Shown in pieces: positions 1 through 59,608 of a DNA stretch of 59,608 nucleotides. The notes beneath the pieces are model-generated. The model saw nothing but the letters and a program-made list of their open reading frames with translations. It was not told the DNA's origin and made no database searches. The DNA is from a virus. Location: positions 1 through 59,608 of IMG/VR virus record IMGVR_UViG_3300043602_000092; one strand, given 5' to 3'. Positions within the stretch are counted from its first letter, which is position 1; each line of letters opens with the position of its first letter. The translations under genes and the position numbers were made by a program.

Positions 1-127
1 ATCTGGCCCTCCATCGACAACCGTCACATTGGTGACTTTCAATTCGACAACCTCGACGCCCTCCATGAGGCATTCGCCGCAGTTGATGCGCGGGGCGGTC
101 TTATCGACCACCGTGTTACTGATTGCG
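1..127. repeat. 127-bp terminal direct repeat, left copy
   Basis: The bases 1-127 are identical to 59482-59608. An exact overlap of 127 is a common largest k-mer in short-read assemblers, so this is most simply an assembly overlap showing a circular or circularly permuted molecule. A biological terminal repeat is less likely. Confidence 0.9.
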
Positions 128-168
128 CCGCAGCGCGGGCACTCAAGATCAAGAAGATAGATGATCAT
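1..168 (-). CDS. Zinc-ribbon microprotein, part before the contig join
   Basis: This is the 5' part (56 codons) of a 61-residue protein that continues across the circular join and ends at 59464. The ATG at 168-166 overlaps the upstream stop as ATGA. Two pairs, CPRC at residues 10-13 and CGEC at 30-33, form a likely four-cysteine zinc ribbon; the rest is short beta-rich sequence. No enzymatic motif is seen. It belongs to the leftward accessory operon and is translationally coupled to the gene at 165-509. Function is unknown; a protein or nucleic-acid binding adaptor is the general expectation for such ribbons. Confidence 0.75.
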   Translation of the reverse strand, partial: MIIYLLDLECPRCGAISNTVVDKTAPRINCGECLMEGVEVVELKVTNVTVVDGGPD

Positions 169-509
169 TCTGCGTGGCCTTTCGCTGGGCTGGTGAGGAG
201 GTCGAGCAATTCCTGCTGGCCCCGGATGTATTCGGACAGGGCCTCACCGCGCAGCGAGATTGAGAGCGGCACTGATGATTGCGCGGCCCAGAACCTCTGC
301 AGCACCCGCGCGCTGGGCAGGGATGTCACCACCGCGTCGGCCTTGGGCGGCCATCCGAGGAATGATGCGGTCGGGGAAGTGTACAGGAACAGGGTGAAGT
401 CCTGAGTGTGGAGGACGTACCCGAGCGGAGGATCGTTCATCGCGGCGCGTGCGGCCTCGATGTTCTTGTGGATGATCCGCGCATAATCGACGTGAGTAAG
501 TTGCGTCAT
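165..509 (-). CDS. Hypothetical protein, 114 aa
   Basis: This is a mixed alpha/beta protein with no recognised domain, signal peptide or membrane segment. It overlaps the next leftward gene (zinc ribbon) by ATGA and is itself coupled to the gene at 506-685 by a 4-base overlap, so the three form one translationally linked set. The tight packing and the neighbours' similar coding style support a real gene. I do not recognise the family. Confidence 0.7.
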   Translation of the reverse strand: MTQLTHVDYARIIHKNIEAARAAMNDPPLGYVLHTQDFTLFLYTSPTASFLGWPPKADAVVTSLPSARVLQRFWAAQSSVPLSISLRGEALSEYIRGQQELLDLLTSPAKGHAE

Positions 510-685
510 GGTGAAACCTGGTTCTTGCAGGCGGTGAGAATATCGCGCGCGGTCGCCAACTGATCGACAATGCGCGGCGGGTGGGGCATCCCCTCAAGGG
601 CCTCAACCATGATCCGCATCAGGACCAGATTGAGCGAGGATGATGCGAGGGTGATCAATTGTTCGTTCGTTAGATCGGGTGGCAT
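506..685 (-). CDS. Hypothetical protein, 59 aa
   Basis: This is a short, mostly helical protein without recognised motifs. The start at 685 is chosen because the recurrent ribosome site GGAGCAAG lies just before it. An in-frame ATG at 697 would place the start codon on top of that site. The stop overlaps the next gene by four bases. It is probably the first gene of a leftward sub-operon, since about 220 bases without a clear gene lie upstream. Confidence 0.6.
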   Translation of the reverse strand: MPPDLTNEQLITLASSSLNLVLMRIMVEALEGMPHPPRIVDQLATARDILTACKNQVSP

Positions 686-697
686 CGCTTGCTCCAT

Positions 698-905
698 TAA
701 GAAAAAAACGTCGGTCCTTGCGAGGTTTCACTGGTGCCTAACAGACATGCCGTGAGGGGAACCAGAACCTCGCCTTGTCGCGCCTTGGTCATCGAAGCCG
801 CTCCGATGGCCGCACGCTCGCCCGTTGACCGATACGGCTGCGGGGCAATACCATTCCCCTCAGGCAATCGTGCCGCGCACCTTTCGATGCGCGGCGTTGT
901 TGGAT
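698..905. other. Intergenic stretch upstream of 506-685
   Basis: No convincing gene was found. A leftward 31-codon frame starting at an ATG near 799 and ending at the T-rich tract near 700 is possible but has no clear ribosome site. The stretch holds the hairpin at 873-894 after the 906-1217 gene, and an A/T run at 702-711 on the leftward path. A promoter here is plausible, but no clear -35/-10 pair is visible. Confidence 0.4.
873..894 (-). terminator. Hairpin after the 906-1217 gene
   Basis: A perfect 7-bp stem (CCGCGCA / TGCGCGG) with an 8-base loop sits just past the stop of the leftward gene. There is no U-tract, so it may be a weak or factor-dependent terminator or an RNA stability element. 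Confidence 0.45.
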
Positions 906-1217
906 TTAGTTGATGGTGCCGCCATCGACTACGGTCAGCACCGGGGCCGCCGGGGCTTCGCGGCGAACCGGGGCCGCCTCATATTCTGCCGTCGAGAGGA
1001 ACCCCAGCATCGTCAGGATTTCGCTGCCGGTTTCCTGCACCGCGAACCCGCCGCCATCAGCGAAGGTGATCCGGGTGCCATCGCCTTCACGGCGGGGATT
1101 GAAGCAGCGGATGCGCGCGGGATTGACCGCGACCTTCACCAGCTTCGGGGCATCGCCTTCGTCCTCGCGATATGCGCGGGTGTCGATCTTGGTGAGGATG
1201 ATGAGATTGAGTGTCAT
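906..1217 (-). CDS. Hypothetical protein, 103 aa
   Basis: The N-terminal 75 residues are beta-rich, with a pattern (hydrophobic strands, then RITFADGGGFAVQE) that loosely recalls small FlbD-like or phage beta-barrel proteins; this is a weak impression only. The C-terminus is Ala/Pro-rich and ends in a short strand. An AAAGGAG ribosome site precedes the ATG. It is a leftward gene downstream of a hairpin/AGGGGTCAG leader. No function is assigned. Confidence 0.65.
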   Translation of the reverse strand: MTLNLIILTKIDTRAYREDEGDAPKLVKVAVNPARIRCFNPRREGDGTRITFADGGGFAVQETGSEILTMLGFLSTAEYEAAPVRREAPAAPVLTVVDGGTIN

Positions 1218-1263
1218 AGCGTGGCTCCTTTCGAGAGCGTTGTGGATTGGCGTCTTGCCTTTC

Positions 1264-1294
1264 CTGACCCCTCAACCCCGCACTTGAGGCGGGG
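1264..1294 (-). promoter_or_regulatory. Leader hairpin plus AGGGGTCAG, copy 1
   Basis: Read leftward, a CCCCGC/GCGGGG stem (76-81 with 89-94 of this hundred) is followed by the nonamer AGGGGTCAG (complement of 1264-1272). In this copy an alternative CCTCAA/TTGAGG stem overlaps the first one, so two exclusive folds are possible. It lies about 50 bases before the start at 1217. It is one of five similar leaders. Confidence 0.5.
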
Positions 1295-1318
1295 CAAAGG
1301 CGGCGATGGGATCAGGCG

Positions 1319-2149
1319 TTATCCGTTCATCGAATAGTCGTGGTCGAGCGGATCGTTTTCTTCGTGATTGTATTCGCGCGCGGCGTGGGCCTGCGCTGCG
1401 CGGTTGCGGCGATCCCATCGCGCGAACGCCGGGGTTTCCATGATGGCGCGGGCCGCGTGCTTCGCGCGCTCATCGCGGATGGTGCCCGCGCGATCCGCCT
1501 CGACTTCCATCGCCTGCATCTCGCGCTCGCCATCGGCAATCTGGCCCCAAGGCAGTCCGAAGTTCTCCGCGCAATCGGGGCCATAGCCGACCGTGCGCGA
1601 TGCCGGATGCGTGAGGTTCTTATTGCAGAAGCAGCAAGACTTGGTGATCTGGCCGTGCTGCGCCGCGACCGCTGCCGGATCGGCGGCAAAGGCGCGCAAC
1701 TTGTCACCGAGTGCCGGATCAGTATCGCGGGCAGGCTCGAATGTGCCCGCCTTGGTGATGCGGCCCAGCCACTTGCGGCGGCCATACTGGTCGCGTTCTG
1801 AGGACGAGGTGATGGTGAGCGATCCCGGCTCGCGAGCGCGATCCCCTGCAACATTGATCCGATAGTCGGTGAATACGATGGCGGGCAAGCGCCTGCCCGT
1901 GCGATTGGCGGTGGCCGCATCGAACAAGGCATTGATCCGGGTGAGGTCGCCAATCGCCTGAGGGGCGGCGGCGGGGCGTTCTGCGATTTCATAAAGGAAG
2001 TCGCCGCGAACTTGCGTCATCAATGCGCCGAGCGTCACTTGCTTCTGCGCTCCCGCGCGGGTCGTGACGGTGACGGTTGATCCGGGTTCCTGCTGGGCGG
2101 GGCATCGGATGGCCCATAGCGGGCCGAGCTTGGCGTAGGTGTTGGTCAT
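1319..2149 (-). CDS. DUF6011-type zinc-finger protein, 276 aa
   Basis: A central cysteine cluster reads CCFCNKNLTHPASRTVGYGP followed by a further Cys, the pattern of the DUF6011 zinc knuckle common in phage accessory proteins. The N-terminal part is beta-rich and the C-terminal 80 residues are charged and helical with many Ala, Glu and Arg. The start at 2149 is preferred over longer in-frame starts because GAGCAAG lies directly upstream and the extra sequence overlaps the leader hairpin. Operator site A and leader copy 2 lie upstream. Function is unknown; nucleic-acid binding is an inference. Confidence 0.75.
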   Translation of the reverse strand: MTNTYAKLGPLWAIRCPAQQEPGSTVTVTTRAGAQKQVTLGALMTQVRGDFLYEIAERPAAAPQAIGDLTRINALFDAATANRTGRRLPAIVFTDYRINVAGDRAREPGSLTITSSSERDQYGRRKWLGRITKAGTFEPARDTDPALGDKLRAFAADPAAVAAQHGQITKSCCFCNKNLTHPASRTVGYGPDCAENFGLPWGQIADGEREMQAMEVEADRAGTIRDERAKHAARAIMETPAFARWDRRNRAAQAHAAREYNHEENDPLDHDYSMNG

Positions 2150-2188
2150 GGCTTGCTCGTTAATGTAGCGAAGCGGCGGTTGCCGGTT

Positions 2189-2220
2189 CTGACCCCTTGG
2201 CCCCGCGCGGTGGCGGGGCT
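2189..2220 (-). promoter_or_regulatory. Leader hairpin plus AGGGGTCAG, copy 2
   Basis: A CCCCGC/GCGGGG stem at 2201-2218 precedes, in the leftward sense, the nonamer at 2189-2197. It sits about 40 bases upstream of the 2149 start, between operator site A and the gene. Confidence 0.5.
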
Positions 2221-2262
2221 GGGTTCGTCGCTGGATTGAATGTGGGCCAAGCCAGTGGAAAA

Positions 2263-2279
2263 GGCAAGGCCACCTTATC
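2263..2279 (-). promoter_or_regulatory. Operator-like palindrome, site A
   Basis: Leftward it reads GATAAGGTGGCCTTGCC, with the dyad AAGG-TGG-CCTT. It lies between the stop of the 2281-2913 gene and the DUF6011 gene start. CTTGCC could double as a -35 element, but the matching -10 is weak. Confidence 0.55.
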
Positions 2280-2280
2280 A

Positions 2281-2913
2281 TTATTTTTCGTAGTTCTTTT
2301 CGGCCCTGATCCACTCTGCAATCTTCTGGACCCGTGCCCATTGATCGGCCTTGCTCCAATCGAACCCGGAAAGAACGAGGCTCGCCACGCCACCATCGGT
2401 GATCCCTGCAATCTCTTGCAGCATCGCGAACGCCGCGTCCTCGTCACCGAGTTGCGATGCGCGACCGACATCGTCCATCTTGATGTTCGCCGTGCCCTTG
2501 GCCTGAGGCGGCATCGCATAGGCCACGCCCCACTCAATCGTGATTGCATCGGGATGCACCAGCAGTTCGCCGTCTTGCCTGATCACCCCGGCGTCGAGTG
2601 CCGGTTTGAAGCGGGCCTTGTCGGTCTGCCAATAAAGGATTGCGCCGTCCGCCGCAGCGAGTGCCGCGAGAACATCGGAATAGTCGATCTGGGTGCAGAA
2701 GCCCCACCCGAGACTGATCAGGCCGTTGCTCATCGGCTCGATTAAGAGCAGTTCCTCAGCGGTTTCCGGGTCACGCTGCGACACGAAATAGAGCGCAATT
2801 TTTTGCAACTCACCAGGTTTCACGGCCACGTTATCAAACCCGTTCCACTTTGATCCGTGGGCGAACCCATCGAATGCTGGGCTATCGTCGAAAGTAAATT
2901 TACAGGGTGTCAT
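2281..2913 (-). CDS. Hypothetical protein, 210 aa
   Basis: This is an acidic soluble protein with alternating strands and helices and no motif I recognise. The start at 2913 overlaps the upstream stop as ATGA, so it is coupled to the 2910-3350 gene. Operator site A begins right after its stop, suggesting a unit boundary. It could belong to the same accessory function as its coupled partner. Confidence 0.7.
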   Translation of the reverse strand: MTPCKFTFDDSPAFDGFAHGSKWNGFDNVAVKPGELQKIALYFVSQRDPETAEELLLIEPMSNGLISLGWGFCTQIDYSDVLAALAAADGAILYWQTDKARFKPALDAGVIRQDGELLVHPDAITIEWGVAYAMPPQAKGTANIKMDDVGRASQLGDEDAAFAMLQEIAGITDGGVASLVLSGFDWSKADQWARVQKIAEWIRAEKNYEK

Positions 2914-3350
2914 TGCGCGTCCTTTCTGGAGAGAATGAAGTCGCGGGCCTCGTCCTTGGAATAAGCAACCTTGAGGCGGCGGTCGCCTTGCATGATATGG
3001 AACATGCGACCGCATCGCGGCTCGCTATCATCGGTCAGGATCGAGAGGCCCTGCTTCGCGCAGATGCTTTCAAACGTGGCCGCGTCGGTGACGTATTGCA
3101 GAACCTCAGACCAGTCGTCGGTTTCGAGCGGATCATCGTCGCCCTCCTGAAGATCGGACGGGATAACGGTGAACCGCGATCCGGTGGGATGCTCGCGCTG
3201 CGCCTGATCGAGATAGTCGATCATGATCTGGAACGCGGGGCTGGAATAAGAGGGGCAGGCATCGTTGTGCCATGAGGTGTCCGCGAAGCCCTCAGGCAGC
3301 GCGGGCATATCGGCGGCGGGAAAGTCTGGAAACTCCGTGGCGTAGGTCAT
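2910..3350 (-). CDS. Hypothetical protein, 146 aa
   Basis: This is an acidic protein with a Pro-rich start, a central segment rich in Asp and Glu (residues about 65-80), and a C-terminal basic helix. The start at 3350 follows GGAGCAAG, the recurrent ribosome site of this genome. It is coupled to the next gene through ATGA. I do not recognise the family. Confidence 0.7.
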   Translation of the reverse strand: MTYATEFPDFPAADMPALPEGFADTSWHNDACPSYSSPAFQIMIDYLDQAQREHPTGSRFTVIPSDLQEGDDDPLETDDWSEVLQYVTDAATFESICAKQGLSILTDDSEPRCGRMFHIMQGDRRLKVAYSKDEARDFILSRKDAQ

Positions 3351-3376
3351 CGGTCTTGCTCCGAAGCGGGATGCTT

Positions 3377-3406
3377 CTGACCCCTCAACCCCGCGCGATG
3401 GCGGGG
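3377..3406 (-). promoter_or_regulatory. Leader hairpin plus AGGGGTCAG, copy 3
   Basis: A CCCCGC/GCGGGG stem at 3389-3406 is followed leftward by AGGGGTCAG (3377-3385) and then a small CCCGCTTCGG turn before the 3350 start. Confidence 0.5.
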
Positions 3407-3429
3407 CGATAAGGGGATCGTGCGCGGGA

Positions 3430-3744
3430 TCAGGGTCGGCGCTCATAGAACGTCGCGTGGTAGGTGCCGCCGTGCAGTTTGAAATCTCGCACCGGCCTGA
3501 AACCGAAGCCCTCATAGTAAGGCTTCAACTTTTCAATCGAGGTGCCGAGCGCGAGCGTCACGCCATACTCGTCGGCAAGGGTGCAAAGGTCTTGCAAGGC
3601 GATTGCGCCGTTGCCCTTTGCCCCGCGATTGCGGAGGCCCATGATGCTCCAAGGGCCGCGAGCGTTTGCGGTGATTGAGTATGTGACACCGAGTTGCGTG
3701 CGATGCTCGTCGGCAAGTTCATCAAAGGCGGTCTTGGCGGTCAT
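3430..3744 (-). CDS. GNAT-like small protein, 104 aa
   Basis: The C-terminal half has the look of a GNAT acetyltransferase tail: a helix (LCTLADEYGVTLALGT), then LKPYYEGFGF, matching the usual Y-x-x-x-GF turn before the last strand. The N-terminal part is shorter than a full GNAT domain (about 140 aa), and the acetyl-CoA pyrophosphate loop is not obvious. Either a compact divergent acetyltransferase or a non-catalytic relative is possible. It sits in the same leftward block as the amidoligase and GGCT genes. Confidence 0.55.
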   Translation of the reverse strand: MTAKTAFDELADEHRTQLGVTYSITANARGPWSIMGLRNRGAKGNGAIALQDLCTLADEYGVTLALGTSIEKLKPYYEGFGFRPVRDFKLHGGTYHATFYERRP

Positions 3745-3771
3745 TGCTATTTCTCCCGCAGCGGGATGCTG

Positions 3772-3800
3772 CTGACCCCTTGGCCCCGCGACCGGCGGGG
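3772..3800 (-). promoter_or_regulatory. Leader hairpin plus AGGGGTCAG, copy 4
   Basis: A CCCCGC/GCGGGG stem at 3784-3800 is followed leftward by AGGGGTCAG (3772-3780) and a second small stem (CCCGC/GCGGG) before the 3744 start. Confidence 0.5.
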
Positions 3801-3811
3801 CGGGGCGGGGA

Positions 3812-3979
3812 TCAGGCGGCGGCCTTTGGCCTTGGTGGATGGCGGGGCAATTTTCCCTCGCCGTCGCAGTAGGTGCATTGTGCGCCTTGCCTGCGATCCT
3901 TTTCCGTGAAGGCGGCACCGCCGTCGCATCGCGGGCACTGGAACCAAGTGCGGTCGTGGATTGTCTGGGCGGTGATCAT
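3812..3979 (-). CDS. Zinc-finger microprotein, 55 aa
   Basis: Two pairs, CPRC at residues 15-18 and CTYC at 35-38, are each followed by DG, resembling one DnaJ-type zinc-finger repeat. The tail is basic and Pro-rich. The ATG overlaps the upstream stop as ATGA, so it is coupled to the 44-aa zinc-finger gene. No enzymatic domain is present. A binding role is inferred only from the cysteines. Confidence 0.65.
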   Translation of the reverse strand: MITAQTIHDRTWFQCPRCDGGAAFTEKDRRQGAQCTYCDGEGKLPRHPPRPKAAA

Positions 3980-4110
3980 TTCCGGCGGGCCTCATATTCC
4001 GCCATCAATTCGTCAAGGCTCTTTTCCATCGCGGCCTTGATGCAGGCGTGGGCCTGAAATTTCGCCTCAGTGGCGAAAGTCTTTTTGCATTGGGCGCATC
4101 GGCATTTCAT
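3976..4110 (-). CDS. C2H2/C2HC-like microprotein, 44 aa
   Basis: CAQC (residues 5-8) and a later HAC form a short Cys/His finger resembling a C2H2 motif, followed by a charged helix. A GGAG site lies upstream. It is the first gene after operator site B and is coupled to the following zinc-finger gene through ATGA. Confidence 0.6.
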   Translation of the reverse strand: MKCRCAQCKKTFATEAKFQAHACIKAAMEKSLDELMAEYEARRK

Positions 4111-4168
4111 CTGGCTTCTCCTTGGGGCGGGATGCCCCGGCGGCGGCGGCCCCAAGGGCCTTGCTGCA

Positions 4169-4216
4169 TGGACCATATGTGGCCCACCCTGCTCGAAATG
4201 GCAAGGGCACCTTATC
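4169..4216 (-). promoter_or_regulatory. Operator/promoter-like element, site B
   Basis: The palindrome AAGG-TGC-CCTT (4200-4216, leftward GATAAGGTGCCCTTGCC) lies exactly 20 bases from a near-palindrome TGGACCATATGTGGCCCA (4169-4186). The same pair with the same spacing occurs at site C (6510-6557). It heads the 4110 zinc-finger unit. Confidence 0.6.
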
Positions 4217-4323
4217 ATTATTTCAGGAAAAAAGTGCTGGCAACCCGATACCTGGGTGGGGCCGAAGCGGCCACTTTTCTGGTGGGCACTGGTGCGGAAT
4301 TTCAGGGAGGGAGGTAGAGCGGA

Positions 4324-4339
4324 GGCCGCCGGGGCGGCC
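4324..4339 (-). terminator. GC hairpin after the GGCT gene
   Basis: A 6-bp GGCCGC/GCGGCC stem with a CGGG loop lies just past the leftward stop at 4346. It has no U-tract and is probably a weak terminator or stability hairpin. Confidence 0.4.
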
Positions 4340-4345
4340 CCTCAC

Positions 4346-5035
4346 TCAGTCGCCATATACGGCCATTGCGCGGCCCCATAGGCCAAGGTCAAGGTTCCCC
4401 TGAGGCTCCGGGGCGGCCTTGGGGCGGCCTTTCCCGGCGGGGCGGGCCTTGGCGGCGGCCCGCGCGGCCTTGGCCTGATCCGCCTTTGATGGCGGCGGGG
4501 CGGCGGCCTTGGCGGCCTTGGCCTTGGCAATCTCGCTGGGCCGCGATGCCAACTCCGGTCGGCCCTTTCGCGCGTGCCGTTGTCTCTCGATATGCGAGGG
4601 CGCTTTTTTATCATGCGATGCTTCGACCGCCTGATCGAGCGGGCCGCGCGGCAGTTTGAAGTCGCGATAACCTTCTTGAATTGATCGCAGATAGAACTTG
4701 CTGGGCGGCATGATCCCGGTCGAGTTCATGACGTAGACCAGAAGCGCATCGTGCATCTCGCCTTCAAAATCATAAGGCTCAATCGGAATGTAGACCTTGC
4801 GATACATCTGGCTTTCGACGCCCTCATATCGGTCGAGGACTTGCTCGCAGGCATCGGTGAGTTTCCAGACCGCGCCTTGCACCTTGTCTCCCGGCGATTG
4901 AACGATGTCGGCCACTCCCCTGAAAACCAGAAGCCAATCATCGAGAACGATTGATCCGATGGCGGTGGCGGCGGGGCATCGGTGCCGCATCTGCTCTTTG
5001 TTCAGGTTCGATCCGTAGGCAAAATAAAGTGTCAC
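4346..5035 (-). CDS. Gamma-glutamylcyclotransferase (GGCT/AIG2-like), 229 aa
   Basis: The N-terminal 135 residues match the GGCT fold: FAYGSNL at 5-11, a central LDRYEGV (68-74) holding the candidate catalytic Glu71, and later FYLRSI-type closing strands. Members cleave gamma-glutamyl amides, releasing 5-oxoproline. The remaining 90 residues are a low-complexity Ala/Lys/Pro tail. Translation starts at GTG (5035) behind GGAGCAAG. Its neighbours are an XRE regulator and the amidoligase at 5374-6450. An amide-forming and a gamma-glutamyl-cleaving enzyme together suggest a peptide or protein modification pathway; that link is inference. Confidence 0.85.
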   Translation of the reverse strand: MTLYFAYGSNLNKEQMRHRCPAATAIGSIVLDDWLLVFRGVADIVQSPGDKVQGAVWKLTDACEQVLDRYEGVESQMYRKVYIPIEPYDFEGEMHDALLVYVMNSTGIMPPSKFYLRSIQEGYRDFKLPRGPLDQAVEASHDKKAPSHIERQRHARKGRPELASRPSEIAKAKAAKAAAPPPSKADQAKAARAAAKARPAGKGRPKAAPEPQGNLDLGLWGRAMAVYGD

Positions 5036-5057
5036 TTGCTTGCTCCGTTGTTAAGTT

Positions 5058-5096
5058 CTGACCCCTCGACCCCGGTGGGTCTTTCGACCGCCGGGG
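5058..5096 (-). promoter_or_regulatory. Leader hairpin plus AGGGGTCAG, copy 5
   Basis: An extended stem (CCCCGG/CCGGGG with inner GGTC/GACC around a TTTC loop, 5070-5096) is followed leftward by AGGGGTCAG (5058-5066), about 25 bases before the GGCT start. Confidence 0.5.
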
Positions 5097-5111
5097 CAAA
5101 GGGCCTTTCGA

Positions 5112-5324
5112 TCAGGCTTCGACTTTCATCCCCATTGCGAGGGCCGCCATCGCGAGCTTGATGTATCGCGGGGTGGTGGGCGGATCGCGCTCCCAATCGC
5201 CAAGGGCAGTGCGCGAGCATCCCAATGCTTCGGAAGCATCGCGCTGATTGAGGCCCATCGCCTCTCGCCAAGAGGCGATGGAATTATCTGGGGCCGCCGG
5301 TTCTTTGATGGTCTTGGAACTCAT
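5112..5324 (-). CDS. XRE-type HTH regulator, 70 aa
   Basis: A single helix-turn-helix fills the protein: WREAMGLNQRDASEALGCSR then TALGDWERD, the usual helices 2-3 of the Cro/CI family. No dimerisation or peptidase domain is attached. The ATG follows AAGGAGA. It lies between amidoligase and GGCT in one leftward run and may control that pair or the AAGG-N3-CCTT sites, which is unproven. Confidence 0.85.
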   Translation of the reverse strand: MSSKTIKEPAAPDNSIASWREAMGLNQRDASEALGCSRTALGDWERDPPTTPRYIKLAMAALAMGMKVEA

Positions 5325-5347
5325 AGCAATTCTCCTTCGTGGGTGGT

Positions 5348-5367
5348 GGCGGGGCCGAAGCCCCGCC
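5348..5367 (-). promoter_or_regulatory. Perfect UUCG-type hairpin before the XRE gene
   Basis: GGCGGGGC and GCCCCGCC form a perfect 8-bp stem closed by TTCG in the leftward sense. It sits between the amidoligase stop and the XRE start. With no U-tract following, an RNA-processing or translation-control role is as likely as termination. Confidence 0.5.
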
Positions 5368-5373
5368 GGTTGA

Positions 5374-6450
5374 TCAGGCGGCCCATGCGATGGGGCCGCC
5401 CAAGTTCGCGGTGCGCTGGGTGACGTATTCCCTGACCGATCCCGAAAGGGCGAGCAGGGTGCAGAAGCCATCCACCGAAACGTCGTGGCTGGATGCGATG
5501 GTCGGGGCGGCGGTTGCTACCGCGTTCACCGAGTAGCGTGTCTCGCGACCGATCCGGGTGGTGACAATCGGCAGGCCCGTTGATGCCGCGATCTGCGCGA
5601 TTGAAACCGAGGGCCATTGCGTGGCTTCTACAATCTCAGTGCGGCTCGCGCCTTGGGGCCGCATGATCATCTCTACAATCGTATGGCGCTTGCTGCCCCG
5701 GCGTGCGGTATTGCGGAAAGTGCCCGCCGATGCCTGCGTCGCGGTTTCAAAGGTGATCGCGTCGTTCTTGGCGGCCTCAACGATGGCCCAGCAGATACGA
5801 ACCCAATTCTCAGACTTGGTCGCATCGACCGTTCCCGAATGCTGCCGAAATTCAATCGTCTTGTGGCGATTGAAGGCGGTGACATTCACCTTGTGGTATC
5901 GCGGTTCTCCCGCGCGGCTCGCGCGCTGGATCGTATAGGCCAGATCAGAAATGCTGGCGGCCTGATTGATCGCGGCGGGAGAGGCGGCCAAGAGCGACCG
6001 GGTGAAAGTATTGGTCGAGTTGCGGCGGCTCATCGGCATGATGCCGTCGATCACCTTCTCGTAGGTCTGATAAAGGCGCACCGCCTTTTTGAAAAACCCA
6101 AGGCCCATCCCTGCGACACCTACATGGACGTGCATTCCCGCGTCCTTGTTAACGGTGCATCCGAAATCGGTGAGGGCTTCGCAAACGGCCCGCATCTCCT
6201 TGATGCCTTCCTCGCCCTGAAGCGGCGGGAGGGCGCGCGATACGACCTCAACTCCGTGGGTGTAGTCGCCAAGGGAACCATCTGGTACGATTTTCCAGTG
6301 GGGCGTGGCGTTGTGGCCGTAGTTCTCGACCTTGCAAGACTGCCCGAAAGCAGAAAGGCGGGCCGAGATGGCGGCGGCCAATTGTTCGCGGGTTGATCCG
6401 CGCGGAATGAAGCATTCAAACTCCGTTCCGAAAGTAAGTCCGTAGGGCAT
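5374..6450 (-). CDS. Amidoligase (GS-like fold) with C-terminal DUF3489-like HTH, 358 aa
   Basis: The first 230 residues match the putative amidoligase family: GTEFECF at 8-14 with metal-type Glu10 and Glu12, then VPDGSL, GVEVVSR, and AGMHVHVGV, a strand rich in metal-binding His. Such enzymes are predicted to join carboxyl and amino groups using ATP. Residues about 260-320 resemble the DUF3489 winged-helix-like unit (RGSKRHTIVEMI, then EATQW). The start at 6450 follows GGAGCAAG. It heads the leftward operon behind site C, with GGCT two genes downstream. The substrate is unknown. Confidence 0.85.
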   Translation of the reverse strand: MPYGLTFGTEFECFIPRGSTREQLAAAISARLSAFGQSCKVENYGHNATPHWKIVPDGSLGDYTHGVEVVSRALPPLQGEEGIKEMRAVCEALTDFGCTVNKDAGMHVHVGVAGMGLGFFKKAVRLYQTYEKVIDGIMPMSRRNSTNTFTRSLLAASPAAINQAASISDLAYTIQRASRAGEPRYHKVNVTAFNRHKTIEFRQHSGTVDATKSENWVRICWAIVEAAKNDAITFETATQASAGTFRNTARRGSKRHTIVEMIMRPQGASRTEIVEATQWPSVSIAQIAASTGLPIVTTRIGRETRYSVNAVATAAPTIASSHDVSVDGFCTLLALSGSVREYVTQRTANLGGPIAWAA

Positions 6451-6509
6451 GGCTTGCTCCTCAGGGCGGGATTGCCCCGGCGGGTTGCCTGTATTGGCCG
6501 CCCCGTCGA

Positions 6510-6557
6510 TGGACCATATGTGGCCCATCCTGCTGGGAAAGGCAAGGCCGCCTTATC
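6510..6557 (-). promoter_or_regulatory. Operator/promoter-like element, site C
   Basis: Leftward GATAAGGCGGCCTTGCC (6541-6557, dyad AAGG-CGG-CCTT) lies 20 bases from TGGACCATATGTGGCCCA (6510-6527), as at site B. It stands between the divergent amidoligase unit and the late operon and could serve both. Confidence 0.6.
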
Positions 6558-6588
6558 ATTTTTCTCGAATAAAAGTCGGAGGTGAATA

Positions 6589-7284
6589 ATGCCCGAAGAT
6601 CAGGCTCTTAGTGGGGAGGCCCCTGAAATCGCAGGGGAAAACAGGCCCGCCCCGGATCAGGCCGCCCCGCCCCAAGGGGATCAGGCGGCCCCGGCGGCCC
6701 CGGATCAGGCCCAAGGCGATCAGGCCCCGCGCGGGGCATTGATGACCGCCGATATGGCGGGCCGCCTCATAATGAAATCAGGCGAGCGGGTTCGCCAACT
6801 CGCAAAGGAGGGGTGGATACCAAAGCACGGAACCGGCCAAGGTGCGCGCTATGCCTTGGTGGATGTAGTGCAAGGTTACATTCGGTTCCGCGATGACGTA
6901 GACCGTCGCGGTCAGAAGACCGCCGCCGCCACGCGCATCTCAGACGCACGCGCTCGCGAGATTGAATTGCGAACCGCGATCCGAGAAGGCCGTCTTATCG
7001 ACCTTGACGAAGCACTTGATGCAGTGGAGGAATTGATAGGTCTGCTCCGCACCGAGTTGTCGGGGTTGCCTGCACGCTGCACTCGCGACTTGCAGATCAG
7101 GCGCACAATTGAAACGGTTCGCAATGACATCCTCGACCGCATCGCTGATCTTGCCGAGCAGAAAGCAAAAGATATGGGAACGCGTCGGTCTGCTGGCACG
7201 GCCATCGAAGCCAATGCCACCGGACAAGTGGGCGGAAACGAACCGAACCCATCCGCAGACATCCGGGGTGCCGGGTCCGCGTGA
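6589..7284 (+). CDS. Terminase small subunit, Nu1-like, 231 aa
   Basis: After a Pro/Gln/Asp-rich disordered leader of about 45 residues comes a winged HTH (MTADMAGRLIMKSGERVRQL, then GWIPKHG), typical of phage DNA-packaging Nu1 proteins that bind the packaging site. A long helical region (about 110-200) would mediate oligomerisation and contact with the large subunit. The ribosome site GGAGGTGA is a near-perfect match to the 16S tail. It opens the late operon and its 3' end overlaps the large-subunit gene in another frame. Confidence 0.85.
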   Translation: MPEDQALSGEAPEIAGENRPAPDQAAPPQGDQAAPAAPDQAQGDQAPRGALMTADMAGRLIMKSGERVRQLAKEGWIPKHGTGQGARYALVDVVQGYIRFRDDVDRRGQKTAAATRISDARAREIELRTAIREGRLIDLDEALDAVEELIGLLRTELSGLPARCTRDLQIRRTIETVRNDILDRIADLAEQKAKDMGTRRSAGTAIEANATGQVGGNEPNPSADIRGAGSA

Positions 7285-9175
7285 TCCATATCTAACACCG
7301 TACATCGTGGAACCAGGACGCGCGATTGCGGCGGGTGGATACAAGCGGGTCGTTCTGGTGTTCGGTGCGCAGACCGGCAAGACCGAGTTGATGCTCGATG
7401 TCGCCGGTCAGCGCCTCGACCAGCAACCGGCACCGATCCTGTATGTCGGTCCCAACAAGCAGTTCCTTTCCGAGCAGTTCGAACCGCGCGTGATGGCCCT
7501 GCTCGATGGCGCGGCCACGCTGACGAACAAGGTCGCGCGCGGCAAGCGCATGACCAAGACCCGCAAGATGGTGGCAGGCGTCCCGTTCCGATTGGCGCAC
7601 GCGGGATCGACCACGGCCCTCAAGTCTGATCCGGCGGCCCTCGCGCTGGTGGACGAATACGATGAAATGAAATCGAACGTGAACGAGCAGGGCGGTCCCC
7701 TTGGCCTCGTTGAGCGCCGCGGTGACACCTATGCGGATTTCGTCTGCGTGGTGACTTCGACGCCGAAGCGCGGGAGAGTTGCTGCGGCGCGAGATACGAG
7801 GTCGGGCCTGATCTTCTGGGACGAGGCAGTGGTGGAAGACATCGAAAGCCCGATCTGGCAATTGTGGCAACAGGGCACCCGGCATCACTGGTGCTGGCCC
7901 TGCCCGCATTGCGGTGAGTATTTCGTCCCGCGCTTCGACCTGATGCGGTATCCGCTCAAGGCCACGCCGATGGAAGCGGGTCGCGAAGCCTACATGCTTT
8001 GCCCGCGCGATGACTGTGGCGGCATCATCGAGAACCATCACAAGGCGACCATGAACGAACGCGGCCACTACGTCGCGCCAGGTCAATCAATCACGACAGA
8101 CGGGATCGTTCATGGTGCACCGCGAGAGCGATTGACCCTGTCCTATTGGGTGTCTGGCCTTGCGTCACCGTTTGTAACATTCGGTGAACGCATCGCATCG
8201 CTGGTCGAGGCGCAGCAATCCGGCGACGACGCGATGGTCCAGCAGGCCATGAACGCCGGGTTCGGTGAGTTGCATTCTCCCGGCGGCGGTGACGTTCCAG
8301 AGTGGGCGGAAATCAAGGAGAAGTCGCGCCTGTCGGGATACGTTCGCGGTGAAGTTCCTGAGGAGGCCCTGTATCTCACCTTGACGGCGGACGTGCAGCG
8401 GCAGTCGATCCCGTGGGTGATCAGGGCGTGGGGCGCCCGCGCGACCTCATGGCTGGTGAACTACGGCTATCTCCGTGGCGATACTGCGGAGGAGGAAATC
8501 TGGGGTGCCCTTGGCGACCTCGTCGCCACGCCGGTCGATGGCGTGCCGATCAAGCTATGCTTCATCGACAGCGGATTTCGACCGGGCAAGACCGACACCC
8601 TGCCGATCAATCGCATCTATGAGTTCTGTCGCCGGTTCGGTCGCAGGGTGAGGCCGACCAAGGGATCGTCGTCGGCCATGCGGACGCCCCTGATCTTCTC
8701 CAAGATCGAGGTCAGTCGCAAGGATGGCAAGGCCGCAAAGTTCGGTCTGGACCTGGTTCGCCTCGACACCGACCACTGGAAATCATGGGTGCATGAACGG
8801 CTGCGATGGCCCTCCGAGCAAGTCGGTGCGTGGCATGTTTTCAAGAATGTTGATGACGATTACTGCCACCAACTGGTTTCCGAGGCGCGATTGAAGCAGC
8901 CGACAGGGCGGGTCGAATGGGTCCAGCGCTCAAGGGATAACCACTTTTTCGACTGCGAGGCGATGCAGGCTGCGGCTGGATACCTTCTCAATGTCCAGCG
9001 CATCCCGTTGCAAAATAAACCGAACCGCACTATGGATGGCGTTGGCGCGAAGCCAGAAACCCCACCTGAGGTAGTTCTCCAACCGCTAGACGCGCCACCG
9101 CCCACACCACCGCCCGTGACCATGCGGAGCAAAAGAACAAGGCGCATCATCAGGTCGAACTACCTTGGAGCATAG
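7124..9175 (+). CDS. Terminase large subunit, GpA family, 683 aa
   Basis: The packaging ATPase/nuclease. A Walker A-like FGAQTGKTE near residue 80 and a Walker B ALALVDEYDEM near 175 mark the motor. A Cys pair set (CPHCGEY, then CPRDDCGG) matches the zinc element seen in GpA proteins, and later Asp-rich strands (TADVQ, FIDSGF) form the RNase H-like nuclease. The start is uncertain: ATG 7124 is used, TTG 7109 or ATG 7217 are alternatives, and none has a clear ribosome site, consistent with coupling to the overlapping small-subunit gene. Confidence 0.92.
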   Translation: MTSSTASLILPSRKQKIWERVGLLARPSKPMPPDKWAETNRTHPQTSGVPGPRDPYLTPYIVEPGRAIAAGGYKRVVLVFGAQTGKTELMLDVAGQRLDQQPAPILYVGPNKQFLSEQFEPRVMALLDGAATLTNKVARGKRMTKTRKMVAGVPFRLAHAGSTTALKSDPAALALVDEYDEMKSNVNEQGGPLGLVERRGDTYADFVCVVTSTPKRGRVAAARDTRSGLIFWDEAVVEDIESPIWQLWQQGTRHHWCWPCPHCGEYFVPRFDLMRYPLKATPMEAGREAYMLCPRDDCGGIIENHHKATMNERGHYVAPGQSITTDGIVHGAPRERLTLSYWVSGLASPFVTFGERIASLVEAQQSGDDAMVQQAMNAGFGELHSPGGGDVPEWAEIKEKSRLSGYVRGEVPEEALYLTLTADVQRQSIPWVIRAWGARATSWLVNYGYLRGDTAEEEIWGALGDLVATPVDGVPIKLCFIDSGFRPGKTDTLPINRIYEFCRRFGRRVRPTKGSSSAMRTPLIFSKIEVSRKDGKAAKFGLDLVRLDTDHWKSWVHERLRWPSEQVGAWHVFKNVDDDYCHQLVSEARLKQPTGRVEWVQRSRDNHFFDCEAMQAAAGYLLNVQRIPLQNKPNRTMDGVGAKPETPPEVVLQPLDAPPPTPPPVTMRSKRTRRIIRSNYLGA

Positions 9176-9190
9176 CTCTCCGGGTTCAAG

Positions 9191-9709
9191 ATGGCAGACC
9201 CGACCTATGACGAACTGAGGGCAGAAAACGCTGCGCTCAAGGCGCGTCTCGCAGTCGAGACACCGATCCCGGTGCTGCCGGGTGGCGGCCCATCGCCACC
9301 GCATATGACGCGCTCGACTGATCGCACCGCCATCAACGAGACACCGCGCCAGACCACCATCACCCACACCCACGTTGAGCCGACCGATGCGACGTTCCCC
9401 GCCGCACCGCTCGCGGCACCGTTCGGGGTCGGGCCGCAGCGTTCCTTGGTCGCGCGGGCATTGCAGATCAGGGCAAGGCCCAAGACCGCCACGCCCGAGG
9501 AAATCATCGAGACAATCAAGGGCCTCAAGACGATCATCGTTTCCGGCGTCGATAGTGCCGGATATGGCGACAAGCGAACCGAGTTTCGCTCGCTGGCCGA
9601 GTTGCGCCAGATACTCGCCGGTCTTGAGGAGGAGTTGGAGGAACTTCAAGGAACGGGTGGTCGCATCCGCCAGATCAGGATGACGACGCAGTGGGATAAG
9701 GGCCTCTGA
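9191..9709 (+). CDS. gpW-like head-tail joining protein with long N-terminus, 172 aa
   Basis: The C-terminal 60 residues (KTIIVSGVDSAGYGDKRTEF, then a helix LAELRQILAGLEEELEEL) resemble gpW-type connectors, and RIRQIRMTTQWDKGL is a usual end for this family. The first 100 residues are Pro/Thr-rich and probably disordered, unlike the 68-aa lambda protein. Placement between terminase and portal is the lambda order. The stop and portal start overlap by one base. Confidence 0.65.
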   Translation: MADPTYDELRAENAALKARLAVETPIPVLPGGGPSPPHMTRSTDRTAINETPRQTTITHTHVEPTDATFPAAPLAAPFGVGPQRSLVARALQIRARPKTATPEEIIETIKGLKTIIVSGVDSAGYGDKRTEFRSLAELRQILAGLEEELEELQGTGGRIRQIRMTTQWDKGL

Positions 9710-11403
9710 TGGGGATCATCAAAGACATTTTGTCGGAAGGCATTCTGGGCAGACTGGTCGGGCCGAAAAAGAACCCACGCATGGACTTCGATGGCGGGCG
9801 CTCACGCCGCCGCCTCAAGTCGTGGACACCGACGCAATCCACCGTCAACACCATCCTCGCATCGAATGGCAGTTTGCTGCGTGCGCGTTGTCGAGATGCC
9901 CTCCGCAACAACGCGCACGCAGTCGCGGCGAGCGATAGCTTCGTCGCGAACCTTATCGGCACCGGCATCAAGCCATCGTCGCTCTATCGCAACGAGGCGA
10001 AGCCGACCAAGGCCCCGGCTCCAAAGGCCCCGCCGCCCAAGACGCCACCGTTCGCAGCATTCCCGCCGCCGCCGGGGCATAACAACCCGCCACCCGATCC
10101 GCTGCCCGACGATGCCAACCCGGAACTGCGTGCCGCGATCATGCAGCTATTCCTCGATTGGACCGACGAGTGCGATGCAGACGGCCTCGCGGACTTCTAT
10201 GGGATGCAGACCATCGTGGCCCGCGCATTGTTCGAAGCGGGTGAGTGCTTCATCCGGTTCCGCAATCGCCGCGTGATGGACGGCTACCTGGTGCCGCTGC
10301 AGATACAGTTGCTCGAAAGCGAGATGTGCCCCTACGAGAAAAACGGCAGGGCAGCGAACGGCAACTTCATCATGAACGGCATCGAACTCGACCACCTTGG
10401 TCAGCGTGCCGCATATTATTTCCACCCGATCCACCCCGGTGATGCACCGATCGAAGTGCTGCCGGTGGCGTTCGAACCCGTTCGGGTTCCGGCGTCTGAG
10501 GTGCTGCACATTTTCAAGTGTACGCGACCCGGCCAGATGCGCGGCGTGCCCCTGATCACCCCCGCCTTGGTGCGGATGTTCCTGCTCGACCAATACGACG
10601 ACGCCGAGTTGGAGCGGAAGCGGATCGCCGCGATGTTCGCGGGCTTCGTCACCACGCCTGCCCCTGAGGACGTGCTGCCCATCGACGGCATCGACGGGTC
10701 TGCCCCTCAGGAGAACATCGGCCTGTCCGGTCTGGAACCGGGAACGATGCAAACCCTGCTGCCGGGTGAGAGCATCACCTTTGCCGAGCCTGCCGATGTC
10801 GGCGGATCATATGAGGCTTATCAATATCGGCAGCAACTCGCGGTGTTCGCCGCCGTGGGCATCCCGTACAGCATCGCGACGTCCGACCTCAGGCGTGCGA
10901 ACTACTCGTCGCTGCGCGGCTCGATTGTCGAGTATCGCCGCAAGCTCGAGCAGATGCAGCACAACATCATCGTATTCCAGATGTGCGCGCCGATCTGGCG
11001 GCGGTGGTTCGACAGCGCGGTGCTTGCGCAGGCCCTCCCGATTGGCGAGAGCGACTACCTTTTGAACAAGGCGAACTACACGCGGGCAAAGTGGATACCG
11101 CAACGCAATGATTGGGTCGATCCGTTGAAGGATCGCCAAGCAGAGAAACTCGCGGTTGATGCGGGCTTCAAGAGCCGCAGCGACGTGATCGAAGCCGAGG
11201 GCTATGACCCGGAGGAAAACGATCAGCGCATTGCTGCAGATCGTGCGCGCGAGGAAGAACTTGGGCTGGACTTTGGGCCGAAGCCGCCACCGGCCCCGTT
11301 CGGCGGTGACGCTGGCGGCGATAGTCAGGAAGAAAAAGACCAGATCGAGCAGGATGCCCAAGACGCAGAAGATGCGTCGGCCACCGAAAAAGGAGATGCG
11401 TGA
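9709..11403 (+). CDS. Portal protein, lambda family, 564 aa
   Basis: This protein would form the dodecameric gateway for DNA. Family features include the N-terminal RSRRRLKSWTPT, ARCRDALRNN and NLIGTGIKP segments, then VLHIFKCTRPGQMRGVPLI and IPYSIATSDLRRANYSSLR, which are strongly conserved in lambda-type portals. A Pro-rich insert (about residues 98-130) and an acidic C-terminal tail are present. Start-stop overlaps join it to both neighbours. The length is usual for the family. Confidence 0.93.
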   Translation: MGIIKDILSEGILGRLVGPKKNPRMDFDGGRSRRRLKSWTPTQSTVNTILASNGSLLRARCRDALRNNAHAVAASDSFVANLIGTGIKPSSLYRNEAKPTKAPAPKAPPPKTPPFAAFPPPPGHNNPPPDPLPDDANPELRAAIMQLFLDWTDECDADGLADFYGMQTIVARALFEAGECFIRFRNRRVMDGYLVPLQIQLLESEMCPYEKNGRAANGNFIMNGIELDHLGQRAAYYFHPIHPGDAPIEVLPVAFEPVRVPASEVLHIFKCTRPGQMRGVPLITPALVRMFLLDQYDDAELERKRIAAMFAGFVTTPAPEDVLPIDGIDGSAPQENIGLSGLEPGTMQTLLPGESITFAEPADVGGSYEAYQYRQQLAVFAAVGIPYSIATSDLRRANYSSLRGSIVEYRRKLEQMQHNIIVFQMCAPIWRRWFDSAVLAQALPIGESDYLLNKANYTRAKWIPQRNDWVDPLKDRQAEKLAVDAGFKSRSDVIEAEGYDPEENDQRIAADRAREEELGLDFGPKPPPAPFGGDAGGDSQEEKDQIEQDAQDAEDASATEKGDA

Positions 11404-12479
11404 TGCGCAATTGGTTCACGATGAAAAAGGTCGAGGACGACGAGGAAGGCGACGACAAGAAAAATCCGTTTGCCGAAATCATGATTTATGACGCCATCGG
11501 CAAGTCGTTCTGGGACGATGATGCGGTGAGCGCGAGTTCGTTCATCGCCGCTCTCGCGGACCTGGGTGACGTGCCGGAAATCAAACTGCGCATCAACTCG
11601 CCGGGTGGCGACGTGTTCGATGGCGTTGCGATTTACAACGCAATCAAGAACCACAAGGCCAAGGTGACGGCGCATGTCGATGGCATCGCTGCGTCTGCCG
11701 CATCGTTCGTCGCAATGGCGGCGGATAAAATCGTGATGCCGTCCAACGCTTTCATGCTGGTGCATAATGCGTCGGGCTTCGCGATGGGGCAGGCCGACGA
11801 CATGCTCGCGGTGGCCGCCGATCTGCAGCGCATCGACAAGTCGATGTCCGCAACCTATGCCGCGCGCACCGGCCAGACCGCTGCGAAGGTCAAGGCCCTC
11901 ATGAAAGAGGACCGCTTGATGGACGCCACCGAGGCAAAGGCCCTTGGCTATGCCGACGAAGTGACGGCACCCGTCAAGATCGCGGCGCGGTTCTCGATGC
12001 AATTGCTTCCCAAGGCGGTCGCAGATCGCTTCAGGGCAGAGACAGGTGACGAGCAGGGCGACCCGCCTCCTCCTGCCGCGAAGCCTGAGGTGCCGGGTGA
12101 GGTGCCGGCGCCTTCCCCGGCACCGACTATTCCGCCTGAAACGGCACCCACCCCGGAGAAGCCGAAGATCAGCGATCCTGATCCGCCACCGGCACCGGGT
12201 GATGCCGCCGCTGCAAAGCAGCAGGGCATCGCGGAGCATCAGGCATACGTTGGCGCGGTCAGCGATCTTTGCACGCTCGCAGGCGCACCCGAGCTTGTCG
12301 GTGGTTACGTTCGTGCAAACGCCACGGTCGAACAGGTCCGCAAGGAACTGCTCGCTCGCCGGTCCACGCAGACGGATGTTCTCCCCCATCATCCGCTTGC
12401 CGCCCACGCAGGAGGCCCCACCGCGCCTGCGTCGGCATGGACGAAGATCACCGACAAGATCAACGCACGCCAGAAATAG
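11403..12479 (+). CDS. ClpP-type prohead protease with scaffold-like tail, 358 aa
   Basis: The N-terminal 200 residues are an S14 ClpP-like protease: INSPGGDVFDG, GIAASAASF with nucleophile Ser98, and VHNASG with His121. Residues about 215-265 form a Pro/Ala-rich linker, and the C-terminal helical part is probably scaffold that self-cleaves. ATG 11403 is preferred over GTG 11400 for spacing from AGGAG. It lies between portal and decoration genes, as in lambda-like head clusters. Confidence 0.9.
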   Translation: MRNWFTMKKVEDDEEGDDKKNPFAEIMIYDAIGKSFWDDDAVSASSFIAALADLGDVPEIKLRINSPGGDVFDGVAIYNAIKNHKAKVTAHVDGIAASAASFVAMAADKIVMPSNAFMLVHNASGFAMGQADDMLAVAADLQRIDKSMSATYAARTGQTAAKVKALMKEDRLMDATEAKALGYADEVTAPVKIAARFSMQLLPKAVADRFRAETGDEQGDPPPPAAKPEVPGEVPAPSPAPTIPPETAPTPEKPKISDPDPPPAPGDAAAAKQQGIAEHQAYVGAVSDLCTLAGAPELVGGYVRANATVEQVRKELLARRSTQTDVLPHHPLAAHAGGPTAPASAWTKITDKINARQK

Positions 12480-12506
12480 GCAAACCAAAGAGAAGGAGAT
12501 TTCGAC

Positions 12507-13184
12507 ATGGCTGATAATGATCGCGACAACGTCAAGGAAGATCGCCGGGTTCACACGCCGCCTGCGACTGCCAAGGCCGCCGACAAGACCGCCAAGGATG
12601 CGGAGAAGGCCCGCGCGGATGCAGAAAAGCAGGCCGACGAGGGCCGCAAGCTGCTGCATGAGCGCGAGGTGAAACAAGCGGAGGCCGCGTTCGAAGCGGA
12701 GGAGAACAAGATCAAGCAGGAGCGTGAGAAAAAGGAGGAGGAACTTCGCCTCGCCAATCTCTCGCCCGAGGAGCGCGCGGCAGAAATCTCGCCGTTCGTT
12801 CACAGCGTCCCGCACTACACCCCGCAGAACGAACCGCTCCATCCTGCGGAGTTCATTCTGTCGGAGGCGAACGGGCATCGCTCGCGCGGCAATGCTTACA
12901 TCGCAGACCCGGCGAATATCCTTGCAGGGCAGATGTTGAAAAAGACGGCAGAGGCGACGGCTACGCAGCCGCCGACCTACGTTCCGGCACTGGTCGGAGC
13001 CGACTGCAATGCGATTGCAATCTACTCTGGCGGCACGATCCCCGGTGAAGGTCTGCGCATCTCCGTCATCGTTCGCGATGCCGAGGTGAACGGTCTTTGC
13101 CTTGTGTGGGGCGCGACCACCGCACCGGAGCAGATCATCGGCATCCAGACGCTCGCCGCTGCTGGCATCATCGTCCGCCTGTAA
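12507..13184 (+). CDS. Head decoration protein D family with N-terminal coiled coil, 225 aa
   Basis: The C-terminal 110 residues match lambda gpD-like decoration proteins (GNAYIADPANILAGQMLKK, then ALVGADCNAIAIYSGGTI and LAAAGIIVRL). These trimers clamp the expanded capsid. The N-terminal 90 residues are highly charged and predicted coiled coil (repeated Ala-Asp-Lys-Ala-Glu), absent from the short classical protein. The ribosome site GAAGGAG is strong. The extension may hang inside or outside the capsid. Confidence 0.85.
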   Translation: MADNDRDNVKEDRRVHTPPATAKAADKTAKDAEKARADAEKQADEGRKLLHEREVKQAEAAFEAEENKIKQEREKKEEELRLANLSPEERAAEISPFVHSVPHYTPQNEPLHPAEFILSEANGHRSRGNAYIADPANILAGQMLKKTAEATATQPPTYVPALVGADCNAIAIYSGGTIPGEGLRISVIVRDAEVNGLCLVWGATTAPEQIIGIQTLAAAGIIVRL

Positions 13185-13244
13185 GGCGGCCAACCTCAAC
13201 CCGCTTCGCCGCACAGGCAAGCTCAAGGATAAAGGATAACGGAA

Positions 13245-14261
13245 ATGCTTGACATCTTTCGCGGCGATGCGTTCGGCATCGTGTCTCTGACCACTGCGAT
13301 CAACAATCTCAAGTTCGTCCCCGGCTTCATTTCGAGCAAGGGACTGTTCAATGAGAGTTCAATCTCCACCACCACGGTGTCGATTGAGGAGAAGAACAAC
13401 ACGCTGACCCTGATCGGCCCCACCCCGCGCGGTGGTCCCGGTCATGTGTTGCCCAAGGGCCGCCGCATGATGCGTATGCTTGGCGTCCCGCACTTTGAAA
13501 TCAACGACGCCGTGATGGCCGAGGAAGTTCAAGGCGTGCGCGCCTTTGGCTCCGAGGATGCCACGGAGACGGTGATGGGCAAGGTCGGTGAACGTATGGC
13601 ACAGGCCGGTCAGTCGTTGGAGTACACGCAGGAGCATTCCCGCGTCGGTGCGATCAAGGGCGTGATCACTTATGCGGACGGCACGGTCCTCAATCTCTAC
13701 ACCGAGTATGGACTTGCGCAGCCCGTCAACGTGGACATGAACCTCGACTTCGCCGGGACACCGGACGGTTCGCTCCGCGCGGCCTGCTCGACCATCATCC
13801 GCACGATGGGCACCAACCTTGAAGGGATGCCGTTCTCCGGTGTCGAAGCGATCTGCGGCGATGCGTTCTTCGACGCCCTGATCAAGCACCCGGAGGTTCG
13901 CCAGACCTATCTCAACTATCAGGCGGCGGCGGAACTGCGCACCAACTACATCACCGCAGGCCAGACGTGGGGGTCGTTCCTGTTCGGCGGCATCCTCTGG
14001 ACGAACTATCGCGGCTATGTCGGGTCGACCCCGATGGTCGAAACCAACATGGCCTATCTCTATCCGGTCGGCGTGCCGAACCTGTTCGCCACCGTCTATG
14101 CGCCTGCCGACTACATCGAGACTGTCAACACGCTGGGCAAACCCCGGTATGTGAAGCAGTACACCATGCCCAACGACAAGGGCATCAATCTCGATACGCA
14201 GATGAACGCGCTCAACTGGTGCACCAAGCCCCTCGCACTGATGCGCGCGATCCTGACCTAA
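13245..14261 (+). CDS. Major capsid protein, lambda gpE family, 338 aa
   Basis: The sequence follows the gpE-type HK97 fold: early LTTAINNLKFVPGFI, the RGGPGH segment, then a spine helix with EVQGVRAFGSEDATETV and a C-terminal LATVYAPADYIETVNTLG. The length of about 340 residues is normal for the family. It lies directly after the decoration protein, as in lambda. It would be highly expressed; an AAAGGATAACGG leader precedes the ATG. Confidence 0.93.
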   Translation: MLDIFRGDAFGIVSLTTAINNLKFVPGFISSKGLFNESSISTTTVSIEEKNNTLTLIGPTPRGGPGHVLPKGRRMMRMLGVPHFEINDAVMAEEVQGVRAFGSEDATETVMGKVGERMAQAGQSLEYTQEHSRVGAIKGVITYADGTVLNLYTEYGLAQPVNVDMNLDFAGTPDGSLRAACSTIIRTMGTNLEGMPFSGVEAICGDAFFDALIKHPEVRQTYLNYQAAAELRTNYITAGQTWGSFLFGGILWTNYRGYVGSTPMVETNMAYLYPVGVPNLFATVYAPADYIETVNTLGKPRYVKQYTMPNDKGINLDTQMNALNWCTKPLALMRAILT

Positions 14262-14279
14262 AGATGACCCGAGGCGGAA

Positions 14280-14648
14280 ATGGTGGACTTCGACAGGCTG
14301 GTTCTTGGACCGGCGTCCGACATCTTCTCGATCAAGTGCCGGTTCACTCCGCTGGTCAGCCAGCCAGGTGAACCGGCCTTCGATCTGCGTGGCGTCTATT
14401 CGTCCACGCCGGTCGATGTGCAGATGCAGGACGAAACCATTTTCTCCGACCAGCAGACATCGCTGGGCATTCGGATGCGCGACTTTCCGGCGGCGGTGCC
14501 GGATCGCGGCGACACCGTTGAAATCATCGACACCATGCACCCCGCATATGGCTCAAAATATTGGATTGGCGATGTCGATCTGGATGGGCAAGGCGGCGGG
14601 ATGCTTATGCTTCGCACCCACAATCCTGCTCCGGTGGACGGCTCATGA
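14280..14648 (+). CDS. Head-tail joining protein, FII-like, 122 aa
   Basis: This is a small beta-rich protein with the phrase MRMRDFP-like (GIRMRDFPAAVPDRGDTVEI), seen in lambda FII-type joiners that bind the head vertex. Position right after the capsid gene supports this. Its stop overlaps the next start as ATGA, coupling it to the tail-completion protein. Confidence 0.7.
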   Translation: MVDFDRLVLGPASDIFSIKCRFTPLVSQPGEPAFDLRGVYSSTPVDVQMQDETIFSDQQTSLGIRMRDFPAAVPDRGDTVEIIDTMHPAYGSKYWIGDVDLDGQGGGMLMLRTHNPAPVDGS

Positions 14649-15280
14649 GCCACTACGCGACAATGGTCGCCAACAAGGCAATGGACTACGCGAAGATCGG
14701 GTTCGGTTCGCGGTTCAAAACCTATCGGCAGACCCCGATGATGCAAGTGCAGCCGACCGACTTGCCGATGCTTGGCATCTTCATCATGCGCGAGAAGCGA
14801 TCCCCGTGGGGCAATGCCAATCACGCGGAACCGAAATTCCAGCATGAGATGACGTTGGGGTTCTCCGGCGCTGTACATGCCGACACCGACGATCAGAACA
14901 AGTTCTATCAATTGGAGCAGTGGATGTCCGAGTTGGACGACATCCTGCTATCCAACCCGAAATTCGTGATCCTCACGGCAGGCGTCGAGGCGATGGACCG
15001 GCAATCGCAATACGCCAAGGTCGGTGAGACAACCCTGTTTGAAATCCGGGTGGAGATGGTGCTGGCCTTCCAGAGTTCATTCCCGCCGAGGGTTGTCGAC
15101 GATTTCAACATCCTGCACGTCGAGACGCGGTATCCTTCGATTGATACTGATCCGGCAGAGGTGATGCAGATCGTTCGTCAATACGACCTGACGCAAAACG
15201 AAATCACCGCTGCGCTGACTAAGGCGGGACAGACGAAGGCGGGACCATCCAAAGCGGACACCGTCCGCGATCACCCCTGA
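14645..15280 (+). CDS. Tail completion/terminator-type protein, 211 aa
   Basis: This is a mixed alpha/beta protein without catalytic motifs, lying between the head-tail joiner and the tail sheath where Mu-like phages place tail-terminator or neck proteins. The ATG at 14645 overlaps the previous stop, which is preferred over a longer frame overlapping the upstream gene. The last 30 residues are low-complexity with repeated KAG. Assignment rests mostly on position. Confidence 0.6.
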   Translation: MSHYATMVANKAMDYAKIGFGSRFKTYRQTPMMQVQPTDLPMLGIFIMREKRSPWGNANHAEPKFQHEMTLGFSGAVHADTDDQNKFYQLEQWMSELDDILLSNPKFVILTAGVEAMDRQSQYAKVGETTLFEIRVEMVLAFQSSFPPRVVDDFNILHVETRYPSIDTDPAEVMQIVRQYDLTQNEITAALTKAGQTKAGPSKADTVRDHP

Positions 15281-15301
15281 CCCCAAGAGGAGAACACGAT
15301 C

Positions 15302-16855
15302 ATGCCCGTGAGTTTCAATTCCATCCCGGCAAACTGGAAGATGCCGCTATATTGGGTCGAAGTCGACCCGAGCATGGCCGGTTATCCTCGCTCCCGCCTG
15401 ACCTCGCTCATCATCGGATTGAAGGGCGAGGACGGCAGCGCGGTCGCGAACGTGCCGATCCCGGTGCCGTCGCAGGCCGATGCACGCCAGTTGTTCGGCT
15501 ACGGCTCGATGCTCGACGGAATGGTCGAGAGCTTTACCAAGAACAACTTTGCGCAGGAACTCTGGGTTGTTCCGATTGACGAAGCGGCGGCAGGCGTCCC
15601 GGCTATGGGTGCCCTCACCGTCACGCAACCCGCCATCTCCGCAGGCACGTTGCCGATCTACATTGCGGGTCGCAAGGTGCAGGTTTTTGTCGGGGCAGGC
15701 GAGGCCATCGCGGATGTCGCAAAGAAGATCGAGGAGGCGATCAACGCCGACCTCTCGATGCCGGTGACGGCACTGATCGGTGTGGGCGGCACTGTCGATC
15801 TAACGGCGAAGTTCAAGGGCGTCGAAGGCAACGAAATCGACGTGCGCCTTGCATACGGTGGTGCCCTCGCAGCCGAGCGCGTCCCGGTCGGTCTGGTGGT
15901 GACCATTCCTCCCGGACACAAACTGACCGGCGGCACCGGCAACGCAGACATCACGACTGCGCTGACGAACCTGGGTGACGAAATTTACGAGTACGTCGCC
16001 ACCGGCCTCACCGACAGCACCTCGCTCGCGCAGTTGGAAAGCGAATACGGGTTCGGTGACACTGGTCGCTGGGGGTGGTTGCGCCAACTCTACGGCCACG
16101 TCTTTGCTGCCTACAAAGGCATCGAAGTCGGAACGGACAAGGGCTATGCCGGGATCATGACCTACGGTCCCGAGAACAACAGCGGTGTGCTTTCGATCAT
16201 GGGCGTCGAAGCGCACTCCCCGACACCGCCGTGGAATTGGGCGGCGGCCTATGCGGCAAAGTCTGCCCGCGCGTTGCTGAATGATCCGGCTCGCCCGTTG
16301 CAGACGCTCGCGCTGGAAGGGTGCCTCCCGGCTCCGAAGCACCAGCGGTTCACCAAGAAGCAGTGCAACGATTTCTCAGGCGTTGGCATTGCAACGCAGG
16401 GCGTGAACGATGATGGCGTTCCCGCCATCCTTCGTGAAAGCACGACCTATCAGAAGAACCTCTATGGTCAGGGCGACGACGCCTATGAGTTGGTGCCGAC
16501 CTTGGCAACGCTGGCGGCACTCTTCCGCTCGCAGCGCCATGCGATCACCAGCAAGTATCCGCGCCACAAGCTCGCGGATGACGGCACCCGCTTCGGTGCT
16601 GGGCAGGCAATCGTCACGCCGAAGATCATCAAGGCGGAACTGATTGCGCAGTATCGGCAGGACGAGTTCTTGGGCCGCGTCGAAAATGCTCAGGCGTTCA
16701 AAAAGAACCTGATCGTGGAGCGCGATCCCAACGACCCGAACCGCATCAACGTCCTGTATCCTCCGGACCTGATCAACCAACTCCGCATCTTCGCGGTGCT
16801 GGCTCAGTTCCGCCTGCAATATAACAGGGGTGTTGATACCGAGATTGCGACGTAG
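15302..16855 (+). CDS. Contractile tail sheath, Mu gpL-like, 517 aa
   Basis: The opening FNSIPANWKMPLYWVEVDPS and the segment following (LIIGLKGEDG, ARQLFGYGSMLDGMV) are typical of Mu L-type sheath proteins, as is the C-terminal NVLYPPDLINQLRIFAVLAQ, which packs on the tube. The length is normal. It establishes a myovirus with a contractile tail. A good GAGGAG site precedes the ATG. Confidence 0.93.
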   Translation: MPVSFNSIPANWKMPLYWVEVDPSMAGYPRSRLTSLIIGLKGEDGSAVANVPIPVPSQADARQLFGYGSMLDGMVESFTKNNFAQELWVVPIDEAAAGVPAMGALTVTQPAISAGTLPIYIAGRKVQVFVGAGEAIADVAKKIEEAINADLSMPVTALIGVGGTVDLTAKFKGVEGNEIDVRLAYGGALAAERVPVGLVVTIPPGHKLTGGTGNADITTALTNLGDEIYEYVATGLTDSTSLAQLESEYGFGDTGRWGWLRQLYGHVFAAYKGIEVGTDKGYAGIMTYGPENNSGVLSIMGVEAHSPTPPWNWAAAYAAKSARALLNDPARPLQTLALEGCLPAPKHQRFTKKQCNDFSGVGIATQGVNDDGVPAILRESTTYQKNLYGQGDDAYELVPTLATLAALFRSQRHAITSKYPRHKLADDGTRFGAGQAIVTPKIIKAELIAQYRQDEFLGRVENAQAFKKNLIVERDPNDPNRINVLYPPDLINQLRIFAVLAQFRLQYNRGVDTEIAT

Positions 16856-16868
16856 AATAGGGCCAAGG

Positions 16869-16887
16869 CGCACGCGGCGGGCGTGCG
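16869..16887 (+). terminator. Hairpin after the sheath gene
   Basis: A 7-bp CGCACGC/GCGTGCG stem with a GGCGG loop follows the sheath stop. It has no U-tract and may set the ratio of sheath to downstream transcripts. Confidence 0.45.
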
Positions 16888-16905
16888 TCAACGGCGGGGT
16901 GAACA

Positions 16906-17478
16906 ATGGATGTCTACGGAAAAATAACGAAACCATTTTGGGACGACCGGCCTGTCGCCATAGTTGGCGGCGGGCCTTCTCTTGTCGATTTCGATTTCGA
17001 GCAGTTGCGTGGCGCGCATGTCCTCGCGGTGAAGGATGTGGCGTCGTTCATGCCGTGGGCCGATGCGGTGCTTGGCATTGGCGCGTGGCAGGACAAGCTC
17101 GCGGGTGTACAGAGCCGCGTCTATTGGGCGATGCCCGCGCCAGCCCCGTCGCCTGCGAAGAACGTCACCTTCCTGAAGCAATCACCGGCTCTGGAAATAT
17201 CCGACGACCCGAGCGTGATCCACGGCGTGACGTGCGAGTTCGGGGCAATGCAAGTCTGCATCCACAAGCGAGCCAAGCGGATCGTATTGTTCGGCTTCGA
17301 TCATGAGGGCGAGAAGTGGGAGCGGATGGCCCTGCACTTTTCCGTGCTGGTGCCCTGCCTCAACGAGCGCGGCATCAGCGTGATGAACGCATGCCCGCAA
17401 TCCACAATTGCTTGCTTCCAGAAAACCACGCTGGATGATGGCGTGGCCGCGCTCCGCATCAAGGCCAAGGCGCAATGA
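16906..17478 (+). CDS. Rossmann-like phage protein (DUF115/MptE-like), 190 aa
   Basis: The glycine-rich turn VAIVGGGPSLVDF at residues 17-29 and later strands (HVLAVKD, RIVLFGFDHEG) suggest a nucleotide- or sugar-nucleotide-binding fold like DUF115 and MptE-like proteins. Such genes are common as insertions in alphaproteobacterial phage late operons. It is not a usual tail component, and the glycosyltransferase-like gene follows. A role in surface or virion glycan chemistry is inferred from context only. Confidence 0.6.
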   Translation: MDVYGKITKPFWDDRPVAIVGGGPSLVDFDFEQLRGAHVLAVKDVASFMPWADAVLGIGAWQDKLAGVQSRVYWAMPAPAPSPAKNVTFLKQSPALEISDDPSVIHGVTCEFGAMQVCIHKRAKRIVLFGFDHEGEKWERMALHFSVLVPCLNERGISVMNACPQSTIACFQKTTLDDGVAALRIKAKAQ

Positions 17479-17506
17479 TGCGGGTGCGCCTCACAGGAGA
17501 GAGCGC

Positions 17507-17620
17507 ATGTTCTGGTTCTGGATCGCGGCGGCCTTTATCATCGGTGGAAATTTCGGGGCGATTGCAATGGCGGTGATCGCGATGAACAAACCGCGGCGCT
17601 GGCATGAAGATCACCTATGA
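17507..17620 (+). CDS. Small membrane protein, 37 aa
   Basis: One hydrophobic segment (FWIAAAFIIGGNFGAIAMAV) is followed by a basic C-terminus (KPRRWH), fitting a single-pass inner-membrane peptide with the tail in the cytoplasm. A GGAGAGAGC ribosome site precedes the ATG. It overlaps the next gene by 17 bases, between the two putative glycan genes. Confidence 0.6.
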   Translation: MFWFWIAAAFIIGGNFGAIAMAVIAMNKPRRWHEDHL

Positions 17621-18194
17621 CCTGACCTTTGCCTGCGTCCACACGGGCGGCCCGTTCAATCCGGTGGTCAAGCTCCGCGATGCGATCTGGCGGCACGGTC
17701 GGCAACCCTATGACCTTGTGTGCCTGTCCGACCAGCCCGAGCGATGCGAGGGGGTCAACTTCATTGACATATCAGGGTCGGGCCTCACCGGCTGGTGGGG
17801 CCGAATGCTGCTGTTCGAACCGCAGTGGCGGGGCCGGTCGAAAATAATTTTTCTGGACCTCAATACGACGGTCGTGGGTGCCTTGCTGCCACTTTGGAAT
17901 GTCCCCGGTGAGTTCGCTATCTACGCGAACGATCCCCGCATGACCGGCCATCCGGGGAAATACAATTCGTCGGTGATGGTGATCGGTGGCGGCATGGCCG
18001 GGTTCGTCTGGTCGAAGTTCGACGCGCATCGCGGGGCATTGATGAAGCGCGACCGTGGCGACCAGGTTATCGAGGAGCTTTATCCGGGTGCCGCACTCTT
18101 GCAGACGCTCGTCCCGAGAGGATTTTTTATCGACTACCGGGACGAGTTCGGCCCCGCATTGTTTGTCGGGGCAGGCGGCCCGCGCAAAGACTGA
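17604..18194 (+). CDS. Glycosyltransferase-like protein (GT8-type fold), 196 aa
   Basis: The N-terminal strand, the phrase YDLVCLSDQPERCEGV and the segment IIFLDLNTTVVG resemble GT-A glycosyltransferases, where the last would be the metal-binding DxD strand. Here DLN replaces DxD, so catalysis may be altered or metal-independent. At 196 aa it is shorter than most GT8 enzymes. It is placed with the Rossmann-like gene between sheath and tube, looking like an inserted moron pair. Virion or receptor glycan modification is inference. Confidence 0.6.
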   Translation: MKITYDLTFACVHTGGPFNPVVKLRDAIWRHGRQPYDLVCLSDQPERCEGVNFIDISGSGLTGWWGRMLLFEPQWRGRSKIIFLDLNTTVVGALLPLWNVPGEFAIYANDPRMTGHPGKYNSSVMVIGGGMAGFVWSKFDAHRGALMKRDRGDQVIEELYPGAALLQTLVPRGFFIDYRDEFGPALFVGAGGPRKD

Positions 18195-18306
18195 TAGCAC
18201 CGCAATGATAAGGGCCTGACCGCCCAACCCGGCACCGAACCTTGCGTGCCTATAGGTGCCGTGCGAAAAAAATCCATTGCGACAACCTCACGCGATGGAG
18301 AACGTC
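18195..18306 (+). promoter_or_regulatory. Spacer before the tube gene with a GATAAGGG box
   Basis: It contains ATGATAAGGG at about 18205 and the short palindrome CCTATAGG near 18250. The half-site resembles the genome's operator family but lacks the CCTT arm. A secondary late promoter after the inserted genes is possible; no firm -35/-10 pair is seen. Confidence 0.3.
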
Positions 18307-18669
18307 ATGCCTCAAGGCCCTATCGCTGGCACCGCGCACCTCAAGGTGGACGGCCAGATGTATCCTCTCAAGGGAAGCCTCACGGTTTCCATCACCGCCG
18401 TCGAGCGCAACGGCATCGCCGGTCAGGACTACGTCCACGGCTATCAGGAATTGCCGCGCGTGCCCTACATCGAGGGCGACATCTCGACGCTGCCCGAAGT
18501 CAGCACCGAGTTTCTTGAAAGCATCACCGACGCGACCATCACCGCAGAACTGGTGAACGGGCGCACCTATGTCCTGCGCAATGCGTGGCACAAGGGTCCG
18601 GTGGAAATCAACACCAGCGACGGCCAGTTCCGCGTTCGCTTCGAAGGCGTGGACGGCGACGAAATCTAA
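18307..18669 (+). CDS. Tail tube protein, Mu gpM-like, 120 aa
   Basis: The size and sequence match Mu-type tube proteins: GTAHLKVDGQMYPLKG, then strands with ITAVERNGIAGQDYVHGY and a C-terminal VRFEGVDGDEI. Hexamers of this protein line the contractile tail. The ATG at 18307 is chosen because GGAG lies six bases upstream; the ATG at 18295 would overlap that site. Confidence 0.9.
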   Translation: MPQGPIAGTAHLKVDGQMYPLKGSLTVSITAVERNGIAGQDYVHGYQELPRVPYIEGDISTLPEVSTEFLESITDATITAELVNGRTYVLRNAWHKGPVEINTSDGQFRVRFEGVDGDEI

Positions 18670-18686
18670 ACAGGAGGCGGACTTCA

Positions 18687-19046
18687 ATGGCGGGTGAAGC
18701 AGCGAAGAAGATTGTCGAGGAAGTGGATGCGGCGGCTCCACCTTCGACAGATGTAGTCATCGACCTGAAAAGGCCGGTGATGGCGAACGGCGAGATGGTG
18801 AAGAAGCTGACCTTTCGGGAACCGACAGGCGGTGACATGCAATTGTTCGGTGACAAGTGGCCGGTCAATATTGATTGGCAGACCGGCGAGGTCACACCGA
18901 ACCCGACAGTGATGGCGGTGGTGATGTCAACGCTCGCGGTGGTTCCTCCCTCGACCATAAAGGCGATGAAAGGAAAGGACTTCTCGACGTGCGCGCACGC
19001 GCTGATGGGTTTTTTCGTACCCGACGCGCAGGCGATGCAATACTAG
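18687..19046 (+). CDS. Tail assembly chaperone, short form (gp41-like), 119 aa
   Basis: This is a gp41-type chaperone that binds the tape measure during tail assembly. LTFREPTGGDMQLFGDK is the characteristic front and is followed by helices. CAGGAGG provides a strong ribosome site. A slippery heptamer near its 3' end lets some ribosomes continue in the -1 frame to make the longer form. Confidence 0.85.
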   Translation: MAGEAAKKIVEEVDAAAPPSTDVVIDLKRPVMANGEMVKKLTFREPTGGDMQLFGDKWPVNIDWQTGEVTPNPTVMAVVMSTLAVVPPSTIKAMKGKDFSTCAHALMGFFVPDAQAMQY

Positions 19047-19183
19047 ATTGCTATCGTCTTGCGCGGTTCTTCGGGCAACCACCAGCATACTTTCTCGCGA
19101 TGCGTCTTGGCGAAGTCGACACGCATATAGGTTGGGTGGAAAAATTGCTCGCGGTGTCTGCCGCGAAGCGACCCGGCGGATAG
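18687..19183 (+). CDS. Tail assembly chaperone, -1 frameshift long form
   Basis: A -1 slip at 19007-19013 fuses the short chaperone to the overlapping downstream frame, giving about 165 residues that end at 19183. The added part (ILDCYRLARFFGQPPAYF, then a helix ending SAAKRPGG) has no start or ribosome site of its own, yet resembles second-half chaperone sequences. Such paired products directly before the tape measure gene are a conserved feature of dsDNA phage tails, including Mu. Confidence 0.8.
19007..19013 (+). promoter_or_regulatory. Slippery heptamer GGGTTTT for -1 frameshifting
   Basis: The zero frame reads G-GGT-TTT, a canonical X-XXY-YYZ heptamer extended by two more T. It lies 33 bases before the zero-frame stop, inside the overlap of the two frames. 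Confidence 0.8.
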
Positions 19184-19190
19184 GACGGCG

Positions 19191-22100
19191 ATGGCGAACG
19201 AGGAAGTCCTACGCCTCAGGGCAACAGTCGTTTCCGAAGAAGCTCTGGCGAACATCCGCGCCATCGGGCGAGAGATCGGCATCGTCCAGCAGAAGGGCGG
19301 TGCCGGTGCCAAGAATGCCAACTCAAGCTGGGGCCAACTCGCCAAGACCATCAAGGCGGTCGGCGGTGAAACTCTTGGTGCCGTCACTGGTCTGAGTGGA
19401 CTTGGCGCGGCAGGCTTGGGCGCCGCGGCTGGCTTCGGCATCGTCGCTGCCGCCGGATACAAACTGGTCAGCGGACTTGGCGACCTCTCCAAAAAAATCA
19501 TCGACCTCAACAATGCCAGCAAAGAACTTGGCATGGGCACGGATGCTCTCAAGGCATTCGCGACCGAGGCGAAGAAAGCAGGCATCGCACCCGAAGCGAT
19601 GATGCAGGGGTTGGCGAGCTTCAAGCGCAACACCGAAGATTTCGGGATGCGGATCGGTGAGTTGCGCGGCCAGATGGTTGCGATGGGTGCGGGGCCGGTG
19701 CTGGCGCGCATCAACTCCGCGACCAAGCAGATCGACAAGCTCAAGGAAGCATACGACTTCAAAGAAGTGCTGATGGAAGCTGATCCGTCAGGAATGAAGG
19801 CACGTCGCTTCTTTGAGATGATGGGCCTGGGTGCCGATGCAACGCGACTGTCTTGGGACGAACTCTCCAAGACAATGAAGGAGAAGGAACTCCTCACCCC
19901 GGAACAGGTGCAGGCGGCGAAAGATTACAACGCATCCCTGATCAAGATGGGCGAGACGTGGGACGCCCTGACGATGAAGCTTGGCGTCAAGCTATTCCCG
20001 ATGGTCGGCAAAGACCTTGCCGACCTCAACGGCATACTTGAGGCGTTGGGCAAGTTCGATGCTTGGGTTGATAGCTGGTTGGGAAAAGGTGTCGCCGCCG
20101 ATCCGGTCGGTGCGGCAGTCGGCAAACTGAACCAGTGGACCGGCCTCGACAAGTGGGACCCGTTCGGTTGGAAGGCCGAGCGCGATCAGAAAGAGAATGG
20201 TCCCGAGGCGTTGCAGAAGGGGTTGCAGGATCGCGCGCGGCAGATGCGCGAGCAGCAACAGACCGCTCCCGGTCGCGCGGCAGGCGGACCAGTATTCCAA
20301 GGCTTGGCCTATACGGTCGGTGAGAACGGCCCCGAGACATTCGTGCCGGGAGCGACAGGGGCCATCGCCCCGCGCGCGGACGGCACGCCGATTGGCAATG
20401 CGTTTGCGGCCAACGCACGGGGCACCAGTGGCGGTGACGATAGCGGGGCATCCCGCATCATTCAGGTCGGCGTGTTCGACGCCTTGGTTCAATTCAAGTC
20501 CTACATCGAGGCAGGCGGGGCACTGGGTGGGGCCGGTGGCGGCGGCGGCATTATGCGGGCCTCGCTGGGCGGCGGCACCAGTGGCGGCTATAGCGGCCCC
20601 GGCGGCGGCACGGGCGGCGGCGGCTATGGCGGTGGCGCGACCGGCGGCGGGGCCGATACCAGTGCCCCGGCGGACACCGGCAACGGCCAAAGTTCCTCGC
20701 GACCGGGGCCGGGAGGGCAGAACGCCAACGTGCCTGACACCAGTGGCGATCCGAACGCGCCACCGGCCTCATTCAACGACCGCTGGAACGCCCTTGGCGG
20801 CGGGGCCGCTGGCGGCCCATCAGGCGCGAACGCACCGAGCGGTGGCGCGTCGAGCGGCGGTCGCGTCACGGCGAAGGATCAGAACAATAAGGTCGCGACG
20901 GTCAAGGCCGCCATCAAGGAGCAGTTGCTCTCGCAAGGCGCGAGCGAGCGGTCGGCAGAGGTCGGCGCGAACGTCCTGACCGGACAGGCGATGGCCGAGA
21001 GCGGCCTCAAGAGCCAGTTCCACGACGCCGGTATCAGAAAGGGCAGGGCGGGAGGTTACGTTCCGTCGATCTATGGTGCCGACAAGGCGCGCGGCCAAGC
21101 GATGACCGCGTGGCTGGCGAAAAACAAACTGCCCGACACGCCAGAGAACCAAGGGCGGTGGATGGCGCATGAGGCGTGGACGAAATATCCGAAGACGCGC
21201 GCGGCCATCGAGACAGGCAATCAGGATCACGCAGCGGACGTTGCGACAAAGAACTTTGAAGGGCCGCAGGATCAGGGCGAGAGGCAACTCCGCACGCGGC
21301 GCAACTTCGCCAATCAGGCAGCAGCCGCACAAACGACGACTGAAAGCGGACCCAACGGTCAGGCGACGGCAACGCCCAACACCAAGGTCGCGAGCGTCAA
21401 TCCGAACGATGGCGTTGGCCTGCAGCCGAACGGCCAGAGCAATCAAGTGGCGACGGGCAATCGCCTGCTGCCGGGACGCGACCTGAGGGGCACCGACCCG
21501 CGCATCAAGGAAATCGTCACGGCGGCAGCGGAGGGATTGCCCGAGGGCTATAAAATCCAACCGACATCCGGCGTGCGCACCGCAGGGCAGGGCCAGCACA
21601 CGCATGGTCGCGCGGTCGATTGGCAGATCATCGGGCCTGACGGAAAGGCGATCAGCAATCGTGGTGACGACAGCACCGGCCTGTACACCAAGCTCGCGCA
21701 GAACGCATACGGCTATCAGGAGAAGTATCACAAAGACCTGACCGGGAAATTCCAGTGGGGCGGGCAGTTCGGCACGTCGAGTAAAAATCCGAATGAACCC
21801 GACCTGATGCACTTCGACACGGGTGGGCGCCGCGGTCGCATCTCGCGCTATAGCCGCGAGCGGATCGGAGCGACCTTGCCGCCGATGCCGGGGCAGCAAC
21901 CCAATGGGCAAAGCACCCGCGTGGCGAGCAACGATCCGAACTTCGTTCCGCAGGCACCTATCCAGCACGCCGACTTGCAGCAAAAGCTGATCGAGGAAGG
22001 CAAGCGCAGGGCGTTGCTTGAGGAGGGCAAGAAGCGAGAGGAGGCCACGCGGCGCATTGATGAAACGGTGGGAGCACAGTCGGTCAACGGCAACGTCAGT

Positions 22101-22256
22101 GTCACGGTCAACTCCAACGGCACCAAGGCCGATGCGAAGGTGGCCGAGAAGGGCGACCTCTATCAGAAAAGTTCGGTGACGCAGCACAAGCAGATGCAGA
22201 AGACCGAGGAGGCCCCGGCATCGTTCAATGATCGGTTCGCAGGAGCAGAGAAATGA
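19191..22256 (+). CDS. Tape measure protein with lysozyme-like and M15 peptidase-like domains, 1021 aa
   Basis: The N-terminal 350 residues are helical with a hydrophobic Gly/Ala segment (about 60-105), typical of tape measures. A Gly-rich linker (about 440-540) follows. Residues about 565-700 resemble a phage-tail lysozyme (GQAMAESGLKSQFHDAG, then SIYGADKARGQAMTAWL). Residues about 760-890 resemble a VanY/M15 D,D-peptidase, with SGVRTAGQGQHTHGRAVDW and DLMHFD giving His/Asp zinc ligands. Both would open peptidoglycan during DNA entry. Its position after the chaperone is standard. Confidence 0.9.
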   Translation: MANEEVLRLRATVVSEEALANIRAIGREIGIVQQKGGAGAKNANSSWGQLAKTIKAVGGETLGAVTGLSGLGAAGLGAAAGFGIVAAAGYKLVSGLGDLSKKIIDLNNASKELGMGTDALKAFATEAKKAGIAPEAMMQGLASFKRNTEDFGMRIGELRGQMVAMGAGPVLARINSATKQIDKLKEAYDFKEVLMEADPSGMKARRFFEMMGLGADATRLSWDELSKTMKEKELLTPEQVQAAKDYNASLIKMGETWDALTMKLGVKLFPMVGKDLADLNGILEALGKFDAWVDSWLGKGVAADPVGAAVGKLNQWTGLDKWDPFGWKAERDQKENGPEALQKGLQDRARQMREQQQTAPGRAAGGPVFQGLAYTVGENGPETFVPGATGAIAPRADGTPIGNAFAANARGTSGGDDSGASRIIQVGVFDALVQFKSYIEAGGALGGAGGGGGIMRASLGGGTSGGYSGPGGGTGGGGYGGGATGGGADTSAPADTGNGQSSSRPGPGGQNANVPDTSGDPNAPPASFNDRWNALGGGAAGGPSGANAPSGGASSGGRVTAKDQNNKVATVKAAIKEQLLSQGASERSAEVGANVLTGQAMAESGLKSQFHDAGIRKGRAGGYVPSIYGADKARGQAMTAWLAKNKLPDTPENQGRWMAHEAWTKYPKTRAAIETGNQDHAADVATKNFEGPQDQGERQLRTRRNFANQAAAAQTTTESGPNGQATATPNTKVASVNPNDGVGLQPNGQSNQVATGNRLLPGRDLRGTDPRIKEIVTAAAEGLPEGYKIQPTSGVRTAGQGQHTHGRAVDWQIIGPDGKAISNRGDDSTGLYTKLAQNAYGYQEKYHKDLTGKFQWGGQFGTSSKNPNEPDLMHFDTGGRRGRISRYSRERIGATLPPMPGQQPNGQSTRVASNDPNFVPQAPIQHADLQQKLIEEGKRRALLEEGKKREEATRRIDETVGAQSVNGNVSVTVNSNGTKADAKVAEKGDLYQKSSVTQHKQMQKTEEAPASFNDRFAGAEK

Positions 22257-22918
22257 GCATCAAGACGAAGCACCCGACCCCGTGGCGCGACAAGTATCAG
22301 GAAGCGCACTTTCGCGGCGTGATGTTCTTTGTCGAAACCGACGCGCGTCAGGGTGGGCGCCGCGTGGCGATGCACGAATATCCGAAGCGCAACATCCCCT
22401 ATGCCGAGGACATGGGGCGCAAGGCGAAGCGGTTTCTGGTGCAGGGCTATCTGATCGGCAAGAATTATCTGGATCAGAAGGACCGGCTGATCACCGCGCT
22501 GGAAAAAGACGGCCCCGGTCAACTTCGCCTGCCCCTGTCGTCCTTGCAGGGCGACGAGAAGGTGATGGTGATGTCGTACACCGTCACCGAGGCGCGCGAG
22601 AAAGGCGGCTACTGCTCCGTCGAGATGGATTTCATCGAATACGGCGACCCGCAGTATCGGCAGGAAATTTCGACGGCCTCCCAGATCGAGGACAGTGCAT
22701 TCAAACTTGAGGACCAGATGATCGGTCGCCCCGGTGCAGGCATCCTGACCGACAAGGGCATCGAGCGGATGCTGGGCTATGCGATGGTTCACCGCAGTGC
22801 GAACGCGGGCAGTCCGACCACCGCCGCGAGCTATGGGATGTCATGGGGCAACTTCGCTTCGTACACCCGCACCGGCAATGTCGGCATCACGCCACCCGAT
22901 GGAGTTCTGTTCCGATGA
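22253..22918 (+). CDS. DNA circularisation protein, N-terminal half (Mu gp43-like), 221 aa
   Basis: WRDKYQEAHFRGVMFFVETD is the hallmark start of Mu N/gp43-type baseplate proteins, which sit at the tail tip. The sequence continues through the conserved RFLVQGYLIG and GQLRLPL phrases. In Mu the protein is about twice as long; here it stops after the first domain, and the second half is a separate coupled gene. Start and stop overlap neighbours by four bases. Confidence 0.85.
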   Translation: MSIKTKHPTPWRDKYQEAHFRGVMFFVETDARQGGRRVAMHEYPKRNIPYAEDMGRKAKRFLVQGYLIGKNYLDQKDRLITALEKDGPGQLRLPLSSLQGDEKVMVMSYTVTEAREKGGYCSVEMDFIEYGDPQYRQEISTASQIEDSAFKLEDQMIGRPGAGILTDKGIERMLGYAMVHRSANAGSPTTAASYGMSWGNFASYTRTGNVGITPPDGVLFR

Positions 22919-23583
22919 CCGGCGACGAGGCAAACGAGGTCTTGGGAATTGTCCAGCGCATCGGGCCGATGGTGTTGAAGGCTGCGGTCAGGCCAACGGG
23001 CACAATCGGCACCGCGTTGCGCAGGGCGGTCGGCATGATGGTGGCAGACCGCAACATGAGCGATCTGCAAGCGTTCGGCTTCGCGTTCAATGTCTGCATC
23101 GACCTGGCGCGGCATAGTGCGGCAACGCTGGTGACGATGGACCGCGTGCGCAAGTTTGCACTGACGGAGAAGCCGGTCAGTCTGCCCGCGATCCAGACCG
23201 TGCTGACCATCGTTCGCATGACGCTGGCGATGGAGGCGCGCATCATCGCCTATATGTCATTCCGCTCCCGCGAGGAGGTGGATGAAATCGCAACGCAGAT
23301 GAATGCCGCGTTCTCCGAGACATCCGAGATTGCCGCCGATGACCTCGACGCGGGCACCTACATGGCACTGACCCGCCTGCACGGCGATGTCGTGCGGCAC
23401 CTTGCGGAGCGCGGGCGGCAACTTCCCCGCGTCATCTCGTACACCTATCAGGTGGCGATGCCTGCGCTGCGCATGTCGCAGCGGGCCTATGCGGACCCGA
23501 GGCGTTACGTTGAATTGATCAGGGAAAATCACGTCGTGCATCCCGCCTTTATGCCCCGCGAGGGCAAGATGCTGGCGGTGTAG
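22915..23583 (+). CDS. gp43-like C-terminal half encoded separately, 222 aa
   Basis: This is an all-helical protein directly coupled (ATGA) to the gp43-like N-terminal gene. Its position, size and style match the C-terminal helical region of Mu gp43 (about 490 aa), which would otherwise be missing. No independent motif is seen. It probably forms a complex with the first half at the baseplate. Confidence 0.65.
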   Translation: MTGDEANEVLGIVQRIGPMVLKAAVRPTGTIGTALRRAVGMMVADRNMSDLQAFGFAFNVCIDLARHSAATLVTMDRVRKFALTEKPVSLPAIQTVLTIVRMTLAMEARIIAYMSFRSREEVDEIATQMNAAFSETSEIAADDLDAGTYMALTRLHGDVVRHLAERGRQLPRVISYTYQVAMPALRMSQRAYADPRRYVELIRENHVVHPAFMPREGKMLAV

Positions 23584-23584
23584 C

Positions 23585-24874
23585 ATGGCAACTTTTGACG
23601 AGCGGTTCGGTGGCGATGCTCCGGTGGCAGAGAAGCCGCCCGTTCGCGTCATCATCACCAAGCCAGACGAACCGCAGCCCGAGCAGAAAGACGAGGGGCC
23701 AAAATACGAGCGCGACAAGAACGCCAACAAGGAGATCGCGTATCTTGAGGTCAGGGGACAATACTTCTCCAACTGGACCAGCGTGCGCGTCGAGCAAAAA
23801 TGGACCGAGGCGTTTCCGACTTTTCAGTTTGAATGCACGGAGCAAGTCGATGTTCCTCTCAGCGTTAATGGTGCGCAGTTTGTTCCCGGTGATGTCGTTA
23901 GAGTTTTGCTGGGTGGTGCCCCTGCCGTATTCGGCTACATCACCGAGAGGCATGTCGGATACGACAAGGGTCAGCATGGCGTTCGGCTTATTGGATGTGG
24001 GGATACGTCTGATCTGGTTAACTCCTCCGTCCCGCTCGATAAGCTCGATGGGCACGACAACAAGTCGGTGACGCAACTTGCGAAAGACCTGTCGGCGCAC
24101 CTCAATATTAAAATCCACGAACGCGGCAACGTCGATCAGACCCCGTTCGAGAACATTCAGGTGCAGCCGGGTGAGACACCCATTCAAGCCATCGAACGCT
24201 ACGCCAAGGAGCGCGCGATCCTGATTGGTTCCGAAGCCAACGGCGGCCTGCTCCTGATTGGCGAACATGCGGCGACCACGCGCGGCTGGCTGGTCGAGGG
24301 CATCAATATTCTCAAGGCCAACGCAGTGGCGCGCGACCCGATGGTCTACAAGAAGATTTTCGCCATAGCGCAGAACAAGGGCAGCAATTCGGAGAATGGC
24401 GACAAGGCCAACAAACTGATCGCGGAGGAAAGCGGATCATCGACGCGCAATCGGCACATGGTCGTGGTCGCGGATGTTGCCGACAAGATGCACGGTGTTA
24501 AGCGCCGCGCGGAGATGGAGAAGGTTTTCACCGAGGGGTCGTATATCGAGGCGCAGATCACCGTGCAGGGATGGTTCAAGGACGCCAACGTGTCCGACGA
24601 CATCTGGCGCGCGGGCGAATACTACGCGGTGACTTCGCCGTCCCTGATCCTGCACGACACGGTGATGGGATGCGCGGGATGCACCTACGAGCAGACCAAT
24701 CAGGGCGGCACCACCACGACATTGCAGATGGTGATGCCGATCCACATGAACGGTCGCTTCAATTTCCGGCAGGAGGCCCTCGCCTATCGCGCCAAGATCA
24801 TCAAGGACGCAAAGGATAAGGAAGCGGCGACCAAGAGCGAGCCGTGGACCGGCGGGACCATGAGGACGGATTGA
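23585..24874 (+). CDS. Baseplate hub protein, Mu gp44/gpP-like, 429 aa
   Basis: This is the tail hub in the gp44/late-control D group: YLEVRGQYFSNWTSVRVEQK, FVPGDVVRVLLGG, then IERYAKERAILIGSEANGGL and a lectin-like C-terminal half. It would cap the tube and hold the spike. The gene order gp43-gp44-gp45-gp46-gp47-gp48 is as in Mu. The start has only a weak ribosome site and may rely on coupling. Confidence 0.85.
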   Translation: MATFDERFGGDAPVAEKPPVRVIITKPDEPQPEQKDEGPKYERDKNANKEIAYLEVRGQYFSNWTSVRVEQKWTEAFPTFQFECTEQVDVPLSVNGAQFVPGDVVRVLLGGAPAVFGYITERHVGYDKGQHGVRLIGCGDTSDLVNSSVPLDKLDGHDNKSVTQLAKDLSAHLNIKIHERGNVDQTPFENIQVQPGETPIQAIERYAKERAILIGSEANGGLLLIGEHAATTRGWLVEGINILKANAVARDPMVYKKIFAIAQNKGSNSENGDKANKLIAEESGSSTRNRHMVVVADVADKMHGVKRRAEMEKVFTEGSYIEAQITVQGWFKDANVSDDIWRAGEYYAVTSPSLILHDTVMGCAGCTYEQTNQGGTTTTLQMVMPIHMNGRFNFRQEALAYRAKIIKDAKDKEAATKSEPWTGGTMRTD

Positions 24875-24875
24875 G

Positions 24876-25886
24876 ATGAACAGGAACAGTCTGAGTGAGA
24901 TGTCGGGCCGGGTGATGCACCAGATTGTGCGCCTCACCATGAACAAGGCCAACGACAACCCGATGATGCAGGAGCTTTCGTTTGACGGCATGGTCAACGA
25001 AGGCCGCAAGATTGTCGAGCGGATGCAATCGTTCGGCATGTCGGCAATCCCGATGCCGCGCGACGAAGATGATAAGGGCGGCGGCGGTGGTGGAGGTGGC
25101 GGCGGTGGCCTTGGCAACATCAAGGGGCCTGCCGCTGAAGGCATCGCGCTATTGCTTGGCGGCCAGCGCAATCACCCGGTGGTGATCGCCGTCGATGACC
25201 GCAGGCACCGCCCGATGGGCATGAAGCCGGGTGAGAGCTTTCAATACGACCACCAAGGTCAGGGCACGCTCATTCGCAAGGCCGCGACTTTCATCATGTC
25301 GCTCGATGACGAGGGTGAAGGGAAGCAACCTGGCGGCAAGATGCTTCGCGACAAAGATGGCAGGGCGACCGGCAAGAGCGAGAAGCAGGAGCGGTTCGTA
25401 TCGGTCCGCCATATCAAAAAGGAGAAGCAGGACCGCGAGAAGGGCGGCACCCCGGAGAAAAATATCCAGACGTGGATTGATGCGGGCTGGGACTACGAGA
25501 GGGCATCGGCAGACGAGCGCGCCGAGAAGGCGAGCGCGCCCAATCATGAGGACTACAAGCACGAAGGCAAGGACGAGGACGTAAACAACGAGATGCGCGT
25601 TTCCAAAAAGCGCATTGAGTTTCGATCAGGCAACAAGGTTGTCGGATACTACGAGGGCGGCAAGTGGGTTTTCATCGGTGAGGTCAGGCTGGGCAGCGAG
25701 GATGCCGACCACAACGTCTATGGCAACAACGAAGGCAAGGGCATGACCGCGAAGAAAAGCGGTGCGGGTGCCGTGCTGATCAAGGCACCGCTGCCGGGGC
25801 CGCCGACATCGCTCGATATGCAACCGTTCGAAGCGCGCATCGCAGCACTTGAAGCGCGCATAGAGGAACTGGAGGCATCGCGATGA
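24876..25886 (+). CDS. Baseplate spike/assembly protein V, Mu gp45-like, 336 aa
   Basis: The OB-type domain of gpV/gp45 spikes is visible from FGMSAIPMPRDE through VVIAVDDRRHRPMGMKPGES and FQYDHQGQGTLIR. A run of eleven Gly near residue 70 interrupts the usual loop. A charged insert (about 155-225) and a C-terminal helical coil (LEARIEELEAS) follow the beta-helix part. The trimeric needle pierces the outer membrane. It overlaps gp46 by ATGA. Confidence 0.85.
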   Translation: MNRNSLSEMSGRVMHQIVRLTMNKANDNPMMQELSFDGMVNEGRKIVERMQSFGMSAIPMPRDEDDKGGGGGGGGGGGLGNIKGPAAEGIALLLGGQRNHPVVIAVDDRRHRPMGMKPGESFQYDHQGQGTLIRKAATFIMSLDDEGEGKQPGGKMLRDKDGRATGKSEKQERFVSVRHIKKEKQDREKGGTPEKNIQTWIDAGWDYERASADERAEKASAPNHEDYKHEGKDEDVNNEMRVSKKRIEFRSGNKVVGYYEGGKWVFIGEVRLGSEDADHNVYGNNEGKGMTAKKSGAGAVLIKAPLPGPPTSLDMQPFEARIAALEARIEELEASR

Positions 25887-26389
25887 GGGGCGACGTCCGA
25901 TTTCATCAGCAGTTGGAGTTCCCCGCCTATGCGGTGCAGCTCGATTGGTTGATGAACGACATGAACCTGATCGAGGACGGCTTCGATCTGCAATCGGCGG
26001 TGATCGTCGCGCTGGGCACCAACGCACTCGCGCCACCCGACGAGGAATTGCCAGACCTCGACGGCACCGACCGCGCGGGATGGTGGGGCGACACCGATGC
26101 GCAGGAGTTGTGGGAAGGGTGGCCGGTCGGTTGCCTGCTCTGGTTGCTGCGTCGCGCCAAGATCACCGGGGCAGGAGCGCGAGGCGGATCGACGCTGACG
26201 CGGGCCGATGGCTGGACGCGCGATGCCATGAGGCCGTTCGTTGAGCAGCGCATTGCATCGCGGATCGACGTGGCGGCAGAGAAGGTTGATACCGACCGCA
26301 TCGACATTGCCGTCACGATCTTTCGCGGTCCTGATCGCGCAATCGAGCTTCGCTATGCGGACCTCTGGGAAGAATTGGGGAGAGGCTGA
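25883..26389 (+). CDS. Baseplate wedge protein, Mu gp46 family, 168 aa
   Basis: This is a GP46-type protein (lysozyme-like gp25-related wedge component). ALGTNALAPPDEELPD and GWWGDTDAQELWEGWPVG are signature phrases. Size and position between spike and gpJ-like gene fit. Overlapping starts link it to both neighbours. Confidence 0.88.
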   Translation: MRGDVRFHQQLEFPAYAVQLDWLMNDMNLIEDGFDLQSAVIVALGTNALAPPDEELPDLDGTDRAGWWGDTDAQELWEGWPVGCLLWLLRRAKITGAGARGGSTLTRADGWTRDAMRPFVEQRIASRIDVAAEKVDTDRIDIAVTIFRGPDRAIELRYADLWEELGRG

Positions 26390-27477
26390 TGCCTTGGGCA
26401 ACACCTACGCTGAAAGAGACGCGGCGCCTGACGCGCGACTATGTGCTGTCGCAGTTGGGTGCAAAGGCGATGATCCCGAACAGCGTGCTGCGCATCATGA
26501 GCGACAGCATGTCGGGCCTTGCCCATCTCACCATGCTCTACATCGACTGGTTGTCGAAGCAGTTGATGCCAGACACCGCCGAAACCGAATGGCTCGACCG
26601 GCACGGCGTGATCTGGCTTGAGAACGCGGACGGCTCCAAGGGCAGGAAGGCGGCGTCCTACGCCAGCGGGACGGTGGAGTTCGCCGGGGTTTCCGGGGTC
26701 ATCGCTCCCATCGGCACGCTACTCCAAGCGGCCAATGGCGTGCAGTATCAGACCGTAACCGAAGCGGTCGTCGGGTCGAGCGGCGTTGGCACCAGCGAGG
26801 CGGTGGCCCTCACCGCAGGACTGATGGGCAATCTTCCTGACGGCACCAGCATTTCATTGGTGCAGCCGGTCGCTGGCATCGAATTGACGACGCTGCTGGG
26901 CGATATGGGCGGCGGCGTCAATCAGGAAACCGACGATCAGTTGCGCGAGCGCATCCTGCAGCGCATCCAGAACCCGCCGATGGGCGGCAGTCAGGCCGAC
27001 TATGTGCGCTGGGCACTGTCGGTGCCGGGTGTCACCCGCGCGTGGGCCGAGCAGGAAATCGGCCCCGGCACGATGACCATCCGCTTCCTGATGGACGACC
27101 TGTATCCCGACAATTACGGACTGCCGACAGAGGACGACATCTCAGAGGTCCGCGACTACCTCGACAAGATGCGTCCGGTCACGGTTTACGATTGCTTCGT
27201 GATGGCACCGATCCTGTTTTTCTACGACATCACCATCCGCCATCTCACCAAGGACGACCCGACCGTTCGCGGACGCATCGAGCAGCAGATCAAGGACTTG
27301 GAGATGCGCCGCTCGAAACCTGGACAGACTTGGTATCGGTCGTGGGTCGATGAGGCGATCAGTCAGGCGGTCGGTGAGGAGACGCACGAACTGGATTATG
27401 AGACGACCATCATGCCTGAACCGGCCTACATGCCGACGCTGGGCACCGTTCTCTACACGGACATTGATCCGAAATGA
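26389..27477 (+). CDS. Baseplate J-like protein, Mu gp47 family, 362 aa
   Basis: This is a baseplate wedge core protein. MPWATPTLKETRRLTRDYV opens as in Mu gp47, followed by GTVEFAGVSGVIAPIGTLLQ, and QETDDQLRERILQRIQNPPM, the conserved centre of the Baseplate_J family. It normally pairs with gp48, encoded next with a four-base overlap. Confidence 0.92.
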   Translation: MPWATPTLKETRRLTRDYVLSQLGAKAMIPNSVLRIMSDSMSGLAHLTMLYIDWLSKQLMPDTAETEWLDRHGVIWLENADGSKGRKAASYASGTVEFAGVSGVIAPIGTLLQAANGVQYQTVTEAVVGSSGVGTSEAVALTAGLMGNLPDGTSISLVQPVAGIELTTLLGDMGGGVNQETDDQLRERILQRIQNPPMGGSQADYVRWALSVPGVTRAWAEQEIGPGTMTIRFLMDDLYPDNYGLPTEDDISEVRDYLDKMRPVTVYDCFVMAPILFFYDITIRHLTKDDPTVRGRIEQQIKDLEMRRSKPGQTWYRSWVDEAISQAVGEETHELDYETTIMPEPAYMPTLGTVLYTDIDPK

Positions 27478-28343
27478 CCGACCCTGATCGCCACGTCACC
27501 CGGAGCGGAGAGGACTATGCCGAAGCGATGCTCGCATTGCTTCCGCAGGGGCAGGCGTGGCCGCGCGACAGCGAGAGTGCCCTCGCGCGGGTGGTCAAGG
27601 GCCTGACGAAAATCTGGGGCGATGTCGAATATCTGGCATCGCTACTGCTTGAGCGTGAGAGCGATCCCCGCAAAACATTGCCGTCGCAGGGCGACCCGCC
27701 GCAAGCGGGTTTGCTGACGGATTGGGAGCGCAATTGGGGACTGCCCGACCCCTGCTATGAAGAACCGCAATCCGTCGCGGAGCGGCAGCAGGCACTCGTC
27801 CGTCGAATGACCATCGAGGGCGCTCAGTCGCGGGAGTTTTTCATTCAGGTCGCCAAGGAGATTGGCTACCACATCACCATCAAGGAATATCGCCCGTTCT
27901 TTGTCGCGATGGATGGCTGCGGCGATTGCCGTCAGTATGGTGCCGCCGGGGCACCCGACCCGATCATGCGCAATCAATGGGGCCAGCCCATCATGAACGC
28001 GCGCGGCGACGGGCCGGTGAAGGAAGGCGAGCTATCAGGCTGGCCGAACTACGGCTTGGGGCCGTTGGCGAACCGCTACTATTGGACGGTGTACGTCGAT
28101 CAGGCATCGCTGACATGGTTCCGTTGCGGTGCGAGCCAGACCGGCATTGACCCGCATCTGCGCATCGGCCTCGCGACCGATCTGGAGTGCCTGCTCAATC
28201 GGTGGAAGCCAGCGCACACGGTCATCATCTTCAACTATGAAGGGTTGTCGATGCCTGCCGAAAATTACGAGTGGTTCAGGGTCGGTGAACATCACTGCGG
28301 CGTCGATCCGCACTGCCACATCTGGATCGCAGGAACACCATGA
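27474..28343 (+). CDS. Tail protein, Mu gp48/DUF2313-like, 289 aa
   Basis: The N-terminal 150 residues match DUF2313 (YAEAMLALLPQGQAWPRDSE, then SDPRKT and LLTDWERNWGLPDPC). The C-terminal part carries two related segments, WFRCGASQTGIDPHLRIG and WFRVGEHHCGVDPHCHIW, an internal duplication that may bind the fibre. It is the last baseplate gene before the fibre set. Confidence 0.85.
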   Translation: MTDPDRHVTRSGEDYAEAMLALLPQGQAWPRDSESALARVVKGLTKIWGDVEYLASLLLERESDPRKTLPSQGDPPQAGLLTDWERNWGLPDPCYEEPQSVAERQQALVRRMTIEGAQSREFFIQVAKEIGYHITIKEYRPFFVAMDGCGDCRQYGAAGAPDPIMRNQWGQPIMNARGDGPVKEGELSGWPNYGLGPLANRYYWTVYVDQASLTWFRCGASQTGIDPHLRIGLATDLECLLNRWKPAHTVIIFNYEGLSMPAENYEWFRVGEHHCGVDPHCHIWIAGTP

Positions 28344-28356
28344 ACAGGAGGGTTAA

Positions 28357-29655
28357 GTGAAATATAACGCACCATTCGGCAACACCGACGAAGATGCCGT
28401 CTACACCAACGGCAACCCCGAAACCGGCACGATGGGTTCGATCCCGCCTGCCGCGTCCATCGAATATCCGCAGCGCGAGATTGTGCATCTCATCAGCAAG
28501 ACCGGGATGGTCCCCGACAATGGCGACCTGTTCCAGCTGGCGAGCGGCGTGCAGAGCGGCAAGCTGATCTATTACGAGGACTTTGGTATCCCCAACGTCT
28601 ATCTGATCAACGCCGATCCGCCGATCTCCGCTTACAAGGCGGGGCAGCACTGGAACGTCAAGATCATCAACCCGAATACGGGGTCCGCGACGATCAGTAT
28701 CAACGACCTTCCGCCGCGCGAGCTTGTCACGCGCGATGGCGTGGCATTGAAGGGTGGAGAGTTGGCGGCTGGCGAAGTGGTCATGCTGGTCGATGACGGC
28801 GAGAGCCTTCAGCTTCAAGGCACCGGCTCCATCGGTGCCATCATGACCGCGCCGAAGAATTATTACTGCGACGCCTTTCTTGGCAACGACACGCTGTATG
28901 ACGGCACCAGTGCCACGGTGATCGCGGGCACGTCGCATGGTCCGTTCCGCACGGTCCAGCGCGCCATCACCGCCGCTCAGTCATGGAACATGAATGGCTA
29001 TTACATCGTGGTCTATTGCGCGGACGGCACCTATCCGCCGTTCTCCTGCGGAGCATTGAACGGTTCTGGTGGCGTGCAGATCACCGGCAACCTCGCCAAT
29101 CCCGGCAACGTGGTGATCAGTGCCACCGCTGGCGAGGCGATCTTCGTTTCGGCGCCCGGCTGGAACATCTGCGGCTTCAAGGTGCAGTCATCCGGTCGCG
29201 GCGTGGCCCCGCATATGGGCAACGGCGTCCGCCTGTTCGGCGGTGCGATCCTTGGTGTCTGGAATATGGATTTCGGTCCCTGCTACGACGCCCACATCAG
29301 CGTGCAATCGACCTCTACCTTGATCTTGGCGGGGCCGCAGAATGGCGTCCCCGACGCTTTCCTCCGCGTCAGTGGCAACGCACCGCAGCACATGATGTCG
29401 TTCCAGAACGGCTTCATCCATCTTGGCGGGCAGATACTTAGTATCCTTGCCCCGTTGAGCATCGGCTATTGGGCCATCTCGATGGAGAACTCCGTCATCG
29501 ACGCCTACTACGCGCCGACGATCACCGGCTACGCCAACGTGACAGGAAAGAAATATGCCGCCTACATGAACGGCGTCATCAACACAGGTCAAGGCAAGAA
29601 CTATTTCCCCGGCACCGTCGCGGGAGAGGAAAGCACAGGAGGTCAATGTGGTTGA
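28357..29655 (+). CDS. Tail fibre with beta-helix region, 432 aa
   Basis: An N-terminal attachment region (PPAASIEYPQREIVHLISKT) like that of phage fibre adaptors is followed by a right-handed beta-helix-like part with Asn/Gly turns (about 170-420) and the start of a helix-forming segment TAAQSWNMNGYYIVVYC. Such folds bind or cut surface polysaccharide; no catalytic residues are assigned. The start is GTG with AGGAGGG upstream. Confidence 0.75.
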   Translation: MKYNAPFGNTDEDAVYTNGNPETGTMGSIPPAASIEYPQREIVHLISKTGMVPDNGDLFQLASGVQSGKLIYYEDFGIPNVYLINADPPISAYKAGQHWNVKIINPNTGSATISINDLPPRELVTRDGVALKGGELAAGEVVMLVDDGESLQLQGTGSIGAIMTAPKNYYCDAFLGNDTLYDGTSATVIAGTSHGPFRTVQRAITAAQSWNMNGYYIVVYCADGTYPPFSCGALNGSGGVQITGNLANPGNVVISATAGEAIFVSAPGWNICGFKVQSSGRGVAPHMGNGVRLFGGAILGVWNMDFGPCYDAHISVQSTSTLILAGPQNGVPDAFLRVSGNAPQHMMSFQNGFIHLGGQILSILAPLSIGYWAISMENSVIDAYYAPTITGYANVTGKKYAAYMNGVINTGQGKNYFPGTVAGEESTGGQCG

Positions 29656-30250
29656 GAACGAACACGCACTAAAAATCACCGGGATGCGGGTCTTCAGCGT
29701 CTTCAACGATTACTGGCTCGCGGACGATGGCCGCGTCTACGGCAGTGCCAAGCAGGAAATTGTCACGGCCAAGGACGCGGACTATGCGGAGTGGATCGAG
29801 AACGGCAACGTGCCGAAGTCTTGGCCGCGCGACATGAAGGGCAAGCAGACCAACGAGGCACTTCAGGAAGTGCTGACGCCCTACAATCTGTTTGCCGGGT
29901 TGCGCGACTATGTTGCCTTCAAGCGCAGGCAGAAAGAGTTCGGCGGCATGACCAGCAGTGCGGGACTTCAGGTCCACACCGACGCCGCCTCGCAGACGCG
30001 CATCATGGGCCTCTACATCCTGCAAAAAGAGAACCCGTCCGCTACGACTGCATTTCAATCCGCCGATGGAAAAATCCACAGTCTTGAAGCGGCGGATATT
30101 TTGCAGCTTGTCAACGACCTGGTAGCGCACACCAACGACTGCTTCATGATCGCGGGCAACTTGATCGCGCGCATCGACGCCAACGTCATCAAGACGCGCA
30201 GGGAGGTGGATAACGCATTCGCCACCAAGGCAGAGAAGGCAAAGAAATGA
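29648..30250 (+). CDS. Fibre-associated DUF4376-like protein, 200 aa
   Basis: The C-terminal 100 residues (SLEAADILQLVNDLVAHTND, with paired helices) resemble DUF4376 proteins encoded next to tail fibres. The N-terminal part is mixed. It begins with GTG at 29648 overlapping the fibre stop and is coupled to the next gene through ATGA. A role in fibre assembly or attachment is likely from context. Confidence 0.6.
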   Translation: MVENEHALKITGMRVFSVFNDYWLADDGRVYGSAKQEIVTAKDADYAEWIENGNVPKSWPRDMKGKQTNEALQEVLTPYNLFAGLRDYVAFKRRQKEFGGMTSSAGLQVHTDAASQTRIMGLYILQKENPSATTAFQSADGKIHSLEAADILQLVNDLVAHTNDCFMIAGNLIARIDANVIKTRREVDNAFATKAEKAKK

Positions 30251-30591
30251 CCATCGTCAATATCACTGTCGCGAACGACGCCGACTTCAATCGGGTCTTT
30301 CAATACAAGACGATCAGCGGCGTTCCCATCGACATCACTGGTGCGACGATGGTGATGATGCTGCGTCGCCACGCCAGCGACGAGGCGGCGGTGTTGCGGC
30401 TTGGCACTGACACCGGAGAAATCACGCTGACCGATCCGGTGCAGGGGATGTTCGCAATCAAGATAGTGCAGGACCGGCTGGAGCGATTGGAAACCGGCGA
30501 CTTCGCCCACTCGAATGTGATGACGCGCGATGGCGGCAAGCGGAGCATCTGGACCGGCACCTTCACCAACAATCCGGGGCCATCCAGATGA
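30247..30591 (+). CDS. Small baseplate/fibre beta-domain protein, 114 aa
   Basis: This is a beta-sandwich-like protein with the pattern (DFNRVFQYKTISGVPIDITG, MVMMLRRHA) common in small phage proteins that resemble the BppU N-terminal domain. It sits between fibre genes and overlaps both by four bases. It is probably a virion attachment module; no enzyme motif was found. Confidence 0.6.
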   Translation: MTIVNITVANDADFNRVFQYKTISGVPIDITGATMVMMLRRHASDEAAVLRLGTDTGEITLTDPVQGMFAIKIVQDRLERLETGDFAHSNVMTRDGGKRSIWTGTFTNNPGPSR

Positions 30592-31265
30592 GTACGGTTA
30601 TCGAGGTCGAGGAAGAAACCGAAGTCGTCATCGTTCAAAGCGAGGACGATGATGTCGTCATCGTCAACGAGGAAGCTATCGTTGAGGTCATTCCGCAGAC
30701 GCTCGATGAAGCAGTGGTCGTGCAGGCACCGGAGGATGTCGAAACCATCTATGTCGGAGACGTTGGTCCGCCGGGACCGCAGGGCGTGCCGGGACCGCCG
30801 GGGCAGACGGGACCGAAGGGCGAGAAGGGCGACAAGGGCGATCAGGGATTACAGGGCATCCCCGGCACCGCGATTTACATTGGCGACGGGGCACCACCAA
30901 ACCCGACGCACGGGATGATGTGGTGGGACAGCAATTCAGGAAACACCTACCTGTATTATGCGGACCCATCATCGAACCAATGGGTGCAGCAGAACACGGT
31001 CTTCGACGCATATCTCGACGCGGGCACCCCCGGTCTGCCAGAGGCGGTCGATGATCGCGTGGCGCAATTGCTTGTCGCTGGAAGCAACATCGCGCTCGAC
31101 TACGACGACACCGCGAACACCATGACGATCAGTTCGACGGGCGGCAGTGGAACGGGTGGGATCGAAGAAGCACCAATGGATGGCATTGCATACGGACGGC
31201 AGTCCGCCGCGTGGCGTCAAGTCCTGATGGCATCGGGCGACGTTGTTGATGGAGGGAATTTCTGA
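30588..31265 (+). CDS. Collagen-like fibre protein, 225 aa
   Basis: An acidic N-terminus rich in Glu/Val repeats leads into about 14 Gly-X-Y triplets (GPPGPQGVPGPPG and following), expected to form a collagen-like triple helix. A small C-terminal domain with WWDSNSGNTYLYYADPSSNQ resembles short phage fibre head units. Such triplets stabilise trimeric fibres. It overlaps the next gene by one base. Confidence 0.75.
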   Translation: MSTVIEVEEETEVVIVQSEDDDVVIVNEEAIVEVIPQTLDEAVVVQAPEDVETIYVGDVGPPGPQGVPGPPGQTGPKGEKGDKGDQGLQGIPGTAIYIGDGAPPNPTHGMMWWDSNSGNTYLYYADPSSNQWVQQNTVFDAYLDAGTPGLPEAVDDRVAQLLVAGSNIALDYDDTANTMTISSTGGSGTGGIEEAPMDGIAYGRQSAAWRQVLMASGDVVDGGNF

Positions 31266-32485
31266 TGGCTGACGTACTAAGGATCAAGCGCAGGACAGGC
31301 GGTGCGCCGGGCGCCCCGGCAGGACTTGCGAACGCGGAGCTTGCGTTCAACGAGGTCGATGACACGCTCTATTATGGCAAGGGCACGGGCGGTGCAGGCG
31401 GCACGGCGACGACCGTCATTCCAATCGGCGGTGCGGGTTTGGGATCGTCGGCCCTGCCGTTGATGGACGGCACTGCGGCGGCGGGCACTTCGTCCACGCA
31501 CTCCAAGGGCGATCACGTCCACCCGACCGACACCTCGCGCGCCCCGCTCAACTCGCCTGCATTCACGGGCGTGCCGACCACGGCAACCACACCCGCGAAC
31601 GGCGACAATACGACCAAGCTCGCGACCACCGCCTTCGTGATCGCAACGCGGCTCGATCAATTGCAGCCGCCGACCGTGGACGTGCCTTGGAATAGCAAGC
31701 GTATCACCGGCCTGCTCGATCCGAGTGCGCCGCAAGACGCGGCAACCAAGGGCTATGTGGACGGCGTTGCGCAGGGCATCGACACGAAGCCGTCATGCCA
31801 ATACGCCAGCACGGCCAACCTCACGCTATCGGGTCCGCAGACGGTCGATGGTGCCGCCGCCGTCGCGGGCGACCGGGTGCTGGTGAAAGACCAGACTGTC
31901 CCGGCGAACAATGGCATCTATATCGTCCAGACCGGCGTGTGGACGCGACCGCCCGATGCGGATGTGTGGAACGAACTGGTCGCCGCTTTCACGTTCATCG
32001 AGAAGGGCACGGTCAACGCCGACAGCGGATGGGTCTGCACCGTCGATGCCGGTGGCACGCTGGGCACCACGGCAGTCGCATGGACGCAATTCTCCGGTGC
32101 GGGCCAGCTTGTCGCTGGTGCTGGTCTGGTCAAGAGCGGCAACCAGGTTGACGTTGGTGGAACGGCGGGGCGGATTTCGGTTGGTGCCGACAGTGTGGAC
32201 ATCGACGCTGCCTATGCTGGACAGGCCAGTATCACCACGGTCGGCACTATCGCGACCGGGACATGGAACGCCGCGCTCATCGCGGTGAACAAGGGCGGGT
32301 CCGGTGCGGCGACGTTTGCGGCTGGCTATCTCAAAGCCAACGGCGTCAATCCATTCACCACCTCTCCAACGATCCCGAACGCGGACATCGCAGGGCTGGG
32401 TTCGATGGCGTTGCAGAACGCAAACGCGGTGGCGATCACGGGCGGAACGATTGATGGCGTCACGTTCGACTGCGGGACATTCTGA
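31265..32485 (+). CDS. Tail fibre protein, 406 aa
   Basis: It opens with VLRIKRRTGGAPGAPAGL and ELAFNEVDDTLYYGKGTGG, a module found at the start of many phage fibres, followed by the PLNSPAFTGVPTTATTPANG and TTKLATTAFV repeat unit typical of fibre shafts. The C-terminal 250 residues are beta-rich. The following gene is a shorter paralogue of its first 150 residues. Confidence 0.75.
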   Translation: MADVLRIKRRTGGAPGAPAGLANAELAFNEVDDTLYYGKGTGGAGGTATTVIPIGGAGLGSSALPLMDGTAAAGTSSTHSKGDHVHPTDTSRAPLNSPAFTGVPTTATTPANGDNTTKLATTAFVIATRLDQLQPPTVDVPWNSKRITGLLDPSAPQDAATKGYVDGVAQGIDTKPSCQYASTANLTLSGPQTVDGAAAVAGDRVLVKDQTVPANNGIYIVQTGVWTRPPDADVWNELVAAFTFIEKGTVNADSGWVCTVDAGGTLGTTAVAWTQFSGAGQLVAGAGLVKSGNQVDVGGTAGRISVGADSVDIDAAYAGQASITTVGTIATGTWNAALIAVNKGGSGAATFAAGYLKANGVNPFTTSPTIPNADIAGLGSMALQNANAVAITGGTIDGVTFDCGTF

Positions 32486-32487
32486 GG

Positions 32488-33036
32488 ATGGCCGACACGC
32501 TACGCATCAAGCGGCGTGCAGCGACAGGATTGGCCGGTGCCCCAGCCTCTCTTGCGGCGGCTGAAATTGCCTACAATGAAAAAGACGACACGCTGTACTA
32601 TGGCAAGGGCGACAGTGGCGGCTTGGCGACAACCGTGCTTCCGATAGCCGGTCCCGGCACCTTCGCTCCGCTTAACTCGCCTGCGCTGACCGGCACGCCG
32701 ACTGCACCGACAGCGACAGGCGGGACCAGCACCACGCAACTTGCCACCACCGCCTTTGTCACCAACGCAGTGGTCGCGGCGGGTGGCGCGGCACCGAGCA
32801 ATGCAATTCCACTCGTTGAAGGCGTCCCGGCGGCGGGAACGTCTGCGCTATACTCGCGAGCGGATCACGTCCATCCGCGAGGCCCTGCCGTCGCAGACGT
32901 ATCCGACACCGCGCCATCATCTCCGGTCAACGGGCAACTCTGGTTCAAGAGCAACGCAGGCAAGCTGATGATCTTTATCGTGGACGCAAACTCGTCGCAG
33001 TGGGTCCAGGTCGGCGGCGCCGAGGTGAATAGGTAG
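32488..33036 (+). CDS. Tail fibre module, paralogue of the preceding gene, 182 aa
   Basis: LRIKRRAATGLAGAPASL, EIAYNEKDDTLYYGKGDSGG and PLNSPALTGTPTAPTATGG repeat the layout of the previous protein at lower identity. The C-terminus (SPVNGQLWFKSNAGKLMIFI) is a different small domain. A local duplication followed by tail exchange is the simplest reading. It probably forms part of a branched or alternative fibre. Confidence 0.7.
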   Translation: MADTLRIKRRAATGLAGAPASLAAAEIAYNEKDDTLYYGKGDSGGLATTVLPIAGPGTFAPLNSPALTGTPTAPTATGGTSTTQLATTAFVTNAVVAAGGAAPSNAIPLVEGVPAAGTSALYSRADHVHPRGPAVADVSDTAPSSPVNGQLWFKSNAGKLMIFIVDANSSQWVQVGGAEVNR

Positions 33037-33044
33037 GAGCTAAA

Positions 33045-34715
33045 ATGGCATTCGATTTCCCGAACAGTCCGATTGACGGTCAGACCTTCAGCCCGACCGA
33101 TGGGCCTGACTACATCTACCGCACGGCATCAGGCGCGTGGGAAATCAGGACGGGCAGCACCAACTCCGCGTTCGTTGCGAAGGCGGGCGACACGATGACG
33201 GGGCACCTCGTCCTGCCATCGGTGCCAGCGCCGCAGGCGGGCAATGCGGTGCGCAAGGATTATGTCGATGCGGCTGACGTCAATCTGAATAACGCCAAGG
33301 TCAATCGCGCTGGCGACACCATGACTGCCGATCTGGTCATCAATGGCGGTGGCGTGCGCGTTTCCACCGGCTTCACCGCCAGCGGTGCCTACGGCGTTCT
33401 CTCGCTCAACACAATGACAGTTGGCTACGGCACCGACATCTACGGTGCGTTCAACAACAAGACGCGCTGGCTGATACGGATGGGCGAAGGATCGGCAGAG
33501 ACGGGCGGCAATGTCGGATCGGACTTCGCCATCACCGCCTACGAGGACGCAGGCGTGAATGGTCTGTACGCTCCGCTGCACATCAGGCGTTCGACCGGCC
33601 AGACCACGCTGCGCAATCTTTTAATTAAAGGCGAAGCCTACGCCTCGTTCTCAATGCAGAAGACCGGCAGCGGTCAAGCCAACCAGATATACGGCAACAG
33701 CGGCGCAAACCCGCGCTGGGCCGTGAAGCTGGGCGACGAGACCGCAGAGAGCGGCAGCAACAACGGCTCCGATCTCGCCGTCCTTCGCTTTGGCGACGCG
33801 GGTGGTTATCTGGGCAATCCGCTTCTGATCAAGCGTCTCAACGGCGAGGCGATCTTCAACGGCTACATTACGCTGAACTGCCCGACAGGCGGCGGCATGA
33901 CCATGTCAACTCCCGGCGTGGCCGACTGCGTGTTCAACATGAAGAAGGGAGCGGCGGGTGCTGCGAACACCATCCAAGGTTCAACGGGCAACTCTGCGCG
34001 CTGGATCATGTGCATGGGCAACTGGAATGCCGAGACCAGCTACAATGTCGGCAGCGACTTCATGCTGTACCGTTGCGATGGTGGCGGCAATCTCTGGGAC
34101 GCGCCGATCCAGATCCCGCGCGAGACCGGACAGGTGGTTTGCCCGAACCTGTTCTGGCCGAACGGCGGCATCTACATGATCAACATCAACAACCGCTGGA
34201 CACCGGACGGCAATCTTGTCGTCAGTGCGCGCGGCTATTGTCCCGGTGGCGGATCGTGGATCGACATCTCCGACCGGCGGACGAAGGACATCAAGTCGGA
34301 GTACAATCGCGGGCTGGATGACATCGCCAAGCTGAACCCGGTGGTCTACACCTTCAAGGCCAACGAGACGCCAGAGCCGCCAGCGTGGAAGCCGCTGCCG
34401 CAGAAGCTCGACAAGGATGGCAAGGACATCACGCCACCGGAGACGCGCGGTGTCCCGACAGAGGCACCATATGAGAACAGCCATCACCATGACGTGGCGG
34501 TGTCGCAGAAACCGTTCGTCGGCCTGATCGCGCAGGATGTCGATCAGGTGATGCCTGAGATGGTGACGAAGCGCGCGGGGTTTATCGACGGCGTGGAAGT
34601 GCCCGACATCCATGAACTGGACACCACGCCACTGATCTATGCCTTGCTCAATGCGGTGAAGGAATTGAAGGCACGCATCGAAGTGCTTGAAGGCGTTGCG
34701 ACGGGCAAGGCGTGA
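33045..34715 (+). CDS. Tail fibre with S74 intramolecular chaperone, 556 aa
   Basis: The shaft contains repeated YGNSGANPRWAVKLGDETAE-like units (three or four copies between about 130 and 400). The C-terminus has SDRRTKDIKSEYNRGLDDIA, LNPVVYTFKANET and GLIAQDVDQVMPEMV, the peptidase S74 chaperone that trimerises the fibre and then cuts itself off at the Ser of the SDRR box. It is probably the receptor-binding tip. Confidence 0.88.
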   Translation: MAFDFPNSPIDGQTFSPTDGPDYIYRTASGAWEIRTGSTNSAFVAKAGDTMTGHLVLPSVPAPQAGNAVRKDYVDAADVNLNNAKVNRAGDTMTADLVINGGGVRVSTGFTASGAYGVLSLNTMTVGYGTDIYGAFNNKTRWLIRMGEGSAETGGNVGSDFAITAYEDAGVNGLYAPLHIRRSTGQTTLRNLLIKGEAYASFSMQKTGSGQANQIYGNSGANPRWAVKLGDETAESGSNNGSDLAVLRFGDAGGYLGNPLLIKRLNGEAIFNGYITLNCPTGGGMTMSTPGVADCVFNMKKGAAGAANTIQGSTGNSARWIMCMGNWNAETSYNVGSDFMLYRCDGGGNLWDAPIQIPRETGQVVCPNLFWPNGGIYMININNRWTPDGNLVVSARGYCPGGGSWIDISDRRTKDIKSEYNRGLDDIAKLNPVVYTFKANETPEPPAWKPLPQKLDKDGKDITPPETRGVPTEAPYENSHHHDVAVSQKPFVGLIAQDVDQVMPEMVTKRAGFIDGVEVPDIHELDTTPLIYALLNAVKELKARIEVLEGVATGKA

Positions 34716-34909
34716 TGTGTCGCGGCTGCGAGGCGCGGCGACGTGCTATGATTGAAACCGCGCGGCGGATTGCGCGGGCAATACGAGGCGGGCCAACCAA
34801 GGTGGATGGCCGTGAACGACAGGGTGAAAAGTTGGTTGAGCGAACATCAGACCGCGCTGATCATTTTCCTGTTCGGGCAGTTGCTCGTCATGGGAGCAGG
34901 CGCGGCTAG
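34715..34909 (+). CDS. Possible small CxxC protein overlapping the next gene, 64 aa
   Basis: The reading frame starts MCRGCEARRR at the fibre stop. Short phage proteins with such a CxxC start followed by a basic helix are often found near lysis genes. Its 3' part overlaps the 34806 gene by about 100 bases in another frame, so it may be shorter or spurious. Confidence 0.35.
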   Translation: MCRGCEARRRAMIETARRIARAIRGGPTKVDGRERQGEKLVERTSDRADHFPVRAVARHGSRRG

Positions 34910-35120
34910 CGGCTTCGCGTACATGGTGAAACTGGAAACGCGCGTCCACACGATGGAAACGCGCGGGGCCGAATACACCGTGCTGAGAATGGAGGAGATG
35001 AAATTGAACATCGCCAAACTCCAGCAGGACATCGCAAGGAACGAGCGCAGCATCGAGCGCATCGTGGATGTGATGACGCGCGAGCTTCACATCTCACCGC
35101 AGAAGGTGGACCCGAAATGA
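34806..35120 (+). CDS. Membrane-anchored coiled-coil protein (holin/spanin candidate), 104 aa
   Basis: One hydrophobic segment (ALIIFLFGQLLVMGAGAASG) near residues 15-38 is followed by a long heptad-like helix rich in Glu, Arg and Met. This matches small lysis-associated proteins of the holin or i-spanin type. ATG 34806 or GTG 34812 could start it; AAGGTGG spacing fits the latter. It is coupled to the next gene by ATGA. Confidence 0.6.
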   Translation: MAVNDRVKSWLSEHQTALIIFLFGQLLVMGAGAASGFAYMVKLETRVHTMETRGAEYTVLRMEEMKLNIAKLQQDIARNERSIERIVDVMTRELHISPQKVDPK

Positions 35121-35347
35121 CCATTCCAGAACAGGTCGGCAAGGTCGCAAGCACCACGGTCGAGGCGATGCGGTCGGTGCCGCTCGCCATCGCGTTGCTG
35201 GTGGTCAATATCGGCTTCCTCGCGTTCGCCGCCTACGTCTTGGGAGAGGTCGCAAGCAATGCCGCCGAGCGGAACAAGAACCAGACCGACCTGATCGCGC
35301 AGATGGTCAGGGATATTCGCGACTGCAAGCAGGGACCGAAAACATAG
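35117..35347 (+). CDS. Single-pass membrane protein in the lysis cassette, 76 aa
   Basis: The segment PLAIALLVVNIGFLAFAAYV (about 22-42) is a clear transmembrane helix, followed by a polar helix ending DIRDCKQG. Size and place directly before the endolysin suggest holin or antiholin. The previous and next genes also encode or neighbour membrane proteins, so which one is the holin cannot be settled here. Confidence 0.6.
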   Translation: MTIPEQVGKVASTTVEAMRSVPLAIALLVVNIGFLAFAAYVLGEVASNAAERNKNQTDLIAQMVRDIRDCKQGPKT

Positions 35348-35357
35348 GGAGCGAGCA

Positions 35358-36317
35358 ATGGCATATAATCGGATCGTGATTTCCTCAGGGCACGGCCTGC
35401 ATGTCCGTGGTGCATCGGGAATACTGGACGAGGTTGACGAGGCCCGCTTGGTAGTCGAGCAGTTGGCCGATTGCCTCAAGGCGCGCGGGGTGGATGTCGT
35501 CACCTATCACGACGATGTGAGTAAATCGCAGAACGAGAACCTCAACCGCATCACCGACTTCCACAATTCCAAGACGCGCGACCTCGACATATCGGTCCAC
35601 TTCAATGCCTACGAGCAAGTGGAAAAACCGATGGGCACCGAGACACTTTACGTCACCCAGCACGACCTGGCGGATGAGATTTCAGAAGCCATCGCAGCGG
35701 TGGGCCTGATCGACCGGGGTCCGAAGAAAAGAACCGACCTGTTCTTTTTGAACAACACCGAGATGCCGGCGCTGTTGCTGGAAATCTGCTTCGTGGACAG
35801 TGAGGCCGACGCGGAAATCTATCGCGAGAACTTCGACCTGATCTGCGAGAACATCGCGACCGTCTTGGGAGGTGACATGACCGGCGTCGAGCCGATCCCT
35901 CCCGAGAGCGCAGACTTCCATGCGATAGGGAGATGCTCGCACTTTGGCGGTCCCGAGGACGAGGGCGTGGAGGGGTGTGAGGCACTGGCGTTCATCTATG
36001 ACATCGAGATGGCCCCGCACATTTTCCTGCCGTACCAGCCCGAGGACACCACCGGCCTTGCGCGGAGAATGAACCCGCACATCCACTACATCGCGTGCCG
36101 CTGGGACTACGACCGCACGCCGAAGCCGACCCTGCTCGAGAACGTGGCCTTGGTGCGTGCGCTCAAGACCGGCGTCGAACTCACCGCGTTCCCGGCGGAT
36201 TGGGGACCGCATGAAAGCACGGGCCGCATCGCGGACCTGTCACCGGGTCTGATGTTCGACCTTGGGATTGAAACCGACGACGAGGTTGAAGTGATTTATC
36301 CATACCGGGAGGACTGA
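35358..36317 (+). CDS. Endolysin: N-acetylmuramoyl-L-alanine amidase plus DPBB-like domain, 319 aa
   Basis: Residues 1-175 fit the Amidase_3 zinc fold: SSGHG with His12, an early Glu (about 28), ISVHFNA with His81 and LLLEICFVDS with Glu142. The C-terminal 120 residues (ALKTGVELTAFPADWGPHES, then GRIADLSPGLMFDLG) resemble the double-psi barrel of RlpA-like proteins, seen on other phage lysins. No signal peptide, so export would depend on a holin. GGGAGCGAGC precedes the ATG. Confidence 0.88.
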   Translation: MAYNRIVISSGHGLHVRGASGILDEVDEARLVVEQLADCLKARGVDVVTYHDDVSKSQNENLNRITDFHNSKTRDLDISVHFNAYEQVEKPMGTETLYVTQHDLADEISEAIAAVGLIDRGPKKRTDLFFLNNTEMPALLLEICFVDSEADAEIYRENFDLICENIATVLGGDMTGVEPIPPESADFHAIGRCSHFGGPEDEGVEGCEALAFIYDIEMAPHIFLPYQPEDTTGLARRMNPHIHYIACRWDYDRTPKPTLLENVALVRALKTGVELTAFPADWGPHESTGRIADLSPGLMFDLGIETDDEVEVIYPYRED

Positions 36318-36319
36318 CC

Positions 36320-36499
36320 ATGTATTTCTTAGTCGCCGCCGCCGTCCTGATCCTGATCGCGCTCATCATCAAGTTCTGGATGGGCGTCAATCCTGAGGAG
36401 GGTTTTCTGGGCAAGGGCCTGATGATCATCATCGCGGTCTTGGTGATCGTCGGCATCCTCTCGATTTTCGGGGTGCTGCCGCACGCCACCTTTCGCTGA
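36320..36499 (+). CDS. Two-helix membrane protein, holin candidate, 59 aa
   Basis: Two hydrophobic helices (FLVAAAVLILIALIIKFWMG and IIIAVLVIVGILSIFGVL) are joined by a short polar loop (NPEEGFLGKG). The C-terminus is short and polar. It lies two bases after the endolysin, with GGAGGA before the ATG. Class II or III holins have this layout. It is the last gene of the late operon. Confidence 0.65.
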   Translation: MYFLVAAAVLILIALIIKFWMGVNPEEGFLGKGLMIIIAVLVIVGILSIFGVLPHATFR

Positions 36500-36706
36500 T
36501 CCGCCTGCATCCCAAGTCGATCCGCTCCCGCCTTATCCGCCGGGGCCGCCGTCCATCTGCAAGGGATGCTAAAAGGGACCGAAATCCCCGGCGGGCGGGC
36601 CGCCGGGGTGCGTTATTTCGGGCAGGGATGGGGGGTTATGGCCCCGGAAGCCTCAGGCCCACCAGTGGCCCTTAGAATTGATCCGTGGCTGGGCCATATC
36701 CGGCCC
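36500..36706. other. Convergent gene boundary
   Basis: About 200 bases without a gene separate the end of the late operon from the end of the leftward early block. The stretch holds the strong hairpin at 36586-36608 and a GGGCC/GGCCC inverted repeat near 36691-36706, consistent with two-way transcription stop. Confidence 0.6.
36586..36608. terminator. Bidirectional GC-rich terminator hairpin
   Basis: CCCCGGCGG and CCGCCGGGG form a perfect 9-bp stem with a GCGGG loop. On the leftward path it is followed by ATTTCGG and then TTTT; on the rightward path by TTATTT after a short gap. Confidence 0.7.
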
Positions 36707-36883
36707 CTATCCCTCCTTGAAGCAGGCGGCCTGCCCGAGCGGGGTCATATTGATCCCGCCGGTCTGCAACTGTTTTTGCAGGGCAAGGCCGATGGCATCC
36801 GCCTCCTTCTCGTCGGCGGCAAGCAGGATCAGGCAAACTTGCTTCCCTGACACCACCACGCGGGCCTCTCGCCGGTCGCTCAT
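36707..36883 (-). CDS. Hypothetical protein, paralogue of 36880-37080, 58 aa
   Basis: The layout REARVVVSGKQVCLILLAAD, then a helix and LQTGGINMTPLGQ, repeats that of the neighbouring upstream gene, so the two arose by tandem duplication. A beta-beta-alpha-type small fold is suggested. It overlaps the upstream stop by ATGA. No function is known. Confidence 0.65.
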   Translation of the reverse strand: MSDRREARVVVSGKQVCLILLAADEKEADAIGLALQKQLQTGGINMTPLGQAACFKEG

Positions 36884-37080
36884 AGCTCCGTCACCTTCGT
36901 CGGTTTCCCCATGAGGGTGATGTTGATCGAACCGGACTTGAGTTGGCCGAGGATGTTTTCCGCCAGATCGTTGGCCTTGGCCTCACTGTCCGCCACGAAG
37001 ACCAAGGCGACTTCGTCGCCCTGCACCTCGACGCGCACCTCGCGGCCATAGTCGGGATTGGTGAATGATCGCGCCACCAT
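36880..37080 (-). CDS. Hypothetical protein, paralogue of 36707-36883, 66 aa
   Basis: REVRVEVQGDEVALVFVADS followed by a helix (ANDLAENILGQL) and GSINITLMGKP matches the next gene position by position. Its start overlaps the upstream stop by one base (TGATG). It is a member of the leftward early block. Function is unknown. Confidence 0.7.
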   Translation of the reverse strand: MVARSFTNPDYGREVRVEVQGDEVALVFVADSEAKANDLAENILGQLKSGSINITLMGKPTKVTEL

Positions 37081-37256
37081 CAGACGAACCCCTTTTCTGT
37101 CGCCAGCCAGACCGGCATCGTGAAGGTGCCGTCATCGTTGCGCTCGACTTGCGACTTTGGCACCCACTCCGTGCGGGCACCATCGAAGATGCGATAGGCC
37201 GCGTTGGTTTCGACCTTGAGTTCGGCGGCGATGTCCACCAGTTCATGCTTGGGCAT
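37080..37256 (-). CDS. Hypothetical protein, 58 aa
   Basis: This is a small acidic protein with the pattern WVPKSQVERNDDGTFTMPVW, a short strand-turn-strand motif common in phage accessory proteins that judge whether an enzyme site is kept. It starts one base inside the upstream stop and ends one base inside the next start, so it is coupled on both sides. Function is unknown. Confidence 0.65.
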   Translation of the reverse strand: MPKHELVDIAAELKVETNAAYRIFDGARTEWVPKSQVERNDDGTFTMPVWLATEKGFV

Positions 37257-38074
37257 CACTTGCCCTCCCCGAAAGACTGCAACGCCTGCTCGATGCGGGC
37301 CGACCTTGCGATCAGTTCATTCAGGGCCTTGAGCATCGGTTCCGCCGTCATGCGGGCCGCCTGAATTTCCTCCAGCATCGCCTTGCCATCGGCCATCGCC
37401 GCGACCAGCGCCTCGTCCACATTCGGGCCGAAGTTCTCGTCGCGGATTTCCGCCACCCATGCCTGAGGGACACCGAGGTCGGATGCCACCCGCTTGTCAT
37501 TCCAGCCAGCGGCATAGCCGACAGCCTCACTGACGTAATTCTCGTCAATCTTGTTGTGGATAATTCGCCGCTCGTCGCGCGATGGGCGCCGCGGTGCCGC
37601 CTCGACGGCGACCATGACGGGATCAGGGGTGGGCGGTGGTGGATTGATTGAAACAACTTTATTGTCCATATCGTGGTTCTCCCGTTTCTTGGCAGAGGCG
37701 GATTTCAGAGCAGCGAAACAGGCAGGGCAGCGATGTTGGGTCGCGGTCCTGCCGACCTTCCAGCCTAAATTCTCAAACTTGCGGGCGACGGCCTTCTCGA
37801 CCTGTTCCTCGTCACCGCCGTGACTGCGCATCGTATTGATGTGCAGACTTTCCGTTCGCTGGCAGAAACCGCACGTTGCTTTCGCACCTCGCTTCGGCTG
37901 ACCGCCGACCGGGACCGTGCAAGTTTCAAAGGCCACATAAGGCATAGGCTCCTCCTTGGGTTTTCGGGGCGGCCTCAATGGCAGCACCGGGGTTGGACTG
38001 TCGAAGTTTGGCGACACCCACTTGGTGCCGCCGTTCATCAGGTGATCGCGCTTGTCCTTGATGCGGTCTTTCAT
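37256..38074 (-). CDS. Zinc-finger plus helical protein, 272 aa
   Basis: Two cysteine pairs, CGFC and later CPAC about 50 residues on, suggest a zinc finger in the first half. The second half is helical, with VSEAVGYAAGWNDKRVASDL and GVPQAWVAEIRDENFG resembling a small HTH-type segment. ATG 38074 is used (AGGAGGAAGGC upstream, ATGA overlap). ATG 37945 also has a perfect AAGGAGGAG and would give a 229-aa form. DNA binding is an inference. Confidence 0.6.
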   Translation of the reverse strand: MKDRIKDKRDHLMNGGTKWVSPNFDSPTPVLPLRPPRKPKEEPMPYVAFETCTVPVGGQPKRGAKATCGFCQRTESLHINTMRSHGGDEEQVEKAVARKFENLGWKVGRTATQHRCPACFAALKSASAKKRENHDMDNKVVSINPPPPTPDPVMVAVEAAPRRPSRDERRIIHNKIDENYVSEAVGYAAGWNDKRVASDLGVPQAWVAEIRDENFGPNVDEALVAAMADGKAMLEEIQAARMTAEPMLKALNELIARSARIEQALQSFGEGK

Positions 38075-38250
38075 GCCTTCCTCCTCATTGCCGCCATCCG
38101 CTTTCGGGTGCGCCACGCCTTCAAGTTCTGCGCGCGGTATCGCCGGTTGAGGCAAGGGCGGCATTCCTTGAAGGGCTGGACGCGGGGCCGCTCGCCGCAC
38201 TTGATGCAGGGCGGGGCCGGTCTTGCTTCTCGTGGATCATCAGAAGTCAC
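38071..38250 (-). CDS. Four-cysteine zinc-finger microprotein, 59 aa
   Basis: CIKC and CRPC pairs spaced by 14 residues are followed by a strongly basic helix (NRRYRAQNLKAWRTRKRMAA). The start is GTG at 38250 and the stop overlaps the next gene as ATGA. The Zn pair plus basic helix suggests nucleic-acid binding. Confidence 0.6.
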   Translation of the reverse strand: MTSDDPREARPAPPCIKCGERPRVQPFKECRPCLNRRYRAQNLKAWRTRKRMAAMRRKA

Positions 38251-38262
38251 TGGAACTCCACG

Positions 38263-38670
38263 CTATTTTTTACAACGCCACGACTTTCCGCCTCGCGTGA
38301 CGACCTTGTGCATCCCATGCCGGGTGCAGACATCCCGCACCGCCGCGTGCCTTTGCTTCCTTGACCGCGACCGTCGCGGACTATCCTCCGTTCGTTCCTC
38401 CTCGACCAGGACCACCGGAGGAATTTTCGTCGGCGGCACGATCCGTTCGGTCTGCACCGGCACGGGTTCGGAGGTGGCGACCCGCTCCTGATCCGCCTTG
38501 CGAAGCACCGAGCCGCCGGTCGTCTGCATCACATCGGACCACGCCACATCAAAACGGTCGTGGGCGACGGGTTTGGTTTCCGCAGGGGATGGGCGGTGCA
38601 TCGCGGCGTAGGTCAGCACCGCAAGGATGCCGACCCCGCCGAGGATGGTCTTGACCGGGGCCAAGATCAC
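38263..38670 (-). CDS. Membrane-anchored protein with C-terminal Cys/His cluster, 135 aa
   Basis: A signal-anchor-like helix (ILGGVGILAVLTYAAM) lies at the N-terminus. A Pro/Val/Glu-rich middle is followed by a basic region and a C-terminal VCTRHGMHKVVTRGGKSWRC, a small Cys/His element. The GTG start at 38670 overlaps the upstream stop as GTGA. Its function is unknown. Confidence 0.6.
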   Translation of the reverse strand: MILAPVKTILGGVGILAVLTYAAMHRPSPAETKPVAHDRFDVAWSDVMQTTGGSVLRKADQERVATSEPVPVQTERIVPPTKIPPVVLVEEERTEDSPRRSRSRKQRHAAVRDVCTRHGMHKVVTRGGKSWRCKK

Positions 38671-39047
38671 GCACCCATGCGCTTCTGAAAGTCGCCGCAC
38701 GTCTCGCGGATGGCCTTCGACATATTGCTGATCTGGTCGATCAGGGCCTCGTTGTGCTTGCCCTTGTCGCGGATCGCTTGCGCGGTTTCCGCCACCACCT
38801 TCATGTCGTTGTCGCATTCGATCAGGGATTGCCCGAGGCGCTTGACCATCGCCTTCACCATCTCGCCCATCTTCTCGACTTCCTTGGCGGTGGCTTCGTA
38901 TTGCGCCAGCACCGCTTCGGCAGACATCCTGCCGAGTTCATCGAGCGGCCTTTCAGGCATCGGCGTGCGCGGGTGACGCGCGATGGCTTCACCGCGTCGG
39001 ATTTCCTCCTCCAAGACCCGGAGGTGCGCGTGAGACTTATCATTCAT
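38667..39047 (-). CDS. Coiled-coil protein, 126 aa
   Basis: The sequence is almost entirely helical, with heptad patterns from residue 40 on (EVEKMGEMVKAMVKRLGQSL and following). There is no known domain. GGAGCAAG precedes the ATG. Operator site D lies about 120 bases upstream inside the previous gene, so this gene may begin its own transcript. Confidence 0.65.
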   Translation of the reverse strand: MNDKSHAHLRVLEEEIRRGEAIARHPRTPMPERPLDELGRMSAEAVLAQYEATAKEVEKMGEMVKAMVKRLGQSLIECDNDMKVVAETAQAIRDKGKHNEALIDQISNMSKAIRETCGDFQKRMGA

Positions 39048-39366
39048 TGGACTTGCTCCTGAGATAACGCTGATAATATTTCTGAGCGAGCGCGAACGGG
39101 TCAGCGACCCCGTGCGCCTGCCACCACCCGACTTCGTCGCCGTGGTGATGTTGAGCCATATGATGTTGGTGCTTTAATGGCAAGGCCCACTTATCATCCG
39201 GTTTCCGACCTATGCCAGTGATGTCTTTTTCGTATCGCAACGATGACGCGCGGAGGTGCGCGGCATCGCAGGGCGGGCCTTGAAGGCAACCGCAGGCACA
39301 TCGCTGTGCCCGCAGCCATTTCAAGTAACCAAGATCACTCTGCCGGGGTCTGCGTTGCCGCAGCAT
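39040..39366 (-). CDS. HNH-like/DUF968-type protein, 108 aa
   Basis: CACGCLQGPPCDAAHLR, then LPLKHQHHMAQHH and GDEVGWW reproduce the order of Cys and His residues seen in small phage HNH-like proteins of the DUF968/NinG neighbourhood. The expected activity is a nick or resolution of recombination intermediates. It sits after recT, a usual place. Site D lies within its coding sequence. It overlaps the gene before it by about 30 bases. Confidence 0.7.
   Translation of the reverse strand: MLRQRRPRQSDLGYLKWLRAQRCACGCLQGPPCDAAHLRASSLRYEKDITGIGRKPDDKWALPLKHQHHMAQHHHGDEVGWWQAHGVADPFALAQKYYQRYLRSKSNE
39179..39195 (-). promoter_or_regulatory. Operator-like palindrome, site D (intragenic)
   Basis: Leftward GATAAGTGGGCCTTGCC, one mismatch from the AAGG-N3-CCTT dyad. 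A CATATG follows 16 bases later (39157-39162). It lies inside the HNH-like gene and upstream of the coiled-coil gene. Confidence 0.45.
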
Positions 39367-39589
39367 CCGAGCTATTTCCGCTTGCGCGGCTTGGGCGAGC
39401 GTTGGGCTTCGCCTTCACCTTGGGCTTCTGAATGATCGCCAGCCGATCCGGCAGATTGTTCGACATCTGCTTGATCGCCGCCGACAGCAGCAGCGCGTCC
39501 CCCTTCGTCTTGATTGAGGACTGCACCGTCAAGGTGATCGTCCCCTCCGACGCTTCCAGTTTCACCGTCGCGTCCTTTGGTATCTTCAT
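39335..39589 (-). CDS. Hypothetical protein nested in the recT 3' end, 84 aa
   Basis: The ATG at 39589 has AAAGGAGG seven bases upstream. The product looks folded: KIPKDATVKLEASEGTITLT (strand pair), then a helix (ALLLSAAIKQMSNNLPDRLA) and a basic disordered tail. It shares 218 bases with the last 72 codons of recT in another frame, where RecT is low-complexity. Strong ribosome site and ordered sequence favour it being real. Confidence 0.65.
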   Translation of the reverse strand: MKIPKDATVKLEASEGTITLTVQSSIKTKGDALLLSAAIKQMSNNLPDRLAIIQKPKVKAKPNARPSRASGNSSDAAATQTPAE

Positions 39590-40370
39590 CACTCGCCTCC
39601 TTTATCGCGGTGCCGGGATTGGCATCGCCTTCAATGACCGTCGCCCCGGTCTGCTGCGCGATGTGCGCCGCATCGAAGCCACGGTCGCCTGCGTGATTTT
39701 TCTTTGCATCACGCAATCTCTGCGCAAGCGACGTGATGGGTGTCACGTCGATGGGTTGCGCGGTTTCGATTTCCTCAGGTGTGTAGGCACCGAGCAGAAC
39801 ATCGGGAGCGAACAGGCGTGCCCACTGCCGCGATGCCGAATAGAACATCTGCACCTCCGGGTTCGTATCCCAGAGGGGCGACCCCTTCACATATTTCACG
39901 TTGTCCTTGGTGACGTGGCCGGGGTGCATCTTCGCCAGCGTCTCACTCAGGTATTCGTGCGGTTTCTCCTCACTCTTGAAGGTGCCCCAGACCTTGCACC
40001 GGCGCTCTTGCCCCTCACCGACGATTTCATATCGCAGGCGGCTCTTGAGCGGCGCGTTCTTCTCGATCACCGCGTGGATAATTCCACTCTGGAAACCGAT
40101 GCGATCCCCACCGCGCGGCACATAGGAGTTGTTGATCACCGACATGATCGGCATTCCCCACTCCAACGCCTGCATACAAAGTGCGTAGCAGACACCGGGT
40201 TGATCCCGGCAGTGCAGCGGCACCGCGACCATGCCGCGCGCGAGGCGCAGACTGATCTGCTCAAGGTCGGCCACCGACTGAATGACGATCCCGCCAAGAG
40301 TGGTGCCGATTTCAATCCCGCGCGCCTTCACCAAGTCGGTGCGCTTCTCAACTTCTGCAACGTCAACCAT
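39372..40370 (-). CDS. recT: RecT-family single-strand annealing protein, 332 aa
   Basis: The core (about residues 35-215) matches RecT/Bet-like annealing proteins: PLHCRDQPGVCYALCMQALE, GMPIMSVINNSYVPRGGDRIG, then SGIIHAVIEKNAP and FYSASRQWARLFAPDVLLG with the family's C-terminal R-W-A-R. It pairs with the RecE-like nuclease two genes upstream. The last 80 residues are Gly/Glu/Asp-rich and overlap another gene. GGAGCGAGC precedes the ATG, which overlaps the upstream XRE gene by eight bases. Confidence 0.88.
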   Translation of the reverse strand: MVDVAEVEKRTDLVKARGIEIGTTLGGIVIQSVADLEQISLRLARGMVAVPLHCRDQPGVCYALCMQALEWGMPIMSVINNSYVPRGGDRIGFQSGIIHAVIEKNAPLKSRLRYEIVGEGQERRCKVWGTFKSEEKPHEYLSETLAKMHPGHVTKDNVKYVKGSPLWDTNPEVQMFYSASRQWARLFAPDVLLGAYTPEEIETAQPIDVTPITSLAQRLRDAKKNHAGDRGFDAAHIAQQTGATVIEGDANPGTAIKEASDEDTKGRDGETGSVGGDDHLDGAVLNQDEGGRAAAVGGDQADVEQSAGSAGDHSEAQGEGEAQRSPKPRKRK

Positions 40371-40755
40371 TCGCTCGCTCCTTCGCCAGACGGGATGCCA
40401 AGTCACGAACCAAGCGGCGGTCTGGTGTCGCCGTGATCCGCGCATATGCGCGTGCAAGTTCCTGTCCGTCCTTTGAGGCGAGCAGGGCATCAATTGCGGG
40501 GTCCGCAGTAAAGCGGACATCGGTCGCGTTGGGAAAGAAATATGATAAGGGGCGGTTCAATGCCGTCACCAGCAATTCAATCCGCGCGCCGTTGACGCGA
40601 TTGGTGCCCGCTTCGTATTTCTGCATCTGCTGCCACGACACACCGATCATGGCCGCGACATCTTTCATCGACTGCCCGTTGGCGATCCGCGCCTCTCGAA
40701 TGCGTTCGCCAATGTAGTGGTCGCCTTTCGTTGGTGAGTTGGTCCTGTTCATCAT
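40363..40755 (-). CDS. XRE-family regulator, 130 aa
   Basis: A classic HTH at residues 15-70: IGERIREARIANGQSMKDVA, MIGVSWQQMQKYEAGTNRV. The C-terminal part (SYFFPNATDVRFTADPAIDA and helices) is the tail of alphaproteobacterial phage and chromosomal XRE regulators. It lies between the DUF7694-like protein and recT. It is a possible repressor for the AAGG-N3-CCTT sites; no test from sequence is possible. Confidence 0.85.
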   Translation of the reverse strand: MMNRTNSPTKGDHYIGERIREARIANGQSMKDVAAMIGVSWQQMQKYEAGTNRVNGARIELLVTALNRPLSYFFPNATDVRFTADPAIDALLASKDGQELARAYARITATPDRRLVRDLASRLAKERANG

Positions 40756-41231
40756 AGTGCCCTCTGTCTCAGACCCGGCACATTCCGGTTCTCCTCATAT
40801 TGAACGTCGCGATCCTGCCAGCCGACCGCATTGAAGGCGGCCCCGACCGGCAGAACCCACAGGTGATACTTGTTCGACGTATCGACCTTGCGGCTTTCCG
40901 CCGGGAAAATCTGGAACGCCTCGCGTTCGGGACCGGCGAGTTCATTCTTGATCTGCTGCATATGCCGCCAATCGAAGATGGCCCCGCCATCGCGGCGCCT
41001 GATGTTGATATGCAGCATGTTGTTGTCGGGGCCGCAGACGCCGACTTGAACCTGATAGAGATTGTTGACGAAGCAATCGCACTTGGAGTGTTCCGCATCG
41101 AGCATGGCACGGGCGGCGGCTTCATCAATGCCGTAGTGGTTCATTGTCTCGCGCACCACTTCGATGCGCGTGATCATTTCATCGGGCCGCAATTTCACCA
41201 GCGGTTTCCAATGGCGCGGAACGTCACTCAT
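40752..41231 (-). CDS. DUF7694-like phage protein, 159 aa
   Basis: The second half (RRRDGGAIFDWRHMQQIKNE, LAGPEREAFQIFPAESRKVD, then YHLWVLPVGAAFNAVGW) resembles a small phage family often next to recombination genes. The N-terminal part has a helical KLRPDEMITRI segment. It overlaps both neighbours by ATGA. Function is unknown. Confidence 0.7.
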   Translation of the reverse strand: MSDVPRHWKPLVKLRPDEMITRIEVVRETMNHYGIDEAAARAMLDAEHSKCDCFVNNLYQVQVGVCGPDNNMLHINIRRRDGGAIFDWRHMQQIKNELAGPEREAFQIFPAESRKVDTSNKYHLWVLPVGAAFNAVGWQDRDVQYEENRNVPGLRQRAL

Positions 41232-42172
41232 GGCAGCAACCCTCCCGCCTTGAGGCGCGCGTCGATCCGGGTGCGCTCATCGTTCGCCATCGGCAGTTCG
41301 CGGTGATCGTCGTCACCAGGTCCGGGCCAGCGATTTTCCACCATGCACAACGCGATCTGCTGCATCATCATGCGGTTCTGCAACCGGCCCCGCGATAGAT
41401 CATCCTTATGGACCGGCACCGAGCGAGCGCAGTATGGGTTTGCGGTTTCAATGAACAGCAGGACGAAGGTGGCGAAGACTGCGTCGGGCCGCAGGACATC
41501 CGCCGCCTCCCACACCAAGGCCCCTTGCATATGATAGCCGTAAGACCGGATCGAATATTGCAGGGCAGGGGTGGTGACATCGGCGGCGGTCTTGAGGTCC
41601 ACATAGTCGCCATCCGACATCGGGATGACATCGGGGCGAACCTTCACCCACAACCCTGTCTCCTGATCTTTCCAGAACCCGGAGCATTCTACATTGCCGC
41701 TCAAGATGCCGTTCTGCACCATCGGATCGACGGTGAGTGAGGCGGCCATCTTCTTGATCGCGTCGAGTTCTTTCGGCACGACGATGGTGAGGCCCTTCGC
41801 CTCCATATCGGCGTTCCACTTTTTGCAGACGGCGGCACCGTTGTGCCAAGGCTTTTCCTCTGCCGTCACCTTGTCGCGATACTTATCCGGCTGCATCACG
41901 AACCGCTTGTTGTAATTCTCCTCACCGAGAAAGAGATGATGCGCGGCAGACCCGAGGATCATCTGGCGGGTGCTGGGCTTCTCCTCGCGGTCGGGATTTT
42001 CGGCCCAGCGTGCATACATATGCGCGGGCGATTTCGACCAGCATGTCCTCAGGTCGGAGGATGACACCGCAGGGCCAGCGCAGATGCCGCGCGAGTGATA
42101 TTTTTCAATCGGGATGCCGGAATACCACCCCGGCTTGGTGATCGGTTTTCCAGACCACTTTTCAATCTTCAT
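41228..42172 (-). CDS. RecE-like PD-(D/E)XK exonuclease, 314 aa
   Basis: SSSDLRTCWSKSPAHMYARW and LGSAAHHLFLG open the YqaJ/RecE-type fold. The catalytic core is visible as VKVRPDVIPMSDGDYVDLKT, giving Asp, Asp and Lys of the D-x(n)-(D/E)xK motif, followed by a helix with YGYHMQGALVWEAA. It would resect DNA 5' to 3' for the RecT protein encoded downstream. The start MKIEK at 42172 is preferred over longer frames. Confidence 0.85.
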   Translation of the reverse strand: MKIEKWSGKPITKPGWYSGIPIEKYHSRGICAGPAVSSSDLRTCWSKSPAHMYARWAENPDREEKPSTRQMILGSAAHHLFLGEENYNKRFVMQPDKYRDKVTAEEKPWHNGAAVCKKWNADMEAKGLTIVVPKELDAIKKMAASLTVDPMVQNGILSGNVECSGFWKDQETGLWVKVRPDVIPMSDGDYVDLKTAADVTTPALQYSIRSYGYHMQGALVWEAADVLRPDAVFATFVLLFIETANPYCARSVPVHKDDLSRGRLQNRMMMQQIALCMVENRWPGPGDDDHRELPMANDERTRIDARLKAGGLLP

Positions 42173-42224
42173 TGGCTTCGCCTCACGAAATTTTTCAGGG
42201 AAAGTTGGTTTCGAGCCTTGGCTG

Positions 42225-42249
42225 GGGGAGTGGACACCGCCCACTCCCC
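42225..42249 (-). terminator. Hairpin between DUF932 and RecE genes
   Basis: GGGGAGTGG and CCACTCCCC form a perfect 9-bp stem with a 7-base loop after the leftward DUF932 stop. It probably attenuates transcription into recE/recT. Confidence 0.6.
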
Positions 42250-42280
42250 GCGCCGACAAGCGATACAAGGTGGCGGCGGA

Positions 42281-43360
42281 TCAGGCGGCCTCTGCCAAGA
42301 CCTTCCATTCTGCTTTCGGCAGTTCGATGATCTGCGCGCCTTGGCGTTCCATCGCGGTTGCCGTGTCATAGTCGGAGACATCCTGCGCAGCGCGGGTCAT
42401 CGCGTTGTACAGGCCGAAGCGGGACAGATCGCCGCCCTCGATCAGATGGCGAAGGATCGACGTGCCGGTGGTTTCCGTCAGGCCGAAGCGCGAGGTGGTC
42501 AGCTTCACCACCTGAACCGGATCGCCTTCAATCTTGTCGGCCTGCGTGGCACTGATCTTGTCGCAGAGCGAGTTGAAGTGCGCCTCGTCAAAGGCGGCCC
42601 GCACCACGTCACCGACCTGTGCCCATGTCGCGGCATCGGTCTTGCGGCGCGTTTCGTCGGAGAGCAGGGCATAGACTTCGTCGCCCTCGATGACGTGCTT
42701 TCCGCCAACGTGATATTTCCGCGTTGAGCGCTCACCGAATGTCGCGAGGTTGGAGCAGAACCCATCATAGACGCCGCCGAGGATCGCGAGCGCACCCTGC
42801 CCGACCTCAGAATTGCTGATGGTGATCGCCGGGGCCAACATGCGGAGGATATTGTGCTGGCCGTCACCGAACTTGCCGCCGATGGCCGCCAACTCCCTCG
42901 TCACCTTGGGATCGACCGCCTTGATGTACAGGCGGGTGTCGGTGATCTGGCTCGACATCACGTCAAGGCCGCGCTCCATGATCGGCGGCAGAACCGCTTG
43001 GGCCAAGTCCTCGTTCTCCAACGGGCGATAGCGGTCGGAGAGCAATGCGCGGGCGGTCTGATCCAGCGTGCGAAGCATCCGGGGCACCGGATACTTGCGG
43101 AACCATGTATTGACGTTGTTCGCCAAGAGGCGGGGATCATCCGCGAGCATCTTGTCGTAGTATTTCTTGGGGATTTCAGTGTGTGCCGCAATCTGATCAT
43201 GCGCCACCTTGTTGATCTTTACTTGATCGCGATCCGCGACGATCAGGTCGAGGTTTTCGGTCATCTCGATATTCTTTGTCGAGACAACCATGTCTTTCTT
43301 GGCGGCGGATCGCCGCTCGATTTCCGCAGCCAACTGCTGCAAGGTAAGACCAGATTTCAT
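42281..43360 (-). CDS. DUF932 phage/plasmid protein, 359 aa
   Basis: The sequence follows the DUF932 family: RTLDQTARALLSDRYRPLEN, DTRLYIKAVDPK, SNSEVGQGALAILGGVYDGF, then KYHVGGKHV. Members are frequent in phages and plasmids; the role is unresolved. It is the first gene of the leftward early block, directly facing the Cro-like gene across the control region, and GGAGCAAG precedes the ATG. Early timing and a DNA-metabolism role are inferred. Confidence 0.88.
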   Translation of the reverse strand: MKSGLTLQQLAAEIERRSAAKKDMVVSTKNIEMTENLDLIVADRDQVKINKVAHDQIAAHTEIPKKYYDKMLADDPRLLANNVNTWFRKYPVPRMLRTLDQTARALLSDRYRPLENEDLAQAVLPPIMERGLDVMSSQITDTRLYIKAVDPKVTRELAAIGGKFGDGQHNILRMLAPAITISNSEVGQGALAILGGVYDGFCSNLATFGERSTRKYHVGGKHVIEGDEVYALLSDETRRKTDAATWAQVGDVVRAAFDEAHFNSLCDKISATQADKIEGDPVQVVKLTTSRFGLTETTGTSILRHLIEGGDLSRFGLYNAMTRAAQDVSDYDTATAMERQGAQIIELPKAEWKVLAEAA

Positions 43361-43498
43361 GAGCTTGCTCCAATAGCGGCGGAACCGTTCCGCCCTTTCC
43401 GGTAGTACGCCTGATTTTCAGGATTGGCAAGCGGCTGGGAAAGGCCGCCTTGCCTTTTTTTTCGGGACGGGTGATAAGGCCCTTTGGATGGAGGAACT
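43361..43498. promoter_or_regulatory. Divergent early control region with site E
   Basis: This 138-bp stretch separates the DUF932 and Cro-like genes. Site E (43437-43454) carries AAGG-CCG-CCTT ending in CCTTGCC. A fitting rightward promoter is TTGCCT (43450-43455), a 17-base spacer with a T-tract, then GATAAG (43473-43478), about 20 bases before the ATG. Repressor binding would cover the -35. Confidence 0.65.
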
Positions 43499-43720
43499 AT
43501 GACTGCGCAATTGGACGAACTCGACAAGGCCATGACGAAAATCCGCACGACGCGCGGGCTTTCGACAGAGGTCGCGCGGGCCTGCGGTGTACATCGGGCG
43601 GCGGTCTATCAGTGGAAGCGGGTGCCGCCGCAATGGGTCAATATCGTTGCCGGGGTTATCGACATGGCCCCGTCCTCGATCCGGCCCGACATCTTCAAGA
43701 AAACACGGAAATCTAAATGA
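43499..43720 (+). CDS. Cro/YdaS-like HTH protein, 73 aa
   Basis: ELDKAMTKIRTTRGLSTEVA, then RACGVHRAAVYQWKRVPPQW is the HTH of YdaS/Cro-type proteins, with the typical W near the end of helix 3 and PP after it. GGAGGAAC precedes the ATG. It opens the rightward early block opposite DUF932 and is the best match to a Cro-type switch protein, acting on the region upstream. Confidence 0.85.
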   Translation: MTAQLDELDKAMTKIRTTRGLSTEVARACGVHRAAVYQWKRVPPQWVNIVAGVIDMAPSSIRPDIFKKTRKSK

Positions 43721-44208
43721 TCTGGACCGAGGAAGCGGACGCCCTCCTCATAAAGTTGTGGGATGAGGGCGGTACGCTGACCAAGGTGGCCGATGGAATG
43801 GCCGCCTCAGGATATAACGTCTCCCGAAGTGCAATCAGCGGCAGGCGAAGCCGCATAGGCCGTGCACGGTTCGCGCGGCAATACCACCGGGAGCAGACCA
43901 TGACCGAACCAAGAGTGCGGAACCGAAGGGCACCGATTGGCGTGGCCCCTATCGAGCCTGACCTCCCGCCACCGCCGGTCATGCGATGCGAAGGCGTCAA
44001 CTATCTCGACAATCCTGAGGATGGCTGCAAGGCGATCCTCGACGTCATCGGCACCGATGGCCTGCGGATGGTCTGCGGAATGCTTCGTGGAAATGATTGG
44101 GCTGGGTCCAGGTCGCCATATTGCAGGAAGCACTATAAACTTTTCCACAACCCACCAACCCCTCAAAGGAAAACCTATGGCGAAAGCAGCCAAGCAAGTC
44201 GAAGTTGA
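43717..44208 (+). CDS. GcrA-like regulator, 163 aa
   Basis: WTEEADALLIKLWDEGGTLT and SAISGRRSRIGRARFAR reproduce the N-terminal GcrA DNA-binding segment, and the C-terminal CGMLRGNDWAGSRSPYCRKH ends like GcrA. GcrA activates promoters with CcrM-methylated GANTC sites together with sigma-70 in alphaproteobacteria. It may redirect host transcription or time phage genes. It is coupled by ATGA to the HTH gene upstream. Confidence 0.8.
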   Translation: MIWTEEADALLIKLWDEGGTLTKVADGMAASGYNVSRSAISGRRSRIGRARFARQYHREQTMTEPRVRNRRAPIGVAPIEPDLPPPPVMRCEGVNYLDNPEDGCKAILDVIGTDGLRMVCGMLRGNDWAGSRSPYCRKHYKLFHNPPTPQRKTYGESSQASRS

Positions 44209-44602
44209 AATCACCCCGAGGGTCGTGAACGGCATCGTCACTGACGTGCTGGCGGCATTCGATGATCTGGAAAGTGCCCGCGGCGCCTACATGAACAAGG
44301 CCCGCAAGCAGCGCGAGATAATCGCGGCGGTCTACGAGCGCGGCGCAGCGCAGGGCATCCCGCAGAAGGTGATGAAACTCCAGATCAGGATCGAGCAGAC
44401 GCAGACCAAGCTCAACGGCCTGATCACCGATCTGGAAAGCGAGAACCTCAAACTCTTGCAGAAGGTCGTGAAGGCGCGCGGCGACAAGAAGCAGTTGGCC
44501 TTGTTTGCCGATCTGCCGAAAGCCGTGAAGAAGCCGCGCAAGGCCAAGGCGGCCCCGGCGGAACAGAGCAACGTGGAGCAGTTCCCCACGGCGGCGGCCT
44601 AA
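44177..44602 (+). CDS. Helical coiled-coil protein, 141 aa
   Basis: Residues about 25-110 are helical with coiled-coil character (RKQREIIAAVYERGAAQGIP, then IEQTQTKLNGLITDLESENL), ending in LALFADLPKA and a basic tail. Similar proteins occur in alphaproteobacterial phages. A relation to GapR-type proteins was considered but the signature is not convincing. It overlaps gcrA-like by 32 bases; AAAGGAAAACCT is the ribosome site. Confidence 0.65.
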   Translation: MAKAAKQVEVEITPRVVNGIVTDVLAAFDDLESARGAYMNKARKQREIIAAVYERGAAQGIPQKVMKLQIRIEQTQTKLNGLITDLESENLKLLQKVVKARGDKKQLALFADLPKAVKKPRKAKAAPAEQSNVEQFPTAAA

Positions 44603-44603
44603 G

Positions 44604-45416
44604 ATGGCGCGGCCTGCGGAGAAGCCGTCCAAGTATGACGTGATGGACCGCCTGTTGTTCAATTACGGGAACAACACCATCGACAAGGCGCGGTTCGAAC
44701 GCGAGATGCAGGCGAGCGGCTTCACGCAGGCCGACATTGATGAGTGGTGCGTCGAGTATTACCGGAGGATAGACGATGAGCGAGAAAAAGATGGGGCCGC
44801 GCGAGCAGCAGTTGCGCGAGATGCGCGAGCAGCGCGAACAGGAACGGCTGGCATCCGTCAAGTCCAACAAGGCCAAGATCGACAAGGTGGTCGAGTTGAA
44901 GGCCAAGGGCATCGGCAAGGTGATGTCGCTCAAGGCCAGAAAAAAGTGATCGTCACCTTATCGCCGGTCTGGCTGGAAAAGGCCATCGCTGTCGGGAAGG
45001 CAATCGCCGCCGACTGCATTCAGAACAATCAGGTGCGATACGGCAACGGCCCCGACAATCCGTTGAGCTATACGGTCAACGGATGCGTTGCGGAGGCGGC
45101 TGTCGCGAAGCACTTCAGGTTGAAGTGGACACCAGAGGTCGGAAAGATCAACGCCATCGACGTTGGTGGAGTGATTGAAGTTCGCAGCAGGCCGATCCCC
45201 GGTCCCGGCCTCGACCTTGGTATCAGGCCGCACGACAAGCGCGATCTGCCGCACGTCTTGGCGTGGGTCTATGCCGACTATCGCGTCGAGTTGGTCGGCT
45301 GGCTCTACGGGCGCGAAGGGATGAACCATCCGACGCGCTGGCATGAGGCGTGCGGATGCTGGTGGAACCCGCCGCCCTATCGTTCGCTTGATGAGTTGGC
45401 GGAATTACTGAAATGA
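44604..45416 (+). CDS. Continuous frame: small N-terminal domain joined to a PD-(D/E)XK-like part, 270 aa
   Basis: The first 60 residues (YDVMDRLLFNYGNNTIDKAR) look like a real small helical protein. The middle (about 62-112) is Arg/Gln/Gly-rich and shares DNA with a better-looking gene in another frame (44776-44949). The last 150 residues resemble a restriction-fold protein (see 44946-45416). Either this is a fusion with a disordered linker, or a stop has been lost after the first domain. Confidence 0.45.
   Translation: MARPAEKPSKYDVMDRLLFNYGNNTIDKARFEREMQASGFTQADIDEWCVEYYRRIDDEREKDGAARAAVARDARAARTGTAGIRQVQQGQDRQGGRVEGQGHRQGDVAQGQKKVIVTLSPVWLEKAIAVGKAIAADCIQNNQVRYGNGPDNPLSYTVNGCVAEAAVAKHFRLKWTPEVGKINAIDVGGVIEVRSRPIPGPGLDLGIRPHDKRDLPHVLAWVYADYRVELVGWLYGREGMNHPTRWHEACGCWWNPPPYRSLDELAELLK
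44776..44949 (+). CDS. Basic helical microprotein nested in the 44604 frame, 57 aa
   Basis: The start has GGAGG eight bases upstream, and the protein is a continuous charged helix (REQQLREMREQREQERLASV, ending KVMSLKARKK). It ends with GTGA overlapping the next start. The longer frame through the same DNA is low-complexity, favouring this one as a true gene. Confidence 0.6.
   Translation: MSEKKMGPREQQLREMREQREQERLASVKSNKAKIDKVVELKAKGIGKVMSLKARKK
44946..45416 (+). CDS. PD-(D/E)XK-fold-like phage protein, 156 aa
   Basis: GCVAEAAVAKHFRLKW, then DVGGVIEVRSR and LGIRPHDKRDLPHVLAWVY resemble small restriction-endonuclease-fold proteins found in phages, with the Asp and Glu-x-Arg in place of the usual (D/E)xK. 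The closing VELVGWLYGREG fits that group. The Lys-to-Arg change leaves activity uncertain. GTG start coupled to the gene upstream; coupled by ATGA to the next. Confidence 0.6.
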   Translation: MIVTLSPVWLEKAIAVGKAIAADCIQNNQVRYGNGPDNPLSYTVNGCVAEAAVAKHFRLKWTPEVGKINAIDVGGVIEVRSRPIPGPGLDLGIRPHDKRDLPHVLAWVYADYRVELVGWLYGREGMNHPTRWHEACGCWWNPPPYRSLDELAELLK

Positions 45417-45508
45417 CCCGGCGGCGGTGGTGGCTTCATGTCGTGATAGGGTTTGCCGCCTTCACCGCCGGTTACTGGTTTCTGACCTGGGTCCAGACGC
45501 AGCATTGA
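45413..45508 (+). CDS. Small membrane protein, 31 aa
   Basis: After a basic N-terminus (TRRRWW) comes one hydrophobic helix (HVVIGFAAFTAGYWFLTWV). It overlaps the upstream stop as ATGA. Single-pass inner-membrane location is expected. Its place before the exported PEP-CTERM protein is noteworthy. Confidence 0.55.
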   Translation: MTRRRWWLHVVIGFAAFTAGYWFLTWVQTQH

Positions 45509-45564
45509 TCGCAGAACTACGTTGCGATCAGCGGTGCGACTTGCACCTTGAGGAGAAACCCAAC

Positions 45565-46347
45565 ATGAGAAAACTTCTATTCGCCTGCGCTGCGCTGGCC
45601 GCGCTCGCCACGCCTGCCAGTGCTGACATCGTTAGGCCACTTGGCGGATTGAACTGGACCGTCAACGGCAGCACCACGCTGTTGAATTTCAGCACCGCGC
45701 AACCTCCCGGCAATCAACCGCAGAACAATCCCTGTATCATCTGCGGTGCCAACCAACCGAACCAGACCAACACGGCCCTTGGCTTCGGTTACACCGACTA
45801 TGGCAATCAGGGAAACCTGACCAGCGAGGCATTCTTCTCGTCGGGCAATCTGCGTGACACGGGGCTTCTGTCGGACACCATCTCTGCGGTGAACTACAGC
45901 GGTGCGCAGTTGATCGCGGTGGTCAATGCCCTTGGCGGCATCAATGGCGGCTTCGGCATCGGCATCGACGTGAACGACACCAACAAGCCTCAGACCTTGG
46001 AGAGTTTCTTTTTCCTCGACCTGACGAGCAAGACGGTGCTGGCGGCGTTCCTGCCCGACATCAACGATGGCATCGACCTGTTGGCACCGAACAACGGAAC
46101 CGGATTTCCCGACTTCCAGTTGACCGGCCTCTCGACCAACGGGCTTGTTGCTGACCATCAGTATGCGTTCTTTGCTCGCATGACGAACATCAACGATGGC
46201 CCCGACAGTTTCTTTCTCACGCCGGGAGTGCAGGCGGCGGTGCCTGAGCTTTCGACATGGGGCATGATGCTGCTGGGTTTCGCAGGCATCGGGACACTTG
46301 CGTATCGCAGGCGCCGCGATGGCGGCCCGTCGATCCGCGTTGCCTGA
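45565..46347 (+). CDS. Exported PEP-CTERM-type protein, 260 aa
   Basis: A Sec signal peptide (RKLLFACAALAALATPASA, cut after Ala) is followed by a 210-residue Asn/Gly-rich beta-type domain. The C-terminus has the sorting tripartite: VPELSTWGMM (PEP motif with L in place of the second P), a hydrophobic helix LLGFAGIGTLAY and RRRR. Such tails are recognised by exosortase in bacteria with an extracellular matrix. GAGGAG precedes the ATG. It lies between early phage genes in the same direction, so it is phage-borne; role unknown. Confidence 0.85.
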   Translation: MRKLLFACAALAALATPASADIVRPLGGLNWTVNGSTTLLNFSTAQPPGNQPQNNPCIICGANQPNQTNTALGFGYTDYGNQGNLTSEAFFSSGNLRDTGLLSDTISAVNYSGAQLIAVVNALGGINGGFGIGIDVNDTNKPQTLESFFFLDLTSKTVLAAFLPDINDGIDLLAPNNGTGFPDFQLTGLSTNGLVADHQYAFFARMTNINDGPDSFFLTPGVQAAVPELSTWGMMLLGFAGIGTLAYRRRRDGGPSIRVA

Positions 46348-46438
46348 TTGGCTACCAACGATGGTGGCGGCGGCGGTCGCCGCCTTCATTGTTGGGTGGA
46401 TCGTCGGCTATCTCTTTGACGAATGGAAAAACAAGTGA
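46319..46438 (+). CDS. Small membrane protein, 39 aa
   Basis: One hydrophobic helix (MVAAAVAAFIVGWIVGYLF) with a short charged end (DEWKNK). It starts inside the PEP-CTERM gene's 3' end in another frame and its stop overlaps a possible start of the RuvC-like gene as GTGA. Function is unknown. Confidence 0.5.
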   Translation: MAARRSALPDWLPTMVAAAVAAFIVGWIVGYLFDEWKNK

Positions 46439-47010
46439 GTTTCACCGGCAACGTGCTTGCACTCGACCTGGCGACCGTGACCGGGTGGTGCTTCGGCAGA
46501 CCCGGCAAGGTTCCGGTCTTTGGACACACGCGGTTCATCAAGCCGGGTGGATCAAGGGCGGCGGCCTATCGCGCCTTTCGAGAGTGGTTGGAAACCATCT
46601 GCGAGATGCGCAAGGAGAAACCGGACCTGATCGTCTTTGAAAGTCCTGCCATCCCCTCGATTATGGCGGGAAAAACTAACATCGACACAATCAAGTTATT
46701 GATTGGCCTCGCTGAAAATCTGGAAGAGTTCTGCCACGACTATGTGGAATTGCGCGAGGCATCGGTCGGACAGGTGCGGTCGCACTTCATCGGGCAGAAC
46801 CTCAAGGCCGCGATTGCGAAGCCGATGGTGATGGAACGCTGTCAGGCCCTTGGGTGGAATGTGGCCGACTACGACGAGGCGGATGCGTGCGCGCTATGGG
46901 ATTATCAGTGCTGCCATCTGCGGCCCGACCTTGGCGTCAAGTCCACGCCCCTGTTCGCACAGAAAAGGGCGGGACCGAAGCCCCGCCCCTCCAAGGACAC
47001 CCTGTTCTGA
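46423..47010 (+). CDS. RuvC-like Holliday junction resolvase, 195 aa
   Basis: RNase H-fold acidic residues are in order: LALDLATVTGW with Asp15, LIVFESP with Glu73, and DYDEADACALW with Asp151 and Asp154. This is the phage RuvC-like group that resolves branched DNA before packaging. The start may be ATG 46423 or GTG 46435 (coupled to the upstream stop). A leftward terminator lies inside its last codons. Confidence 0.88.
   Translation: MEKQVSFTGNVLALDLATVTGWCFGRPGKVPVFGHTRFIKPGGSRAAAYRAFREWLETICEMRKEKPDLIVFESPAIPSIMAGKTNIDTIKLLIGLAENLEEFCHDYVELREASVGQVRSHFIGQNLKAAIAKPMVMERCQALGWNVADYDEADACALWDYQCCHLRPDLGVKSTPLFAQKRAGPKPRPSKDTLF
46967..46988 (-). terminator. Intrinsic terminator for the leftward ParB-like gene, inside ruvC-like 3' end
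   Basis: Leftward GGGCGGGG-CTTCGGT-CCCGCCC is followed by TTTT. It lies about 25 bases past the stop at 47012 but within the codons of the convergent RuvC-like gene. Confidence 0.65.
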
Positions 47011-47011
47011 A

Positions 47012-47992
47012 TTATGCGGCCTCGCGCGCCTCAAGTTGCGCCTGCCGCTTCACCGCCGAGAATGTGCGGCCTTCCTGAATGGTTTCCCAGAGGGAGCAAT
47101 TGTCGAGTGCTTCCTTGGTGACCTTTTTGGCCGTGTCGTTGGCGAACGCGCGATTGTAAACCGTCGCGAGGGCCTTGGCGGCGGTGATCGTAAAGAAGTG
47201 GGTCGTCGGGTAGTCGCCCGTGACCTTGTGGACCTTCTTCGTAATCAGCGTCGGAGAGTTGCTACGCAGAACGCGGAGCAGGATTTCGCGGTCGAGGCCA
47301 CGGCCTGCGACCTCGACTACCATCGCCACGGCATTCAGGAACTTGCCGTCGATGGGCGTTCCGGAGGTTTCGCCACCCTCCGTGTAGTTCGACCATGCCT
47401 GCGCAACCAGCGGCATGGTCTTGGCAATCAACTTGAGGCCGTTCTGATAGTTCGGGGCGAACGCCAGATACATATTGGTGAGGGCACCGACCGCCTTGAG
47501 TGTGCCGGGGCCGCTCACCGCGATGCGATAGGGCAGGGCCGCCTCCGCAATCGCCACCGCCATCGGATCGCCACCGGCAATCATGGCGATGAACGTGTCG
47601 ATGGAGCGCAACTTGTAAGTCTCGCTGTCGAACTCCGCGAACAGGATGGCTTCCTGCTTGCGGGTCAGGCCCTCATGGACGCGGCACTCGATTGTCTCGC
47701 GGCCAGCGAGTTGCGCCATTAACCAGCGACCGCCACCGTCAATCGCGGCATACGATCCGTTCGGGCGCTTGGCGACTTCGATGGGGCGGCACTTCGCATC
47801 ATCGAACATATTGACGCGATCATTCACCCACTTGATGCGCGTCCAAGGATCGCGCTGATAGCCACGGCCCTCGCGGCCATGAGGAGAGCGTTGGCCCTCC
47901 GGGTGTTCATCGGTGCGAACTCCGATGATTTCGCGGTCGGCATCAAGAAAGATTTTCTTGAGCGGAACCATCCTGATGACAGGAACAGTCAT
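47012..47992 (-). CDS. DUF6551/ParB-like protein, 326 aa
   Basis: The N-terminal 120 residues have the ParB/sulfiredoxin-like order: REIIGVRTDE, RIKWVNDRVNMFDDAKCRPI, then AAIDGGGRWLMAQLAG, close to the DUF6551 group of phages and plasmids. The remaining 200 residues are helical. It is the only leftward gene in this block, with GGAGG before the ATG and its own terminator. Such proteins may cut or bind DNA; the role here is not known. Confidence 0.7.
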   Translation of the reverse strand: MTVPVIRMVPLKKIFLDADREIIGVRTDEHPEGQRSPHGREGRGYQRDPWTRIKWVNDRVNMFDDAKCRPIEVAKRPNGSYAAIDGGGRWLMAQLAGRETIECRVHEGLTRKQEAILFAEFDSETYKLRSIDTFIAMIAGGDPMAVAIAEAALPYRIAVSGPGTLKAVGALTNMYLAFAPNYQNGLKLIAKTMPLVAQAWSNYTEGGETSGTPIDGKFLNAVAMVVEVAGRGLDREILLRVLRSNSPTLITKKVHKVTGDYPTTHFFTITAAKALATVYNRAFANDTAKKVTKEALDNCSLWETIQEGRTFSAVKRQAQLEAREAA

Positions 47993-48110
47993 ATCATAAC
48001 CTCCAGAAAGCGGCCTGCCGCAATGGCTGGGCCTGTTACGCCAATGTCGGCGCGAGGTGAACGATAAGGCGACCTTGCCAAGTGTCAAGATCGGATGATA
48101 AGTGGCGGCG
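47993..48110. promoter_or_regulatory. Divergent control region with site F
   Basis: Site F at 48063-48079 reads GATAAGGCGACCTTGCC (dyad AAGG-CGA-CCTT). Its TTGCCA, a 16-base spacer and GATAAG (48096-48101) form a rightward promoter just before the Mom-like gene. A leftward promoter for the DUF6551 gene should also lie here. Confidence 0.6.
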
Positions 48111-48788
48111 ATGACTGAGCAATTATTTCTGAATTTTGCGGTGGATCAGAAACGGGCCACTACCGTGCAACGGATCGAACTCGATCTGGCGAAGCCGTTC
48201 ATCCAGAAGCACCACTACTCACGCAACTGCCCGACCGGACAGAACTGGTTCTTTGGCCTGTTCATCGGCACCGAGCTTTATGCCGTCGCGGCCTATGGCA
48301 TCGGGGCGAACATGGACGGCGGGGCCTCACTCGCGCGGATGACGGGCCTTCCTGTCACGCGGCAGAACCACTGCACGCTCAAGCGCCTATGCCGAAAGGG
48401 CGACAAGGGCCGTTCAATCATTCCGCTGTCGGGCTTTCTCGCGAGGTGCCACCGGATGCTCAAGCGGGAGAACGCGGTGCGCTTCGTGGTGTCGTATGCC
48501 GACCCGTCTGAGAACGGCCAGGTCGTTCCAGCACGACGCACGACTGAGTGGCAGTGCGGCGGCATCTATGCGGCGAGCAATTTCAAGTATTTAGGCAAGG
48601 TGCCTGCCGAGCGTCACTTCAAGGACGAGGCGGGCGGGTTCGTACACCGCCGCGTTCCCTATCGCCTGATGAAGCGGCGGATCGCGGCAGGCGATGCGTG
48701 GACCATGCCTCTGGCGCAGCGCGAGATGGGCCTGACGCCTTGGGTGATGATGCCAAAGGAGCGGTGGTTCCTTGACCTTGGAACCTGA
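48111..48788 (+). CDS. Mom-like DNA-modification protein 1, 225 aa
   Basis: The GNAT-derived Mom family order is visible: HHYSRNCPTGQNWFFGLFIG, LARMTG, RFVVSYADPSENGQ, then WQCGGIYAASNFKYLGK, close to Mu Mom's (S-F/Y-AD ... G-x-I-Y-x-A-x-N-W/F). Mu Mom converts adenine in DNA to a carbamoylmethyl form that blocks restriction. The C-terminus is basic and aromatic. GTG 48102 is an alternative start. It stands apart from the second Mom-like gene at 57107. Confidence 0.75.
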   Translation: MTEQLFLNFAVDQKRATTVQRIELDLAKPFIQKHHYSRNCPTGQNWFFGLFIGTELYAVAAYGIGANMDGGASLARMTGLPVTRQNHCTLKRLCRKGDKGRSIIPLSGFLARCHRMLKRENAVRFVVSYADPSENGQVVPARRTTEWQCGGIYAASNFKYLGKVPAERHFKDEAGGFVHRRVPYRLMKRRIAAGDAWTMPLAQREMGLTPWVMMPKERWFLDLGT

Positions 48789-49326
48789 GGATCAACCGAT
48801 TGTGGGTGGGGATCGGTGGGGATGCTACATCTGGGGCAAGCGAATAGGTCAGGATGTGCCCGCTATTTTTTCTGAGCGGGGTCAGGTCTTTCCATCTTGC
48901 CAAAGCACGCGAGTCGGATCAGGGTTGAAAAAGGAAAGGGCCACCGGATCGCAAGTCCGATGGCCCTTCAATCCGAAACCTTGATGCGCAAGGCGTTGGA
49001 CCTTTGATGCAAACCTATATCGGATCGCATCTTAGTCAATCCTTTCCAGCCCATCAAGGTTCCGGTTTCTCGCGGGACTGAGGGTTTTCCCTGTCCGGAC
49101 GCGCGTCCCCAACATCCGGACAAGAGGCGGTGCGCACCGCGCTCTAGTTCCCCTCCACGTCAAGTTCTGCCAACCGGCCTGCTCGCCGGATCGCGGACGC
49201 CTGCCCGAATTGGGATGGCGATTGAACGGGGTAAGGGGGACTAGAGCCTGCTTCGGTTCATGGGGAAGATATTAAGAAAGAGAACCACTTAACAGTCTCT
49301 CAGTAGGAGAGAGGGAACCCCGAAAA
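48789..49326. other. Structured non-coding region before the primase
   Basis: The first 200 bases could hold a 65-70 codon frame from the previous gene's end (to 48984), but it runs through a strong hairpin and is doubtful. From 48985 on no gene is seen. There are stems at 49093-49121 (GTCCGGA/TCCGGAC), a 14-bp palindrome GCGGTGCGCACCGC (49127-49140), a 12-of-13 long-range pair (49142-49154 with 49234-49246), and an AT-rich stretch near 49268-49290. Replication origin or structured RNA are both open. Confidence 0.5.
48936..48968 (-). terminator. Intrinsic terminator, better in the leftward sense
   Basis: AAGGGCCA/TGGCCCTT (8 bp) with an inner CGGA/TCCG makes a long stem. On the leftward strand it is followed by TTTCCTTTTT; on the rightward strand there is no U-tract. 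No leftward gene is known upstream, which points to an unannotated leftward RNA. Confidence 0.55.
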
Positions 49327-50280
49327 ATGAAAACACCGACCATCGAGGCATCGCATAAGCGGTGGCGGGAAATCCTCCCGGCCTTGGGGGTGGCGTCGGT
49401 GATCCTGAATGGCAAACACCAACCCTGCCCCGCCTGCGGTGGCGTTGATCGGTTCCGCTTCACCGATGTCAGGGGCGACGGGGATTATTTCTGCAGCGGA
49501 TGCGGTGCGGGCAAGGGATTGAAGCTCCTGCAACTGGTCAGAGGCTGGGACTTCGCCAAGGCGGCGAGCGAAGTGGACCGCATCATCGGAAATCTTCCTG
49601 AACCGAAAGCGGTTGCCGCGAGGAAGGTCGCGAGTGTGGCGGAATTGAACGCCCTCTGGCTTGAGGCAAGTCCCGTCAACGACGACGATCCGGTGGGCCT
49701 GTATCTGCGCAATCGCGGTCTTAGTCTGCATCGGTCCCTGAAATATCATCCTCGCCTGCTGCATTATCCGACCAGGACCCACCATGCTGGAATGCTGGCG
49801 CGATTGATCGACGCGAATGGCAAACCGAAGCAACTCCACCGCACCTATCTCACCGAAGATGGCCGCAAGGCCAACGTCACGCCGGTTCGCATGTTCATGC
49901 CGGGTGATCTGCCGATGGGTGGCGCGATCCGCTTCGGTGCGGCGGCGGGATACATGGGGATTGCCGAGGGCATCGAAACCGCACTGTCGGTGACGCACCT
50001 GTTCAAGAAGCCCTGCTGGGCGACGACATCCGCCGGGATGCTTGAGGCATGGGTGCCGCCGCCAGAGGCGATGGTCATCACGATCTTTGCCGATGCCGAC
50101 AAGTCCTACACGGGGCAGGCGTCGGCCTTCAAACTTGCAAAGCGATTGGTGTTCGAAGCGCAGCGCGATGGCATCGCGCGAACGGTGGACGTGCGCCTGC
50201 CGCCGTTGGGTCAGGATTGGAACGATGTGCATTGCGAGCGCGAGGACGACTTGAGAAAGGCAAGGGACAATGCGGTTTGA
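49327..50280 (+). CDS. DNA primase with zinc finger and Toprim, 317 aa
   Basis: The N-terminal zinc finger has Cys34, Cys37, Cys56 and Cys59 (CPACGGVDRFRF, then YFCSGCGAG). The Toprim core shows GIAEGIE (Glu214, Glu217) and FADAD (Asp256, Asp258), the metal sites for primer synthesis. No helicase domain is fused; the separate helicase follows at 50759. The layout matches P4-alpha-type primases of phages. GGAGAGAGGGA lies before the ATG, next to the structured region. Confidence 0.88.
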   Translation: MKTPTIEASHKRWREILPALGVASVILNGKHQPCPACGGVDRFRFTDVRGDGDYFCSGCGAGKGLKLLQLVRGWDFAKAASEVDRIIGNLPEPKAVAARKVASVAELNALWLEASPVNDDDPVGLYLRNRGLSLHRSLKYHPRLLHYPTRTHHAGMLARLIDANGKPKQLHRTYLTEDGRKANVTPVRMFMPGDLPMGGAIRFGAAAGYMGIAEGIETALSVTHLFKKPCWATTSAGMLEAWVPPPEAMVITIFADADKSYTGQASAFKLAKRLVFEAQRDGIARTVDVRLPPLGQDWNDVHCEREDDLRKARDNAV

Positions 50281-50542
50281 AGCAAAGCAAACGCCGCTGC
50301 CGGATTATCGGACATGGGGAGCGTCGAGCGGCGGCTATCACTTCGTCATCGGCTACGACGACGAGGACCATGATGATCCTGAGTGGACCGGATACATCGC
50401 GAGTTGGAAAAGCGAAGCGGAAGTCATGATGCCGTTCAACACGGCACCTGCGCACATCATCGAAGGCGGGCCTTTCAAGCGGTTCATTGATGCGGAGCGG
50501 GCCTGCGAGCAGATGTTGAAAAAATTGAAGGCGAAGCACTGA
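50270..50542 (+). CDS. Hypothetical protein, 90 aa
   Basis: This is a small mixed protein with an acidic beta half (FVIGYDDEDHDDPEW) and a C-terminal helix ending LKKLKAKH. It starts inside the primase 3' end in another frame. It is part of the replication block. I do not recognise it. Confidence 0.65.
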   Translation: MRFEAKQTPLPDYRTWGASSGGYHFVIGYDDEDHDDPEWTGYIASWKSEAEVMMPFNTAPAHIIEGGPFKRFIDAERACEQMLKKLKAKH

Positions 50543-50553
50543 AAGGAAAGGCA

Positions 50554-50778
50554 ATGCCCAGATCGGAATATGACCAATACATGGACAGTCTTGCGGCGGC
50601 GATCAGTGAGACAGTGGATGGCGCGCGGGTGATGGACGTGGCGATGGCCTGCGTGATGGTGGCGGCACACGCGCTGAATGGCCTTGACGAAGGGCCGGGT
50701 CGCGACGCGGCGGTGAAGTTGGCCCACGAAATCATCGACAGAGTGTCAGGAGGCGACAATGCGATCACTACGCACTGA
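50554..50778 (+). CDS. Hypothetical helical protein, 74 aa
   Basis: Two or three helices fill the protein (LAAAISETVDGARVMDVAMA, then KLAHEIIDRVSGG). AAAGGAAAGGC precedes the ATG. It overlaps the helicase start by 20 bases. There is no known family. Confidence 0.6.
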   Translation: MPRSEYDQYMDSLAAAISETVDGARVMDVAMACVMVAAHALNGLDEGPGRDAAVKLAHEIIDRVSGGDNAITTH

Positions 50779-52264
50779 TCAGACGGATGCACTTGAGGCC
50801 CTGCGCAGCGCAGTGGGGAACGGCGAGCGGCGGATATGTATGCAGGCACCGACCGGGTTCGGAAAGACGGTGCTGGCGTCGGCCATCGTGAACAATGCGC
50901 GTGAGCGCCGGAAAAAGGTTCTGTACACGGTGCCAACGATTGGCCTCGTCGATCAGACCGTCGAGATGTTCTACAGCCAGAAAATTTACGACATCGGTGT
51001 CATTCAGGCGAACCACAACATGACCGATTGGTCGCAGCCGGTGCAGATTGCATCGGTGCAGACATTGTCGAAGCGCGAGACGATGCCGGATGCGGACCTG
51101 GTGATGGTGGACGAATGCCACAAGTGGTTCTCGTTCTATGAACGCTGGATGTCGAAAGACAAAATGCCTGAGTGGGGCGACATTCCCTTTATCGGATTAT
51201 CGGCCACGCCTTGGACCAAGGGGTTGGGATCGTGGTTCACGCACTTTCATCGCGCCTCGACCACGCAGCAGATGATTGATGACGGGCACCTGTCGCGCTT
51301 CAGGGTCTATGCGCCGACGCATCCTGATCTGTCCGAGGTCAAGACCTTGGCGGGCGACTACCATGAGGGGCAACTGTCCAAGGCGATGCAGCAGGGATCG
51401 CTGGTTGCCGATGCGGTCGAGACATGGCAGCGGCTATGGGGCAAGGACAAGACCCTTTGCTATGCGGTGGACCGCGCCCACGCCAAGCATCTGCAGCAAC
51501 AATTCGAGGCGGCGGGTGTGCCATGCGGCTATCAGGACGCCTTCACCAAGGACAACGAACGCGCGGCGCTCAAGCGCGACTTCCATAGCGGGGCGATCAA
51601 GGTGGTGTGCAATGTAGGCACGCTGACCGTGGGGATTGATTGGGATGTGCGCTGCATCAGTATGTGCAGGCCGACAAAGTCCGACATGCTATTCGTCCAG
51701 ATCGTCGGTCGCGGCCTGAGGACGGCGGATGGCAAAGACGAGTGCCTGATCCTCGATCATTCCGACAACCACACGCGGCTGGGCTTCGTCACCGACATCG
51801 ACGCCAGCTATACCGGGTTGCATGTAGGCAGGACGCCCGACCACTCCAACCGTGGGACGGCGATCAGGCTTCCCAAGGAATGCCCGAAGTGCGCCTATCT
51901 CAAACCGCCCAAGTTGGCCCTTTGCCCTGCGTGCGGCTTCAAGGCCGAGGTGCAGAGCAGCGTGAAGCCAGATGCCGGGGAACTGCGTGAACTGCATCCC
52001 AAGCCGAAGGTGGACAAGAAAAAGTTCGCCGGGGCACCGACCACGCAAGAGGAAAAGACGATCTTCTTTGCGGAACTCAAGGGCTATGCCCACGCGCGCG
52101 GATACAAGGACGGCTGGGCCGCGAACCAGTATCGCGAGTGCGTCGGGACGTGGCCTGCGCATGACATGAAGCATGTTCGCCCGGTTTATCCGGGTGCCAG
52201 CACCATGAGTTGGATCAAGTCGCGCCTGATCGCCTATGCCAAGAGCAGGGAAGTTCGGGTGTGA
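50759..52264 (+). CDS. DEAD/DEAH-box SF2 helicase with zinc finger, 501 aa
   Basis: SF2 motifs are complete: APTGFGKT at 30-37, VDECH at 117-121, SAT at 148-150, and QIVGRGLR at 314-321. A zinc finger (Cys375, Cys378, Cys389, Cys392) and a C-terminal helical tail follow. Such phage helicases open DNA at replication forks, with the separate primase upstream. It overlaps the following gene as GTGA. Confidence 0.92.
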   Translation: MRSLRTDQTDALEALRSAVGNGERRICMQAPTGFGKTVLASAIVNNARERRKKVLYTVPTIGLVDQTVEMFYSQKIYDIGVIQANHNMTDWSQPVQIASVQTLSKRETMPDADLVMVDECHKWFSFYERWMSKDKMPEWGDIPFIGLSATPWTKGLGSWFTHFHRASTTQQMIDDGHLSRFRVYAPTHPDLSEVKTLAGDYHEGQLSKAMQQGSLVADAVETWQRLWGKDKTLCYAVDRAHAKHLQQQFEAAGVPCGYQDAFTKDNERAALKRDFHSGAIKVVCNVGTLTVGIDWDVRCISMCRPTKSDMLFVQIVGRGLRTADGKDECLILDHSDNHTRLGFVTDIDASYTGLHVGRTPDHSNRGTAIRLPKECPKCAYLKPPKLALCPACGFKAEVQSSVKPDAGELRELHPKPKVDKKKFAGAPTTQEEKTIFFAELKGYAHARGYKDGWAANQYRECVGTWPAHDMKHVRPVYPGASTMSWIKSRLIAYAKSREVRV

Positions 52265-52422
52265 CCTATATCGACAACACGGAACTGGAAGTTCGCGCGC
52301 GTCGGATTGCTGCAATCAAGATGGGCCTTATCAAAGACCCAGAAGGGAAAAAGCTGCCTGACGACCTGTGGCGGCAGTGCTTGGCCGATGCGATGGCAGA
52401 GGCACGCCGTGAACGTCCTTGA
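52261..52422 (+). CDS. Hypothetical protein, 53 aa
   Basis: This is a helical small protein (ELEVRARRIAAIKMGL, then LPDDLWRQCLADAMAEARRE) with GTG start coupled to the helicase stop. Its 3' end overlaps the methyltransferase start. No family is recognised. Confidence 0.55.
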   Translation: MTYIDNTELEVRARRIAAIKMGLIKDPEGKKLPDDLWRQCLADAMAEARRERP

Positions 52423-53179
52423 CCTATTCTCAGGCATCGGTGGTTTTTCCCTTGGCCTTGAACGGGCAGGGATGCGAACAATCGCATTCTGTGAGAATGA
52501 TCCGCGCGCCAGATCGGTGCTGACCAAGCGATGGCCTGATGTCCCAATCCACGATGATGTCACCACCCTCGACGCCACCGGGATCGACGCCCAAGTCATC
52601 TGCGGTGGTTTCCCTTGCCAAGATGTTAGCATTGCAGGAGCAGTCAGCATCGAAGGCGGAAGCACCGGCCTTTCCGGCGAACGTAGTGGCCTCTGGCGGG
52701 AATATCTTAGAACCATTCGCGTGGTACGACCGCAGTTCGCAATCGTGGAGAACGTGGCAGCGTTGCTTCATCGAGGGGTGGGCGACCTTCTCAGGGGATT
52801 GGCCGAGAACGGCTATGATGCGGAGTGGCATTGCATACGGGCCTCCGACCTGGGTGCTGCGCACGAACGGGACCGCATCTGGATTATTGCCTACCCTGTC
52901 GGCTCGCGAAGGGAAGGACTGGTCTCGCGCGCGGATTTTATCGGGGCTGGACCGTGGGGATGGCGTGGCGAAGAAGATATGCGCGCAGTCTGCGACTATC
53001 CATTCGAGCGAGGTGATCGTTGGCCTCAACCCCTGCTTCGGAGAGTGGATGATGGACTATCCGGTCGGGTGGACCGACTGCATCTGATCGGGAACGCAAT
53101 CGTGCCCAAGATCGCGGAGATAATCGGGCACGCAATCATGAGGGCAGGCAATGGCGGAAATCAGACGGTTGGAGTGTGA
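52409..53179 (+). CDS. DNA C5-cytosine methyltransferase, compact, 256 aa
   Basis: Motifs are in order: LDLFSGIGGFSLGLERAG (4-21), GGFPCQDVSIAG with catalytic Cys70, VENV (113-116), HERDRIW (152-158) and GNAIVPK (229-235). The region between motifs VIII and IX-X is short, so the target-recognition part is minimal. The product would be m5C in an unknown sequence. It starts at GTG 52409. A second long frame (52539-53087) runs through the same DNA. Confidence 0.9.
   Translation: MNVLDLFSGIGGFSLGLERAGMRTIAFCENDPRARSVLTKRWPDVPIHDDVTTLDATGIDAQVICGGFPCQDVSIAGAVSIEGGSTGLSGERSGLWREYLRTIRVVRPQFAIVENVAALLHRGVGDLLRGLAENGYDAEWHCIRASDLGAAHERDRIWIIAYPVGSRREGLVSRADFIGAGPWGWRGEEDMRAVCDYPFERGDRWPQPLLRRVDDGLSGRVDRLHLIGNAIVPKIAEIIGHAIMRAGNGGNQTVGV
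52539..53087 (+). CDS. Second reading frame inside the methyltransferase gene, 182 aa (uncertain)
   Basis: The +1 frame stays open for 182 codons and its product has a protein-like, Trp-rich order: SWRTWQRCFIEGWATFSGDW, then AMMRSGIAYGPP, GLLPTL and LNPCFGEWMMDYPVGWTD. From memory this resembles proteins deposited near phage methyltransferases, but the same order could be a shadow of conserved methyltransferase codons. No clear ribosome site was seen. Confidence 0.35.
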   Translation: MSQSTMMSPPSTPPGSTPKSSAVVSLAKMLALQEQSASKAEAPAFPANVVASGGNILEPFAWYDRSSQSWRTWQRCFIEGWATFSGDWPRTAMMRSGIAYGPPTWVLRTNGTASGLLPTLSAREGKDWSRARILSGLDRGDGVAKKICAQSATIHSSEVIVGLNPCFGEWMMDYPVGWTDCI

Positions 53180-53411
53180 CGCGCCGGTCCATTGGCCCGA
53201 GGCCCTCGTCAAACTGATCGACGCGCTGCACGATTTCATTCAGGCCGACACCGAGGTCGCCAACGACCTGTTGCGGGATGGCAGCATCACCCGCGAGCAG
53301 TATGAGTTCGGCATGAGGGATGTTCGGGCACTTGAGGTGGTGGCGAAGGCATTGGAACTGCACGGCCCCGACCCCAGCCTGCACGGACTATTGTTGGACA
53401 AAAGGAAATGA
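53151..53411 (+). CDS. Hypothetical protein, 86 aa
   Basis: This is an acidic helical protein (ALVKLIDALHDFIQADTEVA, then YEFGMRDVRALEVVAKALEL). It begins inside the methyltransferase 3' end in another frame. GGCAGGCA is a weak ribosome site. It belongs to a row of small unknowns. Confidence 0.6.
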   Translation: MAEIRRLECDAPVHWPEALVKLIDALHDFIQADTEVANDLLRDGSITREQYEFGMRDVRALEVVAKALELHGPDPSLHGLLLDKRK

Positions 53412-53441
53412 TAAGGTAATGATAAGGCATCGGAGCAAGCG
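53412..53441 (+). promoter_or_regulatory. Tandem ATGATAAGG boxes
   Basis: Two ATGATAAGG-like boxes (53408-53428 region) precede the 53442 gene, followed by GGAGCAAG. They resemble half of the operator family without the CCTT arm. Confidence 0.35.
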
Positions 53442-53747
53442 ATGGAGTGGGATGTGAGTGAGATTGTAACGGCACGGCGGCTATTGGCCGAGGCGCAGTT
53501 GAAGCGGGCCGAAGCGATGGCCTTGCAGCGTGAGGCGGACGCACTGACCAAGCAGGCCGTGCGCCTGATGGTTCGCAAGTCGCCCACTCGCAAGGCGGTG
53601 CGCGTCAAGGTTCCAATCACCGACGATATGCGGGCGGAAATCATGCGGCTGTCGAAGGACAAGCGCCTGACCATGCACGACATCGGGATCAAGGTCGGCC
53701 TCAGGAATGGTGGCCGTGTGTCCGAGGTCTTGGACGGCCAGCGATGA
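53442..53747 (+). CDS. HTH-containing protein, 101 aa
   Basis: The C-terminal 45 residues form an HTH: ITDDMRAEIMRLSKDKRLTM, HDIGIKVGLRNGGRVSEVL, a pattern common in small phage regulators. The N-terminal half is a charged helix. GGAGCAAG precedes the ATG. It is coupled to the next gene by ATGA. Confidence 0.65.
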   Translation: MEWDVSEIVTARRLLAEAQLKRAEAMALQREADALTKQAVRLMVRKSPTRKAVRVKVPITDDMRAEIMRLSKDKRLTMHDIGIKVGLRNGGRVSEVLDGQR

Positions 53748-54034
53748 GCGATGACGCTGCATACAACGTTGCATATGATCACGGTTTCCGCGCTGGCACT
53801 GCCCGCATCGAGCAACTTGAAGAGAGGATGCGGGGAGCAGACGCACTTATTTTTCTCTGGGAAACCAGAGCGACAAGAGCCGAAGCCCGCGTCGAGCAAC
53901 TGGAAGCGGGGCTGCGAGAGATTGACGAAGCCATTCTTGCCGAGCGCGAGGCTTGCGCCGCCATCGCCGCCAAACGCCCCCATCATAGCGGCATCGAGAT
54001 AGCTGAACTTATCCATAACCAGAGGGACGCATGA
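53744..54034 (+). CDS. Coiled-coil protein, 96 aa
   Basis: Helical with repeated ARVEQLE/ARIEQLE units, expected to form a coiled coil. Start and stop overlap neighbours by four bases. No domain is known. Confidence 0.6.
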   Translation: MSDDAAYNVAYDHGFRAGTARIEQLEERMRGADALIFLWETRATRAEARVEQLEAGLREIDEAILAEREACAAIAAKRPHHSGIEIAELIHNQRDA

Positions 54035-54282
54035 CCGACGCCGACATCCTCAGGGCCAAGGTGGTGGAGTGGATCAGTCAGGGCGACCTGACACCGGAAC
54101 TCGACATTGATCAGGCGGTGGCTGTGCTGATCGGGGCGTTCGAACGATCAAAGGCCCAGATCGCCTCACCTATCCCGGCGGAACAGTGGGCGGAAATATT
54201 CCACAAGGTGATGATGGATCAGGACAATCAGTTGCGCTTCACCTATCTCAAGGGCACCTATCGGGCGAGGACGCTGAATTGA
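54031..54282 (+). CDS. Hypothetical protein, 83 aa
   Basis: Mixed helices with an acidic front half (ILRAKVVEWISQGDLTPELD) and a basic end. It is coupled to both neighbours. Not recognised. Confidence 0.6.
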   Translation: MTDADILRAKVVEWISQGDLTPELDIDQAVAVLIGAFERSKAQIASPIPAEQWAEIFHKVMMDQDNQLRFTYLKGTYRARTLN

Positions 54283-54482
54283 CCGCTATCGAGAAGATCA
54301 TGGAACAGTTGGCGTGGCGTGGCCCATCTGGGAAGGTGCAGGGGCATATCATCATCACCCGCGAACATGCCGAGGAAATCATCGAGATGGTTGCTGCTGG
54401 CGCGGGCCGATATTGGGAAGGCCGCTGGCGCGACGAGGCGAAAGAGAACGACCGCCTGCGTGCAGGGAGATGGGCGAAATGA
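54279..54482 (+). CDS. Hypothetical protein, 67 aa (start uncertain)
   Basis: The frame fits between its neighbours if TTG 54279 (TTGA overlap) or ATG 54300 is used. The product is helical with HIIITREHAEEIIEMVAAGA and a Trp/Arg-rich end. The stop overlaps the next ATG. Confidence 0.5.
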   Translation: MTAIEKIMEQLAWRGPSGKVQGHIIITREHAEEIIEMVAAGAGRYWEGRWRDEAKENDRLRAGRWAK

Positions 54483-54700
54483 TCAAACTGGACGAGCAGA
54501 TTGCGGAATTGAAGCGCGAGTTGGCCCAGCGCGAGAGGGTCTATGCGCGCCTGATCGCGGCAGGAAAGCTCAAGGCATCGGTGGCGCAATATCAGGTCGC
54601 ATGTCTTGAGGCGGCCCTGATCACCGTGGCGCGGGTGAAGTCGCTCGACATCGCCCTCACCGAAATGATCCCCGATGCCAAGCCGAGGCAGATGCAATGA
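54479..54700 (+). CDS. Helical protein, 73 aa
   Basis: Two helices (IAELKRELAQRERVYARLIA and YQVACLEAALITVARVKSLD) may form a hairpin. AGGGAGA precedes the ATG. It is coupled by ATGA on both sides. Unknown. Confidence 0.6.
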   Translation: MIKLDEQIAELKRELAQRERVYARLIAAGKLKASVAQYQVACLEAALITVARVKSLDIALTEMIPDAKPRQMQ

Positions 54701-54891
54701 GTGCGCAGGGCATAAGCTGGTTGATGGACGGGGTGGTCGCAAGCTGGCGCAAGGTCTGGCGCGATGACTGCAAAGCGAAATGCCGCATCGTTCCGTTCGG
54801 CAAGTGGTGCCTGATGCCCTTGGTCGATGGCGATCCCGACAGCAGTCCGTTTGAAATCGCGAACGTCTACACCGAGGACACGTTCCGGTGA
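54697..54891 (+). CDS. Hypothetical protein, 64 aa
   Basis: A Trp/Cys-rich small protein (ASWRKVWRDDCKAKCRIVPF, then GKWCLMPL). The three Cys could bind metal but the spacing is not standard. It is coupled to both neighbours. Confidence 0.55.
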   Translation: MSAQGISWLMDGVVASWRKVWRDDCKAKCRIVPFGKWCLMPLVDGDPDSSPFEIANVYTEDTFR

Positions 54892-55220
54892 GTGAGTGGA
54901 CAATCCATCATGCGCCGCGATACCGCCACCGCACATTCGCTGAAGGCAAGGCCGAGCGGATCAAGGATAGAACGCCGATGAAGCAGATGAGCGAAGAAGG
55001 TCTATCCAGCGTGAACTACGACGCCGAAACCAAGGCGGTGACGTTCGTCTATGACGACGACGCCAGGTTCGACGTGGCCGCGTGCATTGCCTACGCCTTC
55101 GACATCACCGATGGGCAGACCGACCGGGTGACAATCTACCGTGGGGACCAGATGGCGCACCGCTATCGCCTCACCGGAACCGGATCGTGGTCGGATGCGG
55201 TGAGTGGCAATGCGGTATAA
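54888..55220 (+). CDS. Hypothetical protein, 110 aa
   Basis: A basic N-terminus (RYRHRTFAEGKAERIKDRTP) precedes an acidic beta/alpha part (VTFVYDDDARFDVAACIAYA). The GTG start overlaps the upstream stop as GTGA. Family unknown. Confidence 0.6.
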   Translation: MSEWTIHHAPRYRHRTFAEGKAERIKDRTPMKQMSEEGLSSVNYDAETKAVTFVYDDDARFDVAACIAYAFDITDGQTDRVTIYRGDQMAHRYRLTGTGSWSDAVSGNAV

Positions 55221-55281
55221 AGTTCCGGTTCGGTCCCTGCCCCGCTGTTCTGCTTGCTCCAGCACATGGGTCAAACCGAGA

Positions 55282-55312
55282 GGGGTGGCGGTTGTGACGC
55301 GACCGCCACCCC
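55282..55312 (+). terminator. Strong hairpin before the minor-tail-Z-like gene
   Basis: GGGGTGGCGGT and ACCGCCACCCC form a perfect 11-bp stem with a 9-base loop. No U-tract follows; it may end the row of small genes or control the downstream start 17 bases away. Confidence 0.5.
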
Positions 55313-55328
55313 CGCATCGGAGGGCCTG

Positions 55329-55919
55329 ATGTTCAAGATCGAGTTCGATTATGCAGAGGCATCGAAGGTCGCCACATCGCTGGGCACCGCGGTGGATCAG
55401 ATACCCTACGCGATGGCCCTCGCCCTGAACCGCAGCGCAGACGTAACCCGCAACTTCCTGATCAAGCAGACGTGGCCGGGTGCAGTGCAACAAAGGAACA
55501 GTTCGTTCATTGCCGCATCCCTCACCACCAAGGAAGCAAGGGCAACCAAGACCAGCCTATCCGTCGAGATTTACGACAAGCTCGATAGAGGCAATCTGAA
55601 CATGCAGGCGAAAGGCGGAACCCGCACGCCAAAGGGCGGGTCGAGCCTCGCCATCCCTGCTTCCGACATCAAGCGCACGTCCAAGGGCGTGCCCCAACGC
55701 CTGCGTCCCAAGAACCTGAAAGTGGCGTTCAAAAAGAATGGGTTGCTATACGCACGCGACAAGAAGGGCAGGCTCAAGCTCATGTATGCCCTCAAGGCTG
55801 CGACCAAGATACCAAAGCGCGTGCCATTCGAAGCCGACTTCCATGCCTCGATGCAGAGGGAACTACAACGCACCATCCCCTTGGCTATCGCCCACGCAAT
55901 GAAGACCAGACGCAAGTGA
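55329..55919 (+). CDS. Minor tail Z/gp10-like protein, 196 aa
   Basis: The start (FDYAEASKVATSLGTAVDQI, then ALALNRSADVTRNFLIKQTW) matches phage minor-tail-Z/gp10-like tail proteins, which help join or close tails. A basic middle (RTSKGVPQRLRPKNLKVAFK) and ending complete it. Such genes normally stand with head-tail genes; here it lies in the early/middle block. GGAGGGC precedes the ATG. Confidence 0.65.
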   Translation: MFKIEFDYAEASKVATSLGTAVDQIPYAMALALNRSADVTRNFLIKQTWPGAVQQRNSSFIAASLTTKEARATKTSLSVEIYDKLDRGNLNMQAKGGTRTPKGGSSLAIPASDIKRTSKGVPQRLRPKNLKVAFKKNGLLYARDKKGRLKLMYALKAATKIPKRVPFEADFHASMQRELQRTIPLAIAHAMKTRRK

Positions 55920-56004
55920 GGGGGTGGGTCGGATATGGTCAGGATGATGGCAAGGGATAGGCAGCGCGCCTCACCAGTGCGATAGATCGAAGCGAGAGGG
56001 TCGG

Positions 56005-56169
56005 ATGAGCATCGAAATCAAAACCGCACCCACGGGCGCGGCTGGGCGATCAAGGTACTACAAAGGCCTCCTCGTAATGCGGGGACCGCGCGACCGCATA
56101 GTTTTTGAATATCTGGCCCCGCCTGAAACGGGTTTGGTTTGCAACGCAACAGGGGAGCATGGCCTTTGA
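56005..56169 (+). CDS. Hypothetical protein, 54 aa
   Basis: Small basic beta-type protein (RSRYYKGLLVMRGPRDRIVF). GAGAGGGTCGG lies before the ATG. The stop overlaps the TTG start of the ParB-like gene. Unknown. Confidence 0.5.
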   Translation: MSIEIKTAPTGAAGRSRYYKGLLVMRGPRDRIVFEYLAPPETGLVCNATGEHGL

Positions 56170-56915
56170 GCTTGGCGATTGATCGCGACGATGGCCCCGG
56201 ATCGGGCCTCACCTATCGGCCCATTGGCGACCTGAGGGCCTATGCCCGCAATAGCCGCACCCATACTGCGGAACAGGTGCTGGAGATTGCGGGATCAATC
56301 CGGGGATGGGGATGGACCATGCCCGTTCTGGTCGATCCGACCGGGGAGATTATCGCGGGGCACGGGCGGGTGCTGGCGGCGGACCTGATCTATCAGGGCC
56401 GCGACGGCAACCCGGCGGGCACCCTGAGGATGGCGACGGGCGAGGCGATCCCGGCGGGGATGATCCCGGTGCTGATCGCGGCGGGATGGACCCCGGAGCA
56501 GACGCGGGCCTATGTGATTGCGGACAATAAGATCGGTGAGAACGCGGGCTGGGATCAGGAAATCCTCCGGGTCGAGTTGAATGACCTGAGGGAACTTGGT
56601 GTCGATCTGGGCACCTTGGGCTTCGATGAAGCGGACTTGCGGGAACTCGCCATCGGGGTCGAGGCGTTGGGCGCGATGCCGGAACTGAATAGCGGTGAGC
56701 GCTCAGAGTTTCGCGAGATGACATTCGTGCTGCTGGCCGACCAGGCGGACGCAGTTGCCGAGGCGGTGAAGTTGGCGGTCGAGGTGCTGGGTCCGCTGAC
56801 CGATGCGAACCGGAACCAGAACCGGAACGGCAATGGTCTGGCAGAGGTGTGCCGTGCGTATCTGGCGGCGGCCCATGATGACGAACCGGACATGAGGCCG
56901 CGCGACGAGAATTGA
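56166..56915 (+). CDS. ParB/sulfiredoxin-like nuclease-fold protein, 249 aa
   Basis: YRPIGDLRAYARNSRTHTAE, SIRGWGWTMPVLVDPTGEII, then GHGRVLAADL is the ParB-N order (with GHGR as box II) of the group found beside phage DNA-modification genes. The C-terminal 120 residues have VIADNKIGENAGWDQEIL. TTG 56166 is chosen as start (AGGGGAG upstream, TTGA overlap). It may mark or nick DNA for the Mom-like protein encoded downstream; that is inference. Confidence 0.82.
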   Translation: MSLAIDRDDGPGSGLTYRPIGDLRAYARNSRTHTAEQVLEIAGSIRGWGWTMPVLVDPTGEIIAGHGRVLAADLIYQGRDGNPAGTLRMATGEAIPAGMIPVLIAAGWTPEQTRAYVIADNKIGENAGWDQEILRVELNDLRELGVDLGTLGFDEADLRELAIGVEALGAMPELNSGERSEFREMTFVLLADQADAVAEAVKLAVEVLGPLTDANRNQNRNGNGLAEVCRAYLAAAHDDEPDMRPRDEN

Positions 56916-56936
56916 ACCACAACAGGGAGAAGGCGG

Positions 56937-57110
56937 ATGGCTAAAGTTGAACCCAAGATGACGAAGAATGCGATGGCGGCGGCGATCCTCGCGATGCCCT
57001 ATGGCGAATTGATCAAGGTCGCGGAGCAGTTGGCCGACATCAAACTGTCGCGCCTTGAGACGCGCGAGGATTTTGCAAAGCTCCTGCACGATTGGGCGGA
57101 CGGGCAATGA
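56937..57110 (+). CDS. Hypothetical protein, 57 aa
   Basis: A helical small protein (AILAMPYGELIKVAEQLADI) coupled by ATGA to the Mom-like gene. In Mu the gene before mom is com, a zinc-finger translation factor; this one has no Cys, so it is only a positional parallel. AGGGAGAAGGCGG precedes the ATG. Confidence 0.6.
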   Translation: MAKVEPKMTKNAMAAAILAMPYGELIKVAEQLADIKLSRLETREDFAKLLHDWADGQ

Positions 57111-57829
57111 CCGCGTTGGTGAATGCCAAGTCGATCAGGCTTGAGCCGATTGAGAAGCGCGATGCCGACGCCTTGGTGAAGCGGGTCCACTATTCGGGCA
57201 AGTATGTTCGGAACTCGTCGCTATCGCTGGGCGTCTTTCTCAACGGTCGCCTTGAAGGCGCGATGCAGTTCGGATCGTCGCTCGACAAGTCGAACGTCAT
57301 AGGTCTGGTGAGGGATACGCCGTGGAATGGATTTCTCGAATTAAACCGGATGGCGTTCAGCGACGTCTTGCCGAGGAACTCCGAAAGCCGCGCGCTGGGG
57401 ATCGCGCTGCGGATGATCAAGAAAAGTTATCCGCACATCGAGTGGGTGGTGAGCTTCGCGGACGCCTGCCAGTGTGGCGACGGGACTATCTATCGAGCCT
57501 CAGGGTTCGTCCTCACCAAGATCAGGGTGAACAAGGACGTGCTGCGATTTCCGGACGGGACCATCGGGCACAAGATGACGCAAGTGACGGGGAAAAATAG
57601 GCTTGCGCACTTCGCGAAGAACGGCGGCCTCTGGTCGGGATCAGGCGATGCGATCCCCGGCTTCATGCTGCGCTATATGTATTTCATCCACCCGACTGCA
57701 CGCGGGCGCCTGACCGTTGCAGAGGTTCCCTTCTCAGAGATAGACGCAAAGGGAGCGGGGATGTACAAGGGCAAGCCGATTGTGCGTGGGAAGCAGGCGA
57801 TGACCGGGCACCACCCGGAACAGCGGTGA
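57107..57829 (+). CDS. Mom-like DNA-modification protein 2, 240 aa
   Basis: The family order is clear: HYSGKYVRNSSLSLGVFLNG, FLELNRMAFSD, EWVVSFADACQCGDGTIYRA, then SGF. It matches Mu Mom better than protein 1 (SFAD and GTIYRA). The C-terminal LRYMYFIHPTARGRLTV is common to these proteins. It would alter adenine in phage DNA. It is the last rightward gene, with ParB-like two genes upstream. Confidence 0.82.
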   Translation: MTALVNAKSIRLEPIEKRDADALVKRVHYSGKYVRNSSLSLGVFLNGRLEGAMQFGSSLDKSNVIGLVRDTPWNGFLELNRMAFSDVLPRNSESRALGIALRMIKKSYPHIEWVVSFADACQCGDGTIYRASGFVLTKIRVNKDVLRFPDGTIGHKMTQVTGKNRLAHFAKNGGLWSGSGDAIPGFMLRYMYFIHPTARGRLTVAEVPFSEIDAKGAGMYKGKPIVRGKQAMTGHHPEQR

Positions 57830-57865
57830 GGCAGCGACAACCCCCACGCTCCAATCGGTCTTGAT

Positions 57866-58027
57866 TTACTCGTTGGAAGTGGTGACCTGATCCTTGGGAA
57901 CGCACTTTTCCGAGCCGTCCTGCAAGGTGACGACAACCTGATCCTCGTCGCCGTCCTTGAAGCCTTCGTCGCCTTTCTTGGCGGGGCGTGAGCTTCGGAT
58001 CGGTCGGCCTTGATAGGTCTGTGGCAT
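57866..58027 (-). CDS. Hypothetical protein, 53 aa
   Basis: A basic front followed by acidic KDGDEDQVVVTLQDGSEKCV. GGAGGAAAT precedes the ATG. It is the last leftward gene before the convergent boundary with the Mom-like gene, only about 36 bases away. Unknown. Confidence 0.6.
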   Translation of the reverse strand: MPQTYQGRPIRSSRPAKKGDEGFKDGDEDQVVVTLQDGSEKCVPKDQVTTSNE

Positions 58028-58160
58028 TGTATTTCCTCCGGTTTTCGCAACGGCAGGGGTGCCGTCGCGATCACAACGCGGATGGAACCGGAGAGTTGCA
58101 CCGAGTGCAGTGCGTTCGTGCGTGGTGGTCCTGGGTCCGCCTGGGTCCGCGAAGCACTAT

Positions 58161-58361
58161 TCAGTGCAGACCTTGCTCATCGACAATCTCGCCGTTGCTG
58201 ATCGCGACATGCGCGACACCGCAGTCATGGCGCACGCAGTTGATCTGGATGCCATCCACCGTCAGGCCGACCTCAAGCCGCGCAAAGTCGCGGGCCGATA
58301 TGTCGCGCGGCATCTCCTCAAGGCAGCGGCGGCAGTGCAGGAACGAAACTATTTCTGCCAT
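58161..58361 (-). CDS. Cys/His-rich protein, 66 aa
   Basis: HCRRC, then later NCVRHDC form a likely zinc site (CxxC ... CxxHxC). A compact helix-strand protein of this type is common in phage accessory blocks. It overlaps the upstream gene by 13 bases. Unknown. Confidence 0.65.
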   Translation of the reverse strand: MAEIVSFLHCRRCLEEMPRDISARDFARLEVGLTVDGIQINCVRHDCGVAHVAISNGEIVDEQGLH

Positions 58362-58594
58362 TGCACCGTTCCCGTCTTGCGGCCATCCGAGCCGTAGACC
58401 GTGGTCGTATTGCCTGAGGTTGTGGAGCGGGCCTGCACCTTGCCATCGGCACCGTAGTAGGTGGTGTGGCCTTGGCTATCGGTGAGTGCGCGACCGGCGT
58501 TGCGGCCATCGGCCCCATAGAATTGCTTCTGTTGCTCTGCCGATGCCGCATCCGATGCGAGCAACAGGAAAGCGACGGCGAGTAGTCTGGTCAT
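58349..58594 (-). CDS. Exported repeat protein, 81 aa
   Basis: A signal peptide (TRLLAVAFLLLASDAASA) is followed by four YGADGR/YGSDGR-type repeats. Mature size about 60 residues. Such proteins occur in alphaproteobacterial phages and chromosomes; the repeats recall short YD-like repeats. Periplasmic or secreted location expected. AAAGGAGAAC precedes the ATG. Confidence 0.7.
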   Translation of the reverse strand: MTRLLAVAFLLLASDAASAEQQKQFYGADGRNAGRALTDSQGHTTYYGADGKVQARSTTSGNTTTVYGSDGRKTGTVQWQK

Positions 58595-59067
58595 GCGAGG
58601 GTTCTCCTTTTGTTGAGCAGCCAATCCTGACCGGCCTCAAGGCCAAGCTCGTAAAGTTTCGGGGCGGTCTTTCGTGCGTAATAGTAGTCGAGCAGGCCAT
58701 AGACCCGGTTGCGGGTGACGGCTCGATGGAGATAGTCCGTTCGGAACGGCACCCCGAAATAGTCGGTGATGTGGCCGTCTGAGTTATCAATGGTCGGATC
58801 GACCACCACGCCTTCCTCGTCAATGCACCATGCGTGATCGAGCGGCACCCCGTGGCAGGAAATCTTGCCCTCGACATAGGTGAGGTGAGGGAAGTCCAGC
58901 GTGAGAAGGGTGGCGTTCTGATAGCACTGCTTCTGCACCATGCGGGGCAGGGCATACGAGTGCGGCCCGATGGGATAGTCGCGGCCATGCTTCAACAGGA
59001 AGGCGGTCGGCGCATTGCCGGGGAAGTGGCGGTCTATCGCCTCAAGGTATTCTCGCAACTGGCTCAT
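58591..59067 (-). CDS. Cys-His-Asp protein (transglutaminase-like candidate), 158 aa
   Basis: KQCYQNATLL, VPLDHAWCID and VVDPTID supply Cys, His and Asp in the order of transglutaminase/papain-like enzymes and lie within segments shared by a group of bacterial and phage proteins. No signal peptide is seen. A cysteine peptidase or acyl-transfer role is inference. It is coupled to neighbours by four-base overlaps. Confidence 0.6.
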   Translation of the reverse strand: MSQLREYLEAIDRHFPGNAPTAFLLKHGRDYPIGPHSYALPRMVQKQCYQNATLLTLDFPHLTYVEGKISCHGVPLDHAWCIDEEGVVVDPTIDNSDGHITDYFGVPFRTDYLHRAVTRNRVYGLLDYYYARKTAPKLYELGLEAGQDWLLNKRRTLA

Positions 59068-59483
59068 CGTTTCATTCCATGCGGGGCGGGATCGGGCCAC
59101 TTCCAGATCAGTTCGCCATTGAAGGCCATCGTGGGTCGGAGGATGTCACCGGCCTGAATGTGCGCCTCGACATCATTCGCGCCGAGATAGAAGAACGGCG
59201 TCGGCAATTGCGACCGCATCAGGTCGATGGTTTCGCCTGCTTCGCCCACGCCATAGAACAGCGCCGGACCCGCGATCAGGGTTTTGCCGATACTGAAATA
59301 GGATTGCTCCGCAGGCGGCACGAACAGGCCGAACTCATAGACGCAGTAACCGACGCTGCGCGCGAGCATCCCGTGGTCGATGGAGCCGGGATCAAGGCCC
59401 GCCGCGCGCTTCGCGGTATCAATGTCGGGGAAGTCCTGCGTGGACCATGCGCGGTGTTTCGGATTAACGATCACATATTTCAT
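59064..59483 (-). CDS. Hypothetical protein, 139 aa
   Basis: A mixed protein with a hydrophobic middle (FYGVGEAGETIDLMRSQLPT) and a C-terminal Trp/Pro part. The start MKYV at 59483 lies inside the zinc-ribbon gene's 3' end (overlap 20 bases). Not recognised. Confidence 0.65.
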   Translation of the reverse strand: MKYVIVNPKHRAWSTQDFPDIDTAKRAAGLDPGSIDHGMLARSVGYCVYEFGLFVPPAEQSYFSIGKTLIAGPALFYGVGEAGETIDLMRSQLPTPFFYLGANDVEAHIQAGDILRPTMAFNGELIWKWPDPAPHGMKR

Positions 59484-59608
59484 CTGGCCCTCCATCGACA
59501 ACCGTCACATTGGTGACTTTCAATTCGACAACCTCGACGCCCTCCATGAGGCATTCGCCGCAGTTGATGCGCGGGGCGGTCTTATCGACCACCGTGTTAC
59601 TGATTGCG
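59464..59608 (-). CDS. Zinc-ribbon microprotein, part after the contig join
   Basis: This holds the 3' end of the gene that starts at 168, finishing with EICDR and stop TAA at 59466-59464. The bases from 59482 on duplicate 1-127. In the closed genome it is a single 61-residue gene. Confidence 0.7.
   Translation of the reverse strand, partial: AISNTVVDKTAPRINCGECLMEGVEVVELKVTNVTVVDGGPDEICDR
59482..59608. repeat. 127-bp terminal direct repeat, right copy
   Basis: This is identical to 1-127 and should be removed on circularisation. Confidence 0.9.

Follow-up and report, generated by a model that had tools for sequence, protein, structure and literature searches.

Gene content and noncoding elements of the locus

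The window analysed here is an entire IMG/VR virus record. It is 59,608 bases long, and both of its ends carry the same 127-nt sequence as a terminal direct repeat. A single minus-strand run starts to the left of divergent terminase genes and encodes an amidoligase, then an XRE protein and then a gamma-glutamyl cyclotransferase (GGCT). We set the limits of this cassette at 6450, the amidoligase start, and 4346, the GGCT end. The features of the region are:

7109-9175: terminase large subunit
6589-7284: terminase small subunit (PHROG)
6509-6576, minus strand: promoter- or leader-like repeat upstream of the amidoligase start (operator site C of a first-pass annotation)
5374-6450, minus strand: Amidoligase_2 protein, 358 aa, with a DUF3489-like winged helix near its C-terminus (catalytic core, residues ~5-230; winged helix, ~245-310; then a short helical end)
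5112-5324, minus strand: XRE-type HTH protein, 70 aa (HTH_3, E=5e-8, Pfam)
5058-5075, minus strand: intergenic element, GC hairpin plus GAGGGGTCAG, before GGCT; one of five in the leftward run
4346-5035, minus strand: GGCT, 229 aa, GTG start (PF06094, E=3e-10; core, residues ~1-140; then a basic tail to the C-terminus, containing the motif DKKAPSHIERQRHARKGRPELASRPS and a K/A-rich stretch)
3430-3744: GNAT-like protein, beyond GGCT

The first-pass annotation had described an amidoligase-DUF3489-like fusion, an XRE gene and a GGCT in one leftward run, and Pfam and PHROG matches bear this out. It had also noted a GNAT-like protein further on. We do not count this gene as part of the cassette: the protein has no Pfam or PHROG family match, its match to an N-acetyltransferase structure is weak and partial (E=0.08), and no relative of the gene was found near the other cassettes searched.

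The phage also encodes tail sheath, RecT, exonuclease, primase, helicase, RuvC and ParB-like genes, and a search of the record for a tyrosine integrase found none. Elsewhere in the window lie two Mom-like DNA modification genes (48102-48788 and 57092-57829, plus strand; phrog_1384, 7e-23 and 8e-44) and a C5 cytosine methylase gene (52307-53179). We rejected a link between Mom-like genes and the cassette, as Mom-like genes occur in 1 of 48 amidoligase records versus 2 of 23 terminase-matched records.

About 20 of the most closely related loci encode XRE homologues on the same strand, between the two enzymes or directly after GGCT. The XRE gene, proposed at first pass as the cassette's own regulator, therefore is a conserved feature of the window's clade. 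Together with the winged helix of the amidoligase, the XRE protein probably sets expression of the module.

Site C proved to be a repeat. This 68-nt element (family D2) has its reference copy at 4168-4235, an 82% copy at 6509-6576 and a weaker, 66% copy at 2231-2298. Its 19-nt core ATGGACCATATGTGGCCCA is identical at 6509-6527 and 4168-4186 (two occurrences versus 0 expected). The three copies, with core AATGATAAGGNNNCCTTGCC, each precede a leftward transcription unit. We also considered a palindromic operator over the cassette promoter in relatives. Inverted repeats upstream of the amidoligase are convincing by eye, but exceed shuffled sequences in only 3 of 30 upstream regions, no more than chance would give.

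The intergenic element before GGCT consists of a GC hairpin plus TTGAGGGGTCAG or a variant, occurs on the minus strand at 1264-1281, 2189-2206, 3377-3394, 3772-3789 and 5058-5075, and lies 20-80 nt ahead of the start codon of five leftward-run genes. The window holds six matches versus 0.47 expected, five of them inside the leftward run. In one relative (L002) the element precedes both GGCT and a second cyclotransferase. It is reminiscent of the start-associated sequences of cluster K mycobacteriophages.

Residues and predicted folds of the two enzymes

The amidoligase matches Amidoligase_2 (Pfam accession PF12224) at residues 5-224 (E=1.2e-29; 104 bits versus a cut-off of 22), with profile positions 3-245 of 245 aligned and thus the whole domain covered. 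It also matches the amidoligase family phrog_2443 (E=4.5e-33). The DUF3489 match (Pfam accession PF11994, E=5.8e-7) spans residues 248-284 and is barely over its cut-off. In an alignment of 21 divergent amidoligases, G8xE10xE12, D57, E68, G105xH107xH109, N189 and E200xR202 are invariant in all 21, so that an active-site-like set of acidic, histidine and arginine residues is kept. The GxExE, GxHxH and ExR motifs look similar to the glutamine synthetase signatures ExE, HxH and ExR; profile comparison (below) gave no confirmation of this likeness.

An AlphaFold2 model of the amidoligase (mean pLDDT 87) was compared with known structures using Foldseek. The best match is the GCS2-type carboxylate-amine ligase YbdK (1r8g; E=1e-5, probability 1.0), with a TM of only ~0.38 and about 12% identity. 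Bifunctional GshAB, a gamma-glutamylcysteine ligase (E=7e-4), glutamine synthetase (E=4e-3) and Dop are also among the fold matches. The sequence-profile match to YbdK/GCS2 is not significant: hhalign against GCS2 and glutamine synthetase alignments, all of them small, gave probabilities below 2%. On the basis of the model (with its low TM of ~0.38) and Pfam, the amidoligase is predicted to share the glutamine synthetase/gamma-glutamylcysteine synthetase fold, in agreement with ATP-dependent carboxylate-amine ligases. A 64-column stretch of the model resembles the winged-helix ArsR repressor 6j05 (probability 0.91), and we take this stretch to be the C-terminal domain.

The second enzyme matches phrog_2520 (gamma-glutamyl cyclotransferase, E=1e-25), and its model matches the fold of human GGCT (3cry; Foldseek E=4e-12). 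E71 aligns with human catalytic E98, the residue mutated in entries 3cry (E98Q) and 2rbh (E98A), and is invariant in 25 of 25 aligned homologues. The catalytic residues of both proteins, on which the first-pass reading depended, are thus retained. The YGSN substrate loop is present in all 25 aligned GGCTs as well, partly by construction (the seed pattern contained SNLNKEQM). Fold, catalytic glutamate and YGSN loop are therefore common to the phage enzyme and human GGCT (C7orf24; 2pn7), at 28-30% identity in the fold alignment, whereas the basic tail is a feature of the phage protein. In some relatives, a second, YGT-type cyclotransferase is encoded beside the main GGCT (L002:8026-8418, L043:10552-11031 and L117:9326-9826).

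Joint inheritance and the proposed chemistry

We sampled loci in three ways, with seeds of GGCT alone, of amidoligase or of terminase, the last of which favours neither gene. Among 26 GGCT-seeded viral loci, a same-strand amidoligase is within reach in 22. Among 80 amidoligase-seeded viral loci, 65 have a GGCT, every time downstream and on the same strand. The 80 terminase-seeded loci comprise 26 with both genes, 2 with amidoligase only (both contigs ending at the gene), 0 with GGCT only and 52 with neither, some of these being short contigs. The association is far above chance (Fisher 5e-19), a value that overstates independence because the loci are related and some contigs are near-duplicates. 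Despite shared ancestry and short contigs, this pattern shows that amidoligase and GGCT are gained and lost as a unit, and it upholds the co-occurrence expected of related phages at first pass. A related cassette (L124) is also present in a culturable strain, Rhodoplanes tepidamans DSM 9987.

Accessory regions beside terminases are often mosaic, and the two enzymes could be unrelated neighbours whose adjacency has no functional meaning. Their joint presence and absence, an order and strand fixed in 65 of 80 viral loci, and the recurrence of this pair in phages that infect other bacterial phyla make this scarcely credible.

The best explanation, towards which we lean slightly, is that the cassette serves a tailed phage as an accessory module with jointly inherited genes, and that its two enzymes act as writer and remover of a gamma-glutamyl amide on one phage-chosen amine. 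The amidoligase, with its predicted glutamine synthetase/GCS-type fold, would activate a carboxylate with ATP (the likeliest being that at the gamma position of glutamate) and would join it to an amine to form a gamma-glutamyl amide. GGCT would act on gamma-glutamyl groups whose alpha-amine is free, cleaving them off as 5-oxoproline and liberating the amine. The two enzymes could jointly add and remove a gamma-glutamyl unit, or add one and later deprotect it. We infer ATP use, the glutamate donor, the writer/eraser relation and the regulation; formation of the amide with ATP and its removal as 5-oxoproline are what the chemistry of both families would predict. The first-pass annotation had proposed the attachment and removal of an amino acid. 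The linked pair, the conserved signatures and the agreeing folds favour that proposal, which we would narrow from any amino acid to a gamma-linked glutamyl unit.

Other phages have non-homologous partner enzymes: a class II glutamine amidotransferase (GATase II) in Arthrobacter phages and a GATase-GGCT fusion in phage C75C1. The families of these GATase-type partners have gamma-glutamyl amides as substrates too, a point in favour of the gamma-glutamyl scheme; a GATase partner could supply ammonia instead. The C75C1 fusion, of a class II glutamine amidotransferase domain with GGCT, is encoded downstream of the amidoligase (L037:6660-7553), and its GATase_4 match is slightly below the Pfam cut-off (21.9 versus 23 bits). 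A cluster that mixed GATase and GGCT proteins inflated the number of such fusions; Pfam confirmed that of C75C1 only.

Architecture across lineages and candidate targets

We identified two classes of HTH-bearing amidoligase in a redundant set of 198 sequences. A C-terminal DUF3489-like domain is present in 54 and an N-terminal HTH-like extension in 51. Pfam backs the C-terminal domain in further amidoligases. GGCT is nearby in 46 of the 54 C-terminal HTH (C-HTH) loci and in 2 of the 51 N-terminal HTH (N-HTH) loci, which are mostly from Bacteroidetes. A conserved basic tail, ERxRxxxxGRPxLA, is present on GGCT in 29 of these 46 C-HTH loci and in 0 of the other GGCT loci (the lone match outside the class, L001, duplicates the window). 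AT-hooks contain GRP cores, and the GGCT tail may likewise bind DNA.

All 51 N-HTH loci encode a protein of ~78 aa, typically directly 3' of the amidoligase. Bacteroidetes cassettes thus have this unannotated protein in place of GGCT. It matched no Pfam or NCBIfam family, and 1 of 15 members matched a PHROG (E 0.005). In other phages, the ~78-aa protein is encoded between amidoligase and GGCT. Across about 70 loci, the family directly follows the amidoligase, often overlapping its stop (for example L194:6737-6970, L098:6704-6943, L005:5706-5954 and L066:7278-7511). The ~78-aa protein is a candidate substrate or adaptor. Because the Bacteroidetes relatives keep the amidoligase without GGCT, removal by GGCT is not obligatory.

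These architectures raise the possibility that the winged helix and the GRP tail hold the enzymes on DNA, where the targets would be DNA-bound proteins, either of the phage or of the host, or bases. The frequency of HTH-like parts among amidoligases, the restriction of the tail motif to C-HTH loci, and the position of the cassette beside terminase in the window and beside DNA methylases in other phages are consistent with this. However, the HTH may serve autoregulation alone, the N-terminal HTH Pfam matches are weak, the tail could bind RNA or protein, its association with the C-HTH may reflect descent alone, and the Mom-like genes of this phage are unlinked to the cassette. We consider such localisation unlikely. 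A broader version would hold that phage amidoligases are commonly tethered to DNA, that N- and C-terminal HTH parts were acquired separately, that the GRP tail was gained only with the C-terminal winged helix, that the gamma-glutamyl mark is placed on DNA or DNA-bound proteins and not on the wall, and that the Bacteroidetes ~78-aa protein is the acceptor or an adaptor. This combination is also, in our view, unlikely.

The amidoligase-GGCT pairing itself is not new in phages, and the window is a variant in architecture. Iyer et al. 2009 and Hardies et al. 2013 are reportedly associated with the podoviral peptidoglycan-modification cassette, and the Pfam text for PF12224 presumably names GATase and Aig2 neighbours. 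In phiEco32/LUZ24/RIO-1-like phages, GATase, ATP-grasp and another ligase accompany amidoligase and GGCT in a hypothesised peptidoglycan-modification cassette (PMC5498523), and a gene list is available for the LUZ24-like cassette of phage UFV-P2, which has a PF12224 amidoligase (PMC3890496). Further listings of the pair are in the C. difficile island Tn6164, adjoining a terminase (PMC3485107), in Terrisporobacter TPDSL_ph1 (PMC11253131), in C. clostridioforme prophages (PMC11318856) and in Arthrobacter phages (PMC5513430). The roles given to these pairs are predictions, several of them citing Iyer et al. 2009.

The podoviral cassettes (phiEco32, LUZ24, PSA-HP1 and RIO-1) resemble the window in having an amidoligase (PF12224 in UFV-P2) and GGCT/AIG2 (PF06094) close together, with a presumed gamma-glutamyl chemistry in common. 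They additionally contain COOH-NH2_lig, ATP-grasp and GATase, whereas the winged helix on the amidoligase, the basic GGCT tail and the intervening XRE gene are features of the window. Searches of the record for GATase_6 (Pfam accession PF13522) and the ATP-grasp families RimK (PF08443) and YheCD (PF14398) found none, while positive controls worked; the window is therefore not classed as a full peptidoglycan-modification cassette.

As in the window, the amidoligase gene of the Firmicutes modules (Tn6164, TPDSL_ph1, C. clostridioforme prophages and Heliusvirales) has GGCT behind it on the same strand, and in Tn6164 and Heliusvirales the terminase is nearby. Neither the DUF3489-like C-terminal domain nor the GRP tail turned up in these modules. 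Terrisporobacter and Heliusvirales cassettes feature a second, diverged amidoligase-like gene (L038:2866-3591, L039:2928-3620, L040:2817-3788 and L041:3087-3875); the one protein aligned, that of L038, is without most of the catalytic residues. The Arthrobacter phages Edmundo, Laroye and Ottawa have an amidoligase with a GGCT neighbour (PF06094), as in the window, and differ in an extra class II glutamine amidotransferase and an N-terminal HTH-like amidoligase extension. What looks new is the lineage architecture: C- and N-HTH amidoligases, GRP-tailed GGCTs, an XRE gene in or near the slot between the enzymes, and the ~78-aa replacement.

The published guess for the acceptor is a cell-envelope peptide amine; a protein of the phage or the host would be no less plausible. 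The envelope proposal would have the pair modify amines of peptidoglycan or surface peptides after infection and so block superinfection, with GGCT recycling or trimming. It has been published for the amidoligase/ATP-grasp/GATase/GGCT cassettes of phiEco32/LUZ24/PSA-HP1-type phages (PMC5498523, PMC10580990, PMC11318856), and an accessory module gained and lost as a unit is expected of a superinfection trait. The sequences of the window nevertheless hold no pointer to the envelope, both enzymes carry DNA-binding-like parts, the ATP-grasp (RimK, YheCD) and GATase partners were not found in this phage, and the published role is itself a prediction. We regard an envelope target as possible but doubtful.

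A Planctomycete phage that encodes amidoligase, GATase, glutathione synthase and GGCT has been proposed to aid nitrogen metabolism (PMC10945688). By analogy with this gene set, the window pair might be auxiliary metabolic genes that help host nitrogen or glutathione metabolism (the gamma-glutamyl cycle) during infection. Yet Pfam and PHROG searches found no glutathione-type genes next to the window cassette, and one would not expect a generic metabolic aid to consist of two enzymes in fixed linkage with HTH parts, which makes this role distinctly improbable.

Papers repeat a cell-wall role, itself a prediction, for amidoligase and GGCT genes that are widespread in phages. The window module presents a minimal set: two enzymes that are gained and lost jointly, whose active sites are intact and which bear DNA-binding-like appendages; GATase II and the ~78-aa protein are alternative partners elsewhere. 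If the DNA-binding parts serve autoregulation only, the module would be an easy system for finding the acceptor. If they matter for catalysis, the cell-wall assumption would not hold for a large group of them.
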